From: Oscillospiraceae bacterium
GTDB lineage: Bacteria; Bacillota; Clostridia; UMGS1883
DNA length: 37,347 nucleotides
Direction of reading: 5' to 3'
NCBI GenBank assembly: GCA_022508735.1
Contig: JAFLUQ010000005.1
Span: 1-37,347 of the forward strand
Shown here: positions 1 to 37,347 of the stretch, in pieces
Layout of the letters: each line of letters begins with the position of its first letter
Numbering within the stretch: the first letter of the stretch is position 1
The notes under the pieces: model-generated
The model's input: the letters and a program-made list of their open reading frames with translations, nothing else
What the model was told of the DNA's origin: nothing
Database searches by the model: none
Translations under genes and position numbers: made by a program

Positions 1-8
1 TACCTCTT

Positions 9-842
9 TTAAAGTGTAAAATTCAGTATTATTGCCGCCGCTCCGGCAAGCACGCAGTACGCCGAAAACAGGCTCAGCTTCTGACGGCGAACGATACCGA
101 GCATGAAGCGGATAGCGAAATAGCCGCTGAGTCCGGCAACCAACATACCTGCTATAACGCAGGGCGCAGATGGCAGCACACTTACTCCGCCAAACAGATC
201 CTTGACATCAAGCACCAAAGCACCAAGTATGGCGGGTATGGAAAGCAGGAAAGAGAAACGGACGGCCACAGTTTTGTCGAGTCCGGCGAAGAGGCCGCCA
301 ACGATAGTGCTGCCGCTGCGGCTTATTCCGGGTAAGGTTCCCAGAGCCTGAAAGCAGCCTACGACAAGAGCTTCTTTACAGCCCATGCCCTCCATGGTTT
401 TTTTGCCCTTTCCGACCCGGTCACTGACAAAGAGCAGCACGGCCGTTATTATCAGGAAAATTCCAATGAGCCAAAGCGCGGGATCTTCGATTATATCACC
501 GAAAAGCACAGCCGCAGCGACTGCCGGCAGCGTGCCTACGATAAGCATTATCACTAAACGGCGGTACATATCCTTACCGAGCCCAAGGCCCTTGCCGGTG
601 AACAGATCGCCCAGCATGGAGAAAAAGGCCTTTATCATCAGGAATATATCCTGACGGTATACGATAAATACCGCGGCGAGAGTCGCCACGTGAAGCAGTA
701 TGTTAAACGAAAGCAGGCTGTCTGCCTCGGGGTCCATACCCATAATACGGCCTGCTATAGCCAGGTGTCCTGAGCTGGATACCGGCAGAAACTCTGTGAG
801 TCCCTGTATCAGGCCGAGGATTATCGCTTTTATTACAGTCAT
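9..842 (-). CDS. uppP: Undecaprenyl-diphosphatase (UppP/BacA)
   Basis: 277 aa; N-terminal GLIQGLTEFLPVSSSGHL and central GISRSGSTI motifs typical of UppP; multiple TM segments. Confidence 0.96.
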   Translation of the reverse strand: MTVIKAIILGLIQGLTEFLPVSSSGHLAIAGRIMGMDPEADSLLSFNILLHVATLAAVFIVYRQDIFLMIKAFFSMLGDLFTGKGLGLGKDMYRRLVIMLIVGTLPAVAAAVLFGDIIEDPALWLIGIFLIITAVLLFVSDRVGKGKKTMEGMGCKEALVVGCFQALGTLPGISRSGSTIVGGLFAGLDKTVAVRFSFLLSIPAILGALVLDVKDLFGGVSVLPSAPCVIAGMLVAGLSGYFAIRFMLGIVRRQKLSLFSAYCVLAGAAAIILNFTL

Positions 843-854
843 ATGTTATACCTC

Positions 855-1643
855 TTAAACTTCATTACTTACGCGCCCGAACTTGCGGAAACGCTCATAC
901 CTTTTGGCTAAAAGCTCATCTATATCTACGTCCCTGCGGTCGTCAATAGCCTTTTTCAGCCAGGTCTGAAGGTTCATGTAGGCATTCGAGAAGTCCTTGC
1001 CGCTCTCAGGGATTATCCGCTCGATAACTCCGAGGGACAAAAGATCCTCTGCGGTCAGCCTAAGGCACTCGCTGGCCTCCTTGACCTTTCGCGCGTCGCG
1101 CCAAAGAATGGATGCGCAGCCCTCAGGTGAGATCACACTGTAGATGGAGTTTTCCATCATCCATACCTCGTCGCTGACCGCCAGTGCCAGTGCGCCGCCG
1201 CTGCCACCCTCGCCAACGAGCACCGAAATCACAGGTGTTCGCAGAGTCATCATCTCCATAAGATTTTCGGCTATGGCCTGAGCCTGACCGCGCTCCTCCG
1301 CTCCGAGACCGGGATAGGCACCTGAAGTGTCAACCAGGCAGACTACAGGTCTATGGAACTTCTCGGCCTGCTTCATAAGGCGCAGAGCCTTGCGGTAGCC
1401 CTCGGGGTTCGGTGAGCCAAAGTTACGGGCTACCTTATCCTTGGTGTTCTGACCCTTTTCCTGGGCTATGATCGTGACAGGCTCCCCCATAAGGCGGCCT
1501 ATGCCGCCGATAATTGCGCCGTCATCACCATAGCGGCGGTCACCGTGGAGCTCCTGAAAGTTCGTAAATATATTGTTTATATAGTCAATTGAGGTGGGGC
1601 GGCCCTTAGCGCGGGCGGCCTGAACTCTATCATATGCTCCCAT
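855..1643 (-). CDS. accA: Acetyl-CoA carboxylase carboxyltransferase subunit alpha
   Basis: 262 aa; RPTSIDYI, ELHGDRRYGDDGAIIGGIG, GEGGSGGALAL motifs; next to accD. Confidence 0.95.
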   Translation of the reverse strand: MGAYDRVQAARAKGRPTSIDYINNIFTNFQELHGDRRYGDDGAIIGGIGRLMGEPVTIIAQEKGQNTKDKVARNFGSPNPEGYRKALRLMKQAEKFHRPVVCLVDTSGAYPGLGAEERGQAQAIAENLMEMMTLRTPVISVLVGEGGSGGALALAVSDEVWMMENSIYSVISPEGCASILWRDARKVKEASECLRLTAEDLLSLGVIERIIPESGKDFSNAYMNLQTWLKKAIDDRRDVDIDELLAKRYERFRKFGRVSNEV

Positions 1644-1645
1644 TA

Positions 1646-2497
1646 TTAACCCTCCTTTTCGTGCAGGGCAAGGAGATTCACAAGCATCTCCTTCTGTATA
1701 TTGCGCGGAGCTATAGCATCAACAAAGCCGTGCTCCAGCAGAAATTCCGCCGTCTGAAAGCCCTTGGGCAGCTTCTTGCGTATAGTCTGCTCAATAACTC
1801 TCGGCCCGGCAAAGCAGATGAGCGCTCCCGGCTCAGCCAAAATTATATCGCCTTCCATAGCAAAGCTGGCGCTTACGCCGCCGGTAGTCGGGTCGGTAAG
1901 CACCGTTATATAGAGCAGCCCCGCATCGCTGTGAAGCTTCACTGCCGCGCTGGTCTTGGCCATCTGCATAAGGCTTAGTATGCCCTCCTGCATACGGGCG
2001 CCGCCGCTGACTGTAAAGCCCAGCACCGGCAATTTCTTTTCGGTGGCGTACTCAAAGGCAAGGGTGACTTTCTCGCCTACAACGCTTCCCATGGAACCCA
2101 TCATAAACTGGGAATCCATTACGAATATAACGCATTTATGGCCGCCGACAGTGGCCTCGCCGACTATCACGCCCTCGTTTTCACCGCTCTTGGCCTTACT
2201 GGCCCGCAGCTTTTCGTCATAATCCGGGAAGGAGAGAATATTTTCGCTCTCCATGCCGGCATAAAGCTCCTTAAAGCTGTCGTCATCGGCGATCAGCTCT
2301 ATTCTTTGGCGGGCATTCATGCGAAAATGATGGCCGCACTTAAAGCATACTTCGCGGTTGTCCTTAAGTTCAGTGGCGGTCAGTTCAAAGCCGCATTTGG
2401 GGCAAGGCTGGGTTATCTCCACGAACTCCTCGTACACCTGCCGTCCGCCGTTTTCAAGCTCATTATTAGCCTTTTTGAACAGGTTCTTCGGTATCAC
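1646..2497 (-). CDS. accD: Acetyl-CoA carboxylase carboxyltransferase subunit beta
   Basis: 283 aa; N-terminal zinc finger CPKCGFELTATELKDNREVCFKCGHHF, SGGARMQEG motif. Confidence 0.95.
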   Translation of the reverse strand: MIPKNLFKKANNELENGGRQVYEEFVEITQPCPKCGFELTATELKDNREVCFKCGHHFRMNARQRIELIADDDSFKELYAGMESENILSFPDYDEKLRASKAKSGENEGVIVGEATVGGHKCVIFVMDSQFMMGSMGSVVGEKVTLAFEYATEKKLPVLGFTVSGGARMQEGILSLMQMAKTSAAVKLHSDAGLLYITVLTDPTTGGVSASFAMEGDIILAEPGALICFAGPRVIEQTIRKKLPKGFQTAEFLLEHGFVDAIAPRNIQKEMLVNLLALHEKEG

Positions 2498-2513
2498 CGT
2501 GAATCACACCTTT

Positions 2514-3833
2514 TTACTTAAAATCATGAGTTTTCATGAAGTCGGTATAGAAATCGCCGCTTCTGAAATCTTTATCGCCTATGATAGACAACTGAAGCTC
2601 AACGTTGTTGTCCACACCTACCATTATCAGCTCGCCAAGAGCCGACTGCATACGGCGTATGGCCTCGTCTCGGTTTTTTGCCTGCACGACCAGCTTGCCT
2701 ATCATGGAATCATAGTAGGGAGGGATGGTGCAGCCGCGGTAAAGCGCGGTGTCAAAGCGCACGCGGAAACCGCCGGGAATGTGCAGAATGTGTACCTCTC
2801 CGTTGCCGCCGGTGGCGTTTATACGGCACTCTATGCTGTGGCCGTGGATATATATGTCTTTCTGCTCAAAATTCAGCGGCACACCGGCAGCAATGCGTAT
2901 CTGCCACTTCACAAGATCTATGTTCGTTACCATCTCAGTGACCGGATGCTCCACCTGAAGACGGGTGTTCATTTCCATAAAGTAAAAGTTTTTATCCTTA
3001 TCCATAAGGAACTCAACTGTCCCCGCATTGGTATACTCTGCGGCGCGGGCAGCCTTAGAAGCCGCCTCGTAGAGCTTTTTGCGGGTCTCGGGATCTATGG
3101 CTGAGGACGGTGACTCCTCCAGGAGCTTTTGGTTATTGCGCTGGATAGAGCATTCCCTCTCTCCGAGACAGACGATATTCCCCTTTTCGTCGCACAAAAG
3201 CTGAACCTCGATGTGACGAACCGGGGAAAGAAATTTCTCAATATAGCAATCTCCGTTGCCAAAAGCGTTAAGGGCCTCCGCCGAAGCTGTTCGGAAGGCG
3301 TTTTCCAGATCCTCAGCCTTCTCTACTATGCGTATACCCTTGCCTCCGCCTCCGGCAGTGGCCTTTATCATAACAGGGTAGCCTATCTTATCGGCCTCAG
3401 CCTTGGCTGTAGCCGCATCCGGCAGCAGCCCGGTACCGGGGGTCGTGGGAACTCCTGCCTCCTTCATAGTATGGCGGGCTGTGTCCTTATCGCCCATTTT
3501 GCGTATAACATCACCGCGGGGGCCAATAAATACTATGCCGTTTTCCCGGCACATATCGGCAAAATCGGCATTTTCGGAAAGAAAACCGTAGCCTGGGTGT
3601 ATAGCCTGAGCACCCTTAGCCTTTGCAACAGTGATCAGGTTCTCCATTTTAAGGTAGCTGTCCTTCGGCAGAGGAGGGCCGATGCACACGGCCTCGTCTG
3701 CCAATGACACATGTAGGGCGTCAGCATCGGCAGTGGAATACACTGCAACACTTTCAATGCCCATTTCACGGCAGGCACGGATTATGCGCACGGCTATCTC
3801 GCCGCGGTTAGCAATCAATATCTTAGAAAACAT
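2514..3833 (-). CDS. accC: Acetyl-CoA carboxylase biotin carboxylase subunit
   Basis: 439 aa; MFSKILIANRGEIAVRIIRACRE, KATAGGGGKGIR, EMNTRLQVEHPVTE. Confidence 0.97.
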   Translation of the reverse strand: MFSKILIANRGEIAVRIIRACREMGIESVAVYSTADADALHVSLADEAVCIGPPLPKDSYLKMENLITVAKAKGAQAIHPGYGFLSENADFADMCRENGIVFIGPRGDVIRKMGDKDTARHTMKEAGVPTTPGTGLLPDAATAKAEADKIGYPVMIKATAGGGGKGIRIVEKAEDLENAFRTASAEALNAFGNGDCYIEKFLSPVRHIEVQLLCDEKGNIVCLGERECSIQRNNQKLLEESPSSAIDPETRKKLYEAASKAARAAEYTNAGTVEFLMDKDKNFYFMEMNTRLQVEHPVTEMVTNIDLVKWQIRIAAGVPLNFEQKDIYIHGHSIECRINATGGNGEVHILHIPGGFRVRFDTALYRGCTIPPYYDSMIGKLVVQAKNRDEAIRRMQSALGELIMVGVDNNVELQLSIIGDKDFRSGDFYTDFMKTHDFK

Positions 3834-3860
3834 TTATGTTCACTCCCGTTAAATTATAAC

Positions 3861-3946
3861 CGTAACTGTGGCTATACCCATGTTTACTTACATGACGGCC
3901 TCTACGTTACAGCTATACAAAGGCAAGGCCTTTGTAGGGTAATCAC
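3861..3946 (-). repeat. Diverged third copy of the structured element found upstream of fabH
   Basis: Shares GGCTATACCCATGTTTACTT...GCTATACAAA...TTTGTAGGGT with the 10159-10339 units; perfect hairpin TACAAAGGC-AAG-GCCTTTGTA. Boundaries approximate. Confidence 0.75.
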
Positions 3947-4350
3947 ATTACAGCAAAGCTGAACTCCGCACTGGTGCAGAGCTTGCCGTTCACGTAGCCC
4001 TTGCCCTCGGCAAAATAGAAGGGGGCCTTGACCTTGGTTATGCGGCATTCAGTCTCAAAAGTATCGCCGGGGAGGACGGTCTTTCTGAACTTAACATTAT
4101 TGAGGCCGGTGAAATACGGCGTTTTGCCGCTGGCCTCCTCCGCCATCAGCACGCAACTGGCCTGAGCCATCATCTCGCAGAGGATAACCCCGGGAACCAC
4201 GGGATTGCCCGGAAAATGCCCCTTAAGGAAGAATTCCTCACCGGTCACGGTGTATTTCCCATAGGAAACACCGTCCCTAACCTCAGCCTCGTCCACCAGC
4301 AGCATATTGTCCCGATGGGGTATTATTTTTTTGATCTCTTCTTTATTCAT
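3943..4350 (-). CDS. fabZ: 3-hydroxyacyl-ACP dehydratase FabZ
   Basis: IIPHRDNMLLVDE, GHFPGNPVVPGVILCEMMAQ motif; start at Met4 of the listed ORF preferred. Confidence 0.94.
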   Translation of the reverse strand: MNKEEIKKIIPHRDNMLLVDEAEVRDGVSYGKYTVTGEEFFLKGHFPGNPVVPGVILCEMMAQASCVLMAEEASGKTPYFTGLNNVKFRKTVLPGDTFETECRITKVKAPFYFAEGKGYVNGKLCTSAEFSFAVM

Positions 4351-4362
4351 AGTCCGCACCCC

Positions 4363-4803
4363 TTACTTCAATATAAACAGTGTCTGGCCGTATTCCACAA
4401 GGTTTCCGTCCTCAGCGCAGATCTCGGCTATCACGCCGTCCTGCTCGGCGGTTATCTCGTTCATTAGCTTCATGGCCTCTACAATGCAGAGCACATCGCC
4501 CTTTTTCACGCTGTCGCCAACCTTCACAAAGGGTTCATCCTCAGGAGAGGGTGCGGCGTAGAACACGCCTACCATGGGAGTTTTGACCGGAATTCCGCCC
4601 TTTATCTCAGGGGCAGCGGCGTTAGCTTCGTCCGCCGTACCGGCAGGTGCGGCCACGGGCGCAGCCACTATAGCGTGGGCCGCTGTGCCGCCGCGCTCAA
4701 GGGATATTTCTTCTTCTCCGTATTTATGTTTAAGGGACGTAAGTCCGTATTCGTTCATTAATTCGGCCATAGCCTTTATTGTTTTTAAATCGAATTTACT
4801 CAT
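4363..4803 (-). CDS. accB: Acetyl-CoA carboxylase biotin carboxyl carrier protein
   Basis: C-terminal biotinyl motif EAMKLMNEI; Ala/Pro linker; start at MSKFDLKTI (Met13 of listed ORF). Confidence 0.94.
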   Translation of the reverse strand: MSKFDLKTIKAMAELMNEYGLTSLKHKYGEEEISLERGGTAAHAIVAAPVAAPAGTADEANAAAPEIKGGIPVKTPMVGVFYAAPSPEDEPFVKVGDSVKKGDVLCIVEAMKLMNEITAEQDGVIAEICAEDGNLVEYGQTLFILK

Positions 4804-4845
4804 TATTTGGGCCCTCTTCCATTGAGAATTTTGTGGCAATATGCC

Positions 4846-6081
4846 TTAGTCCGCTTTTTTTATCGCCACACAGGCGTTATGTCCTCCGAATCCCAGCGAT
4901 GTGGACAGACAGAGCTCAAGATCTTTCTCTATAGCCGCATTGGGCGTGCAGTTGAGGTCGCACTCCGGGTCCTGTTCACGAAGCCCGATAGTGGGCGGAA
5001 CAACACCCTCTTTAAGCGCCAGCGTGGAAATAATAGCTTCAACAGCACCGGCCGCGCCCAGCATATGGCCGGTCATGGACTTGGTTGAGGAAACGTTTAT
5101 CTTATAGGCCAGCTCCTCACCAAGGGCTTTCTTTATGGCCACCGTTTCGCTCTTGTCGTTGAGAGGTGTGCTTGTTCCGTGGGCATTGATGTAAATATTG
5201 TCGCTCTTTACGCCTGACTCCTCATAGGCCTGACGTATAGCTGCCGCGCCGCCCTCGGCGTCCGGGTCCGGGGCAGTTATATGATGAGCGTCGCAGGTGG
5301 AGCCGTAGCCGCATAGCTCGCCGTAAATTTTAGCGCCGCGATTCCTTGCGTGCTCCATTTCCTCAAGTATCATAACGCCGGCTCCCTCGCCCATAACAAA
5401 GCCGCTGCGCTCCTTGTCGAAGGGAATGGAGGCGCGAAGAGGATCCTCGCTCTCAGTCAGGGCTTTCATGTTGGCAAAACCGGCAAGGCTCACGGGGAGA
5501 ATTCCCGCCTCGCTGCCTCCGGCTATCACAGCGTCTGCATAGCCGTGCTTAATGGCGCGGTAGGCCTCACCTATGGCGTTAGTGCTGGTAGCGCAGGCCG
5601 TAACCACAGGAATAGCCGGGCCCTTGCAGCCAAAGCGAATAGCTATAGTTCCGGCCGCCATATTTATTATCATAGCGGGTATCATGAAGGGGGAAACCTT
5701 TCTGGGGCCGCCCTCATGGCACTTTATTACGTCGTTTATAAAGGTCTCCATACCGCCGATACCGCTGCCGAAGTATACACCGAAACGATCCGCGTCTATA
5801 TTCTCACCGGAAACGAGCCCGCTGTCATTCATGGCCTCAACAGCCGCGGCCATAGCAAACTGGCTGAATTTGTCGCTCTTGCGGATCTCACTCTTATCCA
5901 TAGTCAGCGAGGGGTCAAAGTCCTTGACCTCGGCCGCCAGCTTGACCTTATACTCACTTGTGTCGAATTTTGTTATATTTCCTATGCCGCATTTTCCGGT
6001 CTTTATGCCTTCCCACATTTCAGGCACACTGTTACCAACAGGGGTCACAGCGCCAAGGCCTGTTATTGCTACACGAAACAT
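4846..6081 (-). CDS. fabF: Beta-ketoacyl-ACP synthase II
   Basis: RVAITGLGAVTPVG, active site VVTACATSTNAIG, NAHGTSTPLND, GHMLGAAGAVEAI; start at Met4 of listed ORF. Confidence 0.96.
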   Translation of the reverse strand: MFRVAITGLGAVTPVGNSVPEMWEGIKTGKCGIGNITKFDTSEYKVKLAAEVKDFDPSLTMDKSEIRKSDKFSQFAMAAAVEAMNDSGLVSGENIDADRFGVYFGSGIGGMETFINDVIKCHEGGPRKVSPFMIPAMIINMAAGTIAIRFGCKGPAIPVVTACATSTNAIGEAYRAIKHGYADAVIAGGSEAGILPVSLAGFANMKALTESEDPLRASIPFDKERSGFVMGEGAGVMILEEMEHARNRGAKIYGELCGYGSTCDAHHITAPDPDAEGGAAAIRQAYEESGVKSDNIYINAHGTSTPLNDKSETVAIKKALGEELAYKINVSSTKSMTGHMLGAAGAVEAIISTLALKEGVVPPTIGLREQDPECDLNCTPNAAIEKDLELCLSTSLGFGGHNACVAIKKAD

Positions 6082-6099
6082 CTGAATCACCTCATAGTC

Positions 6100-6123
6100 T
6101 TACATCTGCATTCCGCCGTCACA
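6100..6123 (-). repeat. Duplicate of the fabG 3' end (codons CDGGMQM plus stop)
   Basis: ttacatctgcattccgccgtcaca vs ttacatctgcattccaccatcaca at 6191-6214; 22/24 identical. Confidence 0.85.
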
Positions 6124-6190
6124 CAAGCGTCCCGCTTGACCGTCTGCGCCTTCGGCGCGTGGCGGCTTTATTTTTTCATTGTGCAAACTT

Positions 6191-6934
6191 TTACATCTGC
6201 ATTCCACCATCACATCTTACGACCTCACCCGTAATATACGCGGCCATATCACTGGCCAAAAACAGGGCCAGATTAGCCACATCCTCGGGCTTGCCGGTTC
6301 GCTTTGCGGGTATCTGGTCGCACATGGCCTTCTTTGCCTCCTCGGGAAGAACGGCGGTCATGTCGGTTTCAATAAAGCCGGGAGCTATGGCGTTATAGGT
6401 CACTCCGCGGGATGCAAGCTCCTTGGCCGCCGACTTGGTCATGCCGATAATTCCGGCCTTGCTGGCGCTGTAATTTGCCTGACCCTTGTTGCCGCCTATG
6501 CCGACAACGCTGCTGATGGATACCACTCTGCCGTAGCGCTGGCGCATAAAGAGCGGATATGTATGCTTGATCATATTAAAGGTACCCTTAAGATTAACAT
6601 TTATAACTGAATCAAATTCCGCCTCTGTCATCTTAAGAATAAGATTATCACGGGTAATGCCCGCGTTATTTATAAGTATATCAACGCTGCCGAGGGTCTT
6701 TACGACCTCGTCCACCGCGGCCTTAGACTCTTCAAAGTCCGCCACGTTGCAGTATACCTCCATGGCCTTGACGCCCAGTGCCTCTATTTCCTTTACTGTC
6801 TCCGCGCCGCGCTGGCGGTCGCCCACATAAAGTATTGCCACATTTGCACCGTTCTCTGCAAGCTTAAGCGCGATTGCCCGGCCTATGCCCTGAGAGCCGC
6901 CGGTCACTATGGCGTTTTTTCCCTGAACCAACAT
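6191..6934 (-). CDS. fabG: 3-oxoacyl-ACP reductase
   Basis: SDR: TGGSQGIGRAIA, NNAGITRD, YSASKAGIIGMTKS, PGFIETDMT. Confidence 0.96.
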   Translation of the reverse strand: MLVQGKNAIVTGGSQGIGRAIALKLAENGANVAILYVGDRQRGAETVKEIEALGVKAMEVYCNVADFEESKAAVDEVVKTLGSVDILINNAGITRDNLILKMTEAEFDSVINVNLKGTFNMIKHTYPLFMRQRYGRVVSISSVVGIGGNKGQANYSASKAGIIGMTKSAAKELASRGVTYNAIAPGFIETDMTAVLPEEAKKAMCDQIPAKRTGKPEDVANLALFLASDMAAYITGEVVRCDGGMQM

Positions 6935-6937
6935 AAT

Positions 6938-7855
6938 TTATTCTCCTTTAATGGAAGCAGCAGCGGCCTCCAGAGTTTCTTTGTTTTCCACGTTATATAC
7001 CTTTACGTCCTTATTTATTTTTGCAATAAGTCCCGAGAGGGTCTTGCCCGGGCCGACCTCCACAAAGGTGTCTACCCCGTCAGCTATCATATTTTCAACT
7101 ATTTTCTGCCACTGAACGGGATTTCTTATCTGCTCACGCAGAAGCTCCGCAGCGTTGCCGCTGTACTTTTCAGCGGTGAAGTTAGAATATATCGGAATCT
7201 CCGGCTCGGCAAAGTTCATTTCTTTAAGCTCGGCGTACAGTCTGTCAGCCGCACCGTCCATAAACGGCGAGTGAAAGCCGCCGCTTACGGCCAACGGCAA
7301 AGCTCTGCCGCCCGCGGCTTTGATGTCCGCCGAAAAAGCTTCAAGCTCCGCCTTGGCTCCGGCCACCACAAGCTGACCGGGGCAGTTATAGTTCACAGGG
7401 TACATTTTATCGTACTTTTTCGCAATCTCCTCAACTGTCTCATTCGGCAGCTTTACGCAGGCCACCATACCGCCGTCTGTGGCGAGGGCCGCGTCGTTCA
7501 TGTACTCTCCGCGCAGACTCACCAGACGAAAGCCTTCCTCAGAGGAAAGCATACCTGAAAATACCACCGCCGGAATTTCGCCAAGCGAAAATCCCGCCAC
7601 GCAGTCGGCCATAACTCCGCGCTCGCGCAGAGCCTCGGCCGCCGCCAGATCAACGCAGTACATACAGGGCTGTGTGTTGACAGTGAGAGAAAGCTCCTCC
7701 TTACTGCCTTCAAAGCAGAGGGCTTTAACGCCTGGACGAACGCTCTCGGCGGTCTCAAACACCGCCCGAGCCGCGGGGCTGATCTCACAAAGCTCCCGGC
7801 CCATTCCGGAGTACTGCGAACCCTGCCCTGAAAAAACAAAAGCTATTTTACCCAC
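6938..7855 (-). CDS. fabD: ACP S-malonyltransferase
   Basis: FVFSGQGSQYSGMG, GFSLGEIPA active site, SGGFHSPFM. Confidence 0.94.
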   Translation of the reverse strand: MGKIAFVFSGQGSQYSGMGRELCEISPAARAVFETAESVRPGVKALCFEGSKEELSLTVNTQPCMYCVDLAAAEALRERGVMADCVAGFSLGEIPAVVFSGMLSSEEGFRLVSLRGEYMNDAALATDGGMVACVKLPNETVEEIAKKYDKMYPVNYNCPGQLVVAGAKAELEAFSADIKAAGGRALPLAVSGGFHSPFMDGAADRLYAELKEMNFAEPEIPIYSNFTAEKYSGNAAELLREQIRNPVQWQKIVENMIADGVDTFVEVGPGKTLSGLIAKINKDVKVYNVENKETLEAAAASIKGE

Positions 7856-8790
7856 TCTGTAGCCCCCTTAAGCACCTGCTCCGCCTCAGCGAATATCTCG
7901 GTTATGATTTCTGCCGCAGGCTGCTCCTTCCTGACCAGAGCACTTATCTGACCTGCCAGGAAGCTGCCTTCCTTCTCATTGCCCTCGATCGCCGCCTTAT
8001 ACAGAGAACCGATGCCCAGCTGCTCAAGCTCCTCGTCGCTGACATTAGGGTCGTACTCCGCCTTGAAATAGTTACGGGCAAACTGATTTTTTATACTTCT
8101 CACAGGGTGCCCGAGACGGCGGCCTGTCATTATAGTGTCGACATCGCCGGCCTTAAGCACCTTCTTTTTATAGTTTTCATGCACATTGCACTCGTGCGCC
8201 ACCAAAAAGCGCGTACCGAGCTGCACACCCACAGCGCCCAGCATAAAGGCCGCCGCCACGCCGCGTCCGTCGCCTATGCCGCCGGCGGCCAGAACGGGAA
8301 TATCCACCGCGTCCACGATCTGGGGCACAAGGGCCATGGTAGTTAAGTCACCCACATGACCGCCGCTCTCACCGCCCTCAGCGATGACAGCAGCCGCGCC
8401 GCAGCGCTGAGCAAGCTTAGCCAGGGCCACAGAGGCCACAACGGGCACTATCTTTATCCCGGCTGCGATCCAGCCCTCCATGAAGCGTGAGGGGTTGCCC
8501 GCGCCTGTGGTCACAACGGCCACCTTTTCCTCGGCCACCACCTGAGCCACCTCGTCCACATGTGGGCTCATAAGCATTATATTTACGCCAAACGGTTTAT
8601 CTGTCAACGTTTTCGCCTTTCTGATCTGCTCGCGGAGCCAGTCGCCGCCGGCATTCATTGCGGAAATTATACCAAGGCCGCCGCCGTTAGATACCGCCGC
8701 TGCAAGATCTGCATCGGCGATCCACGCCATACCGCCCTGAAAAATGGGATATTCTATCCCCAGAAGTTCACAAAGTGGAGTTTTTATCAT
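7843..8790 (-). CDS. fabK: Enoyl-ACP reductase II (FMN-dependent FabK; nitronate monooxygenase-like)
   Basis: PIFQGGMAWIADADLAAAVSNGGGLGII, EGGESGGHVG, AAGGIGDGRG; position within the fab operon. Confidence 0.93.
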   Translation of the reverse strand: MIKTPLCELLGIEYPIFQGGMAWIADADLAAAVSNGGGLGIISAMNAGGDWLREQIRKAKTLTDKPFGVNIMLMSPHVDEVAQVVAEEKVAVVTTGAGNPSRFMEGWIAAGIKIVPVVASVALAKLAQRCGAAAVIAEGGESGGHVGDLTTMALVPQIVDAVDIPVLAAGGIGDGRGVAAAFMLGAVGVQLGTRFLVAHECNVHENYKKKVLKAGDVDTIMTGRRLGHPVRSIKNQFARNYFKAEYDPNVSDEELEQLGIGSLYKAAIEGNEKEGSFLAGQISALVRKEQPAAEIITEIFAEAEQVLKGATEWVK

Positions 8791-8825
8791 CTCTGTTTTC
8801 TCCTTATTAAATTAATGTTTTTTTT

Positions 8826-8866
8826 CGCATAAGCCGGAAAGCCGCGCGGGTTTTCCGGCTTATGCG
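8826..8866. promoter_or_regulatory. Long perfect hairpin between acpP and fabK
   Basis: 15-bp perfect inverted repeat cgcataagccggaaa / tttccggcttatgcg with 11-nt loop; a second 9-bp hairpin (cagccgccg-tttc-cggcggctg) at 8876-8897. Confidence 0.75.
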
Positions 8867-8931
8867 AGGCTGAGACAGCCGCCGTTTCCGGCGGCTGCCG
8901 TCCATCCTTACACTTATTACTTGCTTTCCGA

Positions 8932-9138
8932 TTACTTGCTTTCTATCAGCTCAATAAGCGCGCCTACAGTTGTGATAGAGGGATTAAGCTCGATCTGAAC
9001 GCCAAGCTCCTCCTCAACCTTCATAACCATATCGAGCATGTCGAGAGAGTCGATGCCCAGATCGTCAAAGGCGGTCTCAAGAGTTATGTCCGCGTCGGTA
9101 TACTCCGCAAGAATTTCTTTTACCTTGTCTAATACCAT
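8932..9138 (-). CDS. acpP: Acyl carrier protein
   Basis: 68 aa; phosphopantetheine site DDLGIDSLDMLDMVM. Confidence 0.96.
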   Translation of the reverse strand: MVLDKVKEILAEYTDADITLETAFDDLGIDSLDMLDMVMKVEEELGVQIELNPSITTVGALIELIESK

Positions 9139-9188
9139 AGTTAGTTCCTCCTTAATATGTTAATTATAATAAGGGTTTTTTACCCGTA

Positions 9189-10142
9189 TTACCATCTGTA
9201 AATGGCGCCGCCGTCTGTAAGACCGGCGCCGAAGGCCGTAAAGGCCACAAGGTCGCCCTCTTTAAAGCGGCCTCTGCGATTTTCTATGTCAAGAACTATA
9301 GGCTCGGTAGAGCTGCTGGTGTTGCCCATATCCTCAATTTCAACACAAAATTTTTCCATAGGTATATCAAGCTTGCTCTGGGTAGCCATAATTATCCTCA
9401 GGTTAGCCTGATGAGGGATTATATGATCTATATCCCTGACATCAACGCCGGCCAGCTCAGCGGCCTCAATAATGTCGCCGCTCATAGCGCCAATAGCGTA
9501 TTTATAGGTTTCCGGCCCGTTCATAAATGTAAAGCTGTCATTCGTCTCACTTGGCTCGGCATAGGGGCAGTTGCCCTTAGCCCCGTGAATACCCACAAAC
9601 TCCGTGTTTCCGTGGGTGTTTATTTTAATCGAGAGCAGATTGTCGCCCTCGCCCAGCACCACGGCTCCGGCACCGTCGCCAAAGAGCACACAGGTGGAGC
9701 GGTCGGTCCAGTCTGTATAGCGCGACATAGTCTCAGAGCTTACGATAAGTACTTTCTTTGCCGCCCCGGACTTCATGTATTTAGCGGCTATATCCATAGC
9801 CACCATAAAGCCCGAGCAGCCGCTCGATATGTCAAAAGCGGGGCAGTCAGCGCCGATGTTTTTTTGAACCGCGCAGGCAACTCCCGGAGTAACATTATCA
9901 CCGGTGCCGGTGGTTCCGATTATAAGGTCCAGCTCTTCAGGCTTAACACCGGCCATTTCAAGAGCATTTTTTGCAGCCTCCGTCCCCATAGATGATGTTG
10001 TCTCCGTTGTGGCTATATGGCGGCGGCGTATGCCGGTTCGCTTGCTTATCCACTCGTCAGAAGTCTCAACTATCTCAGAAAGCTCATCATTGCTGACGAC
10101 ACGCTCAGGCAGAAAGTGGCCCGTACCTAATATTTTAAACAT
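9189..10142 (-). CDS. fabH: Beta-ketoacyl-ACP synthase III
   Basis: Active site DISSGCSGFM, IIPHQANLRI, MGNTSSSTEP. Confidence 0.96.
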   Translation of the reverse strand: MFKILGTGHFLPERVVSNDELSEIVETSDEWISKRTGIRRRHIATTETTSSMGTEAAKNALEMAGVKPEELDLIIGTTGTGDNVTPGVACAVQKNIGADCPAFDISSGCSGFMVAMDIAAKYMKSGAAKKVLIVSSETMSRYTDWTDRSTCVLFGDGAGAVVLGEGDNLLSIKINTHGNTEFVGIHGAKGNCPYAEPSETNDSFTFMNGPETYKYAIGAMSGDIIEAAELAGVDVRDIDHIIPHQANLRIIMATQSKLDIPMEKFCVEIEDMGNTSSSTEPIVLDIENRRGRFKEGDLVAFTAFGAGLTDGGAIYRW

Positions 10143-10158
10143 ACATCGGGTTCTCCTC

Positions 10159-10339
10159 TCTAATTTGCAGTTGCGGCTATACCCATGTTTACTTTCACGG
10201 GCACCCGCACACTGCGGCTATACAAATCTTCGATTTGTAGGGTTATCCTTTCTAATTTTCAACTGCGGCTATACCCATGTTTACTTTCACGGGCACCCAC
10301 ACACCGCGGCTATACAAATCTTCGATTTGTAGGGTTATC
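10159..10339 (-). repeat. Two tandem 92-bp structured units in the predicted fab operon leader
   Basis: Unit A ~10159-10250, unit B ~10251-10339, period 92 (e.g. tgcggctatac at 10172 and 10264). Each ends in hairpin TACAAATC-TTC-GATTTGTA. Confidence 0.9.
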
Positions 10340-10399
10340 TCAGTATTGTTTCATATTTACCGTAAATTTGCAAAGCTATCATAGCATATTCTTCTATTA

Positions 10400-10428
10400 A
10401 TTATAAAACAAATATGCCCTATTGTCAA
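10400..10428 (-). promoter_or_regulatory. Sigma-A-type promoter for the fab operon
   Basis: On minus strand TTGACA (10428-10423), 17-nt spacer, TATAAT (10405-10400); implies a leader of roughly 250 nt before fabH. Confidence 0.75.
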
Positions 10429-10482
10429 GGAAAAAATAGCAAATTACAAAACCCTCTATAATCCGCCATAACTATATGAAAT

Positions 10483-11085
10483 TTAAATCAAACTGCGGAA
10501 AACGGCCACGACCTTGCCGAGAATACTTACGCTGTCAACAATGATAGGCTCCATGTAGTCGTTCTCAGGCTGAAGGCGGTAATGTCCGTCTTCCTTATAA
10601 AAGGTCTTTACAGTGGCACTGTCCTCGACCAAGGCCACCACCATTTCGCCGTTCCTTGCAACCTGCTGCTGCTCAACGACTACGTAGTCACCGTCAAGAA
10701 TCCCTGCGTTTATCATGCTGTCGCCGCGAACGCGCAGCATGAAGATATCCGCGTTTCTGGCAAAATCCATTGGCAGAGGGAAGGTGCGCTCAAAGTTTTC
10801 CTCTGCCAATATGGGCGTGCCCGCACTGACACGACCTATCACCGGAACTTCAAGAAACTCCCGTTCTATCTCCTTTTCGCCTTTCAGCCTGAGTGCGCGG
10901 GAGCTGCCTTCGGCCTTTTCCAGCTTTCCGTCCCTTTCAAGGCGCTTAAGATAGCCGTGCACTGTAGACGGCGAGTTAAGGCCCACCGCCTCGCCTATCT
11001 CGCGTACCGTGGGGGGATATCCCTTTTCCGCAGAATATTTTTCAATATAAGATAAAATCCTTTTCTGGTTTTCAATATTTGGCAT
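10483..11085 (-). CDS. lexA: SOS repressor LexA
   Basis: RILSYIEKYSAEKGYPPTVREIGEAVGLNSPSTVHGYLKRLE winged helix; autocleavage/peptidase RVSAGTP, GDSMINAGILDGDYV. Confidence 0.96.
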   Translation of the reverse strand: MPNIENQKRILSYIEKYSAEKGYPPTVREIGEAVGLNSPSTVHGYLKRLERDGKLEKAEGSSRALRLKGEKEIEREFLEVPVIGRVSAGTPILAEENFERTFPLPMDFARNADIFMLRVRGDSMINAGILDGDYVVVEQQQVARNGEMVVALVEDSATVKTFYKEDGHYRLQPENDYMEPIIVDSVSILGKVVAVFRSLI

Positions 11086-11132
11086 AAAATCATCTCCTCA
11101 ACATTATTATAGCATAAAAATATATAAAATGC

Positions 11133-11145
11133 AAACATTTGTTCT
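11133..11145. promoter_or_regulatory. Degenerate LexA box upstream of lexA
   Basis: aaacatttgttct, resembling the Gram-positive box CGAACN4GTTCG. Confidence 0.55.
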
Positions 11146-11163
11146 ATTTTTTTCAAAAAAGTA

Positions 11164-11192
11164 TTGACAGCGAACAAATGTTCTGCTATACT
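11164..11192 (+). promoter_or_regulatory. Promoter of the yneA-like gene with a LexA box in the spacer
   Basis: TTGACA (11164-11169), 17 nt, TATACT (11187-11192); spacer contains CGAACAAATGTTCT (11171-11184). Confidence 0.85.
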
Positions 11193-11203
11193 AAAGCCAT
11201 AGA

Positions 11204-11217
11204 CGAACAAATGTTCT
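11204..11217. promoter_or_regulatory. Second LexA box, downstream of -10
   Basis: CGAACAAATGTTCT identical to the 11171 box. Confidence 0.8.
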
Positions 11218-11239
11218 GATTCATGAGGAGGAAAACATC

Positions 11240-11578
11240 ATGACAATGGAGTATCATTCCGCTTACATAATGAAAAAGGCGAAACGGGAGTCTATTCTGA
11301 ATCGTCAGCGCCGGGCCGCGCTCCTTGCAGCGCTGATCACCGCACTGGGACTTTGGGTGGCTCTCAGCGGCAATTTCAATCTTACCTTACCCGGGCGCGA
11401 TAACTATACCGGCGGTGTGTACGTCAGTGTGGAGCGCGGCGACAGCCTTTGGAGCATAGCCGGGGAGTACAAGCCCATAAGCGGAGACACCCGGGCCTTC
11501 ATGCAGACCATCGCCAAAATGAACGGCCTGAGCGGCACCACCGTGTATGAGGGTCAGGTGCTGTATATTCCGCAATAA
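11240..11578 (+). CDS. yneA: YneA-like SOS cell-division inhibitor: TM segment plus LysM domain
   Basis: 112 aa; TM helix LLAALITALGLWVALSG, LysM-like VERGDSLWSIAGEY...MAKMNGLS..VYEGQVLYIPQ; divergent from lexA with LexA boxes; RBS gaggagg. Confidence 0.75.
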   Translation: MTMEYHSAYIMKKAKRESILNRQRRAALLAALITALGLWVALSGNFNLTLPGRDNYTGGVYVSVERGDSLWSIAGEYKPISGDTRAFMQTIAKMNGLSGTTVYEGQVLYIPQ

Positions 11579-11598
11579 CAGGCATTCGCCTGTTTTGT
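11578..11598 (+). terminator. Rho-independent terminator after yneA-like gene
   Basis: acaggc-attc-gcctgttttg, overlapping the stop codon. Confidence 0.7.
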
Positions 11599-11635
11599 GG
11601 CCTTCGGTCGAGCGCCAATCCCACACATACAACAA

Positions 11636-11676
11636 AGCAGCAGGCTGCCTTTTATGGCAGTCTGCTGCTCTTTTCA
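11636..11676. terminator. Convergent terminator hairpin
   Basis: agcagcaggctgcc-ttttat-ggcagtctgctgctctttt. Confidence 0.65.
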
Positions 11677-11681
11677 ACTCT

Positions 11682-12116
11682 TTACTTTATTTCAAATTCT
11701 CCGCGAACCATAAGTATGGCATCGGAGGTAGCCTTAACCCCACGGCCGTCGCCCCGCGGCACGATCAGCAGGTGATTTGACGGAACTGCCGCAGCGTTTG
11801 GCAGGTCTGTTCCGCCAGTGCCGTCGCACAGGCCGCCCCTCCACGAGGCAATGACTGTGGCCGAACCACTGCGAAGCACTATCTCAGTACCGGCTCCCGC
11901 CGCCAGGCTTTCGCCCGCGTAAAGGTCAACTATCCGAAGTCCGGCCTTATCACTTTCGGCCACGCTATCAATATAGGGATAAACCACGGAGTCGATATAG
12001 CTCTTTGAAATGAGCGGGTCGGCGTCAGTGCCGGGAGCGGCCGCCGCCGAAAATGTAAATATCGCGCCGGCAGTGAGCACCGCCGCTGTGATTTTTTTTA
12101 TGATGATTTTGTCCAT
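11682..12116 (-). CDS. Conserved hypothetical secreted protein
   Basis: 144 aa; signal peptide; soluble C-terminal part with AGESLAAGAGTEIVLRSGSATVIAS...PSNHLLIVPRGDGRG. Confidence 0.7.
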   Translation of the reverse strand: MDKIIIKKITAAVLTAGAIFTFSAAAAPGTDADPLISKSYIDSVVYPYIDSVAESDKAGLRIVDLYAGESLAAGAGTEIVLRSGSATVIASWRGGLCDGTGGTDLPNAAAVPSNHLLIVPRGDGRGVKATSDAILMVRGEFEIK

Positions 12117-12134
12117 AGGTTTCTTCCTCTTACA

Positions 12135-12506
12135 TTAGAAGCGAACATGATTTGGCTCACCTTGACTCAGGCCGAAGCTAATGGATATCGCGTCGTTCAC
12201 CTTTATCATCTGTATCTCGTCCAGCCGGCCGATCTTTTCGCGCAGCCGCTTTTTGTCTATGGTCCGTATCTGCTCCAGCAGCACGACGCTGTCTTTCTGA
12301 AGCCCGTAATCCGCCGCCTCGATTTCAATGTGGGTCGGCAGCTTCGCCTTGTTGATACGGCTGGTTATGGCCGCGGCGATGACCGTTGGGCTGTACTTAT
12401 TGCCCACGTCGTTCTGAACGACCAACACCGGGCGAATACCGCCCTGCTCCGAACCGACCACCGGACTGAGATCCGCGTAAAAAATGTCGCCTCGCTTAAC
12501 AATCAC
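12135..12506 (-). CDS. ndoA: MazF/PemK-family endoribonuclease toxin (EndoA-like)
   Basis: [46 protein letters not shown] matches the MazF family core. Confidence 0.95.
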
Positions 12507-12512
12507 TATTTT

Positions 12513-12788
12513 TCACTCTCCGATAAAATTTTCGTAGGCATACAGTGCAATTTCATCGGCTGATATAAAATCGTTGGCGATTTTCAGGTTGATTTCCGCC
12601 ATTTCCAGATAACCCGCCTGCATGGCGGCCCTCAGCTCCAGCCGCCGTTTCTCTTTCAGGTATGAGCGTACGATCTGGATGATGAAGTCATTTCTGGTGT
12701 TGTGCTCAAGCCGGGCCATAAAATCTATCTCCGAAAGCAGAGAGTCAGGCAGACTGAGCGATATTTCCTTTTCCCTGTGCTGTGGCAT
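12513..12788 (-). CDS. ndoAI: Ribbon-helix-helix antitoxin partner (EndoAI-like)
   Basis: MPQHREKEISLSLPDSLLSEIDFMARLEHNTRNDFIIQIVRSYLKEKRR RHH pattern; directly upstream of MazF; start at internal Met with RBS ggagg. Confidence 0.8.
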   Translation of the reverse strand: MPQHREKEISLSLPDSLLSEIDFMARLEHNTRNDFIIQIVRSYLKEKRRLELRAAMQAGYLEMAEINLKIANDFISADEIALYAYENFIGE

Positions 12789-12905
12789 AGCTGTTCCTCC
12801 TTCATATAGGGGCCTTGCCCTAATATATATGAATATTATACAGCAAATATGCCTCGGCATCAACCCTCAAAATCCGACAGCGGAGGAAGATAATGGAACT
12901 CCCCA

Positions 12906-14027
12906 TTATATGTAGATCCGGGGAACGCGCTTTCCTACCATGCAGATTATCTCATAGTTGATCGTGCCCATCAGTTCGGCTATCTCCTCGACGGGAATGC
13001 GGTTTTCACCGCTGCCGCCGAACAGCGTCACACTGTCGCCTACAGAAGTATTGTGAACATTTCTCATGTCAAAAATACATTGATCCATGCAAATTCTTCC
13101 GAGAACGGCTCTTTTTTCTCCGCCTACCAAAAGGCCGACCTTTCCGCTCAGCACGCGTGAGTAGCCGTCGGCATAGCCAACACTTGCCGTGCCTACCGTC
13201 ATTTCATCAGGTGCGGCATAGGTGCCGCCGTAGCTGATCAGGCTGCCCTTTGGCACGGTTTTTATCTCTGATATTCTGGCCTTGAAGCTCATGGCCGGGA
13301 TGAGTGACAGGCGGGTCTTATCCACCTCCTGGGAGGGGTAAAGGCCGTAGAGAATAATTCCGGGGCGCACCATATCCAGATGCATCTCGGGGAAATTCAT
13401 GATACCGGCGCTGTTGCAGCAGTGCCGTATCTTTATTTTAACGCCTGCCGCCTCGATTTTCTCTATACAGTCCATGAAGCGGGCAAACTGCTCCCGGGCG
13501 TAGCTGAGGTCGGTCTCGTCAGCCTTGGAGAAGTGGGTGAAAACACCCTCCACCTCCACTCCGGGCAGGTCTGCTATGCGCTTTGCCGTCTCCGTCAAGG
13601 CCGGGTCACTGTAATACAGTCCCACGCGGTTCATTCCGGTATCGATCTTTATGTGTATTTTAACGGTCTTGCCCTGCTTCGCCGCCGCTTTGCTCAAAGC
13701 CCCGGCCAGCGAAAGGTCGAACACCGTCGGGATAATATCATTTTCCACAATTTCAGCGGCGCAGTCCTCGTCGGCTCCGCTGAGCATCATTATAGGCACA
13801 TCGGGGAACTCGCGCCGCAGCGCCACCGCCTCGCTGATCGTGGCCACTGCCAGCCGATCGGCGCCGTTTTCAAGCAGCACTTTTGACACCATAGCGGCTC
13901 CGTGCCCGTATCCGTCGGCCTTTACAACACCCATTATCATAGCCTCCGGGCGGGTTATCCTGCGTATATTTATAATATTTTGCCTGATCGCACCGAGATC
14001 GACTTCAGCCCAGGCTCTGCCGCTCAT
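12906..14027 (-). CDS. alr: Alanine racemase
   Basis: AWAEVDLGAIRQNI, VVKADGYGHGA PLP-lysine motif, GRICMDQCIFD. Confidence 0.96.
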   Translation of the reverse strand: MSGRAWAEVDLGAIRQNIINIRRITRPEAMIMGVVKADGYGHGAAMVSKVLLENGADRLAVATISEAVALRREFPDVPIMMLSGADEDCAAEIVENDIIPTVFDLSLAGALSKAAAKQGKTVKIHIKIDTGMNRVGLYYSDPALTETAKRIADLPGVEVEGVFTHFSKADETDLSYAREQFARFMDCIEKIEAAGVKIKIRHCCNSAGIMNFPEMHLDMVRPGIILYGLYPSQEVDKTRLSLIPAMSFKARISEIKTVPKGSLISYGGTYAAPDEMTVGTASVGYADGYSRVLSGKVGLLVGGEKRAVLGRICMDQCIFDMRNVHNTSVGDSVTLFGGSGENRIPVEEIAELMGTINYEIICMVGKRVPRIYI

Positions 14028-15510
14028 GCCCGCTCACCTCCATAAACGCATACTTAAGACTGTCCACAATATCGCTGACCGTGGCGGAATACTCGCCGCA
14101 TAAACGGCCCGCCATAATGCCGGCCTGAGCGTGCAGGTATACTCCGAGCCTCGCCGCGCCCACAGGCGAAAGCCCCTGAGCGCAAAGCGCGCAGATAACG
14201 CCTGCCAGAGCGTCGCCGCTGCCGGCCTTGGCCAGCGCTGAGGTGGAGCTGAGCGACACTGACAGAGAGCCGCCCGGCTCGGCGATCACAGTCCGCGCCC
14301 CCTTGAGCACCAGTGATATGCCGTATTCACCGGCAAAGCTCCGGGCCGAGCCGAGCCTGTCTTTTTCTATTTCCGCCACCGGCCTATTTGTCAGTCGTGA
14401 GAATTCCAACGGATGAGGCGTTACAACCACGTTGCGATGCCTTAAAAGCTCCGGGCGCTCCGCAAGTATATTAAGTCCGTCGGCATCAATGACTGTGGGA
14501 GCCGTGGTTGCGTCTAAAACAGAGGCGATAAACTCCGCTGAAACGCTCCTGCCGAGGCCGCAGCCTATCAGTACGGAGCTCGCTCCAATCAGTGCAAGCT
14601 CAAGGGCCGGGTTATTAACGTCGTATTCCTCCAGCGGCAAAACTACCGCCTCGGGCACAAGTATATTCACCGTGTTTTCGAGCCCGCGTTTACATACTAT
14701 GGTCACTAAACCAACACCGCTCTTCATTGCGGCTCTGGCCGCTATCGCCGCAGCTCCCAGCATACCGGTGCTGCCAACTATCATCACTGCACGCCCAAAG
14801 GTTCCCTTGTGGGAAAGCCGCGGTCTCGCAGGCAGCAGCTTCACTACCTCCTCCTCTATGAGCGGTGAGGGCTGCTCCTCGGGAACAAGGCTCCAGTCCA
14901 CAGGAACTCCCGCCCTGCGCACAACAACCGTGCCGCAGCAGTCCACGCTCTCGCCCGAGAGCATTCCCATTTTCGGCGCGGTAAAAGTGACTGTCTTATC
15001 CGCCCGAACGCAGATGCCGCAAACAGCTCCGCTGTCGGCGTCAAGTCCGCTGGGAATGTCAACCGAAAGAACAAAAGCGTCAAGGCTGTTTATCCTTTCT
15101 ATGGCCTCAGCGGCCACTCCGGCAACTGAGCCATGTATGCCAATGCCGAAAATGGCGTCTACAACGGCGTCACACCGAGGTATGCGTCCGCCCTCGCAGG
15201 CTTCTTGAAAAGTAAACGACGGTATTCTCTCCTCTTCGCACCGCCCGGCGAGATAGCGGCACTCGTCCGTTTCCGGTTCAAAAACCCGCACTATATAGAC
15301 CTTATTTCCCTTCCGCCTTAGCAGCTCGGCTATACGATAGCCGTCGGCTCCGTTGTTGCCTTTACCGCAAAAAATGCAGATTGCGCCAAAGTGCGAAAGC
15401 TCTTTGACGCAAACGTTAGCGGCGCTGTTTATAAGGCGGAGAGAGGATGAAAGGTCGGTTATGGCTTTAGTCTCAAAACTCTTTATCTGACCGGAGGTTA
15501 AAAATCTCAT
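14005..15510 (-). CDS. nnr: Bifunctional NAD(P)HX epimerase / dehydratase
   Basis: N-terminal FCGKGNNGADGYRIAELL (YjeF-N), C-terminal KGTFGRAVMIVGSTGMLGAA and GSGDALAGVI (carbohydrate-kinase-like dehydratase). Confidence 0.93.
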   Translation of the reverse strand: MRFLTSGQIKSFETKAITDLSSSLRLINSAANVCVKELSHFGAICIFCGKGNNGADGYRIAELLRRKGNKVYIVRVFEPETDECRYLAGRCEEERIPSFTFQEACEGGRIPRCDAVVDAIFGIGIHGSVAGVAAEAIERINSLDAFVLSVDIPSGLDADSGAVCGICVRADKTVTFTAPKMGMLSGESVDCCGTVVVRRAGVPVDWSLVPEEQPSPLIEEEVVKLLPARPRLSHKGTFGRAVMIVGSTGMLGAAAIAARAAMKSGVGLVTIVCKRGLENTVNILVPEAVVLPLEEYDVNNPALELALIGASSVLIGCGLGRSVSAEFIASVLDATTAPTVIDADGLNILAERPELLRHRNVVVTPHPLEFSRLTNRPVAEIEKDRLGSARSFAGEYGISLVLKGARTVIAEPGGSLSVSLSSTSALAKAGSGDALAGVICALCAQGLSPVGAARLGVYLHAQAGIMAGRLCGEYSATVSDIVDSLKYAFMEVSGHERQSLG

Positions 15511-15563
15511 TGTGACCGCTCCTTTACAAAACAGGGGGAACCGTTCTGGTCCCCCCATCGAGA

Positions 15564-16064
15564 TCAAAATACCTTGCTCTTTACATACATTTTCATAGCG
15601 TCCAATATTTTTTCATTTGGCTCAAAAACCAGAAGTCCTATCCCCTCCTCGCCGGAGAACACGGCAAAGCGGGCATTTTCGGCATTTGGATCTGAAGCCG
15701 CGTCATAGCGCTTGGTGAACTTGCGCTTCATTTCAGCATTCTTATCGTTATCGTGTACTGATGCACAAATTTCCATAGAGCCGAAATCAAAGCCGCACAG
15801 CCGCCGGCGGTGACGTCCGGCTATTATCTCATCCACGTCCATGTGATCATTGATGACCACATACTCATACTCTCTGGTAATGCTTGTGATAGCGAGCCAA
15901 GCCACATAGCCGCCGAACACCAGCACAACAAATGCGCTGGCAAGGCCGAGCCAAAGCCCCACCGAGGCCACGATAAAAACAAGCGCTATGGCAACAACGG
16001 CCATCTTGGCTGCGTCGCCGCCGGTGATCTTTTTCTTGACTAAAAAATCAACGTAATTTTCCAT
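15564..16064 (-). CDS. Membrane protein, DUF6106-like
   Basis: 166 aa; VDFLVKKKI start, two TM helices, EYEYVVINDHMDVDEIIAGRHRRRL; family name from recall. Confidence 0.55.
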   Translation of the reverse strand: MENYVDFLVKKKITGGDAAKMAVVAIALVFIVASVGLWLGLASAFVVLVFGGYVAWLAITSITREYEYVVINDHMDVDEIIAGRHRRRLCGFDFGSMEICASVHDNDKNAEMKRKFTKRYDAASDPNAENARFAVFSGEEGIGLLVFEPNEKILDAMKMYVKSKVF

Positions 16065-16066
16065 TA

Positions 16067-18592
16067 TCAGAAACCACCTTCACTGGTCTGCACTTCACTT
16101 GACGAAGAACTGCTGCTTGAGGAGGAGGAGCTGCTGTCGCTTCCGGCAGATGTCTGCCCTGATGATGACTGACCAGAGCCGCCAGAGCTGTTAGAACTGT
16201 TTCCGCCGGAGGATTGTTCACCGGAGCTGCTATTGCCTGAGTCGCCCGTGCTATTGCTGCCGGAGCCGCTGCCGGCACCGGCGGAGCCTTCTCCCGAGCC
16301 CTTTCCGCTGCCGTCATCACCCCGTGAAGCTTCACCGGAGCTGACTGAAACACTGTTTGAGCTGCTTTCGTCATCATCCTTCTTTACCTTAGTTGTAGTG
16401 TAAGAACCGTCGGAAAGAATGTTCTTGCCACCGCCGAGCTTCAGCGGATGGATGGCGCAGCGGGTGCTCGGTACCTTGTTAGATGCGTACATTTCGCTGG
16501 CAACGTGTTCACAGTCAGGTGTGGCACGCTGACCGCTTTCACGGCATATCATAACAGAAACCTCGCTGCCGGGCTTTTCAAAGTCCTTATACTCCAGATC
16601 CTCATGAACCTTCATCATTACGCTTCTCCATGCGAGGGCCGCAGGGTTGGAGCGGAATCGGCTCAAATCCTTGGGCTGGTCGTAACCAAACCACACTGCT
16701 CCAACGTAGTAGGGAGTCATTCCGACAAACCAACGGTCGTTGCTGGTCGCCGTTCCGGTCGTACCGGTCTTACCGGCAATGGACTGGCCACGGAAGTTAG
16801 CCATTGTGCCGCTGCCGTAGCTGACAACCTCCTTAAGCATAGACACCATATCGTATGCCGTTCTCTCACTCATGGCTATCTCGTGAGAGGGAGCGCCATC
16901 AAGTATTACATCGCCGTTAGCGTCCAGCACCTGAGTATACAGCATGGGCTTATTATAAAAGCCGTCGTTCACAAAAGTACAGTAGGCCGCTGTGAGCTCC
17001 AGCACGCTTACGCCGTCCGTCAGGCCGCCGAGTGCCAAAGACGCCAATCCCTTATCTGAGAATGTCCGGCCGCTCTCTGTTTCACGGAAATCCACCAAAG
17101 TGGATATATGCATACGCTCAACCAAATACTTAAATACATTTTCCTCACCAAGATATTTGCAAACCTTAACCGCCGGCACATTTCTGGAGTTTGCAAGAGC
17201 ACTGCGCACCTGCACATTTCCGACATAGCGGCCGTCAACATTCTTGGGTGTCCAGCCGCCATATGTCACTTTTGCGTCTCTTATAATTGTTGACTGAGTT
17301 ATAAGACCGTACTCCATAGCCGGGCCATAAACGCCAATAGACTTTATAGTTGAACCGGGCTGGCGAAGGGACTGTGTGGCACGGTTAAGGGTGCGGTTGC
17401 CCTCCTTGTCGCCTCGACCTCCCACAAGCGCCTTGACCTGACCTGTATAGGGGTCCATAATTACCATGGCTGACTCGGGCTGCACTTCTCCGCCGCCCTT
17501 GGGGAAGGAGCTGTTGTCACTGTATACAGCGTCCATCTTTTCCTGTATATCCATATCCTGAGCCAGATAGATTTTGAGGCCGCCGTTAAAGAGCACACGG
17601 CTGGCGCGCTCCTTGCTGTAGCCGAACTTTTCCATAAGATCTCTCTGAACCTGATCTATAGCGGCGTCCACATAGTAGCTCTGATATGAAACCTCGGTCT
17701 CAGAGCGGCGTGCCGAGAGCAAAAGAGGTTCCTCTTTGGCCTCGTCATACTGTGCCCGAGTTATCATGCCAAGCTCAAGCATCTTGTAAAGCACGGTCTC
17801 CTGACGGTCCTTGTGGTTTTCCGGATTGTCATATGGATTATAGCGCGTTGGTGCCTGTGTAATGCCCGCAATGCTGGCGCACTGGGCCAAGCTCAGCTCA
17901 GAGACCGGCTTACCATAGTATGTAGTGGCCGCCGAGCTCACGCCATAGCACTGTTCGCTCAGGAATATCGTATTGAGATAATATTCAAGGATTTCGTCCT
18001 TGGTGAGTTCATTCTCCAGCTCATAGGCTCGGTAGATCTCGCGGATCTTGCGCTCCACGCCGTAGCTTTTGTCATTGGTGAGGTTTTTGATGAGCTGCTG
18101 GGTTATTGTGCTTCCGCCGAAGGTACGGTCGCTGCTGCCGCGAATTATGTTTATTCCATAAGACAGGGTCGCTCCGATAGTACGCTTCACATCGAAGCCA
18201 TGATGCGATTGGAAACGTTCGTCCTCGATAGCCACAAAAGCATTCTGAAGGTTTTTTGGAATAGAATCTATGTCCACCCAAATACGGTTCTGGTCATCGT
18301 AGAGTTGCTGCACTTCAACTGTATCACCATCGGAATTTGTTCCGTAAACAAAGGACGTCAGATTGAGGCGCATATTATCTATATCGATCGGTTCGACGGT
18401 CTCCATATATCCAAACAATGCGCCGGCCACAATGCCCGCACCGATAACGGATACAAACAAAACCGTCAGAAAGGTTGCTAAAATGAAATTTCTAAACACC
18501 AAAACAAGCGTAGCAATAGCGCCGCGGCGCTTTTTACGCTTTTTACCCTTAGGTCTCCTTACCTCAGTATTTTCAGTGTTATTTGCTGCCAT
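16067..18592 (-). CDS. Class A penicillin-binding protein (PBP1A family) with Ser/Gly-rich C-terminal tail
   Basis: Transglycosylase AIEDERFQSHHGFD, FGGSTITQQLIKN; transpeptidase RQPGSTIKSI and SIAGKTGTTGTATSNDRWFVG; start at MAANNTEN preferred. Confidence 0.95.
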   Translation of the reverse strand: MAANNTENTEVRRPKGKKRKKRRGAIATLVLVFRNFILATFLTVLFVSVIGAGIVAGALFGYMETVEPIDIDNMRLNLTSFVYGTNSDGDTVEVQQLYDDQNRIWVDIDSIPKNLQNAFVAIEDERFQSHHGFDVKRTIGATLSYGINIIRGSSDRTFGGSTITQQLIKNLTNDKSYGVERKIREIYRAYELENELTKDEILEYYLNTIFLSEQCYGVSSAATTYYGKPVSELSLAQCASIAGITQAPTRYNPYDNPENHKDRQETVLYKMLELGMITRAQYDEAKEEPLLLSARRSETEVSYQSYYVDAAIDQVQRDLMEKFGYSKERASRVLFNGGLKIYLAQDMDIQEKMDAVYSDNSSFPKGGGEVQPESAMVIMDPYTGQVKALVGGRGDKEGNRTLNRATQSLRQPGSTIKSIGVYGPAMEYGLITQSTIIRDAKVTYGGWTPKNVDGRYVGNVQVRSALANSRNVPAVKVCKYLGEENVFKYLVERMHISTLVDFRETESGRTFSDKGLASLALGGLTDGVSVLELTAAYCTFVNDGFYNKPMLYTQVLDANGDVILDGAPSHEIAMSERTAYDMVSMLKEVVSYGSGTMANFRGQSIAGKTGTTGTATSNDRWFVGMTPYYVGAVWFGYDQPKDLSRFRSNPAALAWRSVMMKVHEDLEYKDFEKPGSEVSVMICRESGQRATPDCEHVASEMYASNKVPSTRCAIHPLKLGGGKNILSDGSYTTTKVKKDDDESSSNSVSVSSGEASRGDDGSGKGSGEGSAGAGSGSGSNSTGDSGNSSSGEQSSGGNSSNSSGGSGQSSSGQTSAGSDSSSSSSSSSSSSSEVQTSEGGF

Positions 18593-18827
18593 GTATCTCA
18601 ACCCCCATAAGAGATTTTTCTCCATTCTATACTAATTTTATTATACACCCAAATAATTAAAAAAGTATTACAAAACTCCGGATAATTATAATTTAACACA
18701 AAATCCTGTTCATAATTTTACCTTATGCCCTATTGTTTGGCACAATGCACAAAAATCACTTACAATATATATGAAAATTAAACAAAGTCAATCTTGCAAT
18801 TCCACCTTAGACCTGCTATAATATGAA

Positions 18828-18913
18828 CGTACCCGATGAATGGGTACGAAAACTTTTTTTCATTTTCCCTCCTTTTTTAGTGGCAGACCGGATTTGTCTG
18901 CCATTTTTTTTTT
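18828..18913 (+). ncRNA. Candidate small RNA gene, copy 1
   Basis: TTGCAA (18794-18799)-17 nt-TATAAT (18817-18822); 5' hairpin CGTACCC-GATGAAT-GGGTACG; CATTTTCCCTCCTTTTTT; terminator TGGCAGAC-CGGATTT-GTCTGCCA-T10. Confidence 0.8.
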
Positions 18914-19020
18914 GCGCTCCGTAGTGTTTTGTGCATGCTGCATAAAATTTCTTTTGATAAATTGTGAAGTTTGAACAGATTGCATCTTGTGAGGCAACAT
19001 AATATCTGCTATAATACAGA

Positions 19021-19104
19021 TGTACTCGATGAGAGTACATAAAACTTTTTTCATTTTCCCTCCTTTTTTAGTGGCAGACCGGACTTGTCTGTCATTTTTT
19101 TTTT
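19021..19104 (+). ncRNA. Candidate small RNA gene, copy 2
   Basis: TTGTGA (18987-18992)-17 nt-TATAAT (19010-19015); 5' hairpin ATGTACTC-GATGA-GAGTACAT; same central block; terminator TGGCAGAC-CGGACTT-GTCTGTCA-T10; 193 bp downstream of copy 1. Confidence 0.8.
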
Positions 19105-19187
19105 GCGTTTTTCCTTGAAAAAGGCGGAAAAATGTATTAGAATATTAACAGTGATATATCAGGCATCGAACAAAGGAGAGGATAACC

Positions 19188-20381
19188 ATGTTTAAATATG
19201 ACGCGCTGTCGCTCAGGCTAAAATCACTGACAGTATTCAGAGGGCTTTTAGATGAACCGCTCATAGTCAGGCTCAGCGAGCTGCTGCGCTGTGAGGACTG
19301 GGATAAAAACCGCCTCGTGGAGCTGTACTGCGCCTTTGTCAGCGAGCTGTACAAGACCGGCGACAGTCTGTCAGACTGGATAAGGCGCTACATTTCAGAA
19401 GATGAAAATCTCTATGTGCAGTATATAATTGACGGGCGTAACCCCGGCCCCATCATTGCCGAACGGCTCGACGAGGAACTCGGCATAATCTCTGAGCTGG
19501 CCTCTCTCGACTGCGGTGAGCTGCTAAGCGAGATAAATGCCCCCTTCCCTCTTCCTATCTGGCGGAGCGAGGCGGCTGATCTGCGCGCAGCCTATGAAAA
19601 GCGAATAGATGAGATTCCCACCCGGGGTTACGGCATCTTCGCCAAGTATCATATGTTTGTGCTGGATGATACCGGAGCTCTCGTTCCGGTGCGGCGGCCC
19701 GACCCGCAGCGTCTCAGCGAGCTCTACGGCTACGAGGAGGAGCGCGGCAAGGTGCTTAAAAACACTCTGGCCCTGCTGGAGGGCCGCCCTGCCAACAACG
19801 TGCTGCTTTACGGCGACGCGGGCACGGGCAAGAGCAGCACCGTAAAGGCCGTTGCCAACGAGCTTAAGGATAAGGGACTTCGACTCATCGAGGTAAAGAA
19901 AAACCAGCTCTACCTCATTCCCGGCATAATGGACAGTCTTGAGGGCAGCCCCTTAAAGTATATAATTTTCATTGACGACCTGAGCTTCAGCACCGGCGAC
20001 AGCGATTTCGCCGCCCTTAAAGCCATACTGGAGGGCAGCGTGGGCAGCCGTGGCAAGAACATGGCCGTTTACGCCACAAGTAACCGCCGCCACCTTATAC
20101 GCGAGAGCATGAGCGACCGCGACGGCGACGATATTCACCTTTCTGACACCCTTCAGGAGCTGCAGAGCCTGTCGGCCCGCTTCGGCCTGACCGTGACCTT
20201 CATCCGGCCCGAGCAGGAGCTCTACCGGGAGATAGTGCTGCGCCTGGGCGAGAGCTACGGCGTAAAAATGGAGCCGGACGAGCTGTGCCGCAGAGCCGAG
20301 GCCTTTGCCATACGCTCCGGAGGCCGCTCTCCCAGGGCGGCAAAGCAGTTTGTGGAGCTGGTTAAGGCAGGCATCGTGTAA
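19188..20381 (+). CDS. DUF815-family AAA+ ATPase
   Basis: 397 aa; Walker A LLYGDAGTGKSSTVKAV, Walker B YIIFIDDLSF, RRHLIRE; family-typical layout. Confidence 0.9.
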   Translation: MFKYDALSLRLKSLTVFRGLLDEPLIVRLSELLRCEDWDKNRLVELYCAFVSELYKTGDSLSDWIRRYISEDENLYVQYIIDGRNPGPIIAERLDEELGIISELASLDCGELLSEINAPFPLPIWRSEAADLRAAYEKRIDEIPTRGYGIFAKYHMFVLDDTGALVPVRRPDPQRLSELYGYEEERGKVLKNTLALLEGRPANNVLLYGDAGTGKSSTVKAVANELKDKGLRLIEVKKNQLYLIPGIMDSLEGSPLKYIIFIDDLSFSTGDSDFAALKAILEGSVGSRGKNMAVYATSNRRHLIRESMSDRDGDDIHLSDTLQELQSLSARFGLTVTFIRPEQELYREIVLRLGESYGVKMEPDELCRRAEAFAIRSGGRSPRAAKQFVELVKAGIV

Positions 20382-20420
20382 AAATAGAAAGGAGCGGCGC
20401 CCTTGCTGGCAATTATAATG

Positions 20421-20969
20421 ACAATAGGCGACGAGAGCGCCCGCGCGCTCCTCACCCGCCTCTATGAACAGAATTTCTCCGCCATGTACAAGCTGGCCCT
20501 GAAGCTCACCGGCGACCACCAGCTTGCCGAAGACGCTGCCATGGCGGCCATTGTGAAACTGGTAGAGGGATATGAGGGTTTCAACCTGACGGATCCTCGC
20601 GGGGCGCGTTCGCTCATGGTGCGCATGAGCATGAGCGCGGCCATAGACATAATGCGCAAAAGGCAGCGCGAGTCTCTGATAACCGACATAGATGTGCTGG
20701 GCGTTGAGCTTTTGCCTGACCCGTCCCCCGGGGCTGAGGAGCTGGCCATGGCGTCCGAGCTGACAAAAAAGGTAACAGAGATCGCGGCCTCCTTGCCGCT
20801 TCACCTGTACCTTGATTACATATACTATATGAAGGACGGCCTGAGCGCCACCAAAATCGCCGAAATAGACGGGATAACGCCGGACGCCGTGAGGAAGCGG
20901 CTCGTCCGCATCAGGAATATATTTAAGGAAAAACTGAGGGAAGGGGGCTTCATAAATGGCAATGAATGA
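20421..20969 (+). CDS. ECF-like RNA polymerase sigma factor
   Basis: Region 2-like LYEQNFSAMYKLALKLTGDHQLAEDAAMAA and region 4-like LDYIYYMKDGLSATKIAEIDGITPDAVRKRLVRIRN; start ATG 20421 or TTG 20403. Confidence 0.8.
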   Translation, partial: TIGDESARALLTRLYEQNFSAMYKLALKLTGDHQLAEDAAMAAIVKLVEGYEGFNLTDPRGARSLMVRMSMSAAIDIMRKRQRESLITDIDVLGVELLPDPSPGAEELAMASELTKKVTEIAASLPLHLYLDYIYYMKDGLSATKIAEIDGITPDAVRKRLVRIRNIFKEKLREGGFINGNE

Positions 20970-21678
20970 TTCTTCTGAGCTTATACTTGAGGCTCTGCTG
21001 AAAGCCGGGGCTTCGGCCTCTGACGGCGCCTTTATGCAAAAGGTTGACGAGCTCGACGCTGAGATACCCGACGCACCTCCCTCAAAGGAACGCGACAAGA
21101 AGCTCCGGCGGCTGCTCCGCCGTGTTGGCCGCCGTGAGCGGCGCAGGGGATGGACTACGGTCGGCAGGGTGGCCGCAGCGGCGCTGATCATTGTGCTTGC
21201 CGGGCTCGGTATCATGACCGTCGGCGTAGACGCTATTCGCTCCGCCTTCCTGAATTTTGTGCTCGACGAAGGATCACCGAATACGGAGTATAATTTTACC
21301 GGTAAGGAAACTCATCCTGCGGAGGATTACGAGCTTTATCCCACTTCTGGGCAGTATGAACTCAGTTATGTACCGGAGGGCTTTGAATTGGTTGATAAAG
21401 ACTTGTCAAACGAAAAGCACACGTATTACCAGTATGAATCGTCTGAAGGCGATTGGTTCGGTTTTCATGCGGACCCGCTCGAAGGGAGCTTTGGTGTTGA
21501 CACTGAGGATTCCATCGTGGATAATATAACTATCAATGGTTATAACGCTGTGTTTATATCAAATACTAAAAGGAATTCTATCGTGTGGCACAATTCATAT
21601 AATGCGTTTACCTTGTCTGGCAACATTGTAAAGGACGAAATGATAAAAATTGCAGAAAATGTAGAAATGGTTCGATAA
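20956..21678 (+). CDS. Putative membrane anti-sigma partner with DUF4367-like extracellular domain
   Basis: Single TM (AAALIIVLAGLGIMTV), cytoplasmic basic N-terminus, YELSYVPEGFEL...DTEDSIVDNITINGYNAVFI...IVWHNSYNAFTLSG; 14-nt overlap with the sigma gene. Confidence 0.75.
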   Translation: MAMNDSSELILEALLKAGASASDGAFMQKVDELDAEIPDAPPSKERDKKLRRLLRRVGRRERRRGWTTVGRVAAAALIIVLAGLGIMTVGVDAIRSAFLNFVLDEGSPNTEYNFTGKETHPAEDYELYPTSGQYELSYVPEGFELVDKDLSNEKHTYYQYESSEGDWFGFHADPLEGSFGVDTEDSIVDNITINGYNAVFISNTKRNSIVWHNSYNAFTLSGNIVKDEMIKIAENVEMVR

Positions 21679-21694
21679 ACTAGCAATTAATAAA

Positions 21695-21726
21695 AAGGCC
21701 TGTCACTTTGAGACAGGTCTTTTTGT
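21695..21726 (+). terminator. Rho-independent terminator
   Basis: aggcctgtc-actttga-gacaggtctttttg. Confidence 0.8.
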
Positions 21727-21875
21727 TGTGGCATTACACAAATAACACGAATGAATATTGTAGAAATTTCACAAAAATAGAATTTTTTTAATAAATTTAG
21801 AAAATCACTATCTTTACCAAGGCCTCATACGATTTATATAATGAAAGGTGCTATCGAGGAAGGAGGTGAAAAAAG

Positions 21876-22676
21876 GTGAAAAGTATAAGAAAAATTTTTG
21901 CCGCCATAGCGGCAACAACACTGCTTGTTTCCGGTTTCCCGGCCGCAACACCGGTCGGTGCGGCTCAAAAAAATGAAAATGCAGCCACCAACGTTTCCCT
22001 CCCCTTTAACTATAATTCCGGCGACTTTATGCGGAATTTCAAAGGAACATTGGCAGCCAACGGAAATGTAGGCACCTTTGCTTTTGATTTAACACCCATG
22101 GTCAAACGTGCCTACGCTAAAGGATACATCAACGACAATAAGGAAATGGATATACATATCAGAGTTTCTGACGATCCTTCTATTGACTCAGGCGTTACGA
22201 TATCTTCTGTTGTAATAGATAGTGAATTTGGTACTCTCCACACCGAAGTAACAAATCTGACGGCCAATGGAAATTCGGCAGTGTGCACAGTTAATTACGA
22301 CTTTTTTTATACTGTTCTAAATCCCGACTATATTGATGGTGTACCTGAGATAGCAATTGAAGTAGACACACCTCTTGACAGCGCTACAGTGAACACATCA
22401 ACAGTTCTTATAACATATTGGGACATGAACCGGGAAGTTATATACAATGAGTTTGATCCCGCCTCTTCTTCTGAAGCTATCAATGTATATCTTGGTCCCG
22501 ATGGTAAAACAATTTATATCAAGCTTAAACCGACAGGGAGAAAAATTGTCATGAAAACAGATTTAACCGAAGACGTGCATTGCACCCTTGCAAATTTGAT
22601 CCTGACTACCGGAATAAAAACGCAGGACGGCGTTTCACTTGCAAATGATAAGTTCATCAAAGTATATATTTTATAA
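21876..22676 (+). CDS. Uncharacterised secreted protein
   Basis: 266 aa; signal peptide MKSIRKIFAAIAATTLLVSGFPAATPVGA; GTG start after aaggaggtga SD; beta-rich composition, no family recognised. Confidence 0.75.
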   Translation: MKSIRKIFAAIAATTLLVSGFPAATPVGAAQKNENAATNVSLPFNYNSGDFMRNFKGTLAANGNVGTFAFDLTPMVKRAYAKGYINDNKEMDIHIRVSDDPSIDSGVTISSVVIDSEFGTLHTEVTNLTANGNSAVCTVNYDFFYTVLNPDYIDGVPEIAIEVDTPLDSATVNTSTVLITYWDMNREVIYNEFDPASSSEAINVYLGPDGKTIYIKLKPTGRKIVMKTDLTEDVHCTLANLILTTGIKTQDGVSLANDKFIKVYIL

Positions 22677-22739
22677 ATTTTACTTGTAATATAGAAAAAA
22701 ATACGATATAATGTAAGCAAAAGAAAGGATGTATGCACT

Positions 22740-23780
22740 ATGAAAAAATTTATCTCATTTTTGCTTACCTCGGTTATGCTTTATATGGCTGTATTTACCG
22801 TGCCGAAAGCGTACGCCATTGGCGGATTGGTAAATCATGAATACCCCTTCTCCACTCAGTGTATTTGGGACAAAGATAAAAAATTATTAAATGTATATGT
22901 TAATAAGCGCAGCTGCCGACAATATCCCATTGAGGAAAGTGAATATCTTTACACCGAATACGTTGAAATGGATGTCGACTATGCGTATTATAAGTCTGCC
23001 ACGAGCACTTATGCAATTTATTCCGGATACGACCTTAACGCTATAATGAAGGTCTTTGATGAATACCCGGGCAGAATAAAGCGGTGCTACGGTGACGAAA
23101 TACTTTGCAGCGGAAATATGACAGTGGCCACGCGACCGGTATTCCGTTGCCGGGGCGAGGTCATAATTGGCGTAAAAGGTACCCGCCCCGAACGCGTTGA
23201 CTATTTCCCGGATAACTATGAGAGCGACGGTCTTGAGCTCACGGTGAAAAGCTGCGAGGAGAATACGGCGTTAATAGAAATTGATGCCACCGCTTCGGAC
23301 GAAAACTCAAAAATCTATGCCGCGCTTTACGGCAACGACGATGAGCTGATAGCTGTGAAATCTGTCGAAGGTTCTCTTGAAAAGACGGAGATTGCCGACG
23401 GCGAGCGCTGCCGTTTTTACGGAAACATCAGCCTCGAGGCTGAAAAACCGGTCGCATATGTCCGGGCTTTCGTATGGGACGATAAGATTTGTCCGTTAGC
23501 CAAATCAGCCGATACTTCTGTGGAAGAGCTGGATATCACAGTGTCCGAAAGTGAAAACGGCTCAGTAGTTAAAGCGAACGATCCTGATGTGTCAAACGTC
23601 AGGGCCTATGGTCCGCTTTTGGCCTATTCCGACAGAACCGACGACTGCCGATATTTGCGTACATTTGCGGACGACAGCCTTATCGGTGAAAACAGTGTTA
23701 CCATTGCGGTTAAGGGCCGATACATGATAACCGCAGAGAATAGCCGGGGAATTGAACTCAAAAAAATCATAGATGTGTGA
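22740..23780 (+). CDS. Uncharacterised secreted protein
   Basis: 346 aa; signal peptide MKKFISFLLTSVMLYMAVFTVPKAYA; RBS gaaagga; no family recognised. Confidence 0.75.
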   Translation: MKKFISFLLTSVMLYMAVFTVPKAYAIGGLVNHEYPFSTQCIWDKDKKLLNVYVNKRSCRQYPIEESEYLYTEYVEMDVDYAYYKSATSTYAIYSGYDLNAIMKVFDEYPGRIKRCYGDEILCSGNMTVATRPVFRCRGEVIIGVKGTRPERVDYFPDNYESDGLELTVKSCEENTALIEIDATASDENSKIYAALYGNDDELIAVKSVEGSLEKTEIADGERCRFYGNISLEAEKPVAYVRAFVWDDKICPLAKSADTSVEELDITVSESENGSVVKANDPDVSNVRAYGPLLAYSDRTDDCRYLRTFADDSLIGENSVTIAVKGRYMITAENSRGIELKKIIDV

Positions 23781-23787
23781 CGCACAC

Positions 23788-23816
23788 AAAAACAGCCGCC
23801 CTCGGGCGGCTGTTTT
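23788..23816. terminator. Bidirectional terminator between convergent genes
   Basis: aaaaacagccgccc-tc-gggcggctgtttt. Confidence 0.85.
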
Positions 23817-23826
23817 AAGTTACATC

Positions 23827-25983
23827 TTACTTTTTAACTGTGAGCATAACGGGGATCTCGGTGCGGTTGCCAACGAAGTCCTCAACGTATATGATCACGG
23901 GATAGGTGCCGGGCTCGGTAACGTCAAGCTGAGTTACATCCGCGCTGACATAGGCCTTAAGGTCGATGCCTGTTACGTCCTCAGCGGTCTCAACATAGTT
24001 GCCCCAGTTGATGGACGAGGTGTCGGCACCGAGTTCAATATCGCCAAGCTCCTCCTTGAGCACGAGAGTCGGGGGAACGTTGTTCTCCTTGTCATAGACA
24101 TAAACCGTCTCCTTGCGCTCGGCAGTGTTTCCGGCCATATCGCTAAGGCGCACGATGAGGCCCTCCTCATACTTGCCAACCTTAGTGAAGTCCACGCCGC
24201 TGTAATCTACCTCGAAGTGGTCAGCCGTAAAGGGAACAGACTCGATGTCAAAGTCAGTGATACCCTCATCAACAGCCTCTTCCTCGGCAAGCTTAACTAC
24301 GTTAGCGCCGCGGATAAGAACCTTGCCCTTCTCCATCTTCAGCTCATACTCGCCGTCAACGCCGTCGCTGCCCTTGTAAATCTTGGTCCAGTCGATCTTG
24401 GAGGGATTGGTGTTCTCAGGGAATACAACGGGAACATTTTCCACCTTTGAAATGCTGGGATTTACATTGTCAACAACCTCGCCGGAGTTGAGAGCCTTGG
24501 AGATGCTCTCTATCTTGTTATATGTGCCGGACTTTCTGGCTTCAACATTTATGCGGTACTTTGGTGTTCCGCCAACACCGTATACGCTGCGGCCGAATAC
24601 GTCCTGAGAATAGCTCCAGAATACCTCTATGGACTCACCGAACTCATTCTCGGGCACGTTGCCCAGCTGGGTATATATGCGGAGATTTGCGTCGCCGATC
24701 ACGGGGTGGAAAATATCCACGCCGTCCTCAACGGCCTTACCAGCAACAGCCTTCTGCTTATACTCGGCAAAGCTGTCAACATGGGCCAGCTCCTTATAGA
24801 ACTCGGAGCGATACAGGGCGTAGGCTTCGAGGGCCAAGCGGCTCTCTTCCTCATCAAAGCCCTTCAGGAGGCCAACGCTGTCGGCAACGGAGCTGTATAT
24901 CTGATAACGGCCGCGTGTGGCGTCGTTAGCATAGTCCTCATACGGGTCGTTGTATACAACATCGTCGGGTCTGGGCCAGGGGATAACACCCATGCTCTCG
25001 CCTCTCTCGGCCAGAGCGCTGCCGCAGTTATCCATCTGCCAGCGGGCTGCGTTGTTGAACACGCTCTCGCCGTTGGCAAAGGCGTTGGTGGGAGCCATGT
25101 AGCCGGTATCAACGGAGTTGGGGCCGGCCTTAAGGCAGACTACAAGGCCCTTGGTCATAAGGTTATCGAGATATTCAGCAGCGACCTTGCCCTCCTCAGA
25201 GTCGATGCTCACGGTGGTGCCGTCATAGAGGCAGGCGCCGTTGGAGTGCAGGGCAAAAAGTATAGTATACATATAGTTGGTATGGAAGGCATATATCTCG
25301 TTGCCGGTGGCGGCCTTCTTACCGCTGAAATATGTCTGGATCTTGTTGAGATAATCCTCAAAGTAGCTCCATGTCCAGTCACCGTTCTCGTAAGCAGTGG
25401 CGGGATAGATAGTCTTGCCGTTCTCCTTGAGAGCGGGCACCTGCTCAATATATGTAGCGTTATAAACCATCGGCCAGTTATTCATATAGATAAAGTCGCG
25501 GTTTATGAGGTAATATCTGCCGAAGCACTTGTCCACCAGCATCCAGCTGTAATCTTCATTTCCGGTAAAGATATCCGTGAACTTATCGAGCGGCTGGAGT
25601 ATGTTCTGAGAAAGAAGCGTACCCTGAGAGCCGTTGGCCATAACTGGAATATGACAGAGCGGATCGCCGGCAAGCACTGTTTGAAGCAGGCACTGCTTGA
25701 TGTCAGACGGATATGACACCCAGTCGATCTGCACGCCCATCTTCTCCTGCACGGTGTTGAGAGCGGCGATGGCGGCGCGGCGGTTATCCTCGCTCATGCC
25801 GGACTGGCCTGTTATCTCGTCAACGTAGTATGGGTTGTCTTCTTGTTGATAGTGGTGGCCGATAATTATTTTGGAAACGGTATTTCTCACCGCTCGCTGC
25901 CCCAATGAACAGCCCGTGAAGCTAACGGCTATAAGGGCGGAGGTCATTGCGGCAAGCACGCATTTTTTTAAACCAGTTTTCAT
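23827..25983 (-). CDS. Extracellular solute-binding lipoprotein with C-terminal Ig-like (HYR/DUF5011-type) modules
   Basis: Lipobox VSFTGCSLG; SBP-like body (NWPMVYNATYIE..., NNAARWQMDNCG...); C-terminal GTYPVIIYVEDFVGNRTEIPVMLTVKK. Confidence 0.75.
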   Translation of the reverse strand: MKTGLKKCVLAAMTSALIAVSFTGCSLGQRAVRNTVSKIIIGHHYQQEDNPYYVDEITGQSGMSEDNRRAAIAALNTVQEKMGVQIDWVSYPSDIKQCLLQTVLAGDPLCHIPVMANGSQGTLLSQNILQPLDKFTDIFTGNEDYSWMLVDKCFGRYYLINRDFIYMNNWPMVYNATYIEQVPALKENGKTIYPATAYENGDWTWSYFEDYLNKIQTYFSGKKAATGNEIYAFHTNYMYTILFALHSNGACLYDGTTVSIDSEEGKVAAEYLDNLMTKGLVVCLKAGPNSVDTGYMAPTNAFANGESVFNNAARWQMDNCGSALAERGESMGVIPWPRPDDVVYNDPYEDYANDATRGRYQIYSSVADSVGLLKGFDEEESRLALEAYALYRSEFYKELAHVDSFAEYKQKAVAGKAVEDGVDIFHPVIGDANLRIYTQLGNVPENEFGESIEVFWSYSQDVFGRSVYGVGGTPKYRINVEARKSGTYNKIESISKALNSGEVVDNVNPSISKVENVPVVFPENTNPSKIDWTKIYKGSDGVDGEYELKMEKGKVLIRGANVVKLAEEEAVDEGITDFDIESVPFTADHFEVDYSGVDFTKVGKYEEGLIVRLSDMAGNTAERKETVYVYDKENNVPPTLVLKEELGDIELGADTSSINWGNYVETAEDVTGIDLKAYVSADVTQLDVTEPGTYPVIIYVEDFVGNRTEIPVMLTVKK

Positions 25984-26114
25984 TCTTCTCTCCCTCTATT
26001 CAAATATAGATTTCTATTCTTTATTATACAACAAGAACATGGGTTTGTCAATAACTCTCCTACACAAAAATAGGAATCCACATTTGTGAATTCCTACTAA
26101 TATAAATTCATATT

Positions 26115-26480
26115 TCATCTCAGGCTGTAGCTCCCCATCATGTCACTGCGGCTGAGATCGCTGACTATTACCTCCTCCAGTCCGATGCCGAGAGCACTGC
26201 ATAGCGATGCAGTGTAAAACAAAGCCTCGCCTATCTCCGTACGCACAGTGGTGTGACAGTCGTCACACAGCTGCCCACGAAGCTGCCCACTTGGCTTATC
26301 CGGCGGATTTTTACACCCGTCAACCTCAATACAGCCACAGGTAGTGACTGCCTTTATGACGCTGCGGGCCACGCGTCCGTTGGCGCACTGTAGTTTGGTT
26401 AGTATGTCCAGGAGGCTTTTGTTTCTTGAGAGTACCTGCTCTGCTCTTGTCTGGTATTCAGTTATGAGTTCCGATTCCAT
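26115..26480 (-). CDS. Small conserved clostridial protein, possibly MazG-like
   Basis: TTCGCIEVDGCKN...LRGQLCDDCHTTVRTEIGEALFYTASLCSALGI; start at MESELITEY because the upstream extension reads through a terminator. Confidence 0.5.
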   Translation of the reverse strand: MESELITEYQTRAEQVLSRNKSLLDILTKLQCANGRVARSVIKAVTTCGCIEVDGCKNPPDKPSGQLRGQLCDDCHTTVRTEIGEALFYTASLCSALGIGLEEVIVSDLSRSDMMGSYSLR

Positions 26481-26553
26481 GGCAATTCTCCTTACTGGCT
26501 TTATAATTAAATTATACATCTCGGCTTTTCCGTTGTCAATAAGAGAGATTGTC

Positions 26554-26584
26554 GAGAAAAAGAAGCCTCCGAACGGAGGCTTCT
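26554..26584 (-). terminator. Rho-independent terminator of the 30184-26591 gene
   Basis: Minus strand gaagcctcc-gttc-ggaggcttctttttc. Confidence 0.85.
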
Positions 26585-26590
26585 GGGTAG

Positions 26591-29500
26591 TTAGTATATT
26601 CTCTTTTCTGCCTTGCACTTAGGCACAAGGGATCCAAGACTGTCAAACACAAATAGCTTAACGACGATGCTTCCGCCATCGGCCATTATTCTGCTGTTCT
26701 CGTCTATATTGAAGGTCATGCTGCTTGAAAGCTCCTGCGTTACAGCCGTGAGCATGTTGTCACCGCTGTACAGGGCAATAATCGCTTTTCCGCCGCCTGC
26801 CGGCTTATTAGCTCCGCTGACCTTTATTCTACCATGCAGCAGTCCGCCATCATTCTTAAGGCCGGTGGTATCGATCTCCACACCGGTAGCCTCACTCGCT
26901 ATGCGGTAGTAGAATATAGCTGTGGGGCTGAGCGTCTTGCCTATACCAGCCGTGGCCGCACGGATTTCAGTCTCACCGTTTATAGTGATGGGGCCGGTAT
27001 ATCGCTGACTCTCAAGAGTGGGTTCAGTGCCGTCTGTGGTGTAGAATATCTCATAGGTCATTTGTGCCGTTTTATTGTCATCTCTCGGATCAATATAGGT
27101 TCCGGCATAAAGCTCTATCTTGTCACCAACATTTACAAGACTGTTTGTTGCAATATTGGAAGTTGGCGCCTCAGCCACACCCATACTTCTCACTGAAATT
27201 TTGAGTTTTGTGCTGTCACCGAGCCCATCCTTACGTCCGACAGCATATATAGTCTGTTCCGGAGATGATAACAGAATATATTCACCATCTTCAACAGGAA
27301 TGGAGGGAACCGCGTTCTCATCATAGGTGTAATAAACCTTTACGCCGGGAAGATCGCAGGTCAGTGAAACACCTATTCCGCCAACAACATATTTGGAGCT
27401 TTTTACCTTCAGCTGCGGAACCGTCGGTTCTATCTTAATACTTGTGACAAACTCGTCACTGGTGACATAACCGATTTTTATAGCCGCAACTCTGACTGTC
27501 GGCACATTTTCATAGAAGTCGACGCGACTGGTGTAAACATTGGAATCAGGGCCGGGCACGCTGCCGTCGGTGGTATATACGAGCTTTACGTCTGACTCGC
27601 TGCCGGGATAGCTTACCTCCATTCCCTTATAGGAAATCAACTCTCCATTCTCCATTTTACCCAGACCGCCGGTTTTAACACCCGGCTTCTGAAGCTTTTT
27701 GAGGTTATAGGTTTTTTCCGCTACATTGCCATCCTTGTATCCGGGAAGGGTCGCCACGGCTTTCAGGGTCACTTTGCCGGGAATATTTACAAGGATCTCT
27801 TCGCCGTTATAGTATGTTCCGTTGCCGGCAGACGGAGTTGTGCCATCAAGCGTGTAATAGATATATGCGCCAAGTGTCGAAGTTCCCAGCTTAACGCCCT
27901 TTCCTCCGTAGACATCCTTGTCCTCGATCTTTACATCGGCCGGTTTATCGCCCACCACAAGCTTCACTGCAACATCACTCTGAAGCAGGCCCGGAGCCAC
28001 TGCAATGGCCTTGACAACGCTTATTTCTGTAAGCGGTTCGGAAATATATCCCGAATATTCTTTGGAAGCCGTTGTCGGTTCATCGCCGTTTACTGTGTAA
28101 TAAATTCTTGCCCCCGGAGTAGCACAGGTTATAACACCGCCATATGTGTTTGTTCCTGCCTGGCGAATAGTAATTTCGGGAGCATCCGTTTTTTTACCTG
28201 CCTGAGCGGTAGTGAAGGTCTGCTCCGAAGGAGTAAAGCCGGGCTTCATTGCCACAACGTGAATGTAACCGCTGCCGGTAACATTTATAACGGAGCCTCT
28301 CTCGTATGGGGTTCCGGCCGCAGTTGCCACAGTATCGGGAGAATTGTCGAGCACGTAGAAGATATCCGCAGCTGTGTCAGAGCAGTCTATGGTCACGCCG
28401 CCGATGACGTAGTTCACAGTCGGAGCCGGAATACGTCCCGGAGTGGCAGAGCCGCCGCTTATGGAGATATTGGTGTTATAAACCACGCTCCTGCTGCCGT
28501 TAGCCTTGATCGTCACGGCGGAAAGAGAGCTGGTCTCGCTTACTGTTATCGGATATATATATCGGTTTTCATCAGTCTGATTGATCATATCAGCCGTCAG
28601 GAAATTATTCGTTCCGGGTCGGATAACATAATATATATCACCGCTGGCATTTGGCCGGAAGGTAACTGTCTTCACCCCGCCCGAGAGGCTCTTGATTATG
28701 TCAGTTTCGGGAATTCTTGTGACATTGATCTGCCTTGCTATATATCCGCTGTTTCCGCTGCTGAAGGTATATTTTCCGTTATTTTCGACAGCGGTATTAG
28801 CCACAAAGAACCGTGTTCCATTCTGATCAAATACAATCGGTTCCGTGTATAGTGTTCCCGGCTTGCTGGCACTGGGAATATCAGAACCGTTAGGAATCAA
28901 TGTTGTAATATTATAGCGTATCTGAACTGCCGGATCTGTGGCGCTCAGTGCAACAGTCTTGATGCCCACCGGCGACTCCATAACATCGCCTAAAACAGGC
29001 GCGGTAAGGACTACATCTCCGCCGCTGACTCCGGTCACCGACTTAGACGCCACGCCGCTGTTCACATAACCCTGACGAATTGCAATAGCCCTTACGGTAC
29101 ACGGAGTTCCGATATAGATCGGCTCGGTATACCTCTCAGAGCTGCGGGTCGGAGTTGTGCCGTTGCGTGTAAAGTATATCTCCTCCCCTTCCTTTGCGGT
29201 TATAGTCACCTTTTTGCGGCCTCCGGTAGCGCTGCCAACAGAGATATTCGGTGTGGAGCAGGCTTCTATCTTTAAGTTGACGGAAACCTGATTGCTGTCA
29301 GATATTCCGGCCTTCATCGCATACGCCTTTATGGTATACATGCCCACCTCGGTAAATTCCAGCGGCGCTGTATATCTGGTATCCTTCTCTGTGACCTTGT
29401 CTTTTATTGTAGGGTATTCATTTTTGCTGTTCAGCGCACCTTTGGCGGTACGGTAGTATATAGTCGCGCCGTCGGTCTCTACCTCACCGATCAAGCGCAC

Positions 29501-30184
29501 TCCGCCATAAAAGCTTTCCTTCCTCCATGAGGGCAGCAGCACCTTATCCGGCCAGTCCTTAGCCGTGACTGTCGCCCGGCGGACATTGGTCGGCTCATAG
29601 CCTTCACGGAAGACCTGCCACATAAGGACTGTGGTTGTTCTTATATGTATCTCTGTATGGAAAGCCCTTTCCTCTCTGTAAGCGCCTGACGTTTCAGGCG
29701 TCTTGCCATCAACCGTATAACGCAGTACCTCACCGGCTTTAAGCCCTTCTATAGTCACCACTATTTCCGAAGGGTTAGGATCAGAATTATCTGAAGGATC
29801 TCTTGTGACAGTCAGCCTATATCCGACCTTGTTCTTTGAAACTACTTTACTTGAGGTAGAAGACGAGGCCGACTGATAGGCTATCGCCTTAAGCGTTATG
29901 TCCTCACTCTCATCAAAGAGAAGGCTCCCGCTGTATCTCGAGCTGCTCTTTGTCGGATTGCTGCCATTTGTTGTATAGTATATAACGGCGCCGGATGAGG
30001 AGCAGGTAATAGTGGCCTCAATCTTTCTCACTCCGTCCACTGTTCCTCCGTCTTTAAATGTAATGACCGGATCAGCCACGGCCATGAGCTCCACCGATTC
30101 CGCAACGACAACGGTAAAGGATGCCAATAGCATGATAACGGCCAATAGCGTCGATAAGCCTCTTTTCATATTCCTCATCTTCAT
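26591..30184 (-). CDS. Large secreted protein of repeated chitobiase/beta-hexosaminidase C-terminal-type (CHB_HEX_C) modules
   Basis: 1197 aa; signal peptide; about 12 modules of the type YYTTNGSNPTKSSSRYSG / YYTLDGTTPS / FYTTDGTEPTLESQRYTGPI. Confidence 0.85.
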   Translation of the reverse strand: MKMRNMKRGLSTLLAVIMLLASFTVVVAESVELMAVADPVITFKDGGTVDGVRKIEATITCSSSGAVIYYTTNGSNPTKSSSRYSGSLLFDESEDITLKAIAYQSASSSTSSKVVSKNKVGYRLTVTRDPSDNSDPNPSEIVVTIEGLKAGEVLRYTVDGKTPETSGAYREERAFHTEIHIRTTTVLMWQVFREGYEPTNVRRATVTAKDWPDKVLLPSWRKESFYGGVRLIGEVETDGATIYYRTAKGALNSKNEYPTIKDKVTEKDTRYTAPLEFTEVGMYTIKAYAMKAGISDSNQVSVNLKIEACSTPNISVGSATGGRKKVTITAKEGEEIYFTRNGTTPTRSSERYTEPIYIGTPCTVRAIAIRQGYVNSGVASKSVTGVSGGDVVLTAPVLGDVMESPVGIKTVALSATDPAVQIRYNITTLIPNGSDIPSASKPGTLYTEPIVFDQNGTRFFVANTAVENNGKYTFSSGNSGYIARQINVTRIPETDIIKSLSGGVKTVTFRPNASGDIYYVIRPGTNNFLTADMINQTDENRYIYPITVSETSSLSAVTIKANGSRSVVYNTNISISGGSATPGRIPAPTVNYVIGGVTIDCSDTAADIFYVLDNSPDTVATAAGTPYERGSVINVTGSGYIHVVAMKPGFTPSEQTFTTAQAGKKTDAPEITIRQAGTNTYGGVITCATPGARIYYTVNGDEPTTASKEYSGYISEPLTEISVVKAIAVAPGLLQSDVAVKLVVGDKPADVKIEDKDVYGGKGVKLGTSTLGAYIYYTLDGTTPSAGNGTYYNGEEILVNIPGKVTLKAVATLPGYKDGNVAEKTYNLKKLQKPGVKTGGLGKMENGELISYKGMEVSYPGSESDVKLVYTTDGSVPGPDSNVYTSRVDFYENVPTVRVAAIKIGYVTSDEFVTSIKIEPTVPQLKVKSSKYVVGGIGVSLTCDLPGVKVYYTYDENAVPSIPVEDGEYILLSSPEQTIYAVGRKDGLGDSTKLKISVRSMGVAEAPTSNIATNSLVNVGDKIELYAGTYIDPRDDNKTAQMTYEIFYTTDGTEPTLESQRYTGPITINGETEIRAATAGIGKTLSPTAIFYYRIASEATGVEIDTTGLKNDGGLLHGRIKVSGANKPAGGGKAIIALYSGDNMLTAVTQELSSSMTFNIDENSRIMADGGSIVVKLFVFDSLGSLVPKCKAEKRIY

Positions 30185-30314
30185 TCCACATTCCTTCCTT
30201 TATGTACAGTCTATATCTGCAATAATAAACCTTAAACGAAAAACGCCGAGTATACCTTTCTATTAATTATATCAGAAAAGTATCCCGGCGTCAATATATA
30301 CAATTGTGAATTTT

Positions 30315-32348
30315 TTATGATTTACTAAGCGGAACTATTTCCAGCAAACTGGTCCACTCGCTGTTGGAATTTCCACGCCCGACAAAGCGGATATAGCGCA
30401 CATCACGTTCAACTCTCAGGTGGATGAACCGTTCTCCCCGCTGACTGCTGCCGGAAAATACCGGCTCATAGACCTCGCCGTCAACGCTGACCTCCAGATC
30501 AAAGGCTGTCGTTCGTGACTCGTACTGCCAGAATGACAGCGCGATCTCCTCAACATACTTCGTCTCGCCTAAATCGAACACCGCTGTAGGTCCTATAGCG
30601 GCGTAGCGGCTGCCTATATCGTCGTCAAACGCGTTCTCCGGCGGATTTTGGGGCTCGGGAATTTTATCCGCGCTCGCTGACACTATCTTTATCCTCCGCT
30701 CATCTCTAAGCTCCGGAATCCGTGAGGAAAAATCTCTCTCCTCCTGAAGCGGGCGATCAGGCAGCTTGCCGGTGGAAAGAATGCTTATCAGCATATCGAG
30801 AGCGCCGGACTCACAGTCCTTAAACATTGGCGTATAATCTACAATCACCGCGCCGTCATATACGGCAACATGCCGACCCAAAACGTTCGCCGCTGATCCG
30901 ATGTCAATATACATCCTTCCGTCGCCGGCAATGATCGGTGGGCTGATCTCCGCCGTCACACCGTCAATGACCGCGCTGCCGCTGTCTGCTTTCAGCAAAA
31001 CCGAACGGCAGCTGTTGCTTACGGCCGTGCCGGACTCGCTCCAATCTACAGAGTAGCCGAGGCTTTCAGCCAAAAACCTGAGCGGAATGTATTTATTGTC
31101 CATCACAGCCACGCCGCCGACAGTCTCCCGTCCGTTCACAAGGGCAAAGCCGCTGCCTGAGAGGGCCACGCCCGTGCTGAGCTTTCGCTGAAGATACGGA
31201 TAAATGTCTCCGCTGAGCCCGCCCTGATATTTATACAGCTCGCAGAGCGCCAGCAGAGTGGCTCCCACCGCAAAATTCTGCGTAACCTCAGGAGCAGTGG
31301 CTTTGGTAGCCGCCGAGCCTATCTCCTGAGAATAGCCCACATAGCCGGTCTCGTCTATAGCCACGTTTTTCAGGTAGTTCACGCCGCGCATGGCCGCGTC
31401 AAGATATTTTTCCTCGGTGAGCAGGCCGTTGTTCACGCCCCAAAGCAGACCGTAGGTCAAAAAGGCCGTGCCGCTTGTCTCGTAGCCATAGGAGTTTTCA
31501 CTGCTCGTGGGGTACATCGGCAGCATGGACTGAGTCCAGTAGCCGTTTCCTGCCGCGTCGACTTTCTGGCAGTCTACCACAGCCTCGCACATATCAAGAT
31601 ATACCTGCCGGAAGTAGCCGTAGTGCTCCCAATCCTCCGGCATATCCCTGAGCACCATGGCGAGGCCCGCCAACACCCAGCCGTTGCCCCGGGCCCAGAA
31701 GTTTTTCTGCCCGTCTATACGGCTGTTTATGTAGCCGCTGTCGCGGAAGAACAGACGCTCTTCACTGTCATAGAGCTTTCCGCGGCAGTCATTAAAGTAC
31801 TCATAGAGCTTGTCGGCATAGCGCTTGTCGCCGGTTATCCGATAGAGCCTCGTCATGACCGGCATGGCCATGAACAAAGCGTCGCACCACCACCAGTAAT
31901 CAGTCTTGTCGGTGGTGATCTGCGTGCCGACGACCTCAAGGGCACGGCTGATTTTGCCGTAGTCGCCGTCAAGGGCAAAAAGGTCGGCATAGATCTGGAA
32001 GCAGGTCTGATTATCGGCATGGTAAACGTTTCCGTTATCCCAGCTTTGGTTGCTATTTGAAGGGTGGCCCTTCCACCCGTTATGCTCCGACCAGGTCTCG
32101 CTGTATTCACGGTAGGCCTCAATGCCTGTAGTGAAATAAGCCTCGGTGTTGCCCACATAGTAGGCCGCGTTGTCCCATGAATACCCCGGCGCGGAGCGGT
32201 GGTCGGATATCCACCGGTCGTTCACCCTCTCGATCAGCTCACGTGTCTCAGCCGCGGTCATGGGAGGCTCCTCCGCCGAGACAGGCCCGGCTATTACGGC
32301 GGAAAGCACCGCCGTTACGGTCAGAATTATTGATATTATTTTTTTCAT
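30315..32348 (-). CDS. Secreted GH88/GH105-type unsaturated glycuronyl hydrolase with copper-amine-oxidase-N-like stalk and F5/8C-like domain
   Basis: TDYWWWCDALFMAMPVMTRLYRITGDKRY, FWARGNGWVLAGLAMVL, YETSGTAFLTYGLLWGV; MDNKYIPLRFLAESLGYSVDW stalk; C-terminal discoidin-like domain; start MKKIISIILTV at 32348. Confidence 0.88.
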   Translation of the reverse strand: MKKIISIILTVTAVLSAVIAGPVSAEEPPMTAAETRELIERVNDRWISDHRSAPGYSWDNAAYYVGNTEAYFTTGIEAYREYSETWSEHNGWKGHPSNSNQSWDNGNVYHADNQTCFQIYADLFALDGDYGKISRALEVVGTQITTDKTDYWWWCDALFMAMPVMTRLYRITGDKRYADKLYEYFNDCRGKLYDSEERLFFRDSGYINSRIDGQKNFWARGNGWVLAGLAMVLRDMPEDWEHYGYFRQVYLDMCEAVVDCQKVDAAGNGYWTQSMLPMYPTSSENSYGYETSGTAFLTYGLLWGVNNGLLTEEKYLDAAMRGVNYLKNVAIDETGYVGYSQEIGSAATKATAPEVTQNFAVGATLLALCELYKYQGGLSGDIYPYLQRKLSTGVALSGSGFALVNGRETVGGVAVMDNKYIPLRFLAESLGYSVDWSESGTAVSNSCRSVLLKADSGSAVIDGVTAEISPPIIAGDGRMYIDIGSAANVLGRHVAVYDGAVIVDYTPMFKDCESGALDMLISILSTGKLPDRPLQEERDFSSRIPELRDERRIKIVSASADKIPEPQNPPENAFDDDIGSRYAAIGPTAVFDLGETKYVEEIALSFWQYESRTTAFDLEVSVDGEVYEPVFSGSSQRGERFIHLRVERDVRYIRFVGRGNSNSEWTSLLEIVPLSKS

Positions 32349-32352
32349 ATGA

Positions 32353-33627
32353 TTATTTCTTCGGATACACAATGCTGAGACTGGCCTTCTCACGGTCAAA
32401 CAGCTCTCTGAGGCAGGCCTCGCCATCCTCAATAGTAACAGTTTTCCAGACCTCTGGGTAGGTAAGCAGATCTATCCCGCGGTGGAAGCTGAACATATAG
32501 CTGTTGCCTATGTTTTCCACATCGCCTCCCATGAGGCGGATATATCTGCCGTAGAGCAGATTCATAGCGCGGTTCCACGCCTCGGGGTCTATCCCCTCGT
32601 CCTTCACGTGGTCGATCTCGGCATATATGGCCTCGGCCACGGCCTTGGGCTCGCTGCTCTCACCGCTGAAGGCGGCATAGCCAAAGCTGGTGCCGTATTC
32701 GTAATAGCCGCCGAAATAGCGGTTGATAACACCTTCGGAATAAAGTCTCTCGTAGAGCGGAGAGCTGCGGCCCGTCAGCACCTGAATAAGGGCCTCGCTC
32801 ACTATCTCGCGCTTAAGCATCTCACCGCCGGTGCGGGCGTCCTTGAAGCCCAACATGAACTGGGGCTTGGCAATCTCAAAATACGCCTCGCTCTCAGCGC
32901 TTACGATCTCCTCTGGCTCCTCGGGGAACACCTGCTGAATTTCGCCCTCGGGCTTTTCCTTGGTTATCAGCTCGTCAACGATGTCGCCCAGCTTTTCAGG
33001 GTCGATATTACCTACGCAGATGATCGCCATGTTAGAGGGATGGTAGAATGTATTATAGCACTTGTACAATAGCTCCGGAGTGGTCTTCATTACCTCCTCC
33101 ACGCTGCCAGCGATCTCGGTGTGCACAGGGTGGTTTTTGTACATTCCCTTAAGGCAGTTGTAGAAGCACACCTGCCCCGCGTCGTCGTCGTACATCCGCA
33201 CCTCCTGGCAGATTATGCCCTTCTCCTTCTCCACGTTTTCAGCCGTGAAATACGGGGTCTGAACATAGCTTAAGAGATTACGGAAATTCTCGTAAAAATA
33301 GTCGGTGCAGCTGAACAGGTAGTTCGTCACGTCAAAGCTGGTGAAGGCGTTGACGTTAGCTCCCTTGAACAGAGAAAAGGCGCTACTTCCGTCAGGCTGC
33401 TCAAACACCTTGTGTTCAAGGAAGTGAGCCACGCCGTCAATAACCTTTGTGACCTCATTCTCACCGGGTACTACAAACTCAGTGTTTATAGAGCCGTAGC
33501 GGGTGCTGAATGTGGCGTAGCTCTTGGCGGTGTTCTTCTTGATAACTATTACCTTAAGGCCGCTCTTGTGCTCAGCGGTATAGGTCTCTTCCCGTAAAAG
33601 CTCGTCGTATTTTTTTGTGAAGATCAT
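32353..33627 (-). CDS. M16 metallopeptidase, YmfH-like (catalytic partner)
   Basis: Inverted zinc motif HFLEHKVFE; KGIICQEVRMYDDD; start MIFTKKYDEL. Confidence 0.9.
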   Translation of the reverse strand: MIFTKKYDELLREETYTAEHKSGLKVIVIKKNTAKSYATFSTRYGSINTEFVVPGENEVTKVIDGVAHFLEHKVFEQPDGSSAFSLFKGANVNAFTSFDVTNYLFSCTDYFYENFRNLLSYVQTPYFTAENVEKEKGIICQEVRMYDDDAGQVCFYNCLKGMYKNHPVHTEIAGSVEEVMKTTPELLYKCYNTFYHPSNMAIICVGNIDPEKLGDIVDELITKEKPEGEIQQVFPEEPEEIVSAESEAYFEIAKPQFMLGFKDARTGGEMLKREIVSEALIQVLTGRSSPLYERLYSEGVINRYFGGYYEYGTSFGYAAFSGESSEPKAVAEAIYAEIDHVKDEGIDPEAWNRAMNLLYGRYIRLMGGDVENIGNSYMFSFHRGIDLLTYPEVWKTVTIEDGEACLRELFDREKASLSIVYPKK

Positions 33628-33628
33628 T

Positions 33629-34879
33629 TTACGCCTCCTCCTTTCCGGCCAGGAAGTAAACCGTGTCCAGAGCAACACGGCCTGCGGCCTCCTTTATCTG
33701 TTCTCTCGTCACGTTTTCTATATTCTCTATGGTTTCCTCGATGCTCACATCGCTGCCAAGGAGTATCTGTGTGGTATAGTAGTCCTCCAGCGCCTCCACG
33801 GCGTCCACACGTGAGCGGAAGGAGTTGCAGATTTCCTTCTTTATTACGTCGATCTCCTCGTCCGAGAAATCTCCGTCCTTCATGGCCTGAAGCTGAGCCA
33901 TTATCTCGTTATACGCAGCGTCAAAGTTCTGAAACTCAATACCGCTGGATACCGTCATAACACCCATCATTCTGTCGGCCCGCGAGGACGCATAGTAGCA
34001 GAGGCTCAGCCTTTCACGAACATTGTTAAAGAGCTTGCTGTTTACGCTTCCTCCGTAGAGACCGTTCATCACCATCTGTGCGTAGATGAGCGGGTCGTTA
34101 TGGGCAATGCCGGTGTAGAGACCCATTGCCAGCTTGCCCTGGGTCACATCGAGATGTTCGGTGACTCTTCGCACCTCGCCTGCTCCGCCGGTGATTTCGG
34201 CAAGAGTATGCCCGGCCTCGCGCTCGGGCAGGGCCTCCACGGCCTTCTTCGCCGCTGCCATAGCTGCGGCCTCGTCAAAGTTTCCGGTGAAGATTATGCT
34301 CATGGCCGAGGTGTTTATCACTTCATCGTAAAAGCCAAACAGGTCATCGGGGGTGATTTTTTCCACATCCTCCTCATAGCCGATGCTGTTTATACCATAG
34401 GGTCTGCCATCAAACATGATCTCATTAAGGCGCAGGCTGGCATAATAGCGCTTGTCGTTTATCTGGCCGCGTATACGGTCGATGAGGTTCTTCTTCTCCT
34501 GCTCCACTGATCCGCGGTTATTTCCCTTGAATGCCGCCGCAAACAGCAGCTCCATAGCTTTATCGAAGGCCGGAGCGGGCAGAAAGGCGTCACATACGGC
34601 CTCCATTGCCACACGTATCACCTGCTCCTCTCCCCTCTTGCCCGACGAACAGTATAGCGAAGCTCCGTACAGCTCCTCAAGGGCTACGTCGATCTCCTTG
34701 GCTGAAGGGTGCAGCTCATTTCCGCAGCGCAGCACCTGAGCGAGCAGAGCACCCTTAGACGCTCCCTCCCGGTTCAGCGGCCTGTGAAAGAGCACGCTTG
34801 CCATATAGGTCTTGAACTTTTCATCTCTTATAAAATAGAGATCTATGCCCTTTTTAAGGGCGTGCTTGGTTATATTCAT
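33629..34879 (-). CDS. M16-like peptidase family protein, YmfF-like (lacks HxxEH)
   Basis: M16 fold pattern without zinc motif; adjacent to the HxxEH paralogue; start MNITKHALKKGI. Confidence 0.87.
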   Translation of the reverse strand: MNITKHALKKGIDLYFIRDEKFKTYMASVLFHRPLNREGASKGALLAQVLRCGNELHPSAKEIDVALEELYGASLYCSSGKRGEEQVIRVAMEAVCDAFLPAPAFDKAMELLFAAAFKGNNRGSVEQEKKNLIDRIRGQINDKRYYASLRLNEIMFDGRPYGINSIGYEEDVEKITPDDLFGFYDEVINTSAMSIIFTGNFDEAAAMAAAKKAVEALPEREAGHTLAEITGGAGEVRRVTEHLDVTQGKLAMGLYTGIAHNDPLIYAQMVMNGLYGGSVNSKLFNNVRERLSLCYYASSRADRMMGVMTVSSGIEFQNFDAAYNEIMAQLQAMKDGDFSDEEIDVIKKEICNSFRSRVDAVEALEDYYTTQILLGSDVSIEETIENIENVTREQIKEAAGRVALDTVYFLAGKEEA

Positions 34880-35037
34880 GTATCTTCCTCCCTTTACAAA
34901 TTTTTCCTTAAAATAAAACAAAAACTGAGCGCGGCGAGGTTTTGCTCCTCACCTCTTCACTCATCACTATTACTTATTACCTCATATGTACGGGGCATTA
35001 TAGCCCCTTTAATAAACGTTGCTCAAATCTGAATTTA

Positions 35038-35409
35038 TCAGTTGTTATTGTTGTAGCCTCTGCTTGTGCCGGAGGCGCCTGTCACGTCGCCAACCATGTC
35101 CTCGGCTCCGTCGATCACATCCTTGGCAGCATTTCCAACACCGTTAGCCGCATCGTCTACCGCGTTGCCAACGTCGCCCATAAGACTATCGTCGGCGGTC
35201 CTTCCGCTGTCGCCGTTTCGGTCGATCTTTCCGTCATTGTTATCGTCGGGCCTGTCGGCGTTGTTTGTTCTGCCACTGTTTGTTGTCTGTCCTGCGGTGC
35301 TGCCGTTACTGGCGGTCTGCCCTGTTGGGTCCGTGTTGTTTGCGGTGTTGCCGCTGCAGGCCGAAAGCGCCAGCATAGCGGCTACAATAATGAATAATAA
35401 TCTTTTCAA
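35038..35409 (-). CDS. Low-complexity Asn/Asp/Gly-rich lipoprotein, probable TTG start
   Basis: KRLLFIIVAAMLALSACSG lipobox; SD aaaggaagga is ~9 nt upstream of TTG 35409, while ATG starts at 35430/35460 lack that spacing. Confidence 0.7.
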   Translation of the reverse strand: MKRLLFIIVAAMLALSACSGNTANNTDPTGQTASNGSTAGQTTNSGRTNNADRPDDNNDGKIDRNGDSGRTADDSLMGDVGNAVDDAANGVGNAAKDVIDGAEDMVGDVTGASGTSRGYNNNN

Positions 35410-35444
35410 AGTGGTGTTCCTTCCTTTCATTTTGGGTTCGGTTA

Positions 35445-35617
35445 AGGTAATACCACACAAAGATTGTGCCTGTACTGAGCCGCAGATTTTTTGACAGACC
35501 TACGAAAATTTCGCAGTAAACCGCTCGTATTTCAAGGAATTTTCGTAAGGAAATGGCGGAAAATATGCCAGCAAGACAGGTGCAAAGCCGCACGGCGATC
35601 TTTGCGCGGTATTACCT
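35445..35617. mobile_element. MITE-like element with ~20-bp terminal inverted repeats
   Basis: aggtaataccacacaaagat (35445-35464) vs revcomp of 35598-35617 aggtaataccgcgcaaagat, 18/20; TTA on both sides. Confidence 0.55.
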
Positions 35618-35659
35618 TTATTATTTCCCGACTTAAAATATTTACACCAAAACAATGGA

Positions 35660-35686
35660 ACACATTTCGACATTTTTCATAGTATA
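35660..35686 (+). promoter_or_regulatory. Sigma-K-like promoter candidate
   Basis: AC (35660-35661), 16 nt, CATAgtaTA (35678-35686), fitting the Bacillus sigma-K pattern AC-N16/17-CATANNNTA. Confidence 0.4.
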
Positions 35687-35744
35687 TAGTGTAAACGGTC
35701 GAAAAAGCCGTTTAAAAAATAAATTTTTAAAGGAGTAAAAACTT

Positions 35745-35900
35745 ATGTTCGGATACAACAACGGTTACCAGTGGATCGTATGGATCGTAATAATCATCCT
35801 TCTCATCGGCTTCGCAGGCAACGGCTGCGGCTGTGGCTGTGGCTGCAATGAATGCGGCAACAACTGCGGTTGCAACGACTGCGGCTGCGGCTGCAACTAA
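35745..35900 (+). CDS. 51-aa TM plus Cys/Gly-rich microprotein
   Basis: MFGYNNGYQWIVWIVIIILLIGFAGNGCGCGCGCNECGNNCGCNDCGCGCN; RBS aaaggag; followed by terminator; below the ORF-track length cutoff. Confidence 0.88.
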   Translation: MFGYNNGYQWIVWIVIIILLIGFAGNGCGCGCGCNECGNNCGCNDCGCGCN

Positions 35901-35905
35901 GCCTT

Positions 35906-35940
35906 AAAAAACGGCCTGCCCTAGCGGCGGGCCGTTTTTA
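35906..35940. terminator. Terminator after the microprotein gene (also usable by rdgB)
   Basis: aaaaacggcctgccctagcggcgggccgttttta. Confidence 0.85.
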
Positions 35941-35952
35941 TTTTCTTCTTTT

Positions 35953-36540
35953 TTAGCCTCTGCACGACAGCATCTCGCAAAGCTTCGCAAGCGCTCTTCC
36001 CCTATGGCTTACCGCATTTTTTTCGGCGGCGTCGGCCTCGGCAAAGGTCTTATCAAGCTCGGGTGAAAAGAATATCGGGTCGTATCCGAAGCCGCTCTCC
36101 CCGCGCGGCTCCCCGGTTATATAGCCCTCAACGCTGCCCACGGAAACTGTCTCCCGTCCGTCCGCGCCGATGAATACTATGGCGCACATGAACCGGGCCG
36201 TGCGCTCCGCCTCCGGCACTCCTGCAAGCTTGCTCAGCACAAGATTCAGACGTTCTTTGTCGTCATCCAACCCGCCGTATCTGGCGCTGTATACTCCCGG
36301 TTCACCGCCGAGAGCGTCTACGCAGAGGCCGCTGTCATCAGCCATGGCCGCGGCGCCGGTAGCCTCGTGTATGGCCTTGGCCTTAAGCCGGGCATTTTCT
36401 TCAAAGGTCCGGCCGGTCTCCTCCACGTCGATCTCAGCCCCGGCCTCTGCCTCGGTTATGATCTCAAATCCAAGCGGCTCTAATATTTCCCGAAATTCAC
36501 GGAGCTTATTCTTATTCTGTGTTGCGGCGATAAGCTTCAC
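35953..36540 (-). CDS. rdgB: XTP/dITP diphosphatase (RdgB/HAM1)
   Basis: ATQNKNKLREFREIL, MADDSGLCVDALGGEPGVYSARYGG, GFGYDPIFF. Confidence 0.96.
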   Translation of the reverse strand: MKLIAATQNKNKLREFREILEPLGFEIITEAEAGAEIDVEETGRTFEENARLKAKAIHEATGAAAMADDSGLCVDALGGEPGVYSARYGGLDDDKERLNLVLSKLAGVPEAERTARFMCAIVFIGADGRETVSVGSVEGYITGEPRGESGFGYDPIFFSPELDKTFAEADAAEKNAVSHRGRALAKLCEMLSCRG

Positions 36541-36605
36541 TTCGTGTCGTCTCCTTTCCGGTTTCTCTTTTATAGTATTATATCAGATTTTGTTTTTATT
36601 GTCAA

Positions 36606-37205
36606 TTACTCAAATGGCCTGATTCTGTAGGTCACGCCCAAATTTTCGCATATTTCGCGGCACTTGTCCTCCTGTTCGGAAGTTATTGTAGTTCCGACGG
36701 TAGACAGCACCACATTAGGCACATATTTTCTCACTTCTCCGGCGAAGCGGAGCAGGGCGTCAAACGATTCCGGGCCGAATTTGCTGCGGGTCAGGCGAAA
36801 ATATTCGTCCCTGTCAGGGGTGTTAAGGCTGATAGAGATAGTATCTGCACGGCCTTCAAAGAGCGGAGCCGTGTCGCGGCCGTTTATCAGGTCAGACAGT
36901 CCGTTGGTGTTTACGCGCACCGGCAGATCAAAATTCGCCTTTACATAGTCGGCCACCTCTAAGAGCACATCAAGCCGTTCGGTCGGCTCACCGAAGCCGC
37001 AGAACACCAGCTCGCCGTAACGGCCCATATCGAATTTCTTAAACTCAGCTATAACCTCCGCCGCCGTGGGCTCTCTCTCCAGCCATAGGCTTCCGCTGCC
37101 GTCCATTTCGTCCCGGTTTTGGCGCAGGCAGAAAACACAGCTGCAGGGGCAACGATTCGTTAGGTTTACGTAGAGGTTGCCGTGGTATGGATACAGTATG
37201 GTCAT
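36606..37205 (-). CDS. Radical SAM protein, TatD-associated family type
   Basis: YHGNLYVNLTNRCPCSCVFCLRQ (CxxxCxxC), FCGFGEPTER; start MTILYPYHG at 37205. Confidence 0.88.
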   Translation of the reverse strand: MTILYPYHGNLYVNLTNRCPCSCVFCLRQNRDEMDGSGSLWLEREPTAAEVIAEFKKFDMGRYGELVFCGFGEPTERLDVLLEVADYVKANFDLPVRVNTNGLSDLINGRDTAPLFEGRADTISISLNTPDRDEYFRLTRSKFGPESFDALLRFAGEVRKYVPNVVLSTVGTTITSEQEDKCREICENLGVTYRIRPFE

Positions 37206-37267
37206 TGAAAAAACTCCTTTTGAGTTAAAGCTTTGCTCCAGAAGCAAAACTTCATCTGATTTAACGG

Positions 37268-37298
37268 AAAAAGCGAACGCCTTGGCGTTCGCTTTTTC
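37268..37298 (-). terminator. Terminator downstream of tRNA-Tyr
   Basis: Minus strand gaaaaagcgaacgcc-aa-ggcgttcgctttttc. Confidence 0.85.
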
Positions 37299-37347
37299 TG
37301 GTGGGGGAGGGTGGATTCGGACCACCGAAGTCAGTGACAACAGATTT
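37299..37347 (-). tRNA. tRNA-Tyr, 3' part only (5' half outside window)
   Basis: Minus strand aaatctgttgtcactgacttcggtggtccgaatccaccctcccccacca: anticodon-stem 3' side, class II variable arm of Tyr type, T arm, acceptor, encoded CCA. The GUA anticodon would lie just past the edge. Confidence 0.85.

Follow-up and report, generated by a model that had tools for sequence, protein, structure and literature searches.

In Firmicutes, small RNAs (sRNAs) of the RsaE/RoxS type carry a C-rich single-stranded motif directed against the Shine-Dalgarno (SD) sequence. The multicopy sRNAs of the LhrC family in Listeria expose C-rich motifs that pair near the SD of mRNAs for envelope and secreted proteins. 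LhrC is reported to repress the adhesin LapB (PMC4132741). In Streptococcus, the csRNAs (ccn genes) of the CiaRH regulon consist of two stem-loops around an unpaired region complementary to the SD and AUG, occur in several similar copies, some of them adjacent, and additively repress comC and transporter genes at the start region (PMC3091779, PMC4507080). These anti-start regions of the csRNAs are poorly conserved (PMC3091779).

The window analyzed here is the whole 37,347-nt stretch of contig JAFLUQ010000005.1 from an Oscillospiraceae bacterium, and it holds two tandem units that, judged from their sequence and that of their relatives, are very likely free-standing genes for a real, conserved, and apparently undescribed sRNA family. 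Their features are as follows:

18794-18822, plus strand: promoter of copy 1 (TTGCAA at 18794-18799, 17-nt spacer, TATAAT at 18817-18822), with TGC before the -10 (extended -10).
18828-18913, plus strand: sRNA copy 1, predicted transcript of ~86 nt (fold; covariance model R1, 94.0 bits).
18828-18848, plus strand: 5′ hairpin of copy 1, CGTACCC/GGGTACG (fold, covariation).
18855-18876, plus strand: invariant unpaired core of copy 1, TTTTTTCATTTTCCCTCCTTTT, anti-SD and anti-AUG (complement AAAAGGAGGGAAAATGAAAAAA; unpaired in the fold).
18879-18913, plus strand: intrinsic terminator of copy 1, stem-loop at 18879-18905 with a 10-bp stem and ten T at 18904-18913 (terminator scan, covariation).
18987-19015, plus strand: promoter of copy 2 (TTGTGA at 18987-18992, 17-nt spacer, TATAAT at 19010-19015), preceded by TGC.
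19021-19104, plus strand: sRNA copy 2, predicted transcript of ~84 nt (fold; covariance model R1, 98.9 bits).
19021-19039, plus strand: 5′ hairpin of copy 2, TGTACTC/GAGTACA (fold, covariation).
19046-19067, plus strand: invariant unpaired anti-start core of copy 2 (fold, pattern match).
19070-19104, plus strand: intrinsic terminator of copy 2, stem-loop at 19070-19096 and ten T at 19095-19104 (terminator scan).

An earlier note, made from the letters of the window, had described two tandem plus-strand units of one family, ~85 nt long and 193 bp apart, each with a -35 box, a 17-nt spacer, TATAAT, a 5′ hairpin, an unpaired block, and a terminator with 10 T. Every one of these elements was found in both copies, with the 193 bp measured between the -10 boxes. 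The two compensated changes from C-G to T-A that it saw in the 5′ hairpin are real, and the central block is indeed identical save for one T (7 T after AAAAC in one copy versus 6 in the other); copy 2 additionally carries one T immediately 3′ of its 5′ hairpin. Folded alone, each unit forms two stem-loops, no more and no fewer, and leaves the middle open (-25.7 and -21.9 kcal/mol for copies 1 and 2, respectively), well beyond chance when compared with dinucleotide shuffles (z = -4.9 and -4.2). Between positions 18600 and 19250, we counted six terminator-like sites versus 0.3 expected and nine promoter-like sites versus 2.7 expected. A search of the host genome returned only these two copies.

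Like the csRNAs, the units are small monocistronic genes with an intrinsic terminator, present in multiple copies, whose two stem-loops enclose an unpaired region complementary to the SD and AUG. In contrast, the anti-start region is variable in csRNAs and is here invariant over an order. The direct repeat recognized by CiaR (NTTAAG-N5-TTTAAG) occurs in 0 of 42 promoters of the family, and the csRNA nonamer [A/C]UCCUAAA[A/C] is absent, the copies reading CUCCUUUU, and AAAACUUUUUU after the first hairpin. Compared by these motifs and by design, the family appears to work like csRNAs yet is not one, and we see a csRNA-like architecture without sign of common origin. With LhrC, it shares multiple copies and a proposed C-rich pairing near the SD, but it has one long anti-start core where LhrC has several UCCC loops; with RsaE/RoxS, it shares a C-rich single-stranded anti-SD motif, but CCCUCC is here combined with CAU and U6 in another structure. 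Neither class was matched via Rfam. The window showed no match to any Rfam 15 family at the gathering cut-off (the earlier note had recognized no named family), and a scan of 20 related loci at the same cut-off gave one tRNA and nothing else. Raising the E-value limit to 10 produced weak matches only, inconsistent between families and models (e.g., RsaF at 29.9 bits, where the cut-off is 60). The core sequence was found in no sRNA paper within the open-access literature searched.

Ten copies from the host genus served to build a covariance model (R1), and relatives were recovered by all three of BLAST, exact pattern, and covariance model. Within the host's order, the covariance-model search of related genomes proposed in the earlier note gave R1 matches in 26 of 28 genomes, and in 14 of 14 of good quality; we discount a weak match in G026, which lies inside an apparent coding sequence. 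In 24 of the 28, the 22-nt core is present without any change. Outside the order, 392 drawn genomes of the class yielded the core in five, belonging to three Clostridia families, f10, f19, and f67 (G034; G043, G077, and G197; G290), and in a phylum-wide draw of 300 genomes it was present in none of the 299 besides the host. A reversed-pattern control gave 0 matches in all draws. This appears to be an sRNA family not described before, present in almost all genomes of a single order of gut Clostridia, most of them uncultured. Genomes hold one to four copies, both tandem and dispersed; tandem pairs were seen in G008 and in several members of the host genus. The analysis covered about 40 distinct copies (39 aligned, 40 scored for promoters, and 42 for upstream motifs).

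When aligned to the model, the 39 copies show standard pairs in 93.5% of pair cells and changes on both sides in 14 of 17 pairs, involving both hairpins. The covariation score was 0.334 versus 0.162 for shuffled alignments and at most 0.067 for slid controls, a margin that is large even though the alignment, being fitted to the structure model, is biased towards structure; none of 500 shuffles attained any of the five measures. Given that it rests on 39 copies, we regard the covariation as firm, where the single pair in the window would alone have been thin, and the proposal that a structured regulatory RNA was duplicated and kept is thus supported by both the order-wide family and its covariation. 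The 5′ hairpin reads GTACTC/GAGTAC in the host genus and GTACC-GAAAA-GGTAC in other genera of the host family, has longer stems in family f3, and gives way in families f2, f19, and f67 to an A/C-rich leader with no evident hairpin. Such linear leaders (e.g., ATACCAAACACAACAAAC) lie upstream of the core at loci L055, L056, L058, L169, and L171. The linear leader in these three families suggests that the 5′ hairpin was gained later. In two genomes, G006 (L068 825-927) and G007 (L069 889-992), we also noted a hairpin-like insert, GTGGCGCTG..., between the core and the terminator.

These changes from clade to clade mark the hairpin as the variable part of the RNA and the core as the fixed part; in the sequences compared, it is the block, rather than the hairpins, that is invariant across the whole order. 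Taken as its reverse complement, the core UUUUUUCAUUUUCCCUCCUUUU spells out exactly a translation start, AAAAGGAGGGAAAAUGAAAAAA, and AAAAGGAGGGAAAATGAAAAAA, the reverse complement of TTTTTTCATTTTCCCTCCTTTT, contains an SD, AUG, and two AAA codons in the correct order. The core is unpaired in the sRNA fold. This anti-start nature of the block is the main clue to function and was overlooked in the earlier note; the core sequence itself would indicate the mechanism, namely occlusion of the SD and AUG. Two viral contigs also carry the sequence AAAAGGAGGGAAAATGAAAAAA, exactly, where a gene appears to begin, from which it follows that it is a natural and usable start sequence. A phage origin of the family was considered and rejected, as both of these viral matches lie opposite a gene start and are not sRNA genes. 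The only altered core seen, CATTTTCCCCTTTTGATG, is that of the G010 copy (L224 1500-1580), the 5′ hairpin of which is fully re-paired (GTCTC/GAGAC). G010 is also the sole f1 genome without an Hfq match, a single case that proves nothing.

A sigma-A-type promoter of the form TTG-16/18-TANNNT precedes every one of the 40 copies for which sufficient upstream sequence was available, with a 17-nt spacer in 35; the scan took the best-scoring site, and the TTG and -10 are also discernible by eye. The promoter, the loss of which in homologues the earlier note had named as grounds against its proposal, is retained in all copies scored. A further conserved block precedes the -35 in 42 copies (18760-18793 and 18950-18986 in the window), of which 41 have a T 16 nt ahead of the -35, and shows a bias to TGT at -24 to -22 and to A at -10; an UP element or a site for a regulator would be possible identities. 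In the host genus, the neighboring genes encode PBP1A and DUF815 (the latter assigned by Pfam, other neighbors being named from their translations), and the copies sit just upstream of the DUF815 gene. Elsewhere, the neighbors are a UvrB-like gene and another gene in genus g4, an SMC-like gene in f2, and other genes in further clades. Since the neighbors vary by clade, the RNA is probably trans-acting. Its own promoter and intrinsic terminator, together with a location independent of the regulated gene, agree with what is generally seen in trans-acting sRNAs.

In the mechanism we propose, each unit would be its own gene for a trans-acting sRNA of ~85 nt, the 5′ hairpin protecting the RNA end and the terminator hairpin ending the RNA. 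The ~30 nt between the hairpins would remain single-stranded and base-pair to the start regions of mRNAs, CCCUCCUUUU to the SD, CAU to AUG, and UUUUUU to the AAA AAA of codons 2-3. Such pairing would block 30S binding and so repress translation, perhaps with faster decay, and the one to four copies could raise the dose or permit separate control, as in "sibling" sRNAs. We infer transcription, in-cell pairing, and repression from gene anatomy, structure, core invariance, complementarity, and the variable neighborhood, and consider a multicopy sRNA that represses translation by blocking the SD and AUG of mRNAs to be the probable reading. The implied spacing between the SD and AUG is short (4 nt), so most targets would need a bulge. 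With its invariant anti-start core, the family lends itself to testing whether one sRNA can control translation broadly.

A further point against this model is that invariance over 22 nt goes beyond what loose pairing with several targets would call for. The same invariance, which exceeds that of the csRNAs, would fit a core that is mainly a protein-binding site (e.g., for Hfq on U-rich stretches), making the RNA a protein sponge or decoy and the complementarity a by-product; the core is U-rich, and Hfq is encoded by the host, 20 of 21 genomes of its family, and the single f2 genome. However, while Hfq is present in f2 and otherwise in f1, it had no match in G010 or in any of the six f3 genomes, of which five retain an unaltered core together with the structure, so Hfq does not accompany every carrier. 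Moreover, a protein would not require perfect anti-SD, anti-AUG, and anti-AAAAAA segments in order, and we consider this reading unlikely. A mimic of the 16S rRNA 3′ end, acting as a general competitor or SD trap with no defined target set, seems less probable still: CCCUCCUUUU does resemble the 16S anti-SD tail, and no conserved single target was found, but the flanking CAU-UUUU and UUUUUU are equally invariant and lie outside any anti-SD, and very high RNA abundance would be needed.

The position of the copies next to and upstream of the DUF815 ATPase gene in the host genus could point to a cis-acting leader or attenuator of that gene. This is very improbable and was rejected as largely refuted by the change of context, since the RNA stands beside unrelated genes in other clades; the copies also have their own promoters and strong terminators at their ends, and no competing anti-terminator fold was seen. 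The reverse complement of the core, AAAGGAGGGAAAATGAAAAAA, would make a good gene start, so the signal might instead have been the SD and ATG of a small protein gene on the minus strand. Frames from the would-be ATG (4 to 157 aa) are conserved in neither length nor sequence, with no conserved protein after MKK(V/S), and the promoter, terminator, and covariation all match the plus strand; we rejected this reading and give it almost no weight. Tandem copies are common among repeats, but copies arising by chance or as non-functional intergenic repeats are effectively ruled out by the covariation, the order-wide presence, and an invariant core amid diverged surroundings.

Under the anti-start model, candidate targets were sought in sampled stretches from three genomes of the host genus, with duplex energies computed for 301 gene starts. 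Of 270 starts, ATGAAAAA was present in 18 of 58 signal-peptide-like genes versus 6 of the 212 remaining genes (odds ratio 15, p = 4e-9), the signal-peptide call being a simple hydrophobicity rule, and block duplex energies were stronger for the signal-peptide-like genes (p = 1e-4). This concentration of AUG-AAA-AA starts among signal-peptide genes makes mRNAs of secreted proteins the likeliest targets. In the host's own genome, the exact or near-exact start pattern gave, besides the two sRNA genes, no match at zero to two mismatches and one at three; a gapped pattern gave five genes, mostly secreted. Among own-genome candidates, the best was a gene for a rhamnogalacturonan lyase of family 11 (PF21348, G000:C240) with a glycoside hydrolase family 88 gene beside it. 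Its start has a predicted duplex of -57 kcal/mol with the whole RNA and, as an outlier of the sample, -40.5 with the block, against a block background over the 301 starts with a mean of -17.7, sd of 4.6, and minimum of -31.8. A hand Gumbel estimate gives ~2 genes per 2200 as strong as this candidate. We do not claim it as a target, since it is about the best of a genome expected by chance and the match is not kept, the extra complementarity being absent from its orthologues. High scores for genes of this lyase family occur in two genomes of the genus (G000 and G006), but the search gave no target that is conserved among orthologues.

A more speculative extension, which we think possible but rather doubtful, is that the family serves as a "secretome brake", its invariant core damping translation of many mRNAs for MKK- signal-peptide proteins, often polysaccharide-degrading, together instead of acting on a few specific ones. 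The family may connect a post-transcriptional switch with secreted enzymes such as pectin lyases. Locus L081 (G000:C240:7000-10443) is a pectin-degradation run of GH88, FG-GAP/RGL11-like, and RGL11 genes, the last of which is the gene with the best complementarity. Within the window, the minus strand at 21860-21917 carries a weak match to the model (21.5 bits, E = 0.002) that is antisense to the start of a gene for a secreted-looking protein (~21876), and no other start in the background sample pairs more strongly than this one.
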